From: Effrenium voratum | Taxonomy: Eukaryota; Sar; Dinophyceae; Suessiales; Symbiodiniaceae | Direction: 5' to 3' | Length of the DNA stretch: 64,000 bases | Assembly: GCA_963377175.1 (NCBI GenBank) | Contig: CAUJNA010003245.1 | Location: 471,831 to 535,830, forward strand | Part shown: piece by piece, positions 1 to 64,000 of the stretch | Layout of the letters: each line of letters opens with the position of its first letter | Numbering within the stretch: position 1 is the first letter of the stretch | Program-made: the position numbers and the translations under genes | Notes under the pieces: generated by a model | What the model was told of the DNA's origin: nothing | Databases searched by the model: none | Seen by the model: only the letters and a program-made list of their open reading frames with translations

Positions 1-105
1 GCTGCAGCGGCACGATGACCGCGAAGCCGTCTGAGGCGTTCACATGCCTGACATCCCCAGTCCACAACAAACGACAAATCAGGAACAAAGGAAACATCAA
101 TCAGG

Positions 106-189
106 CACAACCACACGCACATACACCCACGCACACACGCACGCACGCACGCACGCACACACGCACGCACGCACCCACACACACACACT
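106..189. repeat. (CA/CACG)n microsatellite, left flank of PLE
   Basis: Runs of CACA, CACG and CACC units sit directly against the left end of the Penelope-like element. A second, purer (CA)n run abuts the other end at 6,651-6,740, so the element appears to lie inside CA-type repeat DNA. Confidence 0.9.
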
Positions 190-478
190 TATCTCGAGAG
201 GCTTCACTAGCCGAGATGCAAAACGCAGTCAGTAAAAATGCTTGAATGCAAATGCAAATCAACAGGTCACAACATCGACACCGAACAGGAAGCAACAGCG
301 ACAAACAGAAACCGCAAAAAGAATCAGGAAAGAGGGTCAGGAAATAGGCAGGTACGCCGGATTGATCAGATCCGGTATCCACCGAAATGCCGTAGCTTCA
401 TTGGACTGGATAGGCAAATCGGCTCCAGTCCCCCTGCAATGTGGAATTTCCGTCCGTGCTCCAGGACGCTTCACACAC
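184..478 (-). repeat. PLE pseudo-LTR, downstream copy
   Basis: About 290 bp nearly identical to 6,366-6,658 in the same orientation, from the ACACTTATCTCGAGAGGC end to CTCCAGGACGCT. One small difference is GAGATGCAAAACG here against GAGATGAAAACG in the other copy. The near identity implies recent insertion. Confidence 0.85.
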
Positions 479-501
479 ACGGAGCCCCAACTGGGGCGAC
501 A

Positions 502-1083
502 TCACTTGTGCAAGGCCCATTGAGTCTTGCAAGCATCAATTGTGCGAGAAAGTCTTGTGGCGATGACTGACCACACATACTTGGCTTTGGAATTGGTCTT
601 AAGGGAACGGAGGAGTTCAATCTCTCCCTCAGTCCAAGGCTGCGAGGCTTCAGGTTCGGCCTCAGTAGAGGCATCAGTCCTGGTCGATGTGGTAGCTTCG
701 CTTGGTCCACGAGCAGGTTTTGGATGCCGTAGATCGTGAGGAGGCCAAATCACGTGCGCGGCGAGCTCGTTTTTCGCCGGGAGAAGACGAGGAGGGGTGG
801 GCGGAGCCCAATGATCAGGGAATTGTTCGTCATGATCAGTGGGAAGGTGTTCATCTGGAGCATCAGGAGGTGGCTCAAAGAGGTCCTCGAGGGGGGCCAG
901 GAGGGGTGTTGGTGGTGAGTTGGTCAGGTCCTCAATGGCGGGGTTGAGCGTGGCCTCCGGTGCCAAATCAGGTTCGGCAGGCGGACTCTCAGGGAACTCG
1001 CGGATGGTGGCGATGCCTTGTTGGGCAATGCCAAGGATGAGTTCGAAGTCTTGGAGCAGCTGGCGTGCTGTGTTGGTATCCAT
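502..1083 (-). CDS. SANT/Myb-like small ORF of the PLE
   Basis: A 193-residue ORF starting at a real ATG (1,083) that overlaps the 3' end of the RT ORF by 95 bp in another frame. The N-terminal part is predicted helical (TARQLLQDFELILGIAQQGI), the middle is Pro/Glu/Asp-rich, and the C-terminal ~45 residues (WTEGEIELLRSL, YVWSVIATRL, TIDACKTQW) have the spaced Trp/hydrophobic pattern of a SANT/Myb-type three-helix DNA-binding domain. It could be a separate protein or the C-terminus of the RT polyprotein reached by frameshift. A DNA-binding tail could help in target choice; that role is inferred. Confidence 0.5.
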   Translation of the reverse strand: MDTNTARQLLQDFELILGIAQQGIATIREFPESPPAEPDLAPEATLNPAIEDLTNSPPTPLLAPLEDLFEPPPDAPDEHLPTDHDEQFPDHWAPPTPPRLLPAKNELAAHVIWPPHDLRHPKPARGPSEATTSTRTDASTEAEPEASQPWTEGEIELLRSLKTNSKAKYVWSVIATRLSRTIDACKTQWALHK

Positions 1084-2878
1084 GCTCGTAACGGATTTTG
1101 GTCAAACAGTCAAACAGCTGCGGCGCGAAAATCAGGTCAAATCTGTCAGGATGCAAAGGCAGAGAAGAAAACCAGTGTGGTTCCGCAAAGGACGGTTTTT
1201 CTTCTCTTTGTAAGGTGAAACCGTGTTGGAGGTGCAACCTCTTCAACATTGCAAGACCCTGACCTCGCTGAAACTCAGGAAAGGAAACTCGGTTGATCAG
1301 CGTGCGTCCGGAATAACATCCAGATTCCTTATGCATCAGTGGTGCGGCTGACTTGACGGAGAGCATGTTGTGCTTCTCATGCGAGGGGATGAAGGAGATG
1401 GTGCTGCTTGTGAGGTTCAGTCGGAACCCCAAGAAGTCCAGGGCGGCTTCTGTGTCCAGGAAGATGTCTCCTCCATAGAAGTGTTCGTCGCACAGTATGT
1501 TGGCTGCCGGAGTCGAGAGCCGCCTGGGGGTTGCGATCACGAGTCTGTTGTCCACGTAGCGGAGTAGGAGAGTATCTTCAACGGAGCGAAGTCCCGATGT
1601 GATGTGAGTGTTGGTCCAACATTGTTCGGCGACCGCGATCACCATCAAACAGAGAGCTGGGGACGCGGGGGATCCCATCGGTGCCCCACGTGTTTGCCTG
1701 AATGAACGAAGGCCGACAGAGAAGATCTGCATGTCAAGGGTGGCCTGAATGATCTCGGGGATGTCGTCGAGCCACAGGGTGCGTTGTGTGGGTTTGTGTC
1801 GGCGACGGCGTCCGTTGTAGACGCGGGTGATGGCAGAGGTGTCAAGTGTGTCCACTGTGAGGTGTGTGGTAGAGGAGTGTGGTTGTCGTTGTCGGTACCA
1901 GGTTAGCAGTAGTCGCCAGGCGAGGAAGGGTGCAAGCATCGGTCTGGAGGGGCCAGGTGGAATGAGGCCCCGGAATCGTAAACTGGATCGAATGGCGGAA
2001 AGGCATGCCTGGTGGTGTGGTTCAGGCAGGTGTGTGGCTATGCGATGAAGGACATAGAGAGCGGCGGGTGGGAAGTCTCTGCTCCGTATGTAACGGATGG
2101 CATCAAATCGTCGTAGAGTGTTGCTGCCAAGATCGCCCAAAAATCGCCACAAATCCAGGCGGTTGTCCACGCGTTTGGCCAGGAAGGCCTGTTGTAGGGC
2201 GATGGGTAGTCGTAGTCGGCGGCGTTTTCGCCAGATGGTGGCGAAGCCCATGTGCCGGGATTGGGAGAAGTCCAATTGGCGTATGAAGCCCGTGCGTGGC
2301 CGGAAATGTTTCTCGATGAAGCCAAAATTGAGAGACGGTTGCAGTTCCTGGATGTAGAACTGTTCAGTGGCAAATAGGTCCGTTGCCGGAACGACAGTGT
2401 GAATGGGCACCGAGGTGTAGTGGTGGAAAAAGTCAAAATGTGCCCACCACCGGACTGCCAGTTCGGCATTGACCAGATGATGTCGCTGAACTTGGAGTAG
2501 TTTGCGAAGTTGGCTGCGGCCCCGTGCCATGAGGGAGGCGCGAGTGGCTCCGAGGTAGAAAAAGGCCTGCCACTTTGGATGGCTGGTGAATCTCAGATAA
2601 ACCGCTGAAGGGACAAGCTGAGAAGAGAAATCGGAAGCAGGGTTGTCCAGGCCAAGTCGAGTAAGCAGGGCTTTCAGTCTGCCGGAACCACAGGAGAGAT
2701 GGCAGACGTCAAGTAGCTGAAGCTGTGCGAGTAGCCAGGAGCAAGAATGACGTGCGGTGACGTCATCGGTTGGGAAGAACCGAAGAGTGAAACGGAGGAC
2801 AGTGAGAAGTTGGCAGCAGTGGTGTTGCCAAAATTTGTGCTGCCTGGCTGTGCGTCGTTGTCGGTGTGCTGTTGAGAG
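989..2878 (-). CDS. PLE polyprotein: GIY-YIG endonuclease then reverse transcriptase
   Basis: The frame is open from 2,878 to the stop at 989, but the first ATG is only at 2,530, inside the endonuclease, so initiation lies upstream or was lost. The GIY-YIG signature reads SAVYLRF, then FFYLGATRASLMARG (about 2,608-2,500), with the conserved Arg after the second motif. The RT follows: the PLE-typical GAPMGSPASP turn is at about 1,670-1,700 and the catalytic box at 1,547-1,558 is YVDN, where YVDD is usual. Together these would nick DNA and copy the element's RNA at the nick. The order endonuclease-RT is the reverse of canonical Penelope. The annotation rests on motifs, not on an alignment. Confidence 0.75.
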   Translation of the reverse strand, partial: LSTAHRQRRTARQHKFWQHHCCQLLTVLRFTLRFFPTDDVTARHSCSWLLAQLQLLDVCHLSCGSGRLKALLTRLGLDNPASDFSSQLVPSAVYLRFTSHPKWQAFFYLGATRASLMARGRSQLRKLLQVQRHHLVNAELAVRWWAHFDFFHHYTSVPIHTVVPATDLFATEQFYIQELQPSLNFGFIEKHFRPRTGFIRQLDFSQSRHMGFATIWRKRRRLRLPIALQQAFLAKRVDNRLDLWRFLGDLGSNTLRRFDAIRYIRSRDFPPAALYVLHRIATHLPEPHHQACLSAIRSSLRFRGLIPPGPSRPMLAPFLAWRLLLTWYRQRQPHSSTTHLTVDTLDTSAITRVYNGRRRRHKPTQRTLWLDDIPEIIQATLDMQIFSVGLRSFRQTRGAPMGSPASPALCLMVIAVAEQCWTNTHITSGLRSVEDTLLLRYVDNRLVIATPRRLSTPAANILCDEHFYGGDIFLDTEAALDFLGFRLNLTSSTISFIPSHEKHNMLSVKSAAPLMHKESGCYSGRTLINRVSFPEFQRGQGLAMLKRLHLQHGFTLQREEKPSFAEPHWFSSLPLHPDRFDLIFAPQLFDCLTKIRYEHGYQHSTPAAPRLRTHPWHCPTRHRHHPRVP

Positions 2879-3304
2879 TCACTGGTAGAAGTGACTCGCA
2901 GCGGCCAGGATGCGGCCCAAGGCCGATGACCCCAGTTTTGATAGGGTTCGCACCGGGATGCCCCATAGCACAGCGGCTCGTTCGAGTTGGGCTCTGGTGT
3001 CGGAGTCCAGTGTGGTTGCTCATTTTGCGCAGTCGTTGGACCAGCTTTTTAGGACTTGCTTGCTCTCTTTGCTGGTTTTCTGAGAGGTGATCCATCGCTG
3101 GACTTTGGTGTCGGAAATGTCGGGTGGGAAGTTGCTGGTGAGCCATTGGCAAACGTGGGGAGGTGGTTGGAGCAAGTCGCGGGGCTCCTTCCAAGTGGGT
3201 GGGGAGGGGAGGGGGGGAGGGGTCGGGGTGCCGCCGTGGGTGGAGGGCTGGAGGGTTGCCGCCGTGGGTGGGGGGAGCCGGGGGGGGTTGGGAGTCGTCT
3301 GCAA
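2879..3304 (-). pseudogene. Upstream in-frame continuation of the PLE polyprotein, broken by two TGA
   Basis: In the same frame as the GIY-YIG/RT ORF, upstream sequence stays protein-like but is cut by TGA at 3,020-3,022 and TGA at 2,879-2,881. Between them lies a stretch beginning ATTLDSDTRAQLERAAV and ending AAASHFYQ; before the first stop comes a Lys/Ser-rich stretch ending KQVLKSWSNDCAK. Both TGAs could be CGA or TGG codons after one mutation. I treat this as a decayed N-terminal region of the polyprotein; recoding is a remote alternative. Confidence 0.45.
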
Positions 3305-3900
3305 TGCGAGTGGGCAGGGGTAGAGCGGGGGATCCGTCCTGCGGTGATGTGTCAGGTGTAGTCAACCGTGGTCGCTTCATGCCGAAGAAGGGGCCGGGGG
3401 GAGGGGGGGGAAAAGGGGTTGCCGCCGGGAGGGGGGGGGAGAGAGCCGCCAAAGGAGGGTGGACGAGGGCCGGGGTGTGGTGGGTAACGGGGAATAGGTT
3501 GGCCGTAGGTCTGACAGGGAGTCGGATGTGTAGCTGGCGGTGCCGATGCCGTGGAAGAGCATCCGTAGGAAGGCCCGGACAGGGCCCCGCACGGGTTCCC
3601 GGCCATGTTGTTGCCGTACACGATGCCATGATGATGGGATGCCGTGGGCGAAGGCTGCGGTGGTAAGTTTTGCCTTTGGAGTGCCGTAACCAAACCTCGA
3701 GGGGGTTGGAAAGCCATGAGAAAACACGGGGGAAAAGGAAATGTTCGAACCAAAAGCTGGTGAGCGGAATCAAGCGGGTAAGGTCACAAGGTGAGAGAAC
3801 GGTCGCGGAAAGGCAGAACAGCAAAGCAAAGAAAAAAGGCGATCAAACAGTGCACCAATTCTTTTCCTGGTTGGGTGGAAGATGGTACACTTGCGCCCCG

Positions 3901-5757
3901 CTAAGCCGGGCGCTGCAGCGCGATGCCTCTCAGCATCGCAAACTTGGAGTGAAGGCACCACTTTTTGCCTCGGCGGCATGCGAAGTGGCGCCGCACGTTG
4001 TGTTGATCCTCGTGGCTTCCCCCGGATTCGAGGATTTTGTGCTGATTGATGGAGCGTAGTTCCCCAAAAGCGATGGCGCCGAGTTGAGACTTTCCGATTG
4101 TAAAGTTCTGCAAGAGCTGGCCGAGCGTGTCGGGCGTGCATGCCGTGGGGGTGGCCTGAGCGTAGCATCCAAAGCTCGGGTAGTCATGGTTCTCGGGCCT
4201 CCAAGCAGCGGGTCGGATCATGTTCTCATGGCACATGCGGCGCACTCGATCCGGGGTGGTGCCGTGCACATACATGACAGCGTGATGGGAGGCCGTGCCG
4301 GATCCAGCTTCCGGGTCTCCGCCAGCAACTGGCCAAGGATGAGGTCGGGGAAACCAAGTGGTTGCGAACACCATGCCGTGTGATTCCCGTCCCAAGAGGT
4401 GGTAGAAGCTGGGATCGAACGGTATGGGATCATCCGTGTCCATGGTTCGCAGTTCCCAGCATTCCGCGAGGAGATCGGCATGTGAAGGTGGCAAAGCAGG
4501 GTCCAGGTCCATCAAAATGGCCTTAGTCTGTTCCACCCTGGAGATGTCCAAGGCTGGAAGCGGGTCCAGCTCCCCCAACTCCCTAGGCGTGGGAACTCGC
4601 AGCGGGTCAGTCTTGGCCGTGTCCATGACGTTTCTCCATAGATCAAGCCACCGGTTGTCGGAAGTGGTGGTGGCATTGATGTCCGCCTCCGATGGAGGGG
4701 GATCCAAATCACCGGTGTTGTCGAAGGGGGGTTGGGGAGGGTGAGGAGTAGCCGGCGTGGGTCGGGGAGGGGGAGGGGGAGTGGAAGTGAAGGCCGCCGC
4801 AGGTGCTGGGTGAGGGGGCAAGCTAGTGTTGTGGTGGCCGGTGCGGGAAGTGGGGTGGGGTTGCTGCCCATGGTGCTGCAGTGACCAGGACGATCGTTTG
4901 CCCTGGTTGTTTCGGTGGCCGGTGTGGCTGGCGCCATGGTGGTGCATGTCCCAGCGGTTTTTGTTCTGTGGTGGGTATCCCCACGATTGGTTCCGCCAGT
5001 GTGAGGAGGACCATTGAGACTTGTTGGAATCCTTCCCGGAAGTGCGCCAGGAGGTGGAATCATGAGTAGTGTGAGTGGGTCGGTGCGAAGTCGTGGCTCT
5101 GGGTGCAGGGGAGTGTCGATGGTGGGACCTGTGTCGGGGGGAGCGGGAGCGGAGGGAGACAGTGGAGTGGTGTGCACGTCGGGAGTGGTGGAAGTGTCGG
5201 GAAGGGGAACGTGACCTGCTGTAGCTGCGGGATCGTCGGGTGTCGTGTCGTCGGTGCGACTTGTTGTGCCTGCGATGGTGGCTGGTGTGGGAGTGGGAGT
5301 GTCGGTGCTGTCTGTGGCGGGAACGGGATCTGCGAGAGTGGGGATGGTGCCGAGTGTCCGGGGGAGGGTGGTTGGTTGAGGAGGTAGCGGCAGGAGCCGC
5401 AGCGGCAGCTTCGGGCGCGCGCGCCGGCTGAGGCTCGGGCGGTGAAGATGGCATGCTGCTCTGAGTCATGAAAGGCATGATGGTGCCAGGTGCCAAGTTG
5501 CCGTAATTGGGAGGGCCACCGTAGGGCATCATGGCCATCGGGTTGCCAAAGTTCGAGAGGCCGCCGTAGGGCATCATGGGGAAAGGTGTGAAGGATGCCG
5601 TCTGCGAGTTGGGTGACGGTACAAGGTTCATGGGCTGCGTCATCTGGGATGACAGCTGCAAGTTCGGTCCACAATTGCCTGGTGAGCCGGACGCGGTGCC
5701 GGTCGCAATGCTATGCAGGAGCGAATGCATCATGTCATAGAGCTGGTGTCCAGCCAT
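3901..5757 (-). CDS. PLE ORF1, RS-rich protein with conserved C-terminal domain
   Basis: About 618 residues from the ATG at 5,757 (MAGHQLYDMM). The frame opens further upstream only with a TTG. Regions in order: Met/Pro/Gly-rich N-terminus with two MMPYGG repeats; an alanine run; a long Ser/Arg/His-rich stretch like an RS domain; a Pro-rich linker; then an ordered C-terminal domain with HAVMYVHGTTPDRVRRM, AAWRPENHDYPSFGCYA and CTPDTLGQLLQNFTIGK. The C-terminal HGT...FGCYA pattern faintly recalls ADP-ribosyltransferase folds, which is speculation. The RS part probably binds nucleic acid. It sits first in the element, where a gag-like ORF1 would be. Confidence 0.55.
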   Translation of the reverse strand: MAGHQLYDMMHSLLHSIATGTASGSPGNCGPNLQLSSQMTQPMNLVPSPNSQTASFTPFPMMPYGGLSNFGNPMAMMPYGGPPNYGNLAPGTIMPFMTQSSMPSSPPEPQPARAPEAAAAAPAATSSTNHPPPDTRHHPHSRRSRSRHRQHRHSHSHTSHHRRHNKSHRRHDTRRSRSYSRSRSPSRHFHHSRRAHHSTVSLRSRSPRHRSHHRHSPAPRATTSHRPTHTTHDSTSWRTSGKDSNKSQWSSSHWRNQSWGYPPQNKNRWDMHHHGASHTGHRNNQGKRSSWSLQHHGQQPHPTSRTGHHNTSLPPHPAPAAAFTSTPPPPPRPTPATPHPPQPPFDNTGDLDPPPSEADINATTTSDNRWLDLWRNVMDTAKTDPLRVPTPRELGELDPLPALDISRVEQTKAILMDLDPALPPSHADLLAECWELRTMDTDDPIPFDPSFYHLLGRESHGMVFATTWFPRPHPWPVAGGDPEAGSGTASHHAVMYVHGTTPDRVRRMCHENMIRPAAWRPENHDYPSFGCYAQATPTACTPDTLGQLLQNFTIGKSQLGAIAFGELRSINQHKILESGGSHEDQHNVRRHFACRRGKKWCLHSKFAMLRGIALQRPA

Positions 5758-6365
5758 CTCGCAAGGGAGAGAGAAGGTTGGAAAGGGGTGAAAACAAAAC
5801 CACAACTGCGGCAAAAATGCGTCAATGGTGCAAATGCATGCGAGCCAACTTCAACCTGCGAATCGAAACCAAACAGAGGGAATTCCACCAGGGGACCGCC
5901 AAAACCCCGCGGCAACGGCAAAAGTTTCCACAGAAATGCATGCGAGCACAAAGGGGTTCTCAGAGGTGCCTGTCAAGTGGCCTCATGAAAGTGCCTCATG
6001 TGGCTATGCCGATGAATCTGAACTGAACTCATCCGAGACGAAAGCTTCCATAAACGCCACGAATCGCAGAGTTGGTGTATGACCAACTCGTCACTGGCGC
6101 ATGAAGCTTAGGAACCTGAAACCTCGTGGGTGCAGCCTTGCTCAAAGGCAGGCAGTGCAGGCAGTGCAACGCGCATGAAACCAGCAGAGCACCATTTGGG
6201 TGCGGAATACCTTAAGACCTCAAGCTGCAGCCTTGATCGTGGTCAAACGCGCTGAACTGAACTGCAGCTTGAACTTGAACACTTGAACGGTCTTCCCCTC
6301 GCAGGGGGCTCCCGCATATGGCGAGTCCAGCCCACAGCGCCATGTCGGACAGGCCGTGGGTAAAC

Positions 6366-6648
6366 ACACTTATCTCGAGAGGCTTCACTAGCCGAGATGA
6401 AAACGCAGTCAGTAAAAATGCTTGAATGCAAATGCAAATCAACAGGTCACAACATCGACACCGAACAGGAAGCAACAGCGACAAACAGAAACCGCAAAAA
6501 GAATCAGGAAAGAGGGTCAGGAAATAGGCAGGTACGCCGGATTGATCAGATCCGGTATCCACCGAAATGCCGTAGCTTCATTGGACTGGATAGGCAAATC
6601 GGCTCCAGTCCCCCTGCAATGTGGAATTTCCGTCCGTGCTCCAGGACG

Positions 6649-6658
<10 letters not shown>
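6366..6658 (-). repeat. PLE pseudo-LTR, upstream copy
   Basis: Direct repeat of 184-478. On the minus strand it starts the element, immediately next to the (CA)n run, and precedes ORF1 by about 600 bp. It may hold the promoter, as pseudo-LTRs of PLEs are thought to do. Confidence 0.85.
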
Positions 6659-6732
<74 letters not shown>

Positions 6733-6740
6733 GCGCGCGC
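6651..6740. repeat. (CA)n microsatellite, right flank of PLE
   Basis: About 40 uninterrupted CA units followed by a short CGCGCG run. It joins directly to the terminal repeat of the Penelope-like element. Confidence 0.97.
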
Positions 6741-7462
6741 GCACAACCGCATGCATACACATATGCATGCCCCAAGCCTATGTACTCCGCTTCGATGAGC
6801 TAGTACGGTGGCGAAAGAGTAGGAAATAAAAAGTCAAGCATAGAAGAAAATTAAGAGGACCCATGAAAGTAAGGTAGATCGGGCAACAATATGTGTTTTT
6901 TACGTATGACAGGTTTGTTGATTACTCCTCCCGAGCACAGTAAAACAACTCAACTCTAAACAAGAAAGCAATTCCAGTCCATGTAAAGTAAACACCAAAA
7001 CAGCCTAAGGTCAAACTAGTTTCACCATCAACCCTTTTATTTTTACCTTCATGGGGTCAAGCATTCAGCGCTTTTCTTTTCATGCGGGGAAGGAAAGCAA
7101 ATTAAGCATGCTACAAGCAAACACCGTTGAATCTTTTCTGCAACTTTATTTGTTACATTTCCTCGGAAAGATGCTGATTTTCTTATGGCGTTACTTTCAC
7201 TGGGGGAAGCAAAAAGTAAAAGAGGTACACCAAGTTAACTTGTTGCTGCTTTGCTTCTTACATTTCATGGATCCACACACGCTACTTTTGCGCGCTTACT
7301 GTTTCTGGGTGAACGCCAGCAAGAAAACTGCCAAAGTAGACAGACAACATTTGCTTGCTGCGGGTGCTCGATTTGTTTCACTTCCTAGGTGTACTAAAGC
7401 AATTCTAAGCTAGAATCAGCAACGCTCAACAACCTTTCTGAAACACATATTGAACTGATGCT
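6741..7462. other. Spacer without supported gene
   Basis: AT-richer than its surroundings and without a convincing ORF, RNA gene or repeat. A 120-codon plus-strand frame at 7,051-7,413 has no recognisable motif. Confidence 0.6.
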
Positions 7463-7872
7463 CGCAGAAACTTGCAAGTGGTATCCTGTAGTAACGTTAT
7501 CAAGCGTCCGATCAAGATTCCAAATACGAGATCCAGTTGTAGTGCGCGGCGTGAAAGTCCCTCAAACCCAAAACTTGTCAAGGTGCAATGGCAGCAACGA
7601 AACAAACCTATTCCCCTCTCACAAGAAACAAATTGCAAAGCCAAACACCCGCCGGGACCTTTCAAGGGAATCGACCCGACCCGGCGAGCGCGCCTTTTCT
7701 TGAGCCAAATCATGCAAGGTCCACAGTTCACGGAAGGAATGCCCTACTGTAGGGAACCCGTATGTCCTATCGATTCCCGTTGATGCAAGTAACCGCAAAG
7801 TCATCATGATGTAATGCCCACACGAAGTGTATTGCCATCCCTGTGGGTATGCATTTATTTGAGAAAGAGTGC
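7463..7872 (-). repeat. Copia-1 3' LTR
   Basis: Matches 22,597-23,014 along its length with scattered substitutions and small indels, for example GACACTAACCTATTCC in the 5' copy against CCTATTCC here. Similarity starts at CGCAGAAACTTGCAAG and ends at GAGAAAGAGTGC. Confidence 0.9.
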
Positions 7873-7897
7873 GGGTATTTCCACTCCCCCCTCTTTG
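7873..7897 (-). other. Polypurine tract of Copia-1
   Basis: Read on the minus strand, AAAGAGGGGGGAGTGGAAA lies directly upstream of the 3' LTR, the usual position for plus-strand DNA priming. Confidence 0.65.
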
Positions 7898-7927
7898 CGC
7901 TTACTGCATTTCTGTGCTTAAGAATCT

Positions 7928-8677
7928 TCAAGACGTTTTCTTCTTCTTGGCTTTCTTCTTTCTCTGTGGATTGGCAGGTTCAACACAAGCGGGTGGCTCC
8001 TCTGCTGGTATGGCGCCAGCAGGGTCTCTCACACTTCTTGAGTCACTTACTTTAGTTTGTACCTGCGGCGCCGAATCCATTTTGAATCCAGTCATATTGG
8101 CTTCTACTGATTTCGGCACTACTGTGGATATACCAAGGAGATGGATCGCGTTGGCCCACTTGTGCGCCTCAACACCATTTGTAAACATGTCGGCACGTTG
8201 ATCCTCGCTCTTCACGTGCTGGAGAGTCACGTCTGGCTGATCTACTATTTCTTTGATGAGAGGTTAACTTTATGTGTGCGAGTGATATGCCGCAATTTGT
8301 GGCTAAACCCTGCTCGTACAACCTTCTCAGTTGTCTCATTATCTTCATAGATGATCAAGTCAACATCTCTACCTATCATGTGACCCCACAGTGTTATCAT
8401 CGGCAATGCTTCGGTGAATAGCCCGTAGGCCATTGCGATCACTTCGGCTTGTATTGTGGTTCGGCTGGTTGCAGTCTGCAGTAGAGATCCAGCTCAGTGG
8501 CCACGAAGTTCCATTGGACCCGGCTACCCTTAGCCAGCCCCCATTGGTGCTTAGTGCTGAGTCACTGTCCCCTGCAAAGTCAGCGTCTACGTACAACTCC
8601 AACCACACATTTGCTGGAACGTCGGTGATCTGCCCAACCAGAGTGAAGTCTGCATAGCACAGGAGTCGATGTAACAT
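7928..8677 (-). pseudogene. Copia-1 RNase H and polyprotein C-terminus (frameshifted)
   Basis: Three overlapping frames carry successive RNase H blocks. WLELYVDADFAGD (frame 8,677-8,369) gives the first catalytic Asp, LIIYEDNETTEKVV (8,442-8,245) the next block, and QRADMFTNGVEAHKWANAIHLLGI (8,230-7,928), here cited in part, is the typical Copia C-terminal block, followed by a basic RKKKAKKKK tail. RNase H would remove the RNA template after reverse transcription. Frame changes between blocks show it is no longer translated as one protein. Confidence 0.8.
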
Positions 8678-8703
8678 CCTGTCAAAAGCTCTACATCACT
8701 TGC

Positions 8704-9293
8704 TTACGTGAAGAAGGTTATGGCTTTAAGCATGTCTGGTCTACCAAGCCTTGCCCCCCATAGCAATTTCATGAGAATTGCACACGCATGCGTTTGTAGC
8801 TGTCCCTCCTGCTCCCATTCGTCTGGAAGGATGGATCCCTTTGGCAGAAAAGGGGTTGCTGCACCTTTGAGTCGTTGCTGCTTAGTAATACCTAAGTACA
8901 TGTCTACGGCAGAACGAATGTACTCCCGTATGTTGAAAGCTACCCCAAGCCCATCAGGAGTCTCAACGATCTCATGGTGTCTCCCTAAAAACCTACCAAG
9001 TCCACCTATGTCTTCTATTTCAATCAACTTACCTAAGCCTAATTCTTGCCAGAACATTTCGTGTGATTCACCCCTGCCAGCTAACAAGAGATCATCCACG
9101 CACACTGTCAAGGCCAGGTCTCGTTGCTTGAAGAAGAATGTTGAAGGGTGCCCCTCAACAGTTTTCCCCCCAACTTGCGTACTGCCTCTTCGAGATGGTT
9201 CTGCCAGTGTGCGCCTGATTCCGGATGACCATACAGCGACTTAATGAGTCTTATGAGGGGTCGCCTATAGCGCTCAACCCACGAAGCCGGCCA
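8704..9293 (-). pseudogene. Copia-1 reverse transcriptase, C-terminal half (frameshifted)
   Basis: On the minus strand this starts at the transposon junction with WPASWVERYRRPLIRLIKSL and YGHPESGAHWQNHL, typical of the Copia RT palm. A one-base shift in a G/A run near 9,150 moves the frame, after which LTVCVDDLLLAGRG supplies the catalytic VDD box and GRPDMLKAITFF the later RT block. The other half of the domain lies beyond the nested transposon at 16,447-17,218. Confidence 0.85.
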
Positions 9294-9295
9294 TG
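9294..9295. other. Target site duplication TG (left copy)
   Basis: TG precedes the left inverted terminus and TG (16,445-16,446) follows the right one. Removing the transposon and one TG leaves the Copia-1 RT frame continuous across the junction (LPKET then WPASW), which fixes both ends to the base. Confidence 0.8.
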
Positions 9296-9325
9296 CCCTG
9301 AGACTCCAAGAAGCTCCATTTTGGA
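9296..9325 (+). repeat. Left terminal inverted repeat
   Basis: Thirty bases starting CCCTGAGACTCCAAGAAGCT, exactly the reverse complement of 16,415-16,444. It carries one unit of the subterminal AGCTCCATTTTGG motif. Confidence 0.92.
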
Positions 9326-9482
9326 AGCTCCAATTTGGAAGCTCCAAAATGGAGCTTCTCAGCAGCTCCATTTTGATGTTTTCAAGCAGCTCCATTTTGG
9401 AGCTGCCAGCTATGTTTGGAAGCTCCAAAATGGAGCTGCTAGAAGCTTCATTTTGGAGCTGCTAGAATCTTCATTTTGGAGT
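9311..9482. repeat. Left subterminal palindrome array
   Basis: About ten copies, in both orientations, of AGCTCCATTTTGG or its variants AAGCTTCATTTTGG and AATTTGGAAGCTCC. A ~40-bp block starting TTTTGATGTTTTCAAGCAGC at 9,373 recurs at the right end in the same orientation. Such clusters are typical transposase-binding regions, which is inferred here. Confidence 0.8.
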
Positions 9483-9536
9483 TGCTTAAGCTGTGATGTT
9501 CATTTAACTCTTCGTCGAGCTACACAGCTCTGCTTG

Positions 9537-9560
9537 CTTGCAGACTTTTACAGCTCAAGA
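9537..9560 (+). promoter_or_regulatory. Spliced-leader-like / acceptor sequence before transposon ORF A
   Basis: GCAGACTTTTACAGCTCAAG ends two bases before the ATG of ORF A. It resembles the 3' part of the dinoflagellate spliced leader (TTTTGGCTCAAG) with a small insertion. It could be a relic leader or a trans-splice acceptor; this copy alone would be weak evidence. Confidence 0.35.
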
Positions 9561-9562
9561 AC

Positions 9563-10549
9563 ATGCTGGTAAGCTCAGCAGTGAGAAGGGCCAGGCTGTC
9601 TGGAGGTAGCACCTCTAGCCTGCCAAAGGCTAATCCCAAGGCTTTTAGTGGCCTGCGCAAGGCCCAGGATTCCACAAAGATATCTGAAAAAGAAGCCACT
9701 GCTGTGTTGAAAAGTGGTTTTCCACAGGGCTTCCATGAGTCTGCCTTCACTGGCAAAGATGAAGTTGTAGGTGAGCAGCACTGCCAATTTTTGGAGGCTT
9801 GGTATGGCTTGGGCACCCTCAGCACACCCACTTCCAGAAAGGCGTGGCAAGCTGCTTTCCCAAATTTGGGCAGCAGTTCTGTCAATGCAGTGCTCAAGAA
9901 AATCAGCGGTATCAAGACTTATGTTTTGAGAAAGCAAAGGAATGCTAAAACTGGTGAAAGGATGCCTGCATGGGTGAAGAAGTTGTTGGGGGTTATGAAC
10001 CCTTACCTGCAAAAGGTGGAGCAACCTGTTGAACAAAATACAAAGCAAGTGAGCCTTCCAACTGCTGTGGACGAAAGTGGCACAGAAGAGCTGCCTGTAG
10101 CAGAAGAAGATGAATCCCCTAGCTGCATCAGTGTCAACAGCACTGCAGCACCCAGTCAATCCACCCAAGTTGCAAGCTTGCCAGGTGATGGTGGTATGAA
10201 AAGGCCTGCTGCCAGCATCTGTGTGGTTGAAGAGAAGCCTGTGCACAGTGCCTTCAAGAGGCCTGCGTCTGCCAGTGGTGGTGGCCTGAAAAAGGCTATT
10301 AGGAAGGCACCCATGGCTTGGCAGCAAAGCCCTTCCTTTGGCTTTGTGAAAGCCACTGTGGCCACAGAGAAATCTTACATTGTGAGCAAGAAAAAATTGG
10401 ATGACAAGCCAACTTGCCTTGTCAATGTTCAAGGCGCTGGGGTTGATCATGGCCAAGTGGTTGAAGAGCTGATGGCTTTGGCCCTGAACCAGGGTGGCCT
10501 GACAAAGGCCATGATGGTGGCCAAGAAGCAGGAGCTGTTGAAGAAGTAA
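9563..10549 (+). CDS. Transposon ORF A, unknown protein
   Basis: A 328-residue ORF from a real ATG. It has a basic N-terminus, a globular-looking stretch of about residues 45-150 (KEATAVLKSGFPQGFHES, EAWYGLGTLSTPTSRKAWQ, ERMPAWVKKLLGVMNPYL), an acidic Ser/Thr-rich linker, and a basic Ala/Pro/Lys C-terminal half with KRPAAS and KRPASAS repeats that look like nuclear localisation or DNA-binding patches. No family was recognised. Four of the micro-hairpins lie in the gene (9,616; 9,650; 10,284; 10,495), three read as GLxKA. It is first in the element and is followed by an AT-rich spacer. Confidence 0.6.
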   Translation: MLVSSAVRRARLSGGSTSSLPKANPKAFSGLRKAQDSTKISEKEATAVLKSGFPQGFHESAFTGKDEVVGEQHCQFLEAWYGLGTLSTPTSRKAWQAAFPNLGSSSVNAVLKKISGIKTYVLRKQRNAKTGERMPAWVKKLLGVMNPYLQKVEQPVEQNTKQVSLPTAVDESGTEELPVAEEDESPSCISVNSTAAPSQSTQVASLPGDGGMKRPAASICVVEEKPVHSAFKRPASASGGGLKKAIRKAPMAWQQSPSFGFVKATVATEKSYIVSKKKLDDKPTCLVNVQGAGVDHGQVVEELMALALNQGGLTKAMMVAKKQELLKK

Positions 10550-10639
10550 GTGGGCCAGTGGCAGTGAAGGACCTGAGAAAGGTTGGCCTGCACAAGGCCC
10601 ATCAGCCCCAAATTGGGTGAGACTTTTGGAGCGTTCAAT

Positions 10640-10880
10640 AAATATGACAAAAACTTAAAAAATAATAAATTGAAATATTTTTCAAAGAATACATATAGAT
10701 GTATAAATGATAAACATATCTTTACATTTATCTATTCATTTTTATTGAACTTTTTCTGAAAAACACAGCATGTTGTTAGCATGTAGCATGTGCACCATGT
10801 TTTTCGTGTGACATGCATGGTTGGTCAGTATAGTTTTCATTTTTGTCATGGTTTCCATGGTTGTCATTTTTGGTGGTTTG
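10640..10880. other. AT-rich spacer between ORF A and ORF B
   Basis: After a hairpin pair at 10,571 and 10,585 comes a strongly AT-rich stretch, then repeats of TTGGT/CATGG-type words. It is a plausible terminator-promoter interval for the two ORFs; no specific signal was recognised. Confidence 0.4.
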
Positions 10881-10915
10881 GTGTAGTTTGAAAATGAGGG
10901 TGGTGTTGAGTTGCT

Positions 10916-12193
10916 ATGGGCAGCAACTCTGGCTCAAGGTTGTATACACTCACTGAACTGGCAGGCACTATGTGTGGCCTGCAAAAGGCCTTGGTTTGGC
11001 TGTGCGTGCTGCTGCCCGCAGCACTGTCTGGGAGGTGGGACTGGAGTGAGTCTGTTTGGCATTTGGGGAGTTGGTGGCGGAAGCATTTTGAATCAGATTA
11101 CTGGTGTTTGGTCACTGACTCAGGGGAGCTGCTGTACCAGGATGATATCGATTGGTTTGACAACTGGGGGTATGATCTGCCCTGGCCTGAGCAAGGCCCA
11201 AAAACCAAGACGAGAGGCTGCACCTTGAAGCCTAATTTGGCAACTCGTGAAGATGACCCAGGTTTTGTGCCAAGTCATGGCGCAAGCAGCTCAGCTGGCC
11301 CTTCTGGCCCTGGAGGGTTGCCTGCGCAAGGCACAGGTGATGAAATCGTCGAGGCGCTCATCACCTTGCAGGAAAAGTTGGGAATGTCCAACAGATGGGA
11401 CAAAAAAAGTTTCAGAGCCCAACTGAGGAGAACTATCAAGAGGCTCTGTGAGAGGGAAGACATTCCTCTTCCTGAGTGGTGGGAAGGGAGTGGGGTGAGC
11501 ACCCACCAATACAAAATGAAAGCCCACCAATTCACAACCGACATGCTCAATCGCAAGCTGCACAAGCTCAATACTGGCCCTGTAACAGGGTTGCCTGCAC
11601 AAGGCAGTGGGAGCACTCCAGGCAGCACTCCAAGGGGTGCCAATCACACCCCAGCTGGGCCCAGCGCAACCCAAACCATCATTTATATGATGCAGAATGT
11701 GTTGGATGACTTGGCTGTGCTGCATCCTGGCATTCAAGATGAGGTCAGGGCAGCATTTGGGAGCCCCAGGATGCCAACTGCTCCTGAGTTGCCTAAACAA
11801 GGCAGTGGAGGTGCAAATAGCTCAGACTCAGAATCCAGCAGCTCATCTCCAGCAGTGGACCAAAGGAAGACCAAGAGTGAGCCTCCTAACAGTCCCAGGG
11901 AGCTTCCTGCAAGTTCAGGCCCTGAGGGGTTGCCAGCACATGGCAGAGATGAAGCTGCGTCAGAGGAACCTGGACCTCCAGCTGCAGCTGAGGCTGGTGG
12001 AAATGAAGTGGAGGAGGCCTCTGCAGCTGCAGTGGAGGCCCCTGCGGCTGCAGTGGAGGAGGCAGTGGAGGTGGAGGTGAACTCATCTGGCCCCAGCGGG
12101 TTGCTTGCACAAGGCATGAATGGTTCCTGGATTGCTTTGAGTCAAGCTCCCACTGAGGAATCCTTCACCCTCCCTGACCCAGATGAGTTGTAG
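10916..12193 (+). CDS. Transposon ORF B, acidic unknown protein
   Basis: A 425-residue ORF from a real ATG. The N-terminal ~60 residues are hydrophobic and Trp-rich (WLCVLLPAALSGRWDW, WHLGSWWRKHF). The middle has a charged helical segment (KSFRAQLRRTIKRLCERED) and a possible helical QTIIYMMQNVLDDLAVLHP. The C-terminal third is acidic and Ala/Glu/Val-rich. Five short GLPAQG-type repeats (GGLPAQGTGD, GLPAQGSGST, ELPKQGSGG, GLPAHGRDE, GLLAQGMNG) are the translations of embedded micro-hairpins and need not mean protein function. No family recognised; a membrane or transactivator role is possible but unsupported. Confidence 0.55.
   Translation: MGSNSGSRLYTLTELAGTMCGLQKALVWLCVLLPAALSGRWDWSESVWHLGSWWRKHFESDYWCLVTDSGELLYQDDIDWFDNWGYDLPWPEQGPKTKTRGCTLKPNLATREDDPGFVPSHGASSSAGPSGPGGLPAQGTGDEIVEALITLQEKLGMSNRWDKKSFRAQLRRTIKRLCEREDIPLPEWWEGSGVSTHQYKMKAHQFTTDMLNRKLHKLNTGPVTGLPAQGSGSTPGSTPRGANHTPAGPSATQTIIYMMQNVLDDLAVLHPGIQDEVRAAFGSPRMPTAPELPKQGSGGANSSDSESSSSSPAVDQRKTKSEPPNSPRELPASSGPEGLPAHGRDEAASEEPGPPAAAEAGGNEVEEASAAAVEAPAAAVEEAVEVEVNSSGPSGLLAQGMNGSWIALSQAPTEESFTLPDPDEL
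10920..10939 (+). promoter_or_regulatory. Spliced-leader-like sequence at start of ORF B
   Basis: GCAGCAACTCTGGCTCAAGG overlaps the first codons of ORF B and shares TGGCTCAAG with the end of the dinoflagellate spliced leader. If it is an acceptor or relic leader, the true start codon would be downstream of 10,939. Confidence 0.3.
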
Positions 12194-12289
12194 ATAGAAA
12201 AGCAGTTGACTGGCCCTGAGGGGTGGCCTGAACAAGGCCAACAGTTTGCCCAGCTCACCAGTAGCTGTGGACAAGCCTGCACTGGCAGG

Positions 12290-12500
12290 TAAATGACTTG
12301 AAAAAAAGTGAAATATCAAAAAATGTTAAAATAAAATTTAAAGGTACAAATTAAATATAAAATAACGTCTATTTATACCTGTTTCCTTTAAGGACAAAAT
12401 ATTTTCAAGAATATTTAAACATTTTGTTTAAATAAAGAAATATATATATATATATATTTCTGGATTTTTTGGAAATGTATAAACAAAAAATGTATATTTT
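12290..12500. other. AT-rich spacer between ORF B and ORF C
   Basis: Very AT-rich, with an ATATATATATATATATA run near 12,443 and inverted AT-rich words. No gene seen. It is a candidate 3'-end or promoter region. Confidence 0.45.
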
Positions 12501-12654
12501 TGGAATTTTCAAAAACGATTCCAGTGAACCCTTTGGCCTTGAGAAGGTGGCCTGCACAAGGCCCAAAGCCAAAACACAACCACACAGGAGCCACCAAACT
12601 CAAAGCTAACCACCCAAAAGCCCACACCTGAGACCACCCACAAGTTCAATCAGC

Positions 12655-12863
12655 CACCAAAAGTCCAGGCCCCAGCCCCCAAAAGTTCAGGCCCCAACCC
12701 CCCAAATTTTCTGGCCTGAAACCCAAAAAGTTCAGATCTGAACTTTCGAAAGTTCAGAGCTGAACTTTCTGAACTTTTGAGTTTAGTATTGATTTTAAAT
12801 GAAAAAGGTTAAAAAGTTCAGAATCTGAACTTTTAAAAGTTCAGAATCTGAACTTTTTCTCGG
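12655..12863. promoter_or_regulatory. Array of AAGTTCAGA-TCTGAACTT palindromes
   Basis: Four full palindromes occur between 12,728 and 12,863: AAAGTTCAGATCTGAACTTT, AAGTTCAGAGCTGAACTTT and two spaced AGTTCAGAATCTGAACT forms. Decayed half-copies (AAAGTTCAGGCCCC, AAAGTCCAGGCCCC) precede them. The array sits 200 bp upstream of ORF C and looks like an operator for a dimeric DNA-binding protein. Confidence 0.6.
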
Positions 12864-13010
12864 TGATTTTTCTCAATTTTTCAAGGCCAAAAAAGACTCA
12901 GATTTTGATTTGTTCATGGTTGGTTGTTGTTTTTTTTTGCTTGGTGTTTTTCATTTTTGTTTGGTGGCTTGGGTTCTCCTGGCTTGTTTGGCTTTGGGCC
13001 CCAATGTTTT

Positions 13011-13036
13011 TTTTTGCAGCCATTTGCAGCTCAGGG
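13011..13036 (+). promoter_or_regulatory. Spliced-leader-like / acceptor sequence before ORF C
   Basis: A T-run ending in TTTGCAG is followed by CCATTTGCAGCTCAGG. The GCAGCCATTT...GCTCA pattern parallels the dinoflagellate leader (its GTAGCCATTTT and GGCTCA parts). A polypyrimidine tract plus AG is equally a good trans-splice acceptor. It lies about 30 bases upstream of the ATG at 13,063. Confidence 0.4.
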
Positions 13037-13062
13037 TTACAAATAGAACCCTTTTGGCCAGT

Positions 13063-14169
13063 ATGGAAGTGCACTCCCCCATGAAAAGGCCAGCAATGGC
13101 CACACCCAAGAAGAGCCCCATGAAAGGGTCACCTGCAAAAGGTGCAGCCACAAAGGGTGAGCCTGTCTCCCCTGCACCTTCCAAGCCCACTGCTGCCAAG
13201 GCTTCTGCACAGAAGCATCCCCCCATCCCAAAGGATGCTGCCAAGAGGATGCACAGCAAGTTGCAGACTTTAGCCAAGTCTGGCAAGGATGGCCTGCAAA
13301 AGGCCTACAAGCAGTGCAAGACCCAGGAAGAGAAGAGGTCATTTTTTTATGACAAGTACTTGCTTGACCCAGAGGTCTCTGAGAAGACTGTCCTGAAAAA
13401 GGACAAGCAGGAGAGGGTTGTCACTGAGGACAACATTGATGACTGGTTCACAGCAGAGCAGGTGGCCAAGTTCAAGGGCATCGAACCTGGTGTGGACCAA
13501 TACAAGGAACTGGTTGCGGCCAGTGTCAAAGGGTTGCCAGAGAGAAAGCATGAGGATGAGAACCTGGCAGCCTTGGGAGTGGCGCAGTACCATTACCAGG
13601 CTACCAAGACAAAGAACCAAACTCTGAAGAGAAAGTCGTTGGAGCTGCAGGAGCAAGTTGGTGAAGTTAGCCAAGAAGACTTTGCTGACATGCGAGCAGC
13701 CATGAATCCTCAGAGCGGGCAGAGGATGATTGGCAGCAGTGGCTCTAAGCAGTCCAAGGGGGACAGTGGTCCTAGCCTGCGCAAGGCTGAGGGTGAGGTG
13801 GATGTCGAAGTGAATTGGGTGCAGGTGTACAAAGACAACCAGAAGAAGTGCAAGAGCTCTTTGGGCAGCATGGCAGCTGAGTTGCACAACTGCGACACCT
13901 TGCTGGGAAAGATTGCAGCCCTGCCTAACAGCAGTGAAATGAAGCCTCTGCTGAGCAAGCAGGTCCAGGCCCAGAAAAAGCTGATGGAAGATGAAAAGAA
14001 GAAGTTCCTCAGTGAGCACCTGGCCTTTCCCAAGGCTTGCACTGATGAGGCTGCAGCTGAAGAAAAGAACGAGGCTTTGACTGACTTGGTCAACAGGATG
14101 GCTTCCTTCCTGAAGGGGTGGAAGAAGGAGCTCTCTGCCCACAAGAATTTCTTGGACCAGGAGGGCTGA
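13063..14169 (+). CDS. Transposon ORF C, basic coiled-coil protein of unknown function
   Basis: The frame opens earlier, but the ATG at 13,063 (MEVHSPMKRPAMATPKK), after the leader-like site, is the sensible start, giving about 368 residues. The N-terminus has SPMK/SPAK/KRPA repeats like histone-tail DNA-binding motifs. The rest is charged and helical (KRMHSKLQTLAKSGKDGLQK, NQTLKRKSLELQEQVGEV, KKLMEDEKKKFLSEH), likely coiled coil. GLQKAYKQCKTQEEKRSFFY resembles short conserved blocks in dinoflagellate hypothetical proteins. No enzyme motif is visible. A structural or DNA-binding partner of the transposase is a reasonable guess. Confidence 0.55.
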   Translation: MEVHSPMKRPAMATPKKSPMKGSPAKGAATKGEPVSPAPSKPTAAKASAQKHPPIPKDAAKRMHSKLQTLAKSGKDGLQKAYKQCKTQEEKRSFFYDKYLLDPEVSEKTVLKKDKQERVVTEDNIDDWFTAEQVAKFKGIEPGVDQYKELVAASVKGLPERKHEDENLAALGVAQYHYQATKTKNQTLKRKSLELQEQVGEVSQEDFADMRAAMNPQSGQRMIGSSGSKQSKGDSGPSLRKAEGEVDVEVNWVQVYKDNQKKCKSSLGSMAAELHNCDTLLGKIAALPNSSEMKPLLSKQVQAQKKLMEDEKKKFLSEHLAFPKACTDEAAAEEKNEALTDLVNRMASFLKGWKKELSAHKNFLDQEG

Positions 14170-14356
14170 AGCAAAAAGCTTCTCTTTGCCACTTTGGTTG
14201 CCTGCATAAGGCAAATTTGGCTTCTAGCATCTGCAGCCCAAAGATTTGCAGAATGCTTTAGACCTTTCGACTGCTGCTTGGCAAAGAGAGCTGCTTGCTG
14301 CCGAGCTTTCTGGCTACCTTTTCCCACCCTTGTTTTCCCCAAGCTTTAACTTCCTA

Positions 14357-14376
14357 CTGTAGACTTTTGGCTCAAG
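14357..14376 (+). promoter_or_regulatory. Relict dinoflagellate spliced leader before ORF D
   Basis: CTGTAGACTTTTGGCTCAAG matches the dinoflagellate spliced leader at about 17 of 21 aligned positions, including its last 12 bases TTTTGGCTCAAG exactly. It lies 33 bases upstream of the ATG at 14,410. Relict leaders in genomic DNA are known in dinoflagellates from reinsertion of processed, trans-spliced cDNAs. Confidence 0.6.
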
Positions 14377-14409
14377 CTCCTTGGTATCTTTCAATTTTTC
14401 TTGGCACAC

Positions 14410-16176
14410 ATGCTAGCCAGCAAATGGCTCCTGTTCCTGGCCTTGTGCTTAGGTGGCCTGCACAAGGCCATTGCTGGAAAAACTTCTTCTTCCAAGAGAA
14501 AAGCTTCTGAGTCTGAGTCTGAAGACTGGGCCCACTTTGCTTTGCATTTGCATAGCAGCAATCAGTTGCCAGGCACTGAGGCCAAAAGAAACATAGAGAA
14601 GGCATCTAGGGCAGGTGCTAAGGGCTTGAAGTTGAAAGCCAAAAAAGGCAAAAAAAATGCTGCGAGGACTTTGAGGAGGGCTTGGCCCAAAACCACATGG
14701 CCAAGCCTTTATTGGGCCCAGATTCCAATAAAGGACAAAAAGACTAATACAAAAAAAATGGTGAACTACCCCTTTCAATTGCCACATGAGTGGCTTGGGC
14801 AATACATGCTAGACCCTAGGGCTCTGCAAAGAAGCCAGCCTGCGCAAGGCAGCAAGGTGCACAAGGCTTTGCTCAAGCAAAGCTTGAGGCTCAGTGCTGA
14901 AGACCCACAAGGGACATGGATGTCTGGCCAGCATATGGCCCTTGGTTTCCATGGGGATGGTGTGCCTGTGCAAGGCACTATGAGACAAGAAAGTTTAGAT
15001 TTTCTGACCATCAACATGCCCAGCAACAATCACCACAAAGATTTCAGGGTACCTTTTACCGTAATCCAAGGAGCCTGGCATTTCAATTATGAAACTAAAA
15101 AAGCAATCTTGGAAGTGCTCCTCTGGTCTTTGGATTGCCTGAAAAAAGGCAAGTACCCTACTTGCAGGCATGATGGCACCTCTTGGGGGGCACAAGACAA
15201 GAAGAGATCAGGGCTGCAAGGCAGCTTGCCTGCAAAAGGCATTTTGTGTGAGGTCAGAGGGGACTGGGATTGGCTGAACAGCTGGTTGAATTTTCCTACT
15301 TGGAACACTGGGTCTGGAATGTGTTGGCTTTGTGAAGCTAAACATATCAACTACAAAAATTGGGGGCCAAATGACAGGAAGGCTGGCCTGGACAAGGCCA
15401 AATTTGTGGAGAGAGTGCAAAACATGGGCAAGCAGCTGTGTCCTTTTTGGGAATGGCCTGAGCTCATTCCTTCAGAGCTTTGCTTGCCTGACTGGCTGCA
15501 TGCTGTTGACCAAGGCATTGGGGCAGACATTGCTGGCCAAATTCTGGTGGAGCTGGCTGAGCAGCACCCAGCGAGGGCTTTCAAGGATAGGGTTGCTTGT
15601 CTATGGGAAGAAATCAAGCAGCTGTACAAAGAGTTCGATGTGGAATACAGGTTGGCCAGCTTGACACCTGGTGTCCTGAACAAGGACCAAAAGAAAACCA
15701 ACAAAACTGCAACTTTGAAAGGGTTGGCTGCCCAAATCAGACATTTGGTTCCACTGCTGCCCATCTTAACAGCCAAATATTTTTCTGGTGGCAATGAGCA
15801 CCAGCAGGCAGTCAACAAATTAGCCAGATTTTTGGCAGATGCTTACCAGTGCATGGAATCAAATGACATAGCTAGGCTTCCTCGATTGGGCCACAAGGTG
15901 GCTAGCCAGTACATGGCTTTGGAAAATGAAGCACTAAGGAATGACCCAAACACCACCACTTGGCACATTATGCCAAAGCTGCACATGTTCCAGCACATTG
16001 CTGATGCTCCTTATTCCCCGAAAGAATATTGGTGCTACAGGGATGAAACTGTAGGTGGGCAGCTGGCCGATCTCTTTACGAGGAGGTCTGGGAAAAATAA
16101 CCCTGCCACAAATGCTTCCAACTGCTTGCTGAGGTGGCAGCAAGAGAACCATTTCCCTGCCATCCCTTTGGATTGA
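14410..16176 (+). CDS. Transposon ORF D, candidate DDE-type transposase
   Basis: About 588 residues from the ATG at 14,410. The N-terminus (KWLLFLALCLGGLHKAIAG) looks like a signal peptide, odd for a nuclear enzyme, and is followed by a Lys-rich patch (KLKAKKGKKNAARTLRR). Candidate catalytic acids are Asp183 (GFHGDGVPV), Asp367 (LHAVDQGIGAD) and Glu546 (CYRDETVGGQLADLF). A CWLC pair near residue 305 and the preceding GDWDWLNSWLNFP form a conserved-looking core like large transposases with an insertion domain. It is the longest and best ordered of the four ORFs. The transposase call is inference from motif spacing and from being in a TIR element; the family is not identified. Confidence 0.55.
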   Translation: MLASKWLLFLALCLGGLHKAIAGKTSSSKRKASESESEDWAHFALHLHSSNQLPGTEAKRNIEKASRAGAKGLKLKAKKGKKNAARTLRRAWPKTTWPSLYWAQIPIKDKKTNTKKMVNYPFQLPHEWLGQYMLDPRALQRSQPAQGSKVHKALLKQSLRLSAEDPQGTWMSGQHMALGFHGDGVPVQGTMRQESLDFLTINMPSNNHHKDFRVPFTVIQGAWHFNYETKKAILEVLLWSLDCLKKGKYPTCRHDGTSWGAQDKKRSGLQGSLPAKGILCEVRGDWDWLNSWLNFPTWNTGSGMCWLCEAKHINYKNWGPNDRKAGLDKAKFVERVQNMGKQLCPFWEWPELIPSELCLPDWLHAVDQGIGADIAGQILVELAEQHPARAFKDRVACLWEEIKQLYKEFDVEYRLASLTPGVLNKDQKKTNKTATLKGLAAQIRHLVPLLPILTAKYFSGGNEHQQAVNKLARFLADAYQCMESNDIARLPRLGHKVASQYMALENEALRNDPNTTTWHIMPKLHMFQHIADAPYSPKEYWCYRDETVGGQLADLFTRRSGKNNPATNASNCLLRWQQENHFPAIPLD

Positions 16177-16249
16177 AAGCATGAGTATAGAGGGAGCTGC
16201 AATGCTTGGCCTGCACAAGGCCCCCAACCAACCAATCCAAGTTTCAAAA

Positions 16250-16430
16250 GCAGCTCATTTTAGCAGCCCCATTTGATAGCAAAAGCAGCTCATTTTAGAA
16301 GCTCCATTTTGATGTTTTCAAGCAGCTCCATTTTGGAGCTGCCAGCTCAATTTGAGAAGCTCCATTTAAGAAGCTCCATTTTGGAGCTGCAATTGCCGTT
16401 TTGGAGCTGGCAGCTCCAAAATGGAGCTTC
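16250..16430. repeat. Right subterminal palindrome array
   Basis: About ten copies of AGCTCCATTTTGG, AGCTCATTTTAG and variants in both orientations, with the same TTTTGATGTTTTCAAGCAGC block (16,308) as the left end. It mirrors 9,311-9,482. Confidence 0.8.
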
Positions 16431-16444
16431 TTGGAGTCTCAGGG
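16415..16444 (-). repeat. Right terminal inverted repeat
   Basis: Exact reverse complement of 9,296-9,325, ending GGAGTCTCAGGG and followed by the TG target duplication at 16,445-16,446. Confidence 0.92.
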
Positions 16445-17218
16445 TGTCTCCTTCGGGAGACGCACCCAGGTTTCGCACAGGCTGCGGAGATCCGCCTGTA
16501 CGTAGGCTTTTACCGCGTCGGCGGACGTCACGCGGTTGCCTGGAAATTGTCCGAACGCGATGCTGGCGTTAGCCGTGGAAATCATCGACGGAGATGCAGA
16601 GAGGCTTTGATACACTGCCAGCGCCCCGTCCTGGTCTCTGGCATTATCACCTCCAAAAACTCCACGTCCTTTCAATTGAACCATGTCTGGACCCATTTCA
16701 ACGAACCGCCTAGAACATATGGACATCACATCGCCTATGTGTATTTTATCCCCCTTTGTACGGGCTTCCGCCAGGATCTCTGGCTCTTCCCGCACAGTGT
16801 CTAGGTCCCAGGTTCCTTTGTCGGTGAGTCCGTTGAACTCCTTCTGAACTGCTGCGATGGCCTTCGGATCTCTGATCCGTTCTTTTCGGTCAAGCAGTTC
16901 TGTCACGAGGGCTGGCTGCGTCTCTCCCATCAGCACCTCAAGTGCAGTGAGTGCATGCCATACGTCGTCATCTGTCACGGCAGCTGTTGCAGGTCTACTG
17001 GAAGCTGCTGTCGGATTGCTTGGCACGTGTCCCGGCTCGCGTGGGTCGTCCGGCGGAACACCCTTGCGCGGAGGGAACCCTCTCAGGTCTTTTCTTTCTG
17101 TGAGGTCTCTGTGTCCTACGACCACTGATGACGGCCCATGTGGCACAGGAGTGTGAATGCATCGCAGGCGTTGGCGGCACGGGCAACGTCGTGGGCGTAT
17201 TCCCCCCTGGTCCTGCAT
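16445..17218 (-). pseudogene. Copia-1 reverse transcriptase, N-terminal half
   Basis: KEFNGLTDKGTWDLDTV opens the RT as in other Copia proteins, followed by the block with VQLKGRGVFGGDNARDQDG and the palm Asp block TSADAVKAYVQADL; it ends ETWVRLPKET exactly at the transposon boundary. A Ser/Pro/Ala-rich linker precedes it. The expected first catalytic Asp region (DVKAAFLQA-like) reads DAVKAYVQA. The domain continues at 9,293 once the transposon is removed. Confidence 0.85.
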
Positions 17219-17233
17219 GGGCGGTTGAGGATG

Positions 17234-17875
17234 TTATCGTGCCGGATGGCTGCGCCTCTTCCGTCCTGCTGGCCTCTTTGGGATAGAGTCCGTCCCTGCA
17301 CGTCTGCGAGTGATTGTGTGTTCCAAGCGAACAACCAGAACATTCCTTCGTGAAACCATGTTTCGTAAGGCGACTGAACGTGATGTACGCATGTTTCGGT
17401 TTTGTCTTACTTGGTTCGGCATAGGGCAATGCGTCAATTGTCGCCTTTTCCAAAGATCGTTCAAAAGCGGCCTTCCTAAGCTCATGCATTCATAGTCTAG
17501 AATCTGAACAGTGTCCTTATACCTTCGTCCTGGTGCCCATTTGGTCTTACCTTTCTTCTGGTCTTCTACTGGGGTGCCTTTTTCATGATCATACACGGGT
17601 GCTGGTTCCATAAAGGATCTCACCTTCAAGGTGTATGAAACTGACACGTGCCACAACTTCCTCCAGAAACCTGCCTGCACATGCGATGGCCTGGAGGCTT
17701 CTTTCAGAGACCGGATGTCCCTTTCACATGAGGCGTTATGCGGCCATGAACGGGCGAGCGCGGGGTCAACGTTCCAGCACGTCCGCTGTGCGGCATTTGT
17801 GAGCTCGCCAGCTGTGTCTGATTTGAAGATCGTGTCCGTCCTGCCGTTCAGCGCCGCACCTGCGAAATGTTTCAT
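17234..17875 (-). pseudogene. Copia-1 integrase catalytic core and C-terminus
   Basis: IFKSDTAGELTNAAQRTCW carries the second catalytic Asp block; HNASCERDIRSLKEASR carries the region of the catalytic Glu (CERD); RKLWHVSVSYTLKVRSFM follows as in Copia integrases. Integrase would join the cDNA ends to host DNA. The 17,872-18,219 frame supplies the N-terminal part, so the gene is split by a frame change near 17,873. Confidence 0.75.
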
Positions 17876-18219
17876 ATGGACAAATAGTTCGTTTCTTCGC
17901 TTTTGTCTGTCTGTGGGTATGCGATGGATAGCCCGGAGAAATGGTCTCTTAGCAGCAACGCTGTTTGTTCACCATCCATCCCAGCATGCCCTGCGGCTAC
18001 TATCACACTATCCCCTTGAATGAGTTTCCCAAACGCATCGGGCTGAGTGTACTCTGCCGGTTTATGGGGGTCCACAGGTCTTTTAGAATGTTTGTATTTA
18101 CCTAGCATCCTACCCCTAAGGCAATGCTCACACTGATTGTTCTTCTTGGAGTGCGGCGCCTGATGCTTGAGGGTCGCGGCTTCCCGCTTCAACCTTCTCG
18201 CTACACCTTCGGGCACCAT
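17872..18219 (-). pseudogene. Copia-1 GAG-pre-integrase zinc finger and integrase start
   Basis: RLKREAATLKHQAPHSKKNNQ then CEHCLRGRMLGK gives an H-H-C-C type zinc finger (His, then CEHC), the usual integrase N-terminal domain. LIQGDSVIVAAGHAGMDGEQ would hold the first catalytic Asp. It continues in another frame at 17,875. Confidence 0.7.
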
Positions 18220-18296
18220 GTCATCACGTTCGGAATCTGCATCTGAGTCCGCTGATGCTTGGCCGTGAATGGGTTTGGCTCCCGCTCATGGCATTG

Positions 18297-20021
18297 CTAC
18301 CACTTGCCCATACACTTTGCTCGGGTACCATGCGCTGCAAACCATTTCGCACATTTCTGGAGGATATCTCGCTGTCTTAGCTGTGCTGCGCTGGCACCTG
18401 CTATGACGGCATGCTTGAAACCCTTCTCATGTTTGCATCGGCATCGTGCGAGTGACGCTGCTAGCCTCGGGCACGTGGTAACAACCCTCCAACGTTTCAG
18501 ACGCGGATTGCCTGCGGAATCCTTGCTCCCTACGGCACAACCGTCGAACTCGATGGTGTACATGCGCAACTCGATGATGAGCTTCTGCAATTCGGATAGT
18601 TGCCAACCCGTTGCGTCCCTTGGCCACTCGAACGCAGTACGGCCGCCCTTGCCATGGGTGGCGCGTGCCAACTTGCAGAAGTTTCTCAACAGCTTTCTGG
18701 ACACACGTCGTGCTGCCTGAAGCTTCTTGAGATACGGTTTCCCATAGAGGCTCTTGCACAAGTGCTGATATTGGGACCATGGTGCACATGGGATGCTTCC
18801 CCAAAGATCAATTGTGTTTTCTCCCTCTATTTCTGCAAGCGGATTCCATGTTCTTATCGTCCAAGCCATTATTATGTGATTCATTGTGCTACGTGTCACC
18901 CTGATGCCATAGGCTTCTGCTTTCCTACCCAACGGAGAATCACTAGTAGTGCAAAACTCCATCAGCCCGCTCTGTGTCACCTGAATGTGCGGAGCGGCAA
19001 CATCTTCGCTGAGGTTCTCTCTCAAGGCACGCAACTCTTGGTCTAGTCTCTCAATGGTCTGGTCGATCTTGTGGATGAATTCCTGGGCGGCGGTTCTCCT
19101 AACAGATTGACACTGTTTCATGGCATGTCTGATATGAGATTCCACTGCCTGTTTTCCACTTGTCACTTTTGTGTTTTCTTGGCACTCATTTTTCGTTGTT
19201 GGAACAAATGGCTCATCAAGTATCTTGAAAACCGTCTGTCCGGCCCATCGGGCACCCGTGGGCGCTCGCGATAGCTTGTTCTCTCTCCAATTGCGATGAA
19301 ACACTTCATACTGCTTCCCGCGCATGGTGTGCATTGTTGTGGTCCTAGTTGAGGCAAACAGGGCTAGGTCTACGGGACATTCTTTTACTCCGTTCGGATT
19401 GAAGAACCCTTTCCGCTCGCACACATGAATGCGAATCAGGTTGCCTTGCTCCGTGTCATACACCCAACTGTCTCTCTTCGGTGCTTCACCGTTCGGTTCT
19501 GCACCTTTTGCAGGGCACGCGCTCAGAGCGCGGTCTGCTACACTGCCTTCCCCGTTCGGGCTCGCGCAATGCGATGGGAATTGCAAGCGCACACATGCAT
19601 ATGTTCTCTCCATGCACTCTTCGAAGAAGGTCGAGCACTGGTGAGTGGCACACGCTGCAACAATGAGGCGTCCCACAATGTTTTCGGCTTGTATGGCTAT
19701 CTTATTTACACCTTCATCGTGCATTTGCAACGCATGAGCATCGCCATCCGGCCCTGCATCATGATGCTGTGATTTACATGTTTTTGCAACACTTTCGTCC
19801 TGTTGCTGCAACACAAGAGCGTCGCCCTTCGGCTCAGTCTCGGAGTGTTGTGTCTCACATGCCACGGGTATGCTTGCATTTCCGGCTTGATCAAGGCCTA
19901 TGCTAAACATCGGCACGTCATTCTTCACACGGCTGGCGTACCACCTGTTCTCAAGCGGACACCAAATGCGACAATTCCTATGGTTAAGAGCGATGTAGGG
20001 AACCTTTCCATGTTCCCACAA
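18297..20021 (-). CDS. Copia-1 protease C-terminus plus cytosine-methyltransferase-like domain
   Basis: A 574-residue frame (opening within the protein). The first ~45 residues (VPYIALNHRNCRIWCPLENR) finish the protease. The rest is not a normal Copia domain. It holds LMEFCTTSDSPLG (about residue 360, like motif I of class I methyltransferases), SIPCAPWSQY (about 408, like the PC catalytic motif IV of C5 methyltransferases), AFEWPRDATGW (about 465, like the ENP/ENV motif VI) and FDGCAVGSK...LKRWRVVT (like motif VIII). The same motif order is seen in the unrelated methyltransferase at 45,485. C5 methyltransferases carried by dinoflagellate Copia elements have been reported. Assignment rests on motif order only. 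Confidence 0.5.
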   Translation of the reverse strand: MWEHGKVPYIALNHRNCRIWCPLENRWYASRVKNDVPMFSIGLDQAGNASIPVACETQHSETEPKGDALVLQQQDESVAKTCKSQHHDAGPDGDAHALQMHDEGVNKIAIQAENIVGRLIVAACATHQCSTFFEECMERTYACVRLQFPSHCASPNGEGSVADRALSACPAKGAEPNGEAPKRDSWVYDTEQGNLIRIHVCERKGFFNPNGVKECPVDLALFASTRTTTMHTMRGKQYEVFHRNWRENKLSRAPTGARWAGQTVFKILDEPFVPTTKNECQENTKVTSGKQAVESHIRHAMKQCQSVRRTAAQEFIHKIDQTIERLDQELRALRENLSEDVAAPHIQVTQSGLMEFCTTSDSPLGRKAEAYGIRVTRSTMNHIIMAWTIRTWNPLAEIEGENTIDLWGSIPCAPWSQYQHLCKSLYGKPYLKKLQAARRVSRKLLRNFCKLARATHGKGGRTAFEWPRDATGWQLSELQKLIIELRMYTIEFDGCAVGSKDSAGNPRLKRWRVVTTCPRLAASLARCRCKHEKGFKHAVIAGASAAQLRQRDILQKCAKWFAAHGTRAKCMGKW

Positions 20022-20700
20022 ACGTCCTTCCCTGTCTCACTTGCCGCCCAATTGACATTGCCAATGGGCAGTCCTTCAGCAGATGAACCTGCATGCTTCC
20101 CAGTGCTTGGGTCCACAAGTTCACAGCTTCGCTTGATTGTTGGATACCGCCACCTGTGAGAAACTTCACAGGTCTGTCCAACACACCTTTCCACATCTCT
20201 AGCAACTCGGGGGCGACGCCTTGCTCAAGAATGGCCCGTTCGGATCCAATGTCATGTGCAGCACCGGTGTCTCCGATTAGCTCCAATGAGATGTTATGGA
20301 AATCATCTGCCATGTTTGCCAACATGCACAAGTTGTCCTCTGAGAGAAACTCACCCCCGTTAGTTGATGGTTCCCAACCATGCAAGGACACACCTACGTT
20401 CAAGATATGGTCAAACTCGGCGGCCCCTACGACACCCATGTGTGGCATTTGTGCGATACTTGTTGTCATGATGCCCTCGATGCACGCAAGCATCAGCGGT
20501 ATGCTCACTCTGAGAAAGATTGGGATTGGCAGTCGCACTACGGACGCCTGTTCTACAAAACTTTCCCACATCTTCAACATCTTTCCTATGACTCCGTCTT
20601 TGTTGTGGTTCGGGCAGCTGGGATCATTCGAACCTTCCTGTCGGGTATGCTCTGCGAAAGCGCCAGCATGCTGCGATGCCACGGCCGTTGCTGTCGCCAC
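19984..20700 (-). pseudogene. Copia-1 aspartic protease (retropepsin)
   Basis: LELIGDTGAAHDIGSE provides the D-T-G active site, with a flap-like FLTGGGIQ and the C-terminal LKDCPLAMSIGRQVRQGRTF, the typical order of a Copia retropepsin that cuts the polyprotein. A one-base shift near 20,020 moves the remainder into the next frame. N-terminal to it lies a Lys/Gly-rich gag tail. Confidence 0.75.
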
Positions 20701-21026
20701 TGCTGCACTCTTCCCTCCAGGATGGCTTTTACCCTTGCTTTTTTACCCTTACCCTTACCCTTTTCATTTCCCTTACCATCACCTTTCTGCTGAGACTTCA
20801 CAAAGGCCTCTTTCGCCTGTGCTGAGCCCGGCTGGCCCATATGCCCGTGCCTACACTTATCGCCATAGTTGCATAGTCCTGCGGCACGCATGGCACAAAT
20901 GAGCTTCCTGCCGGGTCTTGGTCTCTGCTGGCAATGCTGGGGTTTCAACCTTCGTGCTTTCAGCGCGCCTGCTGGCAGCGTATCCGTCCCCCCTTTGCAC
21001 CTGCTGTGGCGCTGCATCCGCGCCAT
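20586..21026 (-). pseudogene. Copia-1 gag C-terminal part with CCCH zinc finger
   Basis: CAMRAAGLCNYGDKCRHGH is a CX7CX5CX3H zinc finger, found in place of the usual CCHC knuckle in dinoflagellate Copia gag proteins. A KGDGKGNEKGKGKGKKARVK basic tail follows. It probably binds the element's RNA. Confidence 0.65.
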
Positions 21027-21216
21027 TATGGCCTCTTGAGGCGGGCCCAGGAGTCATGTCGTTCCACAAAGGAGCAGGGAAGCCACTGGGAATGCGCGGG
21101 GGTTCTGGCACTTGCTGGGGATCCGGTGGAACATTCGCACCAGCGTGCACTTTGCGAGCCATGCGCTATTACGTTCAGTTGTTCAATCTGTCCCTTAGCC
21201 TGTTCCAGTTGCCCCA

Positions 21217-22567
21217 TCAACTCAGCAATCTGTTGGTCTCGCTTCTGAATGCTTCTTGATGGATTCTGGCGACACCCACTTCGGCTTGCACTTGGGTCTG
21301 TTGTTCTTCCCTTTCAGCTGAGAATGCCATTTGCGTAGCTTCACCTTGCAATTGCTGCCTCTGTTCAATCAACGCTGCAGCAACATGGGCCTGCATGAGT
21401 CTCTCAATCTGCTCTGGGTCATGCGTGTAAACTACATTAGCAGTTTGCTGAATAGCATTGTATTGCTGCTGATGCACATTGGTACTCTCTGCGTTGACCT
21501 GAATCAAATGTTGAGTATGCATCAACTTCCATATGGTGCAAATTTGCTGATTCATCTCTATTCATGACGTTTGTCTGAGACACTGAATGGCCTGTGTTGC
21601 CTGTTCCCTCGTGCAATCGACTGCTTTCGGCGGGCTCACCTGCGATTTGCAATTGATCACTGGTACGGCATCTATGAACCGCCCTGTATGATGAGGTGGA
21701 GAAGTCATTAGGGCTGCTTCACCCGGGCTGTCAGTTGAAGGGAATGATGATGAGGAGGTTTCTGGATCCCTTATGCTGTGGAATTGGGCTGTTAAACCTA
21801 GCCTTTGTCTATCTGATTTTCACCACCTCTTTCTTTACCCAAGCGTTTGGGACTCTCCTCTTGCATATACCCCTTCTGATTGTACCCTGGCGGTCCTGAC
21901 TTTTCCACTCCACCACCTTATATCACTCGTCCGAGAGGTGTTCGATCGCAAGCCACAAACTGCGGCGCTCTCCGGCGCTTTGCAGTGTCTTCGCAGCTCG
22001 GATCCGTTCCACCAGCAGCTGGACGCAGAGTTCGCGCTATTGACCTGTATCGTCCACGGGGCCAGCCTCGGGTCCAACAGTCTGTTCCACCGCTCTTGCA
22101 GTTCGTCCAGGATGTCCCGGGCGTCGTCGCAGAGCGCGGTCGCTCCAAGCTCAAGGACTCTCTGTGCCTTTGTCTTGTTAGAGCGCCCGTCTCGTTGGCG
22201 TGCTGAACGCCACGATTTACGGTACACGAATTCGAGAGGTAAATGTGACAATGGTCCTGGCACCCACGCGTCTCGAGTTGTCTGATCATCCCGAAATGTT
22301 CCAGGGTGTTGTGGTAATCCAATATCTTGACTGATGGCGCTGGCACTTGAACAACCGCAAGCGTTTCAGCACCAATGACTCTCGTCGCTTGCTCTGTCTG
22401 CACTTCTTGCACCGATTCCAACGCGACCTGAAAACCCGCCTCGTACGCAAGTTCAAGCTTCCGTTGCTTATTGAACCTGTGATGGCCTGTCCGGTTGTCC
22501 TCTGCGTCGGGATCGATGAGTCTTGTGCATATACTTTCTCAAGAAAGTTGTAAGGTCTGAGATTCAC
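21217..22567 (-). pseudogene. Copia-1 gag N-terminal and middle region (several frames)
   Basis: Protein-like segments lie in different frames: NLRPYNFLEKVYAQD (from 22,567), VQEVQTEQATRVIGAETLAV (22,421-21,918), and a Gln-rich coiled coil HDPEQIERLMQAHVAAALIE (21,555-21,217). They precede the zinc finger and follow the 5' LTR, so they are the decayed capsid part by position. No capsid fold signature could be recognised. Confidence 0.45.
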
Positions 22568-22572
22568 CGCCG

Positions 22573-22596
22573 CCTCGAGCTGTACGGCTGATAACC
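22573..22596 (-). other. Possible primer binding site of Copia-1
   Basis: On the minus strand GGTTATCAGCCGTACAGC directly follows the 5' LTR. GGTTATCAG resembles Copia primer binding sites for initiator tRNA; the match is short. Confidence 0.35.
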
Positions 22597-23014
22597 CGCA
22601 GAAACTTGCAAGTGGTATCCTGTAGTAAACGTTATCAAGCGTCCGATCAAGATTCCAAATACGAGATCCAGTTGTAGTTCGCGGCGTGAAAGTCCCTCAA
22701 ACCCAAAACATGTCAAGATGCAATGGCAGCAACGAAACAAGACACTAACCTATTCCCCTCTCACAAGAAAACAATTGCAAAGCCAAACGCCCACCGGGAC
22801 CTTTTAAGGGAATCGACCCAACCCGGGGAGCGCGCTTTTTCTTGAGCCAAATCATGCAAGGTCCGCAGTTCACGGAAGGAATGCCCCACTGTAGGGAACC
22901 CCTATGTCCTATCGATTCCCGTTGATGCAAGTAACCGCAAAGTCGTCATGATGTAATGCCCACACGAAGTGTATTGCCATCCCTGTAAGTATGCATTTAT
23001 TTGAGAAAGAGTGC
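22597..23014 (-). repeat. Copia-1 5' LTR
   Basis: Direct repeat partner of 7,463-7,872, about 418 bp. It should carry the promoter. The remaining sequence beyond 23,014 is unrelated to that beyond the other LTR. Confidence 0.9.
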
Positions 23015-23440
23015 TTTGGCTAAAATGCAGCAGTACTGAACCAATTCCAAACTAAAAGCAGCGATGCTGCGGCCAAAACATACTCTACTCCAACACCCAG
23101 TTTTGGCCACTTGCCAAGACTTGACTGACTGGCTGGATGATGACTGACTGACTGCGAATCAAGAAAAACGGCCAGCTGTCCTCATGTGCAAATCCCCAAG
23201 TAAAATATGGAGGACTTTCTGATTGCCCATCCATCCTCATTTGATTCCGCCCAAGATCCGCCGACCCCTTTCTCCAAAGGGGAGGCGCATGGGAAGGGTT
23301 TGTCTTTGTCCTTGTCTTAGTGATGATTATCAGGTGATGGTTCACAGCATTCGGATCATCATCATTACTGTGGCGCTTCTTTTTCATATGTGCCGTTTGA
23401 CTGGAGATGCAGAGGATGCGTCGTGATAATTGTGAAAATC
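23015..23440. other. Spacer without supported gene
   Basis: Contains a short run of TGACTGACTGGCTGGATGATGACTGACTG words and nothing convincing as a gene. Confidence 0.5.
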
Positions 23441-24045
23441 ATGATGGACGAGGATCATGATGAACATGATGATGAAAATGATGATGGTGGTGTTCTTCTT
23501 CATCATGGTCATGTTCATCATCATCATCATCATCATCATCTTCATCATCATCGTCATCATCGTTTTCATCATCATCTCATCATTATCATCATCATCATGT
23601 TCCTCATCATCATGTCCCTCATCATGTTGATCATCGATCTTCATTTTCATATACGTTTCAAATGTGCCGTTAGACCCGACTGGAAATGCAGAGGATGGGT
23701 TGCGTTGATTGTCATCATAACTGCTGGTGATGCTGAGGATGCGTAGTGATGATTATCATCAGGATGACGATAATGATGATGGTGAGCATGATGGGGAACA
23801 TGATGAATGATGATGATGATGAACATGAGGATGAAAATGATGATGATGATGAACATGATAATGGACTGATGATGATGATAATCCTGAAGATTATGATGAT
23901 GAAAACGATGATGGTGGTGTTCATGATCATCATCATGATTTTCATCATCAAGTTCACCATCATCATCATCTTCATCATTGTTATGTTCATCATCATTGTG
24001 TTCATATACGTTTCCAGTGTGCCGTTCGACCCGACTGGAAATGCA
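23441..24045. repeat. (ATG/CAT)n microsatellite blocks with a repeated 40-bp module
   Basis: ATG-rich DNA flips to CAT-rich at about 23,500 and again around 23,930, so blocks face each other as inverted repeats able to fold. Between them a module GTGCCGTTnGACCCGACTGG followed by AAATGCAGAGGATGCGTTG occurs at 23,392, 23,660 and 24,017, with a partial copy at 24,440. ORFs here are low-complexity Met/Asp/His artefacts. Confidence 0.8.
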
Positions 24046-24800
24046 GAGGATGCGTTGCCACGATAACTTCTGCTGATGCTGGGGATGCACAGCGATGACT
24101 CCTTTTGGGTCGACGTTTTCCATCACTGCTGCTCCATTTCTTCTTGGCTCTTCGGTGTCATCTCTGTCTGTTTGTTGAATTTCTCGCTGGCTCTCCGTGG
24201 CAGCTCGCAGGCGCGAATGTGCGGAGCTCTACCGGTCCCTTTTGGGGAAACCAATAGCGCATTCGGCCGGGTGTGGTTTTGCCGCCCACGCCCCACGGAG
24301 AAACTTGGTGTGCATTACGTGTGCAATCTCCCCTTGTGCAACATTCTCCCTGATGCCCTTTGTCGGGGTGTTAGGGCTCCCCCAACATGGTTCTCCTAGG
24401 GCACTTCTTGCATCAAAAGCATGCTCTTCTTTTTCATGTATGCTTGAAGCGTGCCGTTAAACCCGACGAGAAATTGCGTAGTCATGATTGTTCTAAGGAA
24501 GCTGGGGTCGGCGGCGCAGGGCGGCAACCCTTCAATCCGGCCACCGGGGGCCCCTGACCCCGTGGTCCGTGACATCGCCGAAGGCCTAGGCCCGCAGGGC
24601 CTACCTTCAGGTATAAGGCCGTCCGCCCCATGCCGCCGACCCACCGCCGACCATGTGCCGAACTTTTGCGCTGCGCCAAGCTGGGCCCACCCTTATAAGT
24701 GGCGAAGGATTTGCGGATTTGTTCAGGCGATTTTTGGCGGCTTTTTGAGCATCTCCCCGCAGAGTCAAAAAAGAGTGTTTTTTGGGGGGTGCCCCAAAGT
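24046..24800. other. GC-richer spacer, no supported gene
   Basis: Holds interspersed-repeat-like sequence (for example GTTAGGGCTCCCCCAACATGG near 24,370). I could not identify a family, and ORFs in it show no motif. Confidence 0.4.
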
Positions 24801-24896
24801 GGACAACATCCCCGGCATCACCTGCATCATCCGCATCCTTGGCGGACATTGATGCGGATGATGCAGGTGATGCGGGGGATGCTGGGGATGTTGTCC
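24801..24896. repeat. GATGC hairpin repeat, copy 1
   Basis: GGACAACATCCCC and GGCATCACCTGCATCATCCG form the left arm; GATGCGGATGATGCAGGTGA and GGGGATGTTGTCC form the right arm, with one 10-base insertion. A second member lies at 43,395-43,474 and a half-copy at 25,225-25,268, marking a dispersed foldback family. Confidence 0.8.
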
Positions 24897-25354
24897 CCGA
24901 AGTCGGGCCAACTTTGCCGAAAACGTGCAACCTGAAAACAGGGCAAGGTGCCCGGTGGCCGGCTGTGTCGCGTCAGCGTGTAAATCCAGCCGCGGCCAAC
25001 TGGCCGAACGGCTGTGTCAGATTACTTGCTTGGTCCTTTGGAGCAAGTCTATGGGGCTGCCGCATGGTGCCGCCGACCCTGTCCATGCCGAGGATGCGGC
25101 CGGGGGCCCGTGAAAAGGAAAGTGATGAGAATCACCTGCCTCATCTGCTTCTGGCGGGTGCGTTTTTGGGCTTGTTCTTGGTCCGGTTCCGGGTCTGCAG
25201 CCTCGGGCTTGTGGGCCCGCAGGCTTGTCCCGGTGATGCGGGTGATGCAGGTGATGCTGGGGCGCTCTTTGGGCGCCGCAGATTTGGAAAATCCGTGACA
25301 ATGAAGGTTTTTGCTGCACAAAACCAAGAAAAACGATGCTTTTTGCATGGCAGC

Positions 25355-25553
25355 TGGCCCAGGCATGCGTGCGTGCGTGCGCGTGCGTGCGTATGCGTGC
25401 GTGCGTGTGCGCACACGCCCGCGCGCGAGCGTGCGTGCGTGCGCGCGCGCGCGCGCCGCGTGTGTGCGTTCGTGAGTGCGTGCGTGTGCGCGCGAGTGCG
25501 TGCGTGCGTGCGCGTGTGCGTGTGCGTGCCCCGTGTGTGCATGTGTGTCAGGG
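25355..25553. repeat. (GTGC/GTGT)n microsatellite
   Basis: Alternating purine-pyrimidine DNA of GCGTGCGTGC, GCGCGCGC and GTGTGC units over about 190 bp, prone to Z-DNA formation. The minus-strand Thr/His/Ala frames through it are artefacts. Confidence 0.95.
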
Positions 25554-26110
25554 ACACTCAATTCCTAACGGAAATCAGCAGGGGGCCGGAGCCGGCCCGG
25601 GGGTGTCCGGCCAACAAAGACACCCCCGCCCCCCGGTGCCTGGGTGCAAACATGGTGGCAGCTGGCGGCCCCCCCCCAACCAAAGGCTTTTTGCCCCGTC
25701 AACACACTGAGGCCATGATCAATAGAGTTTGAGAGGCTATCCCAGTCTGAGCGTTTGATCGTTTGAGGTTTCATATTTCCTGATACTTCTTGTGTGGGCT
25801 TTCCATAGTGTGTGTTCGGGTGTGCTTTCTGTCATAGTGCACAGACCATGTTTGCGCCGTCTGATGGAAGTTCAAAGGGTGGTGAAGGTTTGAGCCCCAT
25901 GCAAGCAACTGGCTGGCGCAATGAGCAGGAAGGCCTTTCGATGTTCATTGGATGGCTGTTTGATTTGGAAGTTTGATTGGTTGAGGCACACTTGGGCTTG
26001 AGGCATGCCCTATGAAACTACCGCAGCTTCCAGCTCGACTGGGCGCATGTAGCTAGTAGCCAGTTAGCTCATGGCTGCGCAGTACGCCTTCAATTTTTTC
26101 CAGGGACACC
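25554..26110. other. Spacer without supported gene
   Basis: No motif-bearing ORF, RNA gene or obvious repeat seen. Confidence 0.5.
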
Positions 26111-26111
26111 A

Positions 26112-27128
26112 GTGCAGCAAAACTGCGCGGTGCAACAGCCACGGCCAGCTGTTCCGATTCGACCTGGTAATTCAAACCTCCGATGCACACAGCCTGACTT
26201 AGTTAGGCAAGAAAGGTCCCGTAGCCGACGCCGACATCATCGGTCCAGAACGCCGCGTAGGCATGGCCGTCGCTGCGATCGATCCCGATCCAGACGACGC
26301 AGAGTCCCGGCAAATTGTTGGAGGCAGAGCGGCTTCTTGGTCCAGGAAACTTTTTCTGTCTCCGTCAAGGCCACCAGGAGAGAAGGCCGCAATCAAGCCA
26401 ACGCATGCAGTCACACCTCGTCCGCCTGTTCCGACGCACATTCACGCCCCGGCCGCTCGTGCTTGCAAGGGCTCCTGCGTTAGGACCCCCACCGAATTAC
26501 CCTCCGCCTGCACGTGGCTTACGAACCCACTGGTGGCAAGTATCCCATCAGACCAATTTTGACTTCTGCAGGGACCAAGTGTGTTCTGCAGCAATCTGAT
26601 AGACCTTGTGCGCACGCCAGGGTCAGCAACCCGGAAGTAGCATCTGCGTCAAGCAAGCAGGTGTCCATGACACTGACCTACCGTTAGCTCAATGTTGAGT
26701 GGCAACATTTTGAAGATGTCACGCAGAAGAGCATGTGTCAGTTGCAGGTAGAGGTTGCAGGAATCGATCCGTGCGGGCAGGTGCCACCAGGTCTTTTGAG
26801 GCAAAATTTGACAAATTCGTTGCTCAAGTTCCCAATGCCAACGATACACCAGCTACGTACCACACAGGGCCGGAGAGAATTCTCCCGCGAAGAGAGAGTA
26901 ATGTTTCAACGCATCCCGGCAGACCAAGCTAATGTGGTTTCCCAGCAGCTGCGCGCACTGTTTCCTAATGGATCACCCTCGTGCATTGTGGAACCCAGGT
27001 TGATCCAAACACTTGCCAAGGCCGTTCTGTGCACACAGTTTCCGTTAGAGCTGTTCGTGAAAGCAAAATCTTTCACGGTGCCAGCTCATGATGTGAACAT
27101 TTGGCCCGCAGTTCAATGTCAGAGGTGA
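26112..27128 (+). other. Possible coding fragments of unknown origin
   Basis: Two plus-strand frames look more protein-like than their surroundings. 26,112-26,483 has RQERSRSRRRHHRSRTPRR, an RS-type stretch. 26,733-27,128 has REERVMFQRIPADQANVVSQ and PRLIQTLAKAVLCTQFPLEL, which look helical. They could be exons of a host gene or remains of a retroelement ORF. No splice structure, start or family could be established. Confidence 0.2.
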
Positions 27129-27865
27129 AGGTCCCTCCAAATACCAGTGGACATGGTCCCATGGCACAGACATGGCTGGAACCATTGAAAGCGGGTTGAG
27201 TATAGGCGGGTCTCTGAGGATAGGTCCTCCTTTTTTGGTAAGGTCTCTGATGCAGAATACGACAGCGCTGCACTGGAGGAAAGGATCGCGAAGCAGTCAT
27301 ACCCCACAAAAAACCAGAGCGACATCTTTTGTTGGTGGCAAAATTGAGGCGACTCATGGTAAAAGCCTCTTGGCGGACACAGAGAGAGAAGATGCTCAGA
27401 CCCGCCAGTTTGCTTTGACGCATTCACCTTCAGCCGAGAAGAGATGGGCTGTTCGGGAAGTTGCTGCCCGCATCGACTATATTTTTTAGTAGGCACCTGG
27501 ACTGGGTGCGTGACCGTCAGTGGAAGAAGCCCCCTGAAGCCAAACGCTCAGGGGAAAGGGGAAGATGTTCCGTGCCAAGCGTGCCAAGCTTTCCAATCAA
27601 TGACTCCGTGTCCTTTTCCCGCTCTGGCAAGTCTTCGGGAGAAAACTTCGGAATTGGTGCACGGGCGAACACTTTTACGATTCGAACAGGGTCTTTGGGA
27701 GGCAGCTGCCAAAAAAGATTGTTGACACCGCGTGGTCAAGACGCAACAATCTTGCAGGCAAGGACCCTTTGGCCGTTTCCGTTGGCGCCCTCTGCTATAA
27801 AGGGGTCACCAATTATTGCTCGTAATATCAAAGAGACCGTCCTGGCAGAAAAAATCCTCCAGAGA

Positions 27866-28364
27866 TTTCTGGGCCTGCGGTCTCTAGCCGGCTACGCCTC
27901 TTTGAAGTTACACCATGTCATGTCATGTTTTTTGTATGAGAAACGTATTCTGTGCTATGTTATGGCTGGTAGGTTTTGCATGTTGCCCACCCCAACCCCA
28001 GATAATGCCGGGGATGCCAGCTTTCTGGGCCCCAGCCAGGTCCCAACCCAGAAGGCTCACATGGGGTCGTCGCGACCCCAGCCACAAAACGCTGCTATTT
28101 ACAGTGTTTTGCTGCAGTTGCGTTTCCGGGCTGGCTTGCGGGCTTCTTTTTGGGCTGGGGCCTCTGGCGCGCGCTCGCGTGCGACCCCATGTCAGCCTTC
28201 TGGGTTGGGGCCAGAAAGCTGGCATCCCCGGCATTATCTGGGGTTGGGGTGGGCAACATGTCCAGCCATATCATAGCACAGGATTCGCTTCTCATACAAA
28301 AACATGACATGACATGGTATAACTTCAAAGAGGCGGTGCCGGCCAGAGGCCGCAGGCCCAGAAA
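27866..28364. repeat. Foldback element with ~190-bp inverted arms
   Basis: The left arm (27,866-28,070, starting TTTCTGGGCCTGCGGTCTCT) is repeated in reverse complement at 28,181-28,364 with scattered mismatches and a small deletion. Shared landmarks include CACCATGTCATGTCATG, GCCCACCCCAACCCCAGATA and GAAGGCTCACATGGGGTCG. The unique loop is about 110 bp. No coding capacity is seen; it is a MITE/foldback-type repeat. Confidence 0.85.
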
Positions 28365-28499
28365 ATAATCAAAACTCCCTCTCCGCTCAAATAAACAAAA
28401 CGGCATCGGTTGGAACATAGCTTCACCAAACGTGTTGCAATTAAACAAATCAAAACCCATAGGCTGGAATTGTACTTTACTTGGGTGCATAGCGGGTGT

Positions 28500-28960
28500 T
28501 CACTGCTTGCAAGGGGCGGAACAGCAGATTAAGAGAAAGAAACAACTTGTCTTTCCTCAGACATGTCTGCTGAAGTTCCACTTAAAGTCTTTCTTTGACA
28601 GGAACTAATTCCGAACAACAATGACCATTCACATCCACTCACAATCCTACTTAAACTTAAAGCCTTGCAGCTTAAAACATATAAATAGAACTGAAATTGC
28701 ATTTGCTCTCGATTTCTATTGATTTCACACCCCTCTTCTGGGCTCGCTACTGAGAAGAAACAACAAGCTGGTCTTTCACACATGGAAAGGAAGTCCAATT
28801 CAAAGCCTGAGTTTAGATGAGAATTCCAATTCGGCTCTACTGAAGTCCTACTTAAACTTGAGGCCTTGCAGACTTACAACTTCTAAACCAATAGAACTGC
28901 AAATGCATTTTCCCTGGATTCATTCCTTGTAAGGGGCAGAAACAATTGAATAAATGACCA
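28500..28960. repeat. Diverged direct duplication (~200-bp unit)
   Basis: TCCTACTTAAACTTAAAGCC at 28,646 recurs as TCCTACTTAAACTTGAGGCC at 28,847, each followed by CCTTGCAG, an AATAGAACTG word and GCAAATGCATTT-like sequence. AGGGGCGGAACAG / AGGGGCAGAAACA words flank both. Function unknown. Confidence 0.6.
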
Positions 28961-29728
28961 GTTTGTTTTCTCTTATTAGCGAAAGTGCACTCAAGCGGGC
29001 GGCGGCTTTCATCTGTGGTATGGGGTCTGCTGTGAGTCTTGTTTGGACTAGGTGCGCTGTTGTTTTAAGTGCTCGCGTGCGCTGTTACGCCGTCTAGGCG
29101 CACGCCATGGCATGGCACGGCATGGCATGCTCAGCGCGGCACCGGGTTGGATCCCAGGACCAGCGCTTTGTTGGCGGGCCCGGACGGCGAGATTCTCCTC
29201 GTGCGTCGCTGAAACATGCTGAAACGCAAACTGCCAAATTTGGCCAAACAGCTTTAGGACGTTGCTCTCTCTCTCCCCTGTTTGTGGCTGAAAAACACAC
29301 AATGACTCTTCAGTCATGAATTCTAGACTGCACCTCTCACGTTCTGGCTGTGAACTTAAAGGCACGGTTCCTCGGAGCATCCTTCACTTGCTCTTTCTTG
29401 ATATTCAAGATTCTCTCCGGGCACTTGCCAGAACGAGAGGGCAAGCACGCTTCTGAAACACAAAGGAATCCATTCTGCCGAAGTTCACCCAACCTATTGT
29501 GTTTATGTTGCAGGCCTTGACGCTTGCCGTGCAAAATAAACGGCACGCAGGGACCACATTTTGTCCAAAGCCGCCATTGCAAAGTAACCGGCAGCTACAG
29601 AAATTCTGAAATCATTGAGTTGGACTCCTTAGACATATAGCTGAGATTTGATAAGGTTGCAATTTCGCTGAGACCATCAGAACGAGAATTGCAACTGGCT
29701 CCGGAGCTACGTATATGTATAGTTTTTA
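28961..29728. other. Spacer without supported gene
   Basis: Includes a GGCATGGCACGGCATGGCATG mini-repeat at about 29,107 (cited without its last base elsewhere) and otherwise nothing recognised. Frames here carry no motif. Confidence 0.45.
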
Positions 29729-29906
29729 TGTTAATATACAACATGTCCCTGACAACCTTGCGCAGCTTACATGCAACATATGCATACGTCAAGGCCTTGA
29801 GGCTACAGCATCACGCCCAAACAAAGGGAGCGCTACACTGCCGGCTTGATACACCCACCGGTTAACACATCAAGTATTCAGGTTTTCAGTTGCTCCAAGT
29901 TTAACA
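29729..29906 (+). repeat. 5' LTR of the rearranged Copia relative
   Basis: Starts TGTTAATATACAACATG and ends CTCCAAGTTTAACA. It contains the TCAAGGCCTTGAG palindrome also present in the Copia-2 LTRs. Confidence 0.75.
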
Positions 29907-30064
29907 TGCAAGCGGAGCAGTGAACACAGTTACACACCTGGGAAAGATCTGGCGGCCTTTCCATACACCACACAAGTACTGGCAGCCCAACAGCAACAAG
30001 ACCAACAGCAGCAGCTGGAAGGAATTCACAAGCACAAGGAATCACCACCACGATTCAGAGGAGA

Positions 30065-30331
30065 ATGCACCTTAGGAGAATGGAAGTACAAGACGCACAC
30101 CTGGAACTTCAAGACTCCGCATACAACAGACTGCTGAGACAGCCAAAGCAATCAGCAGGACAAGTTAGAAACGATCAACTTGAGAACGCAGCGCCTTCCC
30201 AGGCAGTAGCAAAGCAATGCACACAACTGAGCAACAACCTACACTACATCTTAGTGAGCACACGCGATGGGCCGCATCTACAATACGCAGACAAGACATG
30301 CGAGGCAACGGTTTTGAGACATAGCGGCTGA
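30065..30331 (+). pseudogene. Gag remnant of the rearranged Copia relative
   Basis: NDQLENAAPSQAVAKQCTQL and SNNLHYILVST align by eye with the Copia-2 gag (NNQLENAAPSQQVAEQWVQL, SNNLHYILASA). The N-terminal part reads RLRRME-like and is degraded. Downstream, a Lys/Gly-rich frame to 31,124 parallels the Copia-2 gag tail, and SLQTLCPICVKARGRQNNHP (31,141-31,200) parallels its integrase zinc finger. Confidence 0.65.
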
Positions 30332-31369
30332 CACATGCCAGGTACTCCATACCCCTTGGTACAAGGAGCATTGGGTTCCTTACAAGGCTGCTAACACCAT
30401 AACTTGATGTCAGAACGAACAAGACCACGACACACTACCACCAGACGCAGTGAAGACCGCAATACTGCTCAATGAGGCAAATTGACCCTACAGCAGCACT
30501 TACAGTTGCAGGCAGGAAACATCACAACATCCCCCTGGCAATAGAGTACTCCGGAGGCTACGAGCAACCGCATCAGGCAACAACAACAACCACAACAACC
30601 AAGGGACAGCACCGATGGACACAGGAGCAACGCGGTACAACAAAGGCAAGGGAAAGAAGGGCAAGCGCAAGCGCGAAGAAAAGTACAACAAAAGCAAAGG
30701 CCATGGGGGCTACAGGAACAACTACCATTACAACAGCTACAAAGGAAAAGGCAAGCAACACAATCAACCGGTTGGGCAAGGAGATCCTTTCAAACGACAT
30801 CCCTCAGGAGTACATCCTAGAGGAGACTACTGGTGCAGAGAAGGCCCCTACTGGAAGAGCGCCACATCAAGCCACGCGCAGCATTTTACATACCTGAGCA
30901 GACGCATGACGGGCCAGACATCAAGCGGCTTACACCTTAAAACAGACAAAGGTACAACCAATAGAAGACAAAAGCAACATAAAAAACTTGTAAAAGATGA
31001 ATGGGCAACACAGCCAGCAAAGACATCAGACAAGCCTAGGATCTTGCCACACGATGAGGAACAGCAACAAGGCACAAAAGCAAAGGCACAAGGCACAAGC
31101 AGCCAACACCACAACAAATACTAGAGCACAATGTGACACACCTTCCTTACAGACTTTGTGTCCAATTTGTGTAAAAGCAAGAGGCAGACAGAACAACCAC
31201 CCAAGGCAACACAGCAAACATCCAAGCACGCAGCTCGACTTCGGCTGCAGCAAAGACTTTGACGATAGCGACATACATCCACTGCTCGCAGCACTTGACA
31301 CCTAATCTGGGGCGATCGTGGCCATACAACTGATCAAGAAGAGGATGCTCTTCAACTAAGCTGTCACAT

Positions 31370-31910
31370 CTACTGTCCTTGCGTTGTTCTGCTGTGTAGG
31401 TTGTTCCAGCGCCCGTCGTGCGTTGTTGCTTGCCTGTGCTGCCCTCTGCAGTTGTGTCATCTCTCTCCCTTGTGGGCGACGTAGGCGGCGGTGCTGGCAA
31501 CGCTGGCCTCTTCTGATGTGCTGGTGATGTAGCCGTGTTGTTGGCTCAGTTGTCTTATTCTGTTTTGCTTGTTGTTCACTCTGTTGTGTCTCTTACCCTC
31601 TGCTGCGTTCACAGAGCCCAGTAATTGTTGGGCTTCTGACTGTCCTTGATGGATTCGCCTGTGTGCTTGTATTCTTGCCAAGCCAGATCCATGTCAAGAA
31701 CCTGGCTCGAGTTTTGGGAACTCTTCTGTGTGCTCGCTCTGCTCCTTCTTGTGATTGTGAGCTGGAGTTTCTTGCGGCAATGTTGCCAGTCTTGTTTGCG
31801 ACTGTTGCAATCAAAGCTGTCAGAAAGCCCTCCTGGTCTGTCTGCAAGTAGTATGGTGCGTGTTGTTCTTGCACAGTCAATGAGAAAGTGCTTATCGTGG
31901 ACTACAAATG
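31370..31910 (-). pseudogene. Inverted pol segment inside the rearranged Copia
   Basis: This stretch is the reverse complement of Copia-2-type pol DNA. The minus strand reads PAPPPTSPTRERDDTTAEGS, matching LPAPPPTSLTRERDDTVAEG of Copia-2 at 39,425-39,480, and further on CARTTRTILLADRPGG, matching CGRTTRTILQSDQEDF at 38,735-38,780. Flanking Copia sequence is in plus orientation, so an internal inversion took place. Confidence 0.7.
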
Positions 31911-32460
31911 GTGAGCTGAAGCACACTGATGGCTGGGCCAGACGCCGCGAGGCGGGCTGCATGGTGCTGGGCAGCTCGCCCTTCGAGGCTGTTGCAACAC
32001 TGTTCAGGTTGAGTTACGGAAACATAATGTTTCAAATACACTGGTAACATGGTCTGCTCGGCATCTACATGAGAACAACTGGAGGAGCGGCCCAGCTGGC
32101 CAGAGCACAGTCGCAGGTAGGCTACAGTTGCACAGGCATTGTGCATTATGAGTGTCACAACAACATCAAACATCTGCCAGCTGAACACCAGATTGCAATT
32201 GTTTGCCATGTTTCCACACAAAAGAGGCCAACAGCATCGAAACCAAGGGCACACTGGATGGAGGAGCCATTCCCGGCCAGAAAGGTCACACTAACACTAG
32301 ACTACATCCATGAGCAGCAGCGCATTATGCTGCTCGCCCGAGCAAGATCTAATGATCACAGAGAAAAATACATCTGCTACACTGGCACAGCGGACATCAT
32401 GAGTTGCGCAGTACATCTGCATATCTGGCAATCATTTACACACTACAGTCTGAGGAGGCG

Positions 32461-32652
32461 TGATAATACACAACATGCCTTGACCACCCTTGCGCAGCTT
32501 GCAGTACATGTAGCGCCTGCTGCATATGCACACATCAAGGCCTTGAGCCTACAGCATCGCGCCCAGACAAAAGGAGTGCTACACTGCCGTTTGATACACT
32601 CACAGGTTGACACATCAGGTATTCAGGTTATACAGGTGCTCCAAGTTTAACA
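32461..32652 (+). repeat. 3' LTR of the rearranged Copia relative
   Basis: Direct repeat of 29,729-29,906, starting TGATAATACACAACATGCC and ending GCTCCAAGTTTAACA. The start is mutated from TGTTAATA. Confidence 0.75.
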
Positions 32653-32699
32653 ATACATACATACACATACATAAATACACATACATAAATATGGGTTTG

Positions 32700-32800
32700 T
32701 ATTTTTTTAGGGTGGCCGGGCAGGAAGAGTACGGGGTATGATTCGCAGGTATGATTCGCGGGTATGATTCGGGGTATGATTCGGGGGTATGATTCGCGGA

Positions 32801-32841
<41 letters not shown>

Positions 32842-32897
32842 TAGAAGAAGTAGTCGCCGAAGTAGTAGTACTAGTAATAATATTGTAGTAGTAACAA

Positions 32898-32931
<34 letters not shown>

Positions 32932-33090
32932 TGGTAGTATTAGTAGTAGTAGTTGTTGTTGTTGTTGCAGTAGTAGTAGTAGCAGTAGTAGGAGTAGTAG
33001 TAAATAGTAGTAGCATTAGTCCTAGTAGTAGTAGTAGTAGTAGTAGTTGTAGTACTAGTAATCGTGGTAGTAGTAGTACTAGTAATCGTG

Positions 33091-33123
<33 letters not shown>

Positions 33124-33283
33124 ACAGTAGAAGCAGCGACTGTAGTGGCGCGGAAGCTTTGAAAAGACTTGGCGCTGGCCTTGGCAAGGCAAGTTCATTG
33201 CGCGGGTATGATTCGGGTATGATTCGCGGGAATGATTCGGCTAAGTGCAAAACGGCACTGATTACAAACTCGTAGTAGCTGTG

Positions 33284-33323
<40 letters not shown>

Positions 33324-33500
33324 TAGTAGTAGTAGTAGTAGCAGTGGCAGAATTAGTGGTAGCAGCTGTAGCACAAGCAGCAGCGGCTGTAGTGGTGCGG
33401 ACGCTGTGAGAAAGACTTAGCGCTAGCCTTGGCAGGGAAAGCTCATTGTCCGGGTACGATTCGGGTATGATTCGCGGGTATGATTCGGCTAGCACTGATT
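32700..33500. repeat. ATGATTCG repeats bracketing (TAG/AGT)n arrays
   Basis: GGTATGATTCGCGGGTATG-type units at 32,735-32,800 and again at 33,195-33,240 and 33,450-33,490 flank long AGT/TAG trinucleotide runs (32,810-33,130 and 33,280-33,345). A ~90-bp unit with GGCAAGGCAAGTTCATTG is repeated at 33,170 and 33,435. ORFs are Ser or Leu homopolymer artefacts. Confidence 0.85.
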
Positions 33501-33865
33501 ACAGACTCAGAATGATGTATGTGGTAGTCAAAGGAAGTTTAGAAGGAACTTCCGTGTTACGACAACGAATTGAAAGCCAGCTCTCTGAGACAAGATACAA
33601 GAGAAGGAATAAGCCCGCGAAAAAAACCTGCGCGCGCGTGTGGCAGGCGAAGAGAAAGTCGTAAAAAGCGTGGCCCTGTGCGTGAATCATTCGGCGTTTT
33701 CGGAGATGAGAAAGTCGGCCCTGCGCGTGAATTGGCGTCTCCGGAGGCGCGAAAGCTAGCCTGTCCGTGGCGTCTGGTCGGAGCGGGCTCGGAGCGGTCT
33801 CGGAGCGGGCTCGGCGCCGGGACCATTGGCACGGCAACGCAGAGGTTTCGCAAGGATTGAACTGC

Positions 33866-34185
33866 GTGGCAGGCGCAGCATTTTGGTGAGGTCGGGTGCA
33901 GATTTTGTGGCAGGCGCAGCACTTTCAAAAGGTCAGGTTCAGATTTCCAGGCAGGCGCAGCACTTTCGCAAGGTCAAGTGTAGATTTCGTGGCAAGCGCA
34001 GCACTTTCGCAAGGTCAAGTGCCAAATTCGTGGCAGGCGCAGCACTTTCGCGAGGTCAAGTACAGATTTCGTGGCAGGCGCAGCACTTTCGCAAGGTCAA
34101 GTGCCAAATTCGTGGCAGGCGCAACACTTTCAACAGGTCAAGTACAGATTTCGTGGCAGGCGCAGCACTTTCGCAATGTCAACTT
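33866..34185. repeat. 41-bp tandem repeat, about eight copies
   Basis: Unit begins GCAGGCGCAGCACTTTCGCA and continues AGGTCAAGTGCCAAATTCGTG, with alternation between a CCAAATTCGTG and an ACAGATTTCGTG ending. The 41-bp period is not a multiple of three, so the frames through it are not protein repeats. A further related ~60-bp repeat (AAAATCGCAACTTTTAAGTA) follows to 34,360. Confidence 0.88.
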
Positions 34186-34360
34186 TCGCACCCAGGGCTC
34201 GAAAATCGCAACTTTTAAGTACGAAACGGCTTGAAAATCGCAACTTGTAAGTACGAAAGTAGTACGTGAAGCCCACTTTCGAAAATCGCAACTTTTAAGT
34301 ACGAAAGTAGTACGCGAGGTCAATTTTCGGGGATTGAAAATCGCAACTTTTAAGTGGAGA

Positions 34361-35290
34361 TATAAGTGGATAGATAGATAGATCGATAGACAAATAAAGA
34401 GATAGCTAAAGAGATAGATAGATAGACAGAGAGATAGATAGATAGATAAGCAGAAAGATACATAGATCGATAGATAGATAAAAAGATAGGTAGATACATA
34501 GATAGATGTAGAAATATAAATAGATAGATAGATACATAGATACATAGATAGATACATAGATAGATACATAGATAGATACATAGATAGATAAAGAAATAAA
34601 GAGATTGATAAATACACGTGAGATAATGAGATAGAGAGATAGATAGATAAAGAGATAAGGAGATAAACAGATAGCGAGAGAGATCGATTGATAAGTAGAT
34701 AGAGGAACACATAAAGAGATAGAGAGATAGAGAGATAGATAGAGAGATAGATAGAGAGAGAGAGATAGAGAGACAGATAAATAGATAGATAGATAGATAG
34801 ATAGGTTAGATAGATAGATAGATACGCTGGAGATAGATGGAGAAATAGATAGATAGATATAGAAAGAGATAGAGAAAGAGATAGAGAGATAGATAGATAG
34901 AAAGAAAGAGAGATAGAGAGATAGGTATATAGATAGAAAGAAAGATAGAGAGATAGATAGAGAGATAAATAGATAGATAGATAAACAAACAGAAGATAGA
35001 TAGAGATAGAAAAATAGGCAGATGGAAATAGAGAAATAGGTAGGCAGATAGATAGATAGATAGAGAGGTTGATACATAGATCGATAGATAGACAGATAGA
35101 GAGAGAGATAGAGGGAGAGACAGAGAAATGGATAGATAGAGAGAGAGAGAGATACGTGGATATATAGATAGAGAGATACAGAGATAGATAGATAGATAGA
35201 TAGATAGATAAGCAGGATAGATAACACGACAGATAGATAGGTAGTTAGGTAGATAGATAGATAGACAAATAGATAGACAGAGGTGAAGAG
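34361..35290. repeat. (GATA/GAGA)n microsatellite, ~930 bp
   Basis: Almost pure ATAGATAG and AGAGAGATAG units, G/A/T only on the plus strand. The long minus-strand frames of Ser/Leu/Tyr/Ile are artefacts of this repeat. Confidence 0.95.
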
Positions 35291-35480
35291 ACAACAAAAA
35301 GAATAGCACAAAAACAAGCAAACGGAAGAAAGAAAGAAAAGACAGATAGAAAGAAGGAAAGAAGGGAGGAAGGAAAGAAAGAAAGGAAGAAGGGAAGAAT
35401 GACGGAGAAAAAAGAGACAATGAAAAGGAAGAAGAAGAGAAAAAGAGTCAAGAAAAGAATGAGAAAGAGAACTATAGTTT
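35291..35480. repeat. Polypurine (GAAA/GGAA)n tract
   Basis: Continues the purine bias of the preceding array with AAGAAAGAAAGAA and GGAAGGAAAG words. It ends at a CCGGCTTCGCCGGC hairpin near 35,506. Confidence 0.8.
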
Positions 35481-35524
35481 TTATATTCTTGAAACTTCCG
35501 CCCACCGGCTTCGCCGGCTCTACT

Positions 35525-36030
35525 GGTAGTGAGTATTAGCAGCAGCAGCAGAAGCAGGAAAAGTAGTAGTAGAAGTAGTAGTAGTAGTAGTAATAAAGGT
35601 AGTAGTCGTAGTAAAGGTAGTAGTCGTAGTAGTAGTAGTAGTCAAGGTTGTAGTCGTAGTAGTTAGTAGTAAGGGTAGCAGAAGCAGAAGTAGAAGCAGT
35701 AGAGTAGTAGTAGCAGCGCTAGTAGCGGTGGTAGTGGTAGTCATACTCGTAGTCGCGGTAGTAGCAGTACTAGTCGTAGTAGTAGCAGTGGTAGAAGCAG
35801 TAGAAGCAGTAGTAGTAGTACTTGGAGTAGTAGTAGTAGCAGTAGTGGCAGTGGCAGTGGTAGTGGTAATATTGGGTAGCGCTGGCGGTGGTTGTTGTGG
35901 AGACAGTGAACAACACAAAACGGTAAAAGAACAGTAGAATCTTGCAGCATACGTTTTAAGGGGTATGATTCGGGGGTATGATTCGGGGTATGATTCGGGG
36001 TATGATTCGGGGGTATGATTCGGGGAGGTC
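35525..36030. repeat. (TAG/AGT)n arrays ending in ATGATTCGGGG repeats
   Basis: AGTAGTAGT runs with interspersed TCGTAG to about 35,870, then five GGGGTATGATTCGG-type units at 35,957-36,024 just before Copia-2. These match the units at 32,735 and 33,450. Confidence 0.85.
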
Positions 36031-36108
36031 CCACCTTCTGCCTTTTGAAGCAACTCAACACACCAAAAAAGGACAATAATATACAGATACATATATACAT
36101 ACGCATAT

Positions 36109-36113
36109 ATACA
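36109..36113. other. Copia-2 target site duplication (left), ATACA
   Basis: ATACA precedes the 5' LTR and ATACA (42,681-42,685) follows the 3' LTR, a 5-bp duplication as expected for Copia. The flanking DNA is CATATATAC-rich, so a chance match is somewhat more likely than usual. Confidence 0.75.
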
Positions 36114-36291
36114 TGTTAATACACATCCACCTTGCACATGACATTGCTGCTCTGTACAGCAAGGCCTTGAGCCTACTGCTAGGTTGCAGGCCTCGCCCAG
36201 ATACAACAAGTGCCACGCTGTCACATCAAAGGTTTGACACATTTAGGTTGTTAAGAAGTTACACAGTCAGTTTTACTTGAAAATGTTAACA
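36114..36291 (+). repeat. Copia-2 5' LTR
   Basis: Starts TGTTAATACACATCCACC and ends AAAATGTTAACA. Partner of 42,511-42,680, sharing GACATTGCTGCTCTGTACA and the TTACACAGTCAGTT block. Confidence 0.88.
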
Positions 36292-36310
36292 TGGTAGAAG
36301 AGCAGCGATC
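36292..36310 (+). other. Copia-2 primer binding site
   Basis: TGGTAGAAGAGCAGCGATC follows the LTR directly. It fits the TGGTAnnAGAGC form of primer binding sites complementary to initiator methionine tRNA. Confidence 0.65.
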
Positions 36311-36390
36311 CCTGGTACACGATCCACACACACTACCCAGGGTGAGCTCCAACTCCGACCCACAGGTTCAGGTACACAGTAGTGAGTAAC

Positions 36391-37060
36391 ATGGCACAAC
36401 AACAACAACAACAACAACAACAGGGACAGCAGCTGAAACTGCTCAGACAGTCAGAGCAGTCGGTAGGACAAGTTACAAACAACCAATTGGAGAACGCAGC
36501 ACCTTCACAACAAGTTGCAGAGCAATGGGTACAACTGAGCAACAACCTACACTACATCTTAGCGAGCGCATGCGATGGACCAGCATCTACAATCTGCAGA
36601 CTACATGCAAGGTGTTCCATACCACTTGGAACAAGGAGCGTTGGATACCTCACACGGCTGCTAAAACCACAACTGGATGAACAGAAGTTTGAAGAGAGCT
36701 TTACAACATGAAATTCCAACTCTCCAAGCATGAACAAGACAACAACACACTACTCACAACCTTCACCAGGCTACAAGCAATCACACCAGGCAGAAACAAT
36801 CAAGGACAAAGGCAAAGGAAAGAAGGGCAAACACAAGGGCAAAGGAAAATACAACAAAGGCCAGGCTACTGGAGCTACGGGAACAACTACAACTACAAAG
36901 GAGGAAGAAGTTAGTACAATCAACAACCGGTTGGACAAGGAAATCCTTTCAAAGGACAACAAGGGTATGGCAAAGGAAAAGGATACAATAACAAAGGAAA
37001 AGGAAAAGGACACTACAACAACCAACGAGGAGGAAAAGGAGCAAAAGGAAAACATGTAAC
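36391..37060 (+). pseudogene. Copia-2 gag (frameshifted)
   Basis: Begins at ATG 36,391 with a glutamine run, followed by LKLLRQSEQSVGQVTNNQLE and SNNLHYILASACDG. The frame shifts near 36,708 into one with RGYGKGKGYNNKGKGKGHYN-like Gly/Lys/Asn repeats (second half), ending near HVTHVCYRNNAEW, where a CCHC knuckle would be expected but only the first Cys is kept. Confidence 0.65.
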
Positions 37061-37279
37061 ACATGTTTGCTACAGAAACAATGCAGAGTGGCGATCTACA
37101 ACTGCGACACTGGCAACTTCGACACCAATGACCAGACAAATGACTGGCACAGTCAGTCGCACTGTGACAACAACTGGTCCCGCCAGGATCAGACACAGAT
37201 GCAACAACTTGCGTTGCCACAGCCATCACATCTAGCAGATCCATCAGCGGTGCCCATCTCAGGGTTCCATGAAGTAACA

Positions 37280-37990
37280 CTTTCCATGATTGGCACAGCG
37301 CAGCAACTTGCAGAAAACCACACTTATGATTGACAGCGGTGCGGCTACACATGCCCACCATGGTGTGCGCCACAACCTCCACTACACCAACTGGAACATG
37401 GATCAGGACCGCAGCTCAGAACTTTGGGCACAGATGGGTTTGCATGACAAATCACAGTGGACAACAAATTGTCATACCAGTTTATGTTTGTGAGGTTAAA
37501 CAGCCAATTCTTTCGGTTACCAGGCTTGTAGAACAAGGTTTCCAACTTACACTGAATGACAATCCAAGGCTACAGCACACCAAAAAGGGTTCAGCAGCAC
37601 ATTGGAGAACAGAGATGGCCTTCTTCCTACAAGCAGAAATCACAACATTGCCAAAGCAAGGACAGGTTGGCATGATAGCACCTACCACAACGCTTACACC
37701 ACAAGGCCCTGCAGACACAGGATACGCAGGAGACTACTGGCAGTTCAACACGAAAGCCAAACTTGCTAGAGTACACAGGCAGTACAGATTCACACCATCA
37801 AGAACACAGTGTCCAGTCCCAGCAGAACAACTTGAGGACTACGGGAGAACAACCATCAGGTCCAAGGATGGTACAAAATGTGGAAAGGAGAAACAGCATT
37901 CAGGATCAAGAAAGGCACGACATTACCAGAGACACTACAGAAACAGTTTGCAACAAAGACACAGCCAAAAAGTGCACCACAAGTGACCCA
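37280..37990 (+). pseudogene. Copia-2 aspartic protease and pre-integrase region
   Basis: TTLMIDSGAATHA (37,317-37,356) is the D-S-G active site of a retropepsin. The frame shifts immediately after it, and IVIPVYVCEVKQPILSVTRL with VEQGFQLTLND supplies the C-terminal half. Further on come GAG-pre-integrase-like sequences. Confidence 0.7.
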
Positions 37991-38294
37991 CTACAATCCA
38001 ACAACACGTTTGAGGGAGAAAATAACACCACCAACCATACAGGAAGCAGCAGCAACACACACCGCTAGAGGTGCAGCTGAACATGGTCTACCACACCCTT
38101 CAGAAGTACATCCTGGACTGGAGGAGAGTACTGGTACAGAGAAGGCCCATACTGGAAGAGAGTACATCTGGAGCCACAAACAGCGCTTTACAAACCAGCA
38201 CACGACGGGCCAGACATCAAGAAACTCATGAGTTGGAGACAGACCAAGGTACAACCAATTGCAGAAGACACAACACAAGGTTCGTAGAAGATGA

Positions 38295-38921
38295 ATGGAC
38301 CAGCCAGCTAAAACATCAGACAAGCCCTGGACAGGATGGGCAAACTTTGAGGAACATCAGGAGTTTCCCACACATCTTGAATCAGATGATGAAGAACAAC
38401 ACCAAGGAGCAAAAGCCGAAGCAGTACAAGCACCCAAGCAACCAACACCACAAAAGATACTCGAGCACAATGTGACACACCTTCCTTACAGGAGTTGGTG
38501 CCCAATATGTGTACAAGCAAGAGGCAGACAGAACAACCACCCAAAACAGCACAGCAAGCTTCCAATCGTACATCTTGACCTCGGCCACATCAAAGGATTT
38601 GATGGCAGCAACGCGCGCCCGATTCTCACAGCAATTGACATCCAATCTGGGACGATCATGGCAATACAAATGACTGACAAGAGGATGCTCTTCAACTACG
38701 CAGTCACACAGCTACAGCGCTTCCTCATTGAATGTGGAAGAACAACGCGCACAATACTACAATCAGATCAGGAGGACTTCCTGACAGCATTCACCACAGC
38801 AGTGGCCAACAGGATTGGCAACATCACCACAACGAACTCAGGAGCATACAGTTCAATCGCAAGGAGGAGTAGAGAGATCAGAAAACTCAAGGCACAAATC
38901 ACAACAGAGACATTTCAATGA
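38295..38921 (+). pseudogene. Copia-2 integrase core
   Basis: The zinc finger end SWCPICVQARGRQNNHPKQH leads into IVHLDLGHIKGFDG (first Asp), TAIDIQSGTIMAIQMTDKRM, and TRTILQSDQEDFLTAF (second Asp). The catalytic Glu region is not intact in this frame. C-terminal integrase and linker sequence continues at 39,060-39,860. Confidence 0.75.
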
Positions 38922-39059
38922 AAGCATAAATCATGAACAGGTACGCAGTCCACAGCAATGGATGCGCAAGCTACTTCAACAGATGGAACAGAGAGCAACA
39001 CACACCACTTTGTGAGTTTGGTGAGACAATGCAATACATGCTACCAACACTGAAACACA

Positions 39060-40354
39060 ATGGAATTTGGCCTGGCAAGGCTACAACCACAGGTGAATCC
39101 CTCCTTGGGATCTACAACAGGATTGTCAGAGCAGGACAATCAGAAGGCAGATGATGCCTCACAAATACAATCAACAGCAACTGGACTGTGTGAACACAGG
39201 TCCCTGGAAGAGCATCAGCACTGCCTACACCGACTCTCCCATCGCAAGAGACAGTGCCAGCTACAAGTAAAGCACCACCATCACAAAAAGGGTGCGACAA
39301 CAAGCACATCAGCAGAAGGCAAGAGACAGAGTGCATCACAAGCAAGTGATCAGCAGGCAAAGCAGAAGAAGACATCAGACCCACACATCACCAATCACTA
39401 CGTCACCAACACATCAGAAGCAGCATTGCCAGCACCACCGCCTACATCACTCACCAGAGAAAGAGATGATACAGTAGCAGAAGGCAGCACAGGCAAGCAA
39501 CAGCGAACCACAGCAGAGAGGCAAGCACTCGAGCGGCCTACAACGACCGAACAACCAAAAGGAAAGATGAGAATCAATGCCATCAAGTTTCCAACAAAGG
39601 ATGGTAAACAAATGGAGACCGCATCAAATGAGGACACACAGGAAATCAAGAATGAGAGGATCCTACTGGAGCCGATCATACATGATGCAGAAGGCTTGGA
39701 TCCGCAACAGGTAGCACAAGGCATGAAGAAAGAAGTACAACAAATGAAAGATCAATCAGTCTTCACAGAGATTGATGGCAATACAACGACACCAGAACAA
39801 CAAGCATCATCAAACAAAGGTGGGTTCTCAAAAAACACAACAAAGTACGAGCACGAATAGTAGCAAAAGGCTACACAGAACCCGTTGCAGACCACAACCT
39901 ACTCTTCGCAAGTACACCACTGCTTTGCATACTGAGAGCGCTTCTCGCACTGGCACTGGTTTACAACTGGTCGGTCTGCACAGGGGATGTGAGTGTTGCA
40001 TTTCTACATGCAGCAGCTATCTCTTACAACTTGGTGACGCGACCGCCGCATGAGTTCTACAATGAAGAAAACAGACACATGATGCGGCGGCTAAACAAAG
40101 CCATTTATGGCTTGAGCTCATCACCAAAGACCACATTGCACACAGTCACACTTGAACTTGCGAGACGCACAACAGAAAGCAGCGTTTGCAGATCAAAGGA
40201 TTGCCTGGTCTACATCATGACCTATGTAGACGACCTCCTATTCATAGGAGTACAAAGCATCATTGACACGTTGTTCGGCAGAATACAAAAGGAACACACG
40301 CGACCTAACAGTTGGATCAACAGTACATTTCCTTGGCAGGAACATCTCACATAA
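39060..40354 (+). pseudogene. Copia-2 linker and reverse transcriptase (frameshifted)
   Basis: A Pro/Thr-rich linker (LPAPPPTSLTRERDDT) is followed by RT start GLDPQQVAQGMKKEVQQMKD. After frame changes, VCTGDVSVAFLHAAA holds the first palm Asp, RLNKAIYGLSSSPKT the next motif and YIMTYVDDLLFIGV the catalytic YVDD. Another shift near 40,300 carries the protein into the RNase H frame. Confidence 0.8.
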
Positions 40355-41159
40355 GGGCAACTACATCGAGATCAGCTTGAACAACAACTATGTTGACATC
40401 ATCCTGGAAGAGTCAGGAATGATAACATGCAACCCAGCACCATCACCAGGAGTGTCACACATGAAGGCTACAACAGAAGATAAAGCAGCACTTGATCACG
40501 AACAACACAAGCAACACAGGCGGCTTGTTGGCAAGATACAGTGGCTAGCATACACACGACCAGACATCAGCTATGGAGCAAAAGAACTAGCAAGATCATT
40601 ACAAGCACCAACACAACTTGACAACAAGAAACTCAAGCACATGATCAGGCACCTTCAAGGAACAAGGTACATGAGACACAACCTGCGACCAAAGATGCAA
40701 CTTCAGGACAAACGACTTCCACTCAACATTGACACATACACAGATGCCAACTGGGCATCATGCGATACAACAAGGAAGAGCGCAACAGGATTTGCGCAAA
40801 ACTTGTTTGGAGCAGCAGTACACTGGCAGCAGAACACAAGCGACAATAGCACCTTCATCAGCAGGATCAGAACTGCACGCAATTGGCACAGCAGCACAGG
40901 AGAGCCTCTACATCAGCAACGCTTTCGGGGAGCATTTGAAGCGCGCACCAACATCAGGATACACACAGACAGCAGCTCAGCAAAATCAATAGCAATGAGA
41001 GAAGGTACATCAAAGAAAGCAAAGCACATCCAGCTGCGACACCTCTTCACTTGTCAAAAGCAAAATCGTCAGCTGCGACGGCCTCAACTAGCACATGTAC
41101 AACATTGGCCTGTGAGGCCACACCACAACCAGTTTCACACAGTGTGCGCAGTATGTTAA
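40263..41159 (+). pseudogene. Copia-2 RT C-terminus and RNase H
   Basis: VGKIQWLAYTRPDISYGAKE and LKHMIRHLQGTRYM end the RT; NIDTYTDANWASC gives the first RNase H Asp, followed by IRIHTDSSSAKSIAMREGTS. KKAKHIQLRHLFTC ends in the typical Copia block. Last residues are frameshifted. Confidence 0.8.
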
Positions 41160-41434
41160 ACAACAGTTGCACAGTTCACAAGCGTGTTTGTTTCACTACA
41201 TATCGGCACATTTAGTTTTCTTTTTCGGGTAGACACATTGTCATGGATCGACCCTCGCTTTTCAACCACTACTACTTCCCCCTACATCTTTTGGGACATC
41301 TTTCTGGATGGCATTTTCTGTACATGTTTCAGACAATGTTTTGACACATGCTGCAGCCATTTTACATTTGAGGTGTACAGTTTTAGACCCTCAGTTTTAC
41401 ATCAATAGCGCGCCGGGCATACAAGACTCTTCAC

Positions 41435-42287
41435 ATGCCCGTGGCAGTGCCAGATGGATTTACAGTGGATCCGGTAAAAAAATATCCCGGTTACACCGAT
41501 GACCTTGAGGACTACACCACTGCGATGATCCCTCTTACAGTGGAACACATGTTGATGACAACAACTGGCACATCCCAGACAGACGCTGTGCAGAGGATCC
41601 CGGGCTACACAACATCCTACATTGGGTTTCATGAAAGTGCTCTACAGCCTCATGGACTGCGTTGCCTATATGAGCTGAGCTGGTTGATACATGAGGGTAA
41701 AGACAGCACTGCAAACATGAGTACATTCTTTGTGTACAGGGTGAGTTTGCACATACATGAGCTGGTACAGAAGAACATCTATGAGAAGAAGATCACAGTC
41801 TTCAATAGAGGTTACACTGGACAGGTCCTTGAGCTACACCATGAGTGCACATGGTGTCTTTCGACAACTGAGAAGGCCTCTGCTGCATTTTTCAGGGTGA
41901 AGGGCCACAGTACAAGCTTCCTCATGAACTACAATCTGACAAAGGACTTCTGCGATTTTGCAACACATCGCCATTCCCATCCAACAGGTTCTGGCTACAA
42001 CGGATCCGTTGGATCGAGTACATGCAGGTTTCTCGATGGCTTTGAGCCAGTACACATACCCTGCAGTACAAGCCATCAATGAGCCTCGGAAGACAAGGGT
42101 CACAGAGTACATTGTGAAGCATGGGATACAGCTTGGTGGGAACAGCATGGCTTTGTTGCCTGGACAGATTGGCTACAGCGACCAGAAGCTACAGGAGATA
42201 GACAGCTCGGTGATTCTGTCTCAACAGCAGGGGTACAGGCCGTTGAGCAAGAAACGGATCATGAAGGAGGAGGAAGAGAACGATTGA
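41435..42287 (+). pseudogene. Copia-2 extra ORF after pol (frameshifted), unknown
   Basis: A protein-like gene lies between RNase H and the 3' LTR. It starts MPVAVPDGFTVDPVKKYPGY, runs through TVFNRGYTGQVLELHHECTW and SAAFFRVKGHSTSFLMNYNL, then shifts frame near 41,960-42,060 and ends with EPRKTRVTEYIVKHGIQLGG and YRPLSKKRIMKEEEEND. No signal peptide, membrane segment or known domain is evident, so it is not a clear envelope gene. Its position is that of a third ORF in env-carrying LTR elements. Confidence 0.5.
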
Positions 42288-42496
42288 AGGTGCATCACAT
42301 ACCTTGCCAATTTTTGGCACACCGGTTTTGGGGGCAGCTACAGTCTTCAGACATCAGGCTACATGAGTACAGTCTGTATAGATGTTCGGTCCACTAGCAG
42401 CACAGTTGTACAAAGTGAAACAGCCAGTAGAGCTGATAGAAACTTTTACATAAATTAGAACATAAACTGTTTTTTGGCTTGCTGTAGGACTACATC

Positions 42497-42510
42497 AATC
42501 CAAGAGGGGG
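42497..42510 (+). other. Copia-2 polypurine tract
   Basis: AATCCAAGAGGGGG ends directly at the 3' LTR start. Confidence 0.75.
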
Positions 42511-42680
42511 TGTTAATATACATCCACCTTGTGTATGACATTGCTGCTCTGTACATCAAGGCCTTGAGCCTACAGCAAGATTACAGCCCTTGCCCAGATA
42601 CAACAAGTGCCGCGCTGTCATCACAGGTTTGACACATTTAAAGGTTATTGGGAAGTTACACAGTCAGTTCCACTTTAACA
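42511..42680 (+). repeat. Copia-2 3' LTR
   Basis: Starts TGTTAATATACATCCACC and ends CCACTTTAACA, followed by the ATACA duplication. Slightly shorter than the 5' copy. Confidence 0.88.
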
Positions 42681-42685
42681 ATACA

Positions 42686-43390
42686 TGTATGCAAGCCCTA
42701 TTGAAACTTAATGGACGTCATTCAGCCGATTTCTTATACAGCGCGCGAGCTGGAGACATACAAGCTACCTCACTTCCGACTTCCGAAAGGTCCGGCCAGA
42801 TTTGAGTTCTCAATAGACAGGTCGCTAACTCGCTAACTCTGGCTCTGACAGCCCCTAAACTGCAAATATGTTGCCGAGTGCCAACATGAAGCTGCTCCGC
42901 CCGGCAATCCGAGCCTGGAAGTTGCTCCCAGATCATGATGGACAGGTTGCGCCCGACACCTGAAACCGGGGTACAGCCCAGCTATGACTTGCGCGCTGCA
43001 CTGCGCCTGGACGTCCGTGCTGGTGGCAGTGCACCACAATCTGCGAGACCAACGTGGGACTCTCCAGGAAGATCAGCACCGGCTCGGAAGGCCCGCTACG
43101 AGCTAGCGCCTGGCAAGCCGAAATCATCTATTTGATATATGATATAGCCGCCGACAACACGGCGTGTTGGACACAAAAAATGCTCCTTACCTCTTTACCT
43201 GTTACCCCTCCCCTAACCCCTCCCCAGGGGCACCATTTCAGCTATTGCGGGGGGGGGGGTCCACGTACCACGCGGTGATTCGAAGACGCTTCACTAAATC
43301 TGTTCATTGTGCGGGCTTGCGCAACCCAGTTTGTCAAAAACATTGGGGTGTTCGATTCCCCCGGGTGCGCTTTCGCATCCTTAGCAGCTC
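42686..43390. other. Spacer without supported gene
   Basis: GC-balanced sequence with short frames only; a run of nine G at 43,250. Nothing recognised. Confidence 0.5.
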
Positions 43391-43394
43391 CAGC

Positions 43395-43474
43395 GGCACA
43401 TCGCCAGCATCACCTGCATCATCCGCATCAGCGCCTGCCAAGGATGCGGATGATGCAAGTGATGCTGGGGATGT
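43395..43474. repeat. GATGC hairpin repeat, copy 2
   Basis: CCAGCATCACCTGCATCATC and ATCCGCATC pair with GATGCGGATGATGCAAGTGA and TGCTGGGGATG across a short loop. Same family as 24,801-24,896. Confidence 0.75.
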
Positions 43475-43489
43475 TGCCCATGCTGGTGA

Positions 43490-43960
43490 AGGAAATGAAG
43501 GGGGGAAAGGGGGAAAGGATCTCAACAGCGAAAGGGGGGGAAAGATCTCAGGGAGGAAAGGGAGAAGATCTGGGGAACAAATGCCTTAAGGGGGAAAGGG
43601 GGGAAAAGATCTTTGGGAGGAAAAGGGAAATCTTTCTCGGGGGGAACAGGCCCTAAGGGGCAATGGGGGGACAGGATCTCAAACGGGAAAGGGGGAAAAA
43701 GACTTTGGGAAGAGAAGGGTGGAGATCTTGGGGGGAAAAGGCCTTAGGGGGGAAAAGGGGGAAAGGATCTTAAGCGGGAAAGGGGGGGAAAGATCTTAGG
43801 GAGGCAAAGGGAGACGAACTCAGGGAAAAGGACTTAGGGAGGAAAGGGGGGGAAAGATCTTTAGGAGGAAAAGGGAGAAGAACTGAGGGTGGGAGGCCTT
43901 AGAAGGAAAAGGCGGGAAATAAATGATCTCAACAGGGAACGGGGGGGGGGGGGGGTGTGG
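43490..43960. repeat. G-rich purine tandem repeat
   Basis: Irregular units of GGGGGGAAAGATCTTAGGGA type with nearly no C, ending in a run of about 16 G at 43,941. It has G-quadruplex potential. It marks the edge between host-like and AT-rich DNA. Confidence 0.85.
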
Positions 43961-43964
43961 GAAA

Positions 43965-44330
43965 AAATACATAAAACGGCACTTCTACATCAAAACCAAA
44001 AAATCAAACAGCATACAACAAAATCAGCAAAATTCACAGAAAACAAGATAAGAACCACCAAGCAACTCAAAAACCAGAACAACCCCCAACAAAATATTTA
44101 ATCAAAGCATAAAACATTAAATAATTCAAACAAGCATACCAACAAAACAGCAAAAATAAAAACCATCAAAGAACACAAACTCAAACACACACATCAACAA
44201 AAACAAAGCAACATACCAACAAAAAATATCAGAAGAGTATCAAACAAAATAAAATACAAACAGCCAAAGCACGAAAAAATCAAAAGAGCATACCAAGTTC
44301 AAACAACGCACTTTGAAAGAGTCAGCCAAA
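43965..44330. other. A/C-rich, G-poor stretch
   Basis: Abruptly, the plus strand becomes A and C rich with few G (for example AACCAGAACAACCCCCAACA). No gene seen. Together with the preceding purine tract it makes a sharp strand-composition switch at the boundary of the viral region. Confidence 0.7.
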
Positions 44331-44429
44331 TCAAGGAAAAATAAAATGTTTCAATCTTTACAAACCATAAGTACAGTATAATTACAACGTATAAGATTTT
44401 ACATGTTATAATTATATTACAATGCAAGC

Positions 44430-44600
44430 ACACATACCCTTTGCGAGTTTCCACACATACCCTGTGTGAGTTTCCACACATACCCTGTGTGAGTTTCCAC
44501 ACATACCCTGTGTGAGTTTCCACACATACCCTGTGTGAGTTTCCACACATACTCTGAGTTAGTTTCCACACATACTCTATGTGAGTTTCCAGACTTGTCC
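44430..44600 (-). repeat. 23-bp tandem array A (about 7 copies)
   Basis: Unit GTTTCCACACATACCCTGTG plus TGA. Reverse-complemented it reads TATGTGTGGAAACTCACACA, close to the unit of array B, so the arrays face each other. Frames give VCVETHT-like repeats only because 23 is read in successive phases. Confidence 0.92.
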
Positions 44601-44721
44601 ATTGCTGGTTTTGGATGTCAAACAATACTGCTATTCAAACCGAATGTGGAACAAATTAAGAAATTGCTTTTCATATTATTTAGTCACAATATGATTAAAC
44701 ATTGTTAAATTTTATAACCCT

Positions 44722-45428
44722 CATGGGGCATGTGTAGAAATCCACGTGAGCTATGTGTAGAAACCTACATGGGCTATGTGTAGAAACCTACATGGGCTAT
44801 GTGTAGAAACCTACATGGGCTATGTGTAGAAACCTACATGGGCTATGTGTAGAAACCTACATGGGCTATGTGTAGAAACCTACATGGGCTATGTGTAGAA
44901 ACCTACATGGGCTATGTGTAGAAACCTACATGGGCTATGTGTAGAAACCTACATGGGCTATGTGTAGAAACCTACATGGGCTATGTGTAGAAACCTACAT
45001 GGGCTATGTGTAGAAACCTACATAGGCTAAGTGTAGAAACCTACATGGGCTATGTGTAGAAACCTACATGGGCTATGTGTAGAAACCTACATGGGCTATG
45101 TGTAGAAACCTACATGGGCTATGTGTAGAAACCTACATGGGCTATGTGTAGAAACCTACATGGGCTATGTGTAGAAACCTACATGGGCTATGTGTAGAAA
45201 CCTACATGGGCTATGTGTAGAAACCTACATGGGCTATGTGTAGAAACCTACATAGGCTAAGTGTAGAAACCTACATAGGCTAAGTGTAGAAACCTACATA
45301 GGCTAAGTGTAGAAACCTACATAGGCTAAGTGTAGAAACCTACATGGGCTATGTGTAGAAACCTACATGGGCTATGTGTAGAAACCTACATGGGCTATGC
45401 GTAGAAACCTACATGGGGTATGTGTGGT
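44722..45428 (+). repeat. 23-bp tandem array B (about 30 copies)
   Basis: Unit TATGTGTAGAAACCTACATG plus GGC. A variant with ATAGGCTAAG in place of ATGGGCTATG appears once at about 45,020 and in a block of four at 45,250-45,335, a higher-order pattern. It ends just before the methyltransferase gene. Confidence 0.95.
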
Positions 45429-45484
45429 GGGGATATATCTATAAGAATTTCAAGTTTCAAGCCCAACCCCAAACTCAAAAATCC

Positions 45485-46099
45485 TTAATCCGTCAAACTC
45501 ACCAAGATTTCACAAATTAATTCGCTAGGTATTTTATATAGGTCTTCCTGTTTATGTATTATTGGATTGTCTCCCCATTTTTCCTTAGTGCCCGATGGTA
45601 GCCGTTGTGCTGTTTCAATATGTTTATTATTCCTGATGTTGCCACAATCCTTTTTACATAAATCTCTAGGTTTCCAAGTTGTAATGTTATTCCAAAGCCT
45701 AGTTCTCTTTCTGTAAGGCATTCCATATTTACAATAATCAACATCTTTAAAATCAAACTCATCCATAAACTCCTGATGTTTTAATAATCCAGTTTGTGGA
45801 TTTTCGATTACAAAATATTTAGGATTGAAATATTTGATAATCTCAATAGTTTTTAAGACAATATTATTTGCATATTCGATATTCCTAATTCCCCTAGTTT
45901 TTGCTACACTATATTCAGTGCATGGGGGACTACTCCAAATAAAATCAAAATGGTTTCTGTCAAATTGTTTATAATCCCATTTCAAAATATCAGTATTTAT
46001 ATCAGCATTTTTCAAATCCAATGAAATAACATTGAAACCGAGCGACTTTGCAACAAGTCCAACACTGCCTGTTCCGCTAAACATCTCTAATAAGTTCAT
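45485..46099 (-). CDS. C5 cytosine-specific DNA methyltransferase
   Basis: 204 residues from ATG 46,099. Motif I NLLEMFSGTGSVG (residues 2-14) binds AdoMet; motif IV SSPPCTEYS (about 56) has the catalytic Cys; motif VI FVIENPQTG (about 98) and motif VIII YRKRTRLW (about 128) follow. It is shorter than bacterial Dcm proteins (300 or more), with a minimal target-recognition part. It would methylate cytosines in viral or host DNA. It reads intact. It lies alone on the minus strand beside the tandem array. Confidence 0.88.
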   Translation of the reverse strand: MNLLEMFSGTGSVGLVAKSLGFNVISLDLKNADINTDILKWDYKQFDRNHFDFIWSSPPCTEYSVAKTRGIRNIEYANNIVLKTIEIIKYFNPKYFVIENPQTGLLKHQEFMDEFDFKDVDYCKYGMPYRKRTRLWNNITTWKPRDLCKKDCGNIRNNKHIETAQRLPSGTKEKWGDNPIIHKQEDLYKIPSELICEILVSLTD

Positions 46100-46143
46100 T
46101 ATTAAAGATATTTAGATAATATTATCTATGAGTAAATACAACT

Positions 46144-46416
46144 TTATGAATAAAGTTTCGTTTCCTCGTCATAGTCAATTTGATAAAATGTCATAGTTGA
46201 AGCCTTCGGTTCTTTAATTTCTTTGTTATTAAGTTTGTTTAAATAAATATTTCTTTTATTTTTATATTCCCCCTTGGTTCTATCTACTTCTTTACTTTGA
46301 TAACTGTTTGTTAATGGTTTCTTCTTTTCCATTTCTTGCAAGATTTCTAAAATATTCTTATTCTGTTCTAAAACCTTGTTCAGTTTTTTAACAATCTTAT
46401 CTAATCCTTCATCCAT
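46144..46416 (-). CDS. Small coiled-coil protein, copy 1
   Basis: 90 residues from ATG 46,416. The N-terminal half (LDKIVKKLNKVLEQNKNIL, EILQEMEKKK) is a heptad coiled coil. The C-terminal half is basic, ending MTFYQIDYDEETKLYS. Nearly identical to 46,570-46,842 on the other side of the N gap. Function unknown. Confidence 0.7.
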   Translation of the reverse strand: MDEGLDKIVKKLNKVLEQNKNILEILQEMEKKKPLTNSYQSKEVDRTKGEYKNKRNIYLNKLNNKEIKEPKASTMTFYQIDYDEETKLYS

Positions 46417-46458
46417 GTAAATATATACTAAATTATAAAACTAAACTTTTAAAACTAA

Positions 46459-46558
46459 NNNNNNNNNNNNNNNNNNNNNNNNNNNNNNNNNNNNNNNNNN
46501 NNNNNNNNNNNNNNNNNNNNNNNNNNNNNNNNNNNNNNNNNNNNNNNNNNNNNNNNNN
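46459..46558. other. Assembly gap, 100 N
   Basis: Exactly 100 N, a default scaffolding spacer. The sequences on both sides are near-identical (46,132-46,458 and 46,559-46,880), so the gap probably joins overlapping contig ends or two haplotypes, or spans a real tandem duplication. Confidence 0.98.
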
Positions 46559-46569
46559 TAAATGCAACT

Positions 46570-46842
46570 TTATGAATAAAGTTGAGTTTCCTCGTCATAG
46601 TCAATTTGGTAAAATGTCATAGTTGAAGCCTTCGGTTCTTTAATTTCTTTGTTATTATGTTTGTTTAAATAAATATTTCTTTTATTTTTATATTCCCCAT
46701 TGGTTCTATCTACTTCTTTACTTTGATAACTGTTTGTTAATGGTTTCTTCTTTTCCATTTCTTGCAAGATTTCTAAAATATTCTTATTCTGTTCTAAAAC
46801 CTTGTTCAGTTTTTTAACAATCTTTTCTAATCCTTCATCCAT
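46570..46842 (-). CDS. Small coiled-coil protein, copy 2
   Basis: 90 residues from ATG 46,842, differing from copy 1 by only a few residues (for example GLEK for GLDK, RTNGEYK for RTKGEYK, LNKHNNK for LNKLNNK). May be the same gene assembled twice. Confidence 0.7.
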   Translation of the reverse strand: MDEGLEKIVKKLNKVLEQNKNILEILQEMEKKKPLTNSYQSKEVDRTNGEYKNKRNIYLNKHNNKEIKEPKASTMTFYQIDYDEETQLYS

Positions 46843-46905
46843 GTAAATATATATACTATATTATAAAAATAAAACTTTTAAAACTAAACTTTTATTTTTA
46901 CAAAA

Positions 46906-47409
46906 TCATATATCATTATAAGTCAATTCAAAATTAGTTATTGTGTAACTCGTTAAATTATTATTCAATTTACCAATTAAATTACAAATAATAGTTTTTC
47001 TAAATTTTGAATATTTATGAAACTTTTCAATATTATCTGTAATATAAATTATTAAACATTTAATACATTCAAACACATTAACAACATTAATGTTACTATT
47101 TTTGTAAATATTATTCATTTTTCTCAATGTAATTTCATAAAACTGAATAGCATTTTTATTATCATGATTAGCAATAAATCTTAAAGTATATGAATATATT
47201 CTTTTACAATAAAATTTTAAATCTGATTGTTCAAATAAATCAGCATAATTAATAGAATTATAAAACATGTTAAAATCAATTTTGCTATTTCTAAAGTCAT
47301 TAACAAAATTAAATAATATATCATGTTCGTTATATTCTTCAATAAAATTATTTAATTTCAATTCTTTTACATCAATGAATTTAATAATATTATTTATAAC
47401 ATCTTGCAT
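46906..47409 (-). CDS. Hypothetical protein
   Basis: 167 residues from ATG 47,409. Asn/Ile/Lys/Phe-rich, predicted helical (DVINNIIKFIDVKELKLNNF, NVFECIKCLIIYITDNI). No domain recognised. Gene spacing and composition match the neighbours, so it is likely real. Confidence 0.55.
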   Translation of the reverse strand: MQDVINNIIKFIDVKELKLNNFIEEYNEHDILFNFVNDFRNSKIDFNMFYNSINYADLFEQSDLKFYCKRIYSYTLRFIANHDNKNAIQFYEITLRKMNNIYKNSNINVVNVFECIKCLIIYITDNIEKFHKYSKFRKTIICNLIGKLNNNLTSYTITNFELTYNDI

Positions 47410-47450
47410 TATAAATAATAATAGAAATAATTTTAACTATTATTTTTTCA

Positions 47451-47717
47451 TCATTCTTTCTCAGGTGTAAATAACCTACCAAATCCACTTTTGAAGTTTT
47501 CTACCCAACTTTCTTCAACTGTGCTACCGTCAGCATCTTTCTTTTTTACTGTATGCACTGTATGCATGTTTCGACCACATGAACACGGCCAACATTTAAC
47601 TTTGACATGTTCTTTATCTAACTCTAATTCATTTAGTGGTTTAATTTCTTGACCGCATTTATCGCATTTGACACATTCAATCTCTTTTTGTTTCTCTTGC
47701 TTCTTCTTTGGAGGCAT
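47451..47717 (-). CDS. Small zinc-ribbon protein
   Basis: 88 residues from ATG 47,717. Lys-rich start MPPKKKQEKQKE, then CVKCDKCGQE and CWPCSCGRNMH provide two Cys clusters for a zinc ribbon. Its C-terminal tail is WVENFKSGFGRLFTPEKE. Probably nucleic-acid or protein binding. It overlaps the next gene's end by 41 bp. Confidence 0.65.
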   Translation of the reverse strand: MPPKKKQEKQKEIECVKCDKCGQEIKPLNELELDKEHVKVKCWPCSCGRNMHTVHTVKKKDADGSTVEESWVENFKSGFGRLFTPEKE

Positions 47718-47883
47718 TTATATTAATATTCACATTTTTATTTTTGATATATTGTATAACAAACTTAATTAATTCTAAAACAAAATAACATATTTTTTTA
47801 CATCTATTATTAGTTATCACAACTTGTTCTATATTCTCTATTTCATCTATTATATCAATATAATCTGAATCACTTCTATTCAT
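47677..47883 (-). CDS. Small protein with possible membrane helix
   Basis: 68 residues from ATG 47,883. Acidic start (SDSDYIDIIDEIENIEQ), then ICYFVLELIKFVIQYI, which could be one membrane or amphipathic helix, and a basic tail. Small membrane proteins are frequent in virions of this group, but the role here is unknown. Confidence 0.45.
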   Translation of the reverse strand: MNRSDSDYIDIIDEIENIEQVVITNNRCKKICYFVLELIKFVIQYIKNKNVNININASKEEARETKRD

Positions 47884-47937
47884 ATAAAATAATAAATATT
47901 AAAATATTTTCTAAATGTCTTTAATATTATTTTTATT

Positions 47938-48705
47938 ATGCCTGATGTAAAACCAATTGATGAAATCAAATATGACTTTAAGCAAAGTAAGCACGAGGTC
48001 GTCCCTAAATTGCCGATGAGAGCTATGATTGTAGGCCCGTCTGGTTCTGGAAAGAGCACCCTACTTGTATCAATGATACTTGATATTTATAGAGGAGCAT
48101 TTGAAAGAGTTTTTATCTGGTCTCCATCAGTAAATTTGGATAGTACTTGGTTGCCAGTGAAGAAATACATTAAGGAAGGTTTGAAAGTAGATACTGATAA
48201 AGAACCGTGTTGGTGGGATGAGTTCAATGTTGAAGATTTAGAAAGAGTTATAGAAACTCAAAATAAAATAATTGAATACCAGAAAAAACAAGGAATGAAG
48301 AAGTTATTTAATATTTTGGTAATTTTGGATGATGTATCTGATAACCCAGCAATAACAAGAAATAACAAATTGTTAAATTCTTTATTCTGTAGGGGACGTC
48401 ATAGTGGAATATCAACGCTTGTCAGTCTTCAGAAAGCATCAAGTGTCCCACCAATTATTAGAGTAAATATAAGTCATTTGTTTTATTATAAAGTTAGAAA
48501 TTTTAAAGAAATAGAAATATTACAAGATGAATTATCAGCAATTGTTAGAAGTGATAATTTACTAGAAAGCAAGAAACTAATTTATAAAATATATGAGACT
48601 GCAACTGATGAACCGCATAGCTTTTTATATATTAACCTTCTCCAAAAAGACCCTAACCGTATCTTTATGAAAAACTTTTCACATTATTTGAAAATTACTA
48701 ATTAA
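47938..48705 (+). CDS. DNA packaging ATPase (FtsK/HerA, A32-like)
   Basis: 255 residues from ATG 47,938. Walker A is GPSGSGKST (about residues 33-41), Walker B is NILVILDDVS (about 124-133), and a sensor-like SLQKAS follows CRGRHSGISTLV. Length and motif spacing fit the genome-packaging ATPases of Polintons, virophages and large DNA viruses. It would pump the genome into the capsid made from the proteins at 52.3-53.7 and 54.7-55.5 kb. It reads intact. It diverges from the small minus-strand genes before it. Confidence 0.9.
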   Translation: MPDVKPIDEIKYDFKQSKHEVVPKLPMRAMIVGPSGSGKSTLLVSMILDIYRGAFERVFIWSPSVNLDSTWLPVKKYIKEGLKVDTDKEPCWWDEFNVEDLERVIETQNKIIEYQKKQGMKKLFNILVILDDVSDNPAITRNNKLLNSLFCRGRHSGISTLVSLQKASSVPPIIRVNISHLFYYKVRNFKEIEILQDELSAIVRSDNLLESKKLIYKIYETATDEPHSFLYINLLQKDPNRIFMKNFSHYLKITN

Positions 48706-48728
48706 ATAAATAAATATATTAATATTAT

Positions 48729-49277
48729 ATGATATTTTATGATTTACCATTAGACATTAAAAACCTTGTATTATCTTATAATTTAGGTGATGTTAGATTA
48801 TTTAAAATAAAAAATAATAATATTATTAAAAATTATATTAATAAATTTAAACCAGTGTATAAGTCTTACAAATTAAAGAATTCACAGTATTTTGAAATTG
48901 ATAATATCATTATGAAAATTATTATCAAAAACGGCATATCATATATTTTTAACTTAAGCGAGTTAGATAAATTACATCAAAAACATAAACCATTAAAATT
49001 ATTAATTGAATATGATATATTAGCTACATCTACCTCATTTACTTGTTTGAATCATGTTCGTAATCGTACTTTAACATCAAATAATTTATTTGATATTTAT
49101 TATTTTCTTAATAAAGACCTTTATGAAACTAATTTAGTGTATAGCCGTAATACGAATAATTGTATTTCATTACAAGTGAAAAAAATAACTATCAAAGTCA
49201 TCAATTATGAAAGACAAAGTTTTATTAGTAAATTTTATTCATATTTTTTAATTAATAATGTTAATGAATCATATTAA
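48729..49277 (+). CDS. Hypothetical protein with F-box-like start
   Basis: 182 residues from ATG 48,729, 23 bp after the ATPase, so likely co-transcribed. The start FYDLPLDIKNLVLSYNLGDV resembles an F-box helix pattern (LP...I...IL). The rest is Lys/Asn/Ile-rich with no motif. The F-box reading is tentative. Confidence 0.5.
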   Translation: MIFYDLPLDIKNLVLSYNLGDVRLFKIKNNNIIKNYINKFKPVYKSYKLKNSQYFEIDNIIMKIIIKNGISYIFNLSELDKLHQKHKPLKLLIEYDILATSTSFTCLNHVRNRTLTSNNLFDIYYFLNKDLYETNLVYSRNTNNCISLQVKKITIKVINYERQSFISKFYSYFLINNVNESY

Positions 49278-49523
49278 TATTATTAATTTAAATCAATGAA
49301 GCGTTGCATAAATTCAACGCAGGAAATTTATATAATAGTTTGTCCGATTATTGATTTTCTAACTTTTCTATTCTCGTTACACATTCTTGAATAGATTTTA
49401 TTTTTAAAGTATCCGCTCTCGTAAAGTATCCGCTCTCGTTTTTTCATCTACTCTTAAATTCTTAATGTCTTCCATACTGTTATTTTCTTCGTTTTTGCTT
49501 TGACCAATACCAATTATATATTA
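49278..49523. other. Spacer between convergent genes
   Basis: AT-rich, with a 15-bp duplication AGTATCCGCTCTCGT at 49,409-49,441. No gene seen. Confidence 0.5.
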
Positions 49524-52208
49524 TTATTTAGATTTTTCTTTTTTCAATTCCTTAATTTCTTTTTCAAGTTTATCTATTTTGTCATTTAATTCTAATACTG
49601 CTTTATGAACCAACACGGGTAAAACTAAATAATTCAATCCTAAATACTCTTTATCTTTACATACAATATTTTCAAACTCTTTAGGAATTGCTTTTAATAC
49701 TTCATCTGCGATATATCCTATATGAGTTTTACCCCCGTCATTTCTATCGTGTCTCTTAAACTTCTTTGGCTTAAATTTCTTAATAATATTCATACAGTTA
49801 GATTTGACATTGTCTATGTCATATTTCAACCGCGAATCAGATGAATCAACAAACGTCCCGTTAATGGTCACTGTCGTTGCTGTTAAATCTATATTAGTCC
49901 CTGTCGATGGTTCTAGTGTATTACATAACAATTTTTTCGTTCCTGCAACTGTTACATTTTCATTAAAAGTTGATGAAGCATTATTTGTAAAACTTCCAGT
50001 ATTTACAGTTGTTCCAAATGTCTTATCAATAGATAATAAAACTGAAGGTGTAGTTGAACTATCTGAAACTCTGAACGCCGTGTTTGACGTTCTGAATATT
50101 ACATCAATTGTGGATAAATTAGTTCCATCATAATAAGTTGATATTTCACTTGTTCCCATTAATATATCTGTTCCTGTTGTCATTGAAATATTATTCAAAA
50201 ATGAAACCGTTGTTAAATCAAAAGATTGTATGGTATTAGTTGCTAGATAAGCATTTTGAATGGCCAAGTTAGTATCAACAGTTACCAATGTACCACCATT
50301 AGATGCTAAATGATTGCTCCTTAATGCTCCATTAGTTTTAACATAAACATCATCAGCAAATAAATTACCCATAAAATCAGCAGTAGCAGTATTAAAAGTC
50401 CATCCGCTACTAATATTAACTGCTCCGACTATGTTAGACTGAACAGCGGGGTCTCCACAAATAAATCTAATTGAAGAATTAGCATCACTATTCCTCATAT
50501 CAAAAGATGAAAAAGCACTAACATATCTATATAATTCACAGTTTGTATCAATTGTTAATTTACCACCAGTATCAATATTAATATTATCACAATTAACATC
50601 AGCATTCGTATAAATGTTTCCTAAAACATCAATAGGTTTACTAAAAATTGTTTTATTTACCAATTTATCACACATCATGTATTGATTATTAGCATTGGTA
50701 ATATCGCCAATACTAATGGCAACAAAATCATCATGAGACATATATAAGCCTTCAATAGCATCAGGAGTATATCTTCGTATTGAACCATTATTATTAAAAT
50801 TCAAATATGAACCATTGTTAAGATTTACTGCCTTGTCAGTTCCTATAAAATCAACTGCATCAGTAAATCTCGATTTTCCGGCACAGTTTAAAACATAACC
50901 ATTAACACCAACAGCACCTAAACCAAACCTATCTTTTACCCACACTCTTCCAACATTAGCATCTCCTATCTGTGTTTCCCATTGTCCTCCTGCGCTACTC
51001 ATCCACATTCTACCATCTCTATTAATATTGAACTCTCTATTAAACATTTGAAAAGTCATTTGCAAACCTAAATTAGGCGAAGGTGTAGTACTAAACTTGT
51101 TACAAATTATAGAACCAGTAGTTAAAATGTTTAAATTACTGTGTAAAGTTGTATTATCACTAAAATTAATAGCACCTGCTACTGATTGAGCGTTAGTATC
51201 TATTTTATCTAACTTTTGACCTAATGATGTATCCTGTGAATTATTAGTAGTAATTATTGAATTAATTGTATTTGTATTTCCTGTTATTAATCCATTTAAT
51301 CCATCTGATTGTAAAACATATCTAGCATCAGAACCTGCTATATTTAAAATAGACGAACAAGAAAATAAACCAGATACTTGTAAATTAGATAATATTGTAG
51401 TATTATGATTTAATAATATTTTATCATTTTGAAAAGTTGAAGAATTATTAATTTCTACATCTCCAAAACCTCTTTGATTCAAAAACATAGTTGCTCCACT
51501 TAAATTTCCATAAACATAACTATCAAAATAATTATTATACATTTCATAAAAATTATTATAATTTCCAAAATTTGCTATTTTAAAAGTCGATGTTGTTGTT
51601 ATATTATGTATTAATGTATTATTTAATATTGATGTATTTAATTTATCTGATAATAAATTATTAGTTGTTATTTTATTGTAATATAAATTACTATCAAATG
51701 AACCTGTTTGTAATTGAGATATTAAATGAGAATTTGATGAAATATTATTAAAATTAGTTGATACTGTAGAATTCAAATTATTTATTAAATTTGTATTTGA
51801 TGAAATATTATTAAAATTTGTACTAATTAAATTAGTATTTGAAGAAATATTATTAAAATTAGTTGTCATAGTAGAATTTAAATTACTTATTAAACTTGTA
51901 TTTAATGAAATATTATTAAAATTTGTATTTGAAGTTATTGTCAGATTACCTATTAAAAAAGAATTTGAACTAATATTATTTGATAATACATTAACTTCTG
52001 TCTTATTGTATGCTTCAGTTATATCATAAAAATTAGCATTTATTTGTTCCTTTGTATAGGTGTCTGCTTGGTCTGCTTTACTATCTAATACTGTTTGAAT
52101 GTCAGATTTACTCGCGTAAAGGTCTTCTATATCATTGACTGCTCCATCTTTTACTTGCCTAATTATATTTGCTGTAATATCAAAGATATTCATTAAGTTT
52201 TTGCTCAT
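49524..52208 (-). CDS. Fiber/spike protein with Peptidase S74 chaperone tail
   Basis: 894 residues from ATG 52,208. After a helical start (FDITANIIRQVKDGAVNDI) come repeated units such as NFNNISSNTNLI that suggest a trimeric fiber, then a long beta-rich body. The last ~110 residues form an intramolecular chaperone of the S74 type: SSDSRLKYDIDNVKS (Ser-Lys self-cleavage motif), KKFKRHDRNDGGKTHIGYIA, and a closing coiled coil KIDKLEKEIKELKKEK. Such tails help trimers fold and then cut themselves off. It is likely a receptor-binding or surface protein. Intact and the largest gene here. Confidence 0.85.
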   Translation of the reverse strand: MSKNLMNIFDITANIIRQVKDGAVNDIEDLYASKSDIQTVLDSKADQADTYTKEQINANFYDITEAYNKTEVNVLSNNISSNSFLIGNLTITSNTNFNNISLNTSLISNLNSTMTTNFNNISSNTNLISTNFNNISSNTNLINNLNSTVSTNFNNISSNSHLISQLQTGSFDSNLYYNKITTNNLLSDKLNTSILNNTLIHNITTTSTFKIANFGNYNNFYEMYNNYFDSYVYGNLSGATMFLNQRGFGDVEINNSSTFQNDKILLNHNTTILSNLQVSGLFSCSSILNIAGSDARYVLQSDGLNGLITGNTNTINSIITTNNSQDTSLGQKLDKIDTNAQSVAGAINFSDNTTLHSNLNILTTGSIICNKFSTTPSPNLGLQMTFQMFNREFNINRDGRMWMSSAGGQWETQIGDANVGRVWVKDRFGLGAVGVNGYVLNCAGKSRFTDAVDFIGTDKAVNLNNGSYLNFNNNGSIRRYTPDAIEGLYMSHDDFVAISIGDITNANNQYMMCDKLVNKTIFSKPIDVLGNIYTNADVNCDNINIDTGGKLTIDTNCELYRYVSAFSSFDMRNSDANSSIRFICGDPAVQSNIVGAVNISSGWTFNTATADFMGNLFADDVYVKTNGALRSNHLASNGGTLVTVDTNLAIQNAYLATNTIQSFDLTTVSFLNNISMTTGTDILMGTSEISTYYDGTNLSTIDVIFRTSNTAFRVSDSSTTPSVLLSIDKTFGTTVNTGSFTNNASSTFNENVTVAGTKKLLCNTLEPSTGTNIDLTATTVTINGTFVDSSDSRLKYDIDNVKSNCMNIIKKFKPKKFKRHDRNDGGKTHIGYIADEVLKAIPKEFENIVCKDKEYLGLNYLVLPVLVHKAVLELNDKIDKLEKEIKELKKEKSK

Positions 52209-52255
52209 AATATTATATTATTAATTAGAAAATTAATAATATCATATTTTTTATT

Positions 52256-53654
52256 TTAATCATAAAATGTTACAGAATTTGAACGGATTTCAAGAATACA
52301 CTCGTGCTGAAGTAGCAGGTAAAGGGTTTTCGGCATTACTGCACTTGTATATAAAGTAGTTCCATCAAGTGGTTTCACACGCAGAACCATATTAGAATTA
52401 TTTTTTAAATTCATTCCGGTATAGGAACTATTTTCAAATTTCATTAAATTAAAACCAAACATAAACTTTTGTGTTTGGTAATCTTCTGCACGAATTAAAA
52501 AGGGTTTTTCAGAGCAGTGCATAAGATGTAAATACGCTTCTTTAACACCTTGCACTTCTTGTGTGGGGATTACTTGATTACCAATTACAAGAGAAGCTGA
52601 CAAATCATAATTACTATCATAACCGCCATACAATACAGAAGTACTTTGAGCCAGTGGATGATACATAGCATTCCACCATTTATAAATTTCTCCAAAAGAA
52701 CCAACATAACCATCATAACCAGCTGGGGCAACTTCCCTACCAAATGAAATAAATATCTTTTTAAGTTTAGAAACATTCCTGACAATTGTTGTGAAAATTT
52801 CAGAATTTTCAGATACTGTCTGTTCTTGTATTGTTTCAGTTTCAAAAGTAATTGGAAGAGAACCAGTTTCTAAAATTTTACTGTATTCGGCATATAAAGA
52901 ATCGTCGAGGGTGTAAACATTTCCTTTGAAAAGCGGTTTTGTAATAGACCATAACTTACTTGTATTAGCATCAGTAAAAGAACTGGAAGCACCACCAACA
53001 ACGATAGGGTCTGCCGCATTATTACATAAATACATCTCCACGGTAATAGGACAATACGAAATTGGAATGAAATTATCTACAGTTTTAAAACATTTTAAAT
53101 CGGGGTCATAAAATACATTAACAAAAGATTTAGGATTAATACCTAACATAGTGCCCGTGCTTACAGACCTCTTAACTCTATCTTCAACAACTCCTGCATC
53201 TGTGGTTGTAACACTCAAAAATCTATGGTCGTTATTCATAAACGAATTACCAAACCCTAAGTTTTCGTCAATTCTTTTTTGGTCTGATGACTTCAAAACA
53301 TCGTGCATCTTCTCAACACGTGGAAGATGTAAGGTCGCAAACTACAACATCACCCATCAATACACGAATACGACTAAAAAAGGCGTTTGCCTCAATGGGT
53401 CTTAATATATGCCCTGTTGTTTCATCAGTGTTATTCAATGTAAAGCCCATTACAAGACTTTTACAATCCAACCACTGGTTCGGTGGTCCTGTAATATTCC
53501 ATCTTATTAATGATGACCCACCTGATGTATATGTTGAAACAGATGAAGGATAAAAGTTTTTACTTTCTTTCATTCTAATATAAGAAGCACCATCCTTCAA
53601 GCGAAACCTTAATTTACCTTCGTGTAATCGGTCTTCAATATCTAATGTTTCCAT
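52256..53654 (-). pseudogene. Major capsid protein, double jelly-roll type (one frameshift)
   Basis: Starts at ATG 53,654 (METLDIEDRLHEGKLRFRLK) with the typical Polinton-like SSLIRWNITGPPNQWLD region; frame 1 ends at 53,313 and frame 2 carries the remaining ~350 residues to 52,256. The frames join near 53,320-53,330, where one base is extra or missing. Total length of about 460 residues suits a double jelly-roll capsid protein. Later blocks include IFISFGREVAPAGYDGYVGS and YDLSASLVIGNQVIP. The break may be real decay or a sequencing error. It is followed downstream by the fiber gene. Confidence 0.8.
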
Positions 53655-53701
53655 CTTTATATATTTAATAATAGAAAATATTATATTATTCTATTTTTAA
53701 A

Positions 53702-53893
53702 TTAATTTATTTTAAAGTGTGAATAATCTATAACTTCTTTTTTAGAATTTTTATTTAATAGTTTTTTAGATTTATTTTTAATACTATTATGTTCAACCTT
53801 ATAATTAGGTTCATCCTCTACTATTTTCTTAATGTCATCATAACTGACTTTCTTTTTAGGATTTATAGTATTTTTTATATCATTATTAGGCAT
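53702..53893 (-). CDS. Small basic hypothetical protein
   Basis: 63 residues from ATG 53,893, Lys/Asn-rich (NTINPKKKVSYDDIKKIVED). It lies between lipase and capsid genes on the same strand, so it is probably part of the capsid operon-like block. No motif. Confidence 0.5.
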   Translation of the reverse strand: MPNNDIKNTINPKKKVSYDDIKKIVEDEPNYKVEHNSIKNKSKKLLNKNSKKEVIDYSHFKIN

Positions 53894-53919
53894 TCTTATA
53901 TAATAATTTATATAAATAA

Positions 53920-54618
53920 TTACATCACAAGTTTAACCGGGTCTTCACCTACAGTTGGTTCTTTTCCTTGGTCTTGAAAATTTGAATATTGATGATTTGT
54001 TATGGGGTTATAAGTATTGGTTCGTGTTTGAATACTACCTTGGTCTAAAATACTAATCAAATCTCCACCACTTCTAAAATTAGTATAACTATCATTATTT
54101 TTGTTTGACATTGAAACAAAAGGAGCGCCGTAAGTTGTCAAATGTTTAATATTATTATTAGGATTATTTTTAATATATTCTGAACTTATTGAACTGCCTA
54201 AACTGTGAGAAATAACAGTATCTATATTTATATTATTATCCAACACTTCTGATACATCTCTATAACGTTCTGAATATCTTGTAAGGTTTAGTGGTAATCC
54301 TATATCACTTAAAATATCATTAATATTTGATTTAATATTAGACTTACCAAATGTCCCAGCAACATATAGTTTATTATTATCCAAATAATAACCTTTACCA
54401 TTTGTATATGCTTTGTTTAATCCTTCTGTGTCAGATAAATTATTATTATATTTAGGTTTGAATAATGATTTTTCTTGTTGAATTTCATTAATTATTTTTC
54501 TATACATTTCGCTATATCCTTGATGAAGCGGATTGTATGATTTTAATTCTCCTTCTTTTAAATAATATTTGTACTTCGTAGCGTTTTTATTATCATAAAA
54601 ACTGTATTTATTCTTCAT
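53920..54618 (-). CDS. Lipase-like alpha/beta hydrolase
   Basis: 232 residues from ATG 54,618. TVISHSLGSSISSEYI (about 134-149) is a nucleophile elbow of the class 3 lipase type with SHSLG in place of GHSLG; LTTYGAPFVS follows as in these lipases; candidate Asp and His partners are in SGGDLISIL and NPITNHQYS. Lipases occur in several Polinton-like viruses and could help membrane passage, which is inferred. Intact. Confidence 0.72.
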   Translation of the reverse strand: MKNKYSFYDNKNATKYKYYLKEGELKSYNPLHQGYSEMYRKIINEIQQEKSLFKPKYNNNLSDTEGLNKAYTNGKGYYLDNNKLYVAGTFGKSNIKSNINDILSDIGLPLNLTRYSERYRDVSEVLDNNINIDTVISHSLGSSISSEYIKNNPNNNIKHLTTYGAPFVSMSNKNNDSYTNFRSGGDLISILDQGSIQTRTNTYNPITNHQYSNFQDQGKEPTVGEDPVKLVM

Positions 54619-54660
54619 ATATAATTAAATTATAAAAAAAGAATCTAATTAATTAATATA

Positions 54661-55491
54661 ATGAGATTTCGTAAAATATATATCAACAGTGCTTATCGTG
54701 ATTTAAATGACAGTCAATCTACATAAGATTTTGTTATTAATTTAAGAGAGCAACAAGAATGCGGACCAAATACTAAAATGATTTGTCACGAAGTATCTAT
54801 CGCTAATTCATTTTATCCAATTGAAGATAATTTAAATAACAGATTATATTTAACATTAGGAGGGATATTAATAGGAGCACCAGTATATTATTTTATTGTA
54901 GCACCTGATTAAGGTAGTTATGTAGGTAGTGAATTAGCAACCGAATTACAAAATAAATTGAACACTGCTACTAATGGAACTGATGGAAACAGTAATTTTT
55001 TTACTTGTAGTTATTCATTAAAAACAAATAATATAACTATAAGTTGTAATTATATTTCTTATTTTTTTATAATCCTACAGATAAAGAATTAAAAACAAAT
55101 TACAGTTTTGGTATTGATTATGATAGAGATTATCCTAATAGTATTAATGACATTTTAGGAAATACTACTGAAAAAGTAAATAGTACTGCAGACCCGTTTG
55201 TTAGTGGATTTATATCATTTTTACCTGTTAAAAATATTTATATTCATTGTAATGAATTAAGTAACGGAAACCAGTTATGTAGTTTTGGTACTTCATCAAT
55301 AATAAAGAAAGTACCAGTTTTAACATCATTCGGCAACCTAATATATGATAATGAACTAATTTTAAATGATGCTAATGATGTTAGTATGCGTTCATTAAGA
55401 AGATTACATTTTAGATTTACTGATGCATCGGGTAGAGTTTTAAATATGAATGGAACAACAAGTAGTTTTAGTTTAACATTTTTTGAAGGTT
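54661..55491 (+). pseudogene. Minor capsid (penton-like) protein, broken by two TAA and a frameshift
   Basis: Starts at ATG 54,661 with RFRKIYINSAYRDLNDSQST, the conserved beginning of Polinton-like minor capsid proteins (...NSAYRD...DFVINL). In-frame TAA codons occur at 54,724-54,726 and 54,910-54,912, and a T-run near 55,062-55,069 shifts the frame. The remainder (FISFLPVKNIYIHCNELS, TSSIIKKVPVLTSFGNLIYD, SFSLTFFEG) runs to TAG at 55,489-55,491. Its total of about 275 residues fits the family. It would sit at the fivefold vertices. Confidence 0.7.
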
Positions 55492-55586
55492 AGAAAAGCA
55501 TATAATAGATATTTTAATATAATTATTTATTATATACAAATTATATTAAAATATTGTAATATAAATATTTATCATATACTAATTAT

Positions 55587-56135
55587 ATGGTTAAAAATAT
55601 TGAAATAGTAGATGTAGGCATTGAAAATAATGAAGCACCTAAGGAAGTAGAAGAAATTAAAGAAGAACCTATTATTAATGAAGAAAGTAAAGAAGTAGAA
55701 ACTAATAATATTATAAATGAAGAAAATAAGAAAGTAGAAGGAGAACACGAACCAAAGCAAGAATTAAAATCTAAAACATACTCAACTGAAAAAGTGGAAT
55801 GTCCAAAATGTAAAAAATATTTAACAAAATACACTTTCAAATATCGTCATAACTGTAATGGAATACCAGTTAAAAAAGAACCAGACCCTAACAAAGTTGT
55901 TCGAAGAAAAATTATGCATCCAGAACAAGCAAAAGAATTTGAGAATAATGTATATGAAAAAGTTAAAGATAATATTCCAAAAGTGGATGAACAAGAAATA
56001 GAAAGAAGAGTAGAAGAAAGATTGAAAAAAACATTTAGAAACAACTGCTAATAAAGTATTTGAAACTGCAAAAGACCGTTACAATAATATGAAGGTAGAG
56101 CGAGATAATAAAAATAAACAGAAAATTAATAATTT
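55587..56135 (+). CDS. Acidic protein with Cys/His finger
   Basis: 154 residues from ATG 55,587 in the first frame: a Glu/Asn-rich N-terminal half, then CPKCKKYLTKYTFKYRHNC, a C2-HC type finger, and a charged helical tail (QEIERRVEERLKKTF). A frame change near 56,040 would extend it with TANKVFETAKDRYNNMKVER to a stop at about 56,154. Function unknown; probably nucleic acid or protein binding. Confidence 0.5.
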
Positions 56136-56172
56136 AGCAAGTAAAATTATTTAATCTAATTATTATTATATA

Positions 56173-56637
56173 ATGATTATTGATAAAAAACAATTGCTTA
56201 TGCACCGTAGAGAAATTTATGACAACGTTGTAAATAGAATAACAGAACCACAAAATAAAGACAAACCGAATATCAGTGATGTTATTGATAGAAAAGCAGT
56301 TTTTGAAAAAAACAAACCAAAAAAGAAGAATAAATATAAATCAACTCAACATTACTATTATGAAGGAGACAACAAGGCACACCAACCTAATTACACATAT
56401 TTGAAAGAATTACAAGAACAATTAGAACGTCATAGCGCTAAAAAGGATTATGCTGTATTTCAAAATAAAAGAAGATATCAAGAAGAAGCACAGGCGTATT
56501 TTAATGAAATTCAAAGGTTGGAAAATGAAAAATTGAGACATCATCCATCAAGTGAAACAGGTAAATCCTATTCAGAAATGGTTAAGAAGAAGAAAGGAAT
56601 AATCAATCAATTAAGAAAGGATTTTAATTTTGATTAA
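56173..56637 (+). CDS. Hypothetical protein of a DVIDR family, member 1
   Basis: 154 residues from ATG 56,173. N-terminal region KQLLMHRREIYDNVVNRITE, then ISDVIDRKAVFEKNKPKKK; the C-terminal part is a long charged helix (YLKELQEQLERHSAKKDYAV). The DVIDR block recurs in the next gene. Unknown role, plus-strand cluster with the neighbours. Confidence 0.55.
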   Translation: MIIDKKQLLMHRREIYDNVVNRITEPQNKDKPNISDVIDRKAVFEKNKPKKKNKYKSTQHYYYEGDNKAHQPNYTYLKELQEQLERHSAKKDYAVFQNKRRYQEEAQAYFNEIQRLENEKLRHHPSSETGKSYSEMVKKKKGIINQLRKDFNFD

Positions 56638-56691
56638 ATTACTTGAATTCATTAGATTAATAAATTATAATCTAATTAATTTTATATACCA

Positions 56692-57726
56692 ATGAGATTA
56701 GACGATACACAGATGAAAACATTAAAATCTCAATTAAGATTAAGACCGTCTTATAATGAACTGATAAAGGAAATTACAAAGGAAGAATATAAAAATAAGA
56801 ATATAAGAGATGTAATAGACAGAAACGCTTATTATTTTCGTGATAGTCCATTAGGAACAGTTTATGATAATAATACAGTAGATTTGAGACAACAACGCTT
56901 TCAAAAAATGTTAGATGGGGAAAATCAAACAGAACATTTTGATATATCGAGAGACGATGAAATGGATGATTTAAGAGATGAAGCAATACAATCGCTAAGT
57001 GCCTCAATGGATGATGCTGAGGAACAACACGAACAACAAATCAGTCAAGTTTCAAAAAGAGTTAGTAGCGAACAAATAGCAGACCTACACCAACGAGCAC
57101 AACGAGCAAGACAATTAGAAGGACAAGAGGGGAGAAGACCAAGTATCCAGTCAATGATGACCGCAAAATCAAACGACTCTGAAGACTTACCACCACTGGA
57201 AGAAATAACCACTGAAAGAATGACAGCAGAAGCCACATCAAAAGAATATGTTAAAGGCATTGTAAATCGTCAATCAAAAGATGTAGCAAGGAAAGTGGCA
57301 TCATCATTTGTCAAACAAATTTCTGAAAATAAAGCAAAAGAGTTGGAAGAAAGAAGAGAACAAACAAGGGACAGCGCTGACAGTTCATCCACAGTCCAAC
57401 AAATACAAACAAGAACACATAAGGAAACCATTGACTATTCAACTGATATAAACCATTGGAGAGGAAGCACAGTAAAAGAAGAAGACTTATTATTTCAATT
57501 ACATTTAAGAGGAGCAGGACTTACTGAAGATCAGGAACAACAATATTCAAACACAAAGAAAAAGGGCAAAGGAAAAAAGGAAACAGGTAGAACTTATTTA
57601 GTTGGACTGGTGGAGAAACTCATAAACAGTGGAAAATGGACGACGAAAGTAAATGATGAATTGCTAAGAAAAAGAATGGAAGATTGGAGAGTTATGAAAG
57701 GAAAAGGTAAAGCAACAAAGGGTTAA
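56692..57726 (+). CDS. Hypothetical protein of a DVIDR family, member 2
   Basis: 344 residues from ATG 56,692. N-terminus LRLRPSYNELIKEITKEEYK and NIRDVIDRNAYYFRDSP match member 1. Then an acidic and Gln-rich helical middle (DDAEEQHEQQISQVSKRVSS, DLHQRAQRARQLEGQEGRR), and a basic C-terminus with TYLVGLVEKLINSGKWTTK. Likely a scaffold or virion protein; unsupported by any family match. Confidence 0.55.
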   Translation: MRLDDTQMKTLKSQLRLRPSYNELIKEITKEEYKNKNIRDVIDRNAYYFRDSPLGTVYDNNTVDLRQQRFQKMLDGENQTEHFDISRDDEMDDLRDEAIQSLSASMDDAEEQHEQQISQVSKRVSSEQIADLHQRAQRARQLEGQEGRRPSIQSMMTAKSNDSEDLPPLEEITTERMTAEATSKEYVKGIVNRQSKDVARKVASSFVKQISENKAKELEERREQTRDSADSSSTVQQIQTRTHKETIDYSTDINHWRGSTVKEEDLLFQLHLRGAGLTEDQEQQYSNTKKKGKGKKETGRTYLVGLVEKLINSGKWTTKVNDELLRKRMEDWRVMKGKGKATKG

Positions 57727-57763
57727 ATAACTCATTTATATATTTTATCAATAATTATATAAA

Positions 57764-58657
57764 ATGATTAAAAACCGCAAGCACGAGTTAAGGAAACGCC
57801 CTACTTATGATGAAATGCTTAAACAAGCAATCACAAGCAAAATGAAAACAACAGTTATATTGAAGAAATTCAAAAAATATATGTTATTGAATAATTTTGA
57901 TTTTGATAAAATGGATTTAATGAATTATAAAAATAAAGAAAGATATATGAACGCAGAAGTTATGTTGGCAGACAAGGCAACACAAACGCTTAACAAAGAA
58001 AACAAGGCAACACAAACAGACCTACCAAATGATACAGAGACACAAACTTATAATTTTGATGATATGACAAAACTATTAGGCGGTTCTTCAAAGAGTTTCA
58101 AAAGCAAATTGATAACCAAGGCTGAAGCAGAAGCAGAAGCATTTACATATGACCCTGATTTATATGATGATGACGATGATGTTGATGATGACAAAAAAGA
58201 TGATGACATTGATAGATATAGAAAGAAATTATTTATGTTGATGAGGATTATAGAATTTATGATGAGTTCAGGTTTTAGTATAGGACAAATAGTAGCACAT
58301 TTAACATACCACACTACAATAACCACAATTCAAGGTTCAGAGTTGTTAGTTAATTTAACAATGAATTCATTAGTAACATCATACGATATAGCAACTGCTA
58401 TAATGAATTGGTTGAATACAAATGTTAGTGAAGAAGTTGATTTAAACACAGAACCACCTGTTAGTGTTCATAGTTCTCCACCTATCACTGTTAATAGTTC
58501 TTCAACACATACTGTTAATTCGTCATCATCAGAAGAAAATGTTAATTATGAAATAGCTCCACCTACTGACATCCCTGTTCCTACTGATGCTGAAAGTGAA
58601 GATGAAGATAAGGATAAAGATAATGATAATAAAAATAAAATAATAATAATAAAATAA
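57764..58657 (+). CDS. Hypothetical protein, possible DVIDR-family relative
   Basis: 297 residues from ATG 57,764. The start RKHELRKRPTYDEMLKQAIT resembles members 1 and 2, but the DVIDR block is lost. ATQTLNKENKATQTDLPNDT contains ATQT repeats that recall dynein light chain (LC8) binding motifs (TQT). A hydrophobic helix MLMRIIEFMMSSGFSIGQIV may be a membrane or packing segment; the end is acidic. Confidence 0.5.
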   Translation: MIKNRKHELRKRPTYDEMLKQAITSKMKTTVILKKFKKYMLLNNFDFDKMDLMNYKNKERYMNAEVMLADKATQTLNKENKATQTDLPNDTETQTYNFDDMTKLLGGSSKSFKSKLITKAEAEAEAFTYDPDLYDDDDDVDDDKKDDDIDRYRKKLFMLMRIIEFMMSSGFSIGQIVAHLTYHTTITTIQGSELLVNLTMNSLVTSYDIATAIMNWLNTNVSEEVDLNTEPPVSVHSSPPITVNSSSTHTVNSSSSEENVNYEIAPPTDIPVPTDAESEDEDKDKDNDNKNKIIIIK

Positions 58658-58724
58658 AAGTCTAATTGGAGGAAAATAATAAAAAGTCACTTAAAGAATA
58701 ATCACCTTTTATATATAAAATATA

Positions 58725-59060
58725 ATGCCGTCATATTTTGTTGATAATGGCGTGAAAATGACAATGACTAATGATATGTTTGATATGTTATGGAACAGTT
58801 TAGGAAATGATGAATTTATTAGTTCAGAAACAAGCGACATATCATCAGAAGAAGAACCGAAGACAAAAAATGCTGAATGGAGAAAACAGGATAACGGATA
58901 CTACAATAGGAAACCAAATGATGATAACTATTTTAAAACATACTATAAAGAAAAGACAAAACAAACATGTATTTGTGATATTTGCGGATGTCAATTGAGT
59001 TGTAAATCAAATTTATCAAAACATAAGAAGTCTAAGAAATGTCAAAAGCAATTAGTATAA
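58725..59060 (+). CDS. Small C2H2 zinc-finger protein
   Basis: 111 residues from ATG 58,725. Acidic middle, then CICDICGCQLSCKSNLSKHK, a classical C2H2-type finger with KSKKCQKQ closing. Probably a viral transcription or replication regulator. It precedes the integrase by 83 bp. Confidence 0.65.
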   Translation: MPSYFVDNGVKMTMTNDMFDMLWNSLGNDEFISSETSDISSEEEPKTKNAEWRKQDNGYYNRKPNDDNYFKTYYKEKTKQTCICDICGCQLSCKSNLSKHKKSKKCQKQLV

Positions 59061-59143
59061 TTGTATGATATTATTAAAAAAATAATATCATGTAATTTTT
59101 AAATTGTTTGATATTATTCAAAAATAATATCATGTAATTTATA

Positions 59144-60085
59144 ATGAGTAGGAAATTAGATAAGGATGAAATTTTAAAAAAGATATATTACAATATTGAT
59201 GAGGGGTTCGGTTCTGTTAGAGATTTATATGAAAAAGCGAATAAAGTTGAAGCAGGTTTTACATTAGATTATGTTTCTAAATGGTTGAAATCTCAACCAA
59301 ACAAGCAAACAAGAAATTATAAGAACTACAATTCATACACGGCACCTTTTCCAAAATATGAATTCCAAATTGATTTAATGCTCATGTCAAGTTTGTTAAA
59401 TGACGTTGGAGTTGATGTTAAAAATCAACCTAAATTTGGTTTTGTTTGTATCGATATTTTCAGTAAAAAGTGTCATATAGTTCCAATGGAAAATAATGAT
59501 ATTGATACTTTTTTCAATGCTATGTTGGAATGTTTTAAAGTTCTAGGCTATCCACTTAGTATATATAGTGATGACGAAGGAGCATTAAATAGTAAGAAGA
59601 TACAGAATTATTTGAAAGGTGAAGGAATTGAATTAATTATTACTAAAACTCATGCATCACAAGCGGTGAGAATGATTAGAACAATTAAGAAAATGATTAG
59701 TGATAGACTTCGTCATCATAAAGGGTCATGGGTTGAAATGATGAAAGTATCACTGAAGAAATATAATAGTAGTCAAATACATAGTAGCACACAAACAACA
59801 CCAAACAAAGCACACGATTTAGACAATGTTTTAGATGTTAGAGCAAACCAAATACTGAAAGAAAAGCATAATAGAAAGTATCCTAATGTGGCTGAGGGAG
59901 ATTCTGTTAAAGTTTATAACAAAGGTAAGGGAAATTTTGTTTCTAAGAAAGAGAGCCGTTCCGTGTGGAGTGAGAGAAAATATAAGGTAATACTTGTAGG
60001 TATGGATTTACTTAATAATCGCTATTATAAATTGGATGGATTAAGTAAAAAATACAATAGGCACGAAATTTTATTGGTTAATTGA
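59144..60085 (+). CDS. Retroviral-type (rve) integrase, catalytic Glu apparently Val
   Basis: 313 residues from ATG 59,144. First Asp in YEFQIDLMLMSS (about 78), second in LSIYSDDEGALNS (about 142). The third motif reads THASQAVRMIRTIKKMI (about 173-189), where the family normally has Glu before the Arg (ER.IRT.K); here Val (GTG), one base from GAG. The C-terminus (VWSERKYKVILVGMD...YYKLDGLSK) looks like the SH3/chromo-like tail. It would insert the element into chromosomes. As it stands it is likely inactive unless the adjacent Asp/Glu serves. Confidence 0.82.
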   Translation: MSRKLDKDEILKKIYYNIDEGFGSVRDLYEKANKVEAGFTLDYVSKWLKSQPNKQTRNYKNYNSYTAPFPKYEFQIDLMLMSSLLNDVGVDVKNQPKFGFVCIDIFSKKCHIVPMENNDIDTFFNAMLECFKVLGYPLSIYSDDEGALNSKKIQNYLKGEGIELIITKTHASQAVRMIRTIKKMISDRLRHHKGSWVEMMKVSLKKYNSSQIHSSTQTTPNKAHDLDNVLDVRANQILKEKHNRKYPNVAEGDSVKVYNKGKGNFVSKKESRSVWSERKYKVILVGMDLLNNRYYKLDGLSKKYNRHEILLVN

Positions 60086-62158
60086 ATAATGTCCAAACGG
60101 TAAACTGCTACAATTATCTAACCAATATCTTTTATTATCATAATTACTAAGCGAATACTTAACTTGATTAATGCTATATATTTGATGGTTTTTTGAGCGT
60201 ATAGTGTTAAATTCAACTTTATCCTTCAAATCACCATTTAATGTTTCTTCATACTTGTCATAGTTTAAACAGGTCGCCACTTTATGTTTAACAATGCCTT
60301 TGCTCCTCTTATGTTCTTCATCTTCTCCATACACTTTATAACAGTATGATTTAGGTTTCAATCCTATGAAGTGAGTCATTATTTTTCCATTAAGTTCATC
60401 CTTCATTTTCCCAAGAACTTTTTTTATTAGAAGCATTATAACATTCATGATTTTTAGGATAATCTGAAAATCCATATGTTGATTTATAAGCTTAAAATCT
60501 GTGTAAATATCATCAGTTTCAACATGGATAATAAAACTATCAGTGTCAGTATATGCTAATTTTATTTTATCGTTATATTTAGGTTTTAATACATCATAAT
60601 AAAAAGAATACATATGAATTTTAGAATAATCTAAAATTGATAGACCCATATAAATAGGTTTATCTAATTCTACCATTGCCTTTTCAAGTTCTACCACCAC
60701 TAAATCTTCATTTATAATGTGTCTATGTTTGTATGATGGTTTATTTACTAATTTCTGGAAGCGTTCAGGTGTATTGATTAGTCTGAAGTCATTGTGATTA
60801 CGAACGTTTTCGAGTTTTTTTCCATATACAGCGTTATTTAATAATTTGAATAAATCTTTTTCAAATTCAGTTTTAGCATTCTTTCGTTTTTCGGTATTGA
60901 AATCAATGTATGGTTTTAAGAAATCTGCTTGATTAAAACTAATTACCCTATGGACTTTCTTTAGTTTTAATCCATGCTCTAAATAATACTTCAATGCTGA
61001 TATATGTAATACATACTTTTTCTTATCCATAACATTTAATATTAGTTTATTTGTTTTTCATCAGATGCATCTTTTCCATAATATTTTTTATGTATTTCTT
61101 TTTGAACTGGTGAAAGCATATTCTCACTAACACTCATAATTTCTGGTGCTAATGGATAATCTCTATGTAAATCATGTAATTCTTTTGGATATTCTAAATC
61201 AACTTCTAAAATATAGCCTTTGTCATCATCATCGCTATAACTTAATACTGTCTTCTCATCCATCCTTGAAAAATACCAATTGAAATTATCAAACGGTAGT
61301 TTTTTACTCATAGCCAGACCATACAAGTTATTAGCATCTAAATAACTTATATAACTTGATGGTTTTGACAAGTCATATTGTTCATTCATGTATTTATTAT
61401 TTGCTTCTACTTTTTTATGAGCACATTGAGTCATCCCACCACGAAGACCTTTTTCAATCATTTCATACATGTCTTTATTATGTATTTGTTGAAGTCTAAC
61501 ACCAGTAAGAGATAAGAAGGCAGACCACGAATAATTAGGTAATGTTATGTAATGAGCAGGGTCTAAACCATAATAATTTAAGCACATATCCCTAAAGTTT
61601 TCAAACACATCACTAAGCAAATAAACATCTGTCATCAAATATAAATCATGGTATTCACCTAGGTTTTTGATATTGAAATTATCCCATATTACTTTTGCCC
61701 TTGTGTGTTGTGTATCTGTTATACCTTCTTCATATAATTTACTGTAAAAGTCTTCTATATTCGGTAATTGCGATTCATTGAATTTATCAAATGAATTCAT
61801 GTAGTCGTAAGGATAAACTCCTTTTTCAGTTAATAAGTCTAAATCGGTTTTATTTCTAATATATGGATTTGCTGTTGAAAATCGGAAATTATTCTCCCAG
61901 TCATTCCGTTTTTTTATATATAGGTTTATCATGCTCATCTTTACTTACTATGTCATATTTCTTTAATTTAACTAATTTATCTAAAGATGCCGAAAGAAAA
62001 GCCATGCTATTTTTAAACTGTAATGAACCAAATGAAAATGTAATAAACTTTTCGCTATTTTGTGCAATTATATCTATTCTCTTATTTTCGTTCAATTCCT
62101 TATTTATTTCATTTGCTGGGCCTGTGTTTAGTTTTGTAGCATTTACTATATTATTCAC
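60071..62158 (-). pseudogene. Protein-primed family B DNA polymerase, palm and exonuclease III region
   Basis: Three successive frames. 62,158-61,901 has EKFITFSFGSLQFKNSMAFL. 61,938-61,042 has exo III YHDLYLMTDVYLLSD and motif A SYLDANNLYGLAMSKKLP-like sequence (YISYLDANNLYGLAM). 61,030-60,071 has motif B FKLLNNAVYGKKLENVRN and motif C LAYTDTDSFIIHVE. Shifts occur near 61,920 in an A-run and near 61,035. The catalytic residues are all present. It ends convergently with the integrase, overlapping by 15 bp. Confidence 0.88.
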
Positions 62159-62265
62159 CTACTTCATTCAATACCCCCGCTCAAGAATCAACCCCCATCT
62201 CCCCCCGCACCGAAATATCATTTCCCAGCTCCTCCCAGTCCCCCCACCCCAATTTGCTTTACCTA
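62157..62265. other. GC-rich 104-bp insertion in polymerase gene with TAGGT direct repeats
   Basis: On the minus strand TAGGT occurs at both edges (plus strand ACCTA at 62,157-62,161 and 62,261-62,265). Between them lies C/G-rich DNA (TCCCCCCGCACCG, TCCCCCCACCCC) in a gene otherwise AT-rich. The insert separates conserved polymerase blocks NYDSHLI and VNNIVNATKL and brings stops. GT and AG lie at its ends (GTAAAG...GTAG). It could be an introner-like element, another micro-insertion or a misassembly. Confidence 0.65.
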
Positions 62266-62780
62266 TGATTAAGTGAGAGTCATAGTTTTTTAAATTATGA
62301 ATAAATACTGGTATCTTGAAATATCTACATGAATAATCCAAATTACATTTTTCGTGAGCACAACCTCTATACTCACCAGTAAAATGACAGTGGTCACGAA
62401 CTTTTGTATCTTCTGGTTTAAAATTCTTATTACATATTGAACGTACAGTAGCTTTTCTAAATTCTGCTTCTTGTTCATCTGTAATATCCAGTGGTTTATT
62501 AACATTCATTTTATCAAAAATATCTTTTTTAATTTCTCTTAATTTATTTACAAAGTGGTCTAAACAATCCTCTCCACGGTATAAAAAAGGTTGACTTGTA
62601 TTATCAATAGAATTTACAAAATTCAACATATAACCGCATGGTTTATGTTCCTGATACGTGCCCTTGATGCCATTATTTGAATTTACAGTTATACACTCAA
62701 AATCTCCATAAACAACAACTGGACATTTTAATTTTGTATTGTGTTTTTCAAATTCAATATAACTACCTTCTTTTGTAATT
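62168..62780 (-). pseudogene. DNA polymerase B exonuclease I/II region with HNH-like insert
   Basis: Exo I is VVVYGDFECITV (62,700-62,660). Then comes a Cys/His block KVRDHCHFTGEYRGCAHEKC, typical of Polinton and adintovirus polymerases and similar to endonuclease VII fingers, and exo II FIHNLKNYDSHLI ending at the insertion at 62,265. A one-base shift near 62,780 separates it from the N-terminal part. Confidence 0.8.
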
Positions 62781-63996
62781 TAAACTGTTGTCCGTGTGTT
62801 GCCATACAACCAGTTTCATAATGTTTTGTTAATAAATCCTTTCTAGTAAAAGCGTGAGAACAATAATGACAATAATGTTTTGGTTGGTCATTTTTGTTTG
62901 TTTGCCAGTTCATTAGACGACTTAGACTTTTAATAACTACATAATGATTATTATTATTGATTTCAATTTTCAAAAGGTTTATTTGATGTTTAGCATCTCT
63001 TGTTTTAGTTCTGTAATCAATTATAATTTTTTCGTCATTCAAAGTATCATCAATTTCATAAACATTGATTGAAACTAACTTACTATTATTTTCTTCAAAC
63101 CTTTCATTATCTTTATTACCAGTTGGAAATTTAACACCTTCCCAGTTTAAGATATTGTCATTTAATTTGTTGTAATGGAACATTTCTTGGGAATTTGATT
63201 TATTAATTATATCAAACACTACACTTTGAACACTATATTTAAAACATTTGTTATCTTTGTTTTTGATATTAATACATGCCTTTTTTAGTTTAATCCATTC
63301 TGGTAAATCTATATAACTACCCGCCCTAGTTGGGTCATATTTGTCATAATGGATTGTTATTGATAATATCTTTATAAATTTTAAATTAGATGCTGAACCT
63401 TCTAACTTTTCTATGTTCAATAAAATCTCTTTGATTGATTTTTCAATTGCTTCATCCAAATCGGTTTCATTATAAATGTTTGACCTTGTAGCAGGTAAAT
63501 TATAAAGTATCTCTGTATGTTTTATTACTCCATCATCATCATAATAATGATAAAATAAACCTTCTGCCCTTATATTCAGTTTCATAGCTCTATTAGTTTT
63601 CAAAAAGGTTAAAAGTCTATCTTTTTGGTGGTGTATCATTGATAGTGCCTTTTCACCTTGAAAATGTTTATTTACTAGTTTTATAGAATTAGCATAACTT
63701 TTGAAAGCTGATTGTTGGTCTGTTACTTGGAATTTATTTTTGATTGCATATTTTGTCATTGCATTTTTCATTCTTTGTTTTAGGTATGTTGAGCGCAATG
63801 TTTTTGTTGCATAACTATTATACTCATTAGTTCTTGCTTCTGATTTTAATTTCTTGTTCAAAACATTCGAGATAGGTTTTTCTTTGTTGTATCTAAATTT
63901 TCTACCATCTATAATTATTGATTTTAATTCCTTGGTTCCTCTTTTTGGAATTTCCGCTTTATCATTATTCAACAGATAATCTATAACATGTTTCAT
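62728..63996 (-). pseudogene. DNA polymerase B N-terminal region
   Basis: 422 residues from ATG 63,996, four bases from the window edge, so more sequence upstream is possible. LPEWIKLKKACINIKNKDNK with CFKYSVQS is the conserved block before exo I in this polymerase group. A C2H2-like finger YCHYCSHAFTRKDLLTKHYE lies near the end. The frame is lost at about 62,780. The N-terminal part may include the terminal protein for priming; no such domain was recognised. Confidence 0.7.
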
Positions 63997-64000
63997 AATA

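Follow-up and report, generated by a model that had tools for sequence, protein, structure and literature searches.

The hairpins dispersed through a 7,149-bp DNA transposon of Effrenium voratum, located in a window of 64 kb (the whole stretch of DNA analysed), are probably RNA elements on which a protein able to read the GNRA fold docks along the transposon's own mRNAs. The array, its strand bias, the rule that governs its loops and the co-variation of its stems are each evident from the sequence; the action of the hairpins in RNA, their recognition by a protein and what its binding achieves are the three parts of the reading that we infer.

The transposon and its genes

The element lies at positions 9296 to 16444 of the window (+ strand), bounded by perfect 30-bp terminal inverted repeats, of which the left (CCCTGAGACTCCAAGAAGCTCCATTTTGGA; 9296–9325, + strand) is preceded by the target duplication TG (9294–9295) and the right (16415–16444, − strand) is followed by TG at 16445–16446. 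A second insertion, in other flanking DNA at C3043, has TA as its duplication, and these two insertions with such ends were examined. Terminal inverted repeats, target duplication, transposase and several insertions together identify a class II DNA transposon.

The four long ORFs used are all on the + strand. ORF1 (9563–10549; 328 aa), ORF2 (10916–12193; 425 aa) and ORF3 (12910–14169; 419 aa; TTG start as listed, with an in-frame ATG at 13063) are of unknown family, while ORF4 (14401–16176; 591 aa; TTG start as listed) is the transposase, the predicted fold of which matched RAG1 (Foldseek E = 7e-7) and HzTransib (E = 4e-3), members of a family whose transposases work on double-stranded ends. 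Relatives of ORF3 and ORF4 also adjoin each other at L027, a locus elsewhere in the same genome. None of six proteins searched against Pfam, ORF1–ORF4 included, reached a cut-off. The predicted structure of ORF1 consists of a helical domain, a low-confidence linker and a small beta-alpha domain, and a fold search with it gave nothing significant (best E 0.57, uninformative); a conserved basic segment at its N-terminal start, modelled with low confidence, is a lead towards a possible arginine-rich, N-like peptide. A scan of IMG/VR contigs with ORF4 gave one stretch that fitted a pattern and no confirmed relatives.

The transposase fold and terminal inverted repeats are shared with RAG1/Transib-like and related DDE transposons, whereas the 2-bp target duplications at both insertions (TG, TA), the lack of a Pfam match and the dispersed hairpins are unlike them. 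The CACTA/EnSpm superfamily, characterised by CACTA-type ends and a 3-bp duplication, is at odds with the ends (CCCTGAGACTCC), the 2-bp duplications and the lack of a Pfam transposase match. An Rfam scan of the transposon gave 36 matches at E ≤ 1, none at its family's gathering score and none at the hairpins; 35 of the 36 were to microRNA models, and all fell on inverted repeats near both ends and at 12.7–12.9 kb.

The hairpin array and its unit

The exact motif CCTGN3AAGG occurred 28 times in the window, whereas 100 dinucleotide shuffles gave an expectation of 2.08 (maximum 6); 25 of these copies were within the transposon, all 25 on the + strand, and 3 were outside it. The array described in the initial annotation is thus real, the 28 or more hairpins that it assigned to the transposon being the count for the window, whereas the transposon itself holds 25 exact copies, or 32 sense hairpins when other stems are included. 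The single orientation that it reported holds for the exact copies on the coding strand but not once any Watson–Crick stem of at least 4 bp with a GNRA-type loop is allowed, when 4 antisense hairpins accompany the 32 sense ones. Sites were indeed found both in ORFs as listed (26 of 32) and outside them (6 of 32), the former occupying all three codon phases rather than the two frames first proposed, and the latter consisting of after-stop sites plus one spacer site, with no sense site in 9296–9562.

When GNRA, GNR(N)A and GN(N)RA hairpins with stems of at least 5 bp were pooled, the transposon contained 27 sense and 2 antisense, as against a mean of 1.1 (maximum 5 in 200) in its dinucleotide shuffles, and 7 and 7 per strand in the remaining 57 kb of the window. 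Control tetraloop classes (UNCG, GNYA, CNRA, GNRC, ANRG) numbered 0 to 4 per strand in the transposon, the pentaloop control classes being those counted in the other loci. In an unselected list of all pentaloop hairpins of the transposon the commonest loops were GCACA and GCAAA. Two-hairpin modules were noticed by eye.

All 32 sites are on the + strand. ORF1 contains five, at 9617–9631 (loop GCCAA, GN(N)RA), 9650–9664 (GCGCA), 10004–10018 (GCAAA; outermost pair U-G), 10283–10297 (GAAAA; outermost pair G-U) and 10496–10510 (GACAA, GN(N)RA, identical to the loop of P22 boxB), and is followed by hairpins at 10570–10584 (GAGAA; outermost pair G-U) and 10585–10599 (GCACA), whose arms begin 22 and 37 nt past its stop. 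Six lie in ORF2, at 10976–10990 (GCAAA), 11184–11198 (GAGCA), 11319–11333 (GCGCA), 11556–11568 (4-bp stem AGCT; GCACA), 11592–11606 (GCACA) and 11931–11945 (TGCCA-GCACA-TGGCA, with a swapped A-U closing pair), with another at 12225–12239 (GAACA; arm 33 nt past the stop) and the spacer site at 12549–12563 (GCACA). ORF3 has a GNRA tetraloop at 13088–13101 (GGCCA-GCAA-TGGCC), then sites at 13130–13144 (GCAAA; outer pairs C-G and A-U), 13291–13305 (GCAAA), 13390–13404 (GAAAA), 13774–13788 (GCGCA) and 13948–13962 (CTGCT-GAGCA-AGCAG), and a hairpin at 14199–14213 (GCATA) with its arm 31 nt past the stop. The nine in ORF4 are at 14415–14429 (AGCCA-GCAAA-TGGCT), 14455–14469 (GCACA), 14838–14850 (4-bp stem; GCGCA), 14926–14940 (GGCCA-GCATA-TGGCC), 14963–14977 (GTGCA), 15227–15241 (GCAAA), 15385–15399 (GGACA), 15673–15687 (GAACA) and 15904–15918 (AGCCA-GTACA-TGGCT), and the last site, at 16208–16222 (GCACA), has its arm 33 nt past the stop.

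Analysis of the 25 exact sites defined the unit as a 15-mer comprising a 5-bp stem and an RNA-type pentaloop. The co-variation of flanking pairs claimed at the outset was borne out: outer pair 1 was Watson–Crick in 25/25 (permutation mean 16.5, p ≤ 1e-5) and outer pair 2 in 21/25 (mean 9.8, p ≤ 1e-5), or 24/25 with G-U, while pairing at outer pair 3 was not significant (p = 0.12), the signal stopping at stem pair 5. The stem variants listed there were also present, including TGCCA/TGGCA with its swapped core pair, the closing U-A being replaced by A-U in four copies (arms from 11932, 14416, 14927 and 15905). The G-N-R-N-A loop is constrained and strand-specific, with GNR(N)A in 23 of the exact sites, GN(N)RA in 2, and position 3 occupied by A in 16, G in 7 and C in 2. 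This loop constraint had been missed in the initial annotation.

Predicted local pairing had a median of 0.61 over the 32 sites (22 at 0.5 or above), compared with 0.09 for other hairpins with loops of 4–5 nt (31 of 128); the 10 sites whose predicted pair probability averaged less than 0.5 count against an RNA element.

Hairpin counts exceeded those of 1,000 synonymous-codon shuffles in 6/6 ORFs (p ≤ 0.004), and more weakly in a 1.1-kb transposase stretch of the related locus L036 (p = 0.010 for stems of at least 4 bp, 0.086 for at least 5 bp). Among 16 related ORF1 sequences (15 of 19 hits plus the window), the protein footprints GLxKA/SLxKA occurred 53 times against 1.2 expected, and they appear also within the poorly aligned linkers; the ORF3 alignment comprised 14 of 17 hits plus the window, and in both alignments shorter or partial sequences were left out by hand.

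Retention and turnover in the genome

Comparison at the DNA level drew on the one clear relative family in the genome, made up of L027, the partial second copy L036 and the decayed L038. The L027 transposase is 33–37% identical to ORF4 (33% over 579 aa), and its 8-kb piece carries 19 sense and 2 antisense hairpins, or 13 and 1 with stems of at least 5 bp (shuffles mean 1.0, maximum 4); over its ORF3–ORF4 stretch, chosen after the hairpin locations had been seen, the count was 13 sense and 0 antisense. L036 has 9 sense and 0 antisense such hairpins in 2.7 kb, and L038 has 4 sense and 1 antisense sites. True GNRA tetraloops account for ten of the sense hairpins in L027. At the homologous LPAKG site (15227–15241) the pentaloop GCAAA is matched by the tetraloop GCAA in L027, and at the GLDKA site (15385–15399) GGCCU-GGACA-AGGCC is matched by AGCCU-GACGA-AGGCU. 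Most ORF4 sites are unshared between the two families, amounting to 7 of 9 here and 9 of 11 in L027.

The closest copy, the decayed L030, has 6 sense versus 9 antisense sites, which counts against an RNA element; one of its sites coincides with an indel (LPGLQKAS). Seven loci with transposases 27–33% identical had no GNRA-type hairpin with a stem of at least 5 bp in the transposase stretch examined. Four of these seven (L028, L031, L037 and L039) have two 4-bp sites in common and, being one family, are not independent negatives. The 8-kb piece of L028 (31% identical) contained 7 sense and 1 antisense GNRA-type hairpins with stems of at least 5 bp (shuffles mean 0.8, maximum 4) and none in its transposase ORF, the long-stem hairpins at 1672 and 2048 lying in a separate upstream ORF that may or may not be element DNA; the 4.8-kb piece of L033 contained 2 sense hairpins of this stem length, both outside the two transposase stretches that were tested. 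In an ORF4 tree built from 37 of 61 protein hits, the window and five genome loci (shorter or partial hits left out by hand), the hairpin arrays are restricted to a single portion of the transposases, and comparison with one family, L027, reveals turnover of sites.

The strict motif GGCCTGNRNAAGGCC occurred 324 times in the 1.156-Gb genome (197 + 127; reversed-pattern control 58 + 57) and so is not scattered widely through the host DNA. Across 18 genome pieces, hand-picked at fixed coordinates and hence non-random, GNRA-type loops showed no clear excess over control loops, with 40 hairpins of at least 5 bp on both strands combined and at most 7 per strand per piece. Tandem arrays elsewhere can inflate raw GNRNA counts, 10 identical copies being found in L010 and 7 in L018, two of the 18 pieces.

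Proposed docking on mRNA and its alternatives

Selection at the RNA level is supported by the sense bias, the co-varying outer pairs, the GNRA-type loop, the replacement of pentaloop by tetraloop at a homologous site in a relative and a codon choice that synonymous shuffling did not reproduce, and the original proposal that selection acts on RNA or a single strand, through a protein-binding site or an RNA processing or packaging signal, is to that extent upheld. Since GNRA tetraloops and looped-out pentaloops exchange between relatives, the sequences suggest that the three-dimensional fold rather than its letters is under selection.

A purely protein-level origin, with G-L-x-K-A and L-P-A-x-G peptides selected and the hairpin a by-product of codon usage, would explain why two peptide footprints dominate, but it is already contradicted, and is the least credible alternative, because of the three codon phases, the six sense copies outside ORFs, the tetraloop version of a homologous site and the failure of synonymous shuffles in 6/6 ORFs, with a weaker signal in L036. 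The tiny self-spreading palindrome entertained in the initial annotation, multiplying as DNA in the element and host with its strand bias due to chance or selection, could account for the several ORF2 sites that fall in a repeated GLPAQG-type peptide and for the L030 indel; it is nevertheless highly improbable given the rarity of strict copies genome-wide, the lack of clear excess in the 18 pieces, the shared orientation of 25/25 exact copies, and a loop class retained while letters, stems and lengths differ between families. Signals in single-stranded DNA for transposition or replication appear very unlikely, in view of a RAG1/Transib-type fold whose family works on double-stranded ends, the absence of sense sites from 9296–9562 and the confinement of non-ORF sites to after-stop and single spacer positions; sense-only hairpins would fit one DNA strand equally well, and a GTAA tetraloop in DNA can adopt a GNRA-like fold (available part of PMC12550061).

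Recognition by a host RNase, splicing or 3′-end factor, making the hairpins processing or turnover signals, would suit the arm found 22–33 nt past the stop in all four ORFs (a post hoc observation; 0 of 20,000 random placements), yet this placement is absent in L027 and 26 of the 32 sense hairpins are inside ORFs, where cutting would destroy the message, leaving this reading improbable. Dispersed packaging signals, by which a nucleoprotein or capsid-like protein of the transposon gathers its mRNAs into particles or condensates, are also unlikely, if slightly less so: the transposase is accompanied by three ORFs without a known family, but no capsid or nucleoprotein match was found (Pfam on ORF1–ORF4; fold search on ORF1), and an element that moves as DNA by a RAG1-like transposase has no need of packaged RNA. 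Many degenerate stem-loops with a common recognition motif are the architecture of packaging signals in MS2 and other ssRNA viruses (available part of PMC6281560); here such stem-loops are seen at the DNA level, in an element that has no RNA genome and no coat protein match but does have a transposase fold, terminal repeats and target duplications.

Docking by a GNRA-fold-reading protein remains the preferred reading. Each hairpin would present a 5-bp stem, with U-A (or A-U) as its closing pair, and a loop able to adopt the GNRA fold. That loop would be a tetraloop in some copies and in others a pentaloop from which one base is extruded, in the manner of lambda and P22 boxB. The proposal is that hairpins are retained along sense-strand transcripts, in coding and untranslated parts alike, because a putative reader, encoded by the transposon or supplied by its host, recognises fold and stem and docks in many copies. 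The number of sites per mRNA would matter and the position of any one site little, so that sites could come, go and change in sequence. Once bound, the reader would label transposon mRNAs or shield them, with effects on stability, export, translation or their gathering with their products. Counting against docking, stability by itself can be a reason for keeping GNRA-type hairpins, the DNA comparison covers one clear relative family, and as candidate readers ORF1–ORF4 fall below Pfam cut-offs, with the best structural match of ORF1 as given above.

Smaug recognition elements are similarly short hairpins, several per mRNA and some in coding sequence, which an RNA-binding protein reads through CNGG-type loops, unlike the GNRNA, GNNRA and GNRA loops of the transposon. 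The lambda boxB hairpin is a 15-nt unit with a 5-bp stem, a U-A closing pair and a GNRA-type pentaloop, present once per nut region beside boxA in a phage antitermination leader. The exact sites resemble it in stem and pentaloop (25/25; 23 GNR(N)A and 2 GN(N)RA) and in pairing at position 5 (24/25), where the signal ends, but differ in that a eukaryotic DNA transposon has some 30 of them along its sense strand, in coding and noncoding parts alike, and its relative L027 uses many true tetraloops. DNA transposons are not known to bear such arrays of structured RNA signals on their messages. The earlier statement that no element of this form had been described was too strong for the hairpin, which has the known boxB architecture, and stands for an array through a DNA transposon, no such array having been recognised for DNA or dinoflagellate transposons in the literature surveyed (mostly open-access, including the available part of PMC3229502). 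The GNRA-like pentaloops of phage boxB, among them the GACAA of P22, are bound by N peptides (available part of PMC12550061).

More tentatively, it is possible that in a clade of eukaryotic DNA transposons the coding sequences have become boxB-like docking arrays, by which a dedicated and perhaps transposon-encoded reader tells the mRNAs of the transposon from all those of the host. If true, this would amount to a self-recognition code in RNA structure, kept despite wholesale turnover of sites, stems and loops. As docking sites, the hairpins would be a naturally occurring equivalent, in a eukaryote, of the boxB/N-peptide tether, and would offer a genomic parasite a route to tell its messages from those of its host.

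The transposon and its encoded proteins

The transposon (9296–16444), located in a genome of 1.156 Gb assembled in 3,699 contigs, is bounded by perfect 30-bp terminal inverted repeats starting CCCTGAGACTCC, and the four open reading frames considered (ORF1–ORF4) are all on the + strand. A second copy on contig C3043 encodes an ORF4 transposase that is 100% identical, has ends that agree as far as they were read, and lies in different flanking DNA with its own target duplication (TA, as opposed to TG for the copy in the window), a combination suggesting that the transposon has been recently active. The predicted fold of ORF4 was confident (pLDDT 89) and, when compared with the PDB, was best matched by RAG1 (E 7e-7) followed by HzTransib (4e-3); none of the four ORFs gave a Pfam match at cut-off level. 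Named relatives of the transposase were found in Symbiodinium sp. CCMP2592 and as gene Skav212623, the prefix of which denotes Symbiodinium kawagutii; from these, membership of the host in Symbiodiniaceae is probable.

Subterminal repeats of the type AGCTCCATTTTGGAGCT adjoin both terminal repeats (9300–9480 and 16250–16440). As judged by eye, the transposon splits a copia-type reverse transcriptase-like region (16439–17218 and 9108–9428, both on the − strand), the 16439–17218 ORF being without a Pfam match.

Structure and placement of the hairpins

The count of CCTGN3AAGG in the window was 28 against 2.08 expected, so that the '28 or more' copies reported in the initial annotation hold for the window, but not for the transposon itself, which contains 25 (scripted counts covering 9290–16443). 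All 25 lie on the + strand, confirming the single orientation claimed relative to the coding strand. The proposed co-variation of the outer pairs was also borne out: in a permutation test that exchanged 3' letters between the 25 sites, pairing at pair 1 (25/25) and pair 2 (21/25 Watson–Crick; 24/25 with G-U) was far above chance, while pairs 3 to 6 beyond the core were not above chance. A slid-partner count agreed, the covariation score being 0.342 in register and at most 0.107 when slid (0/500 shuffles). Since the signal resides in outer pairs 1 and 2 with none at 3 to 6, the hairpin unit spans 15 nt and its stem has 5 bp.

A loop rule missed by the initial annotation was also evident, with G-N-R-N-A in 23 of the 25 loops and G-N-N-R-A in the remaining two (GACAA and GCCAA); only the loop purine counts as evidence, because the terminal G and A belonged to the search pattern. 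A looser scan of the transposon, in which nothing was fixed beyond a 4-bp stem and the class of the loop, returned 29 sense and 3 antisense GNRNA hairpins (shuffle mean 1.8, maximum 5), a signal that is strand-specific because the reverse complement of a GNRNA loop falls outside the class. Folding in context was predicted for 22/32 sites in the transposon, as against 31/128 other hairpins of loop length 4–5, and for 12/19 as against 29/94 in L027, a clear relative on contig C3586.

In all four ORFs a hairpin arm lies 22–33 nt past the stop codon, a placement spotted post hoc and not seen in L027. Outside the ORFs, hairpins occur at these after-stop sites and one spacer site (12549) and nowhere else, 9296–9562 being devoid of them. 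By eye, a second small stem (e.g., GGCCCTG..AGGG) seemingly lies just upstream of several hairpins (10480, 10560, 11297, 11575, 11915, 12208 and 12535), giving two-hairpin modules. Between ORF2 and ORF3, inverted repeats of the form AGTTCAGA...TCTGAACTTT are clustered at 12710–12860; they form strong hairpins on both strands and match Rfam microRNA models below cut-off.

Coding, composition and the relative L027

Neither protein sequence nor composition accounts for the hairpins as a by-product. They occupy all three codon phases as well as noncoding sites (6 sense, 1 antisense), in agreement with the earlier claim of more than one frame plus spacers; and in 1,000 synonymous-codon shuffles of each of six ORFs, four from the transposon and two from L027, the observed number was almost never reached (6/6, p ≤ 0.004). 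The signal was weaker in the second copy of the L027 family, L036, where a 1.1-kb stretch gave p 0.010 and 0.086. The encoded peptide footprints, GLxKA/SLxKA, recur in ORF1 relatives (16 sequences, some of them nearly identical, contain 53 where 1.2 are expected), and are present within poorly aligning linkers too.

The pentaloop of lambda boxB adopts a GNRA fold with a looped-out base. For the N peptide-bound GACAA loop of P22 boxB the same fold, with one base looped out, has been described, as has, for a CRISPR RNA, an n4-n5 insertion (PMC12550061). Because GNRNA and GNNRA loops are able to adopt this fold, true GNRA tetraloops were predicted to be equivalent. The transposase of L027 is 37% identical to ORF4 in one comparison and 33% over 579 aa in another. 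With the three loop classes combined, the 8-kb piece of L027 yielded 19 sense and 2 antisense hairpins at stems of at least 4, and 13 versus 1 at stems of at least 5 (shuffles 1.0, maximum 4); in the ORF3–ORF4 stretch, picked post hoc, the values were 19 versus 0 and 13 versus 0. Ten of the sense hairpins have GNRA tetraloops (e.g., AAGCCU-GCAA-AGGCUU).

The transposon and L027 share two homologous sites in ORF4. At LPAKG, a GCAAA pentaloop stands opposite a GCAA tetraloop; at GLDKA, GGCCU-GGACA-AGGCC stands opposite AGCCU-GACGA-AGGCU, the outer pair being compensated and the loop being of the other looped-out type. Because the rest are unshared (7/9 in the transposon, 9/11 in L027), sequence comparison indicates that the array is maintained while individual sites turn over.

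Extent of the hairpins and their probable role

Seven loci encoding transposases 27–33% identical (L028, L029, L031, L032, L033, L037 and L039, of which L028, L031, L037 and L039 are one family) contained no sense GNRA-type hairpin with a stem of at least 5 in the transposase stretch read, and counts at stems of at least 4 were not significant in six of them (L028, L029, L031, L032, L033 and L037). At L028 (contig C957), long-stem (7–8 bp) GCAA and GCGA tetraloop hairpins were observed at sense 1672, 2048 and 7974, two of the three within an upstream ORF adjoining this distant relative. Relatives P0002–P0026 in the transposon's clade are 48–85% identical. In a 43-row tree, one well-supported clade had at least two footprints in 25/29 of its rows, compared with 0/9 for the distant clade; with 6 changes required, the footprints are clustered on the tree, yet do not represent one clean gain.

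The genome as a whole contains 324 copies of GGCCTGNRNAAGGCC, 10 of them within 7 kb in the transposon; at least 27 clustered copies in 3.6 kb at C402:227867–231467, outside the transposon, are probably a tandem repeat. In 18 hand-chosen genome pieces (176 kb) the frequency of such loops was close to that of control loops (71 GNRNA, 17 of them from two tandem arrays, versus 40 to 64; 58 GNRA versus 45 to 75).

A single hairpin of the array is boxB-like in the lambdoid sense. As an array, the hairpins can be likened to the dispersed packaging signals of single-stranded RNA viruses (PMC6281560); by the tests made they belong to neither. No report of such hairpin arrays in a DNA transposon was found in the literature searched. 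The start of ORF1 includes a conserved basic segment modelled with low confidence. Arginine-rich RNA-binding peptides are often disordered, and this segment may be considered a candidate for RNA binding, as a lead only.

The sequence evidence supports the view that selection acts on RNA structure; a protein as reader, its identity and the purpose of its binding are what we infer. The best-supported reading is that the hairpins would constitute multi-copy docking sites on transposon mRNAs, at which the docked protein would read the GNRA fold together with the stem.
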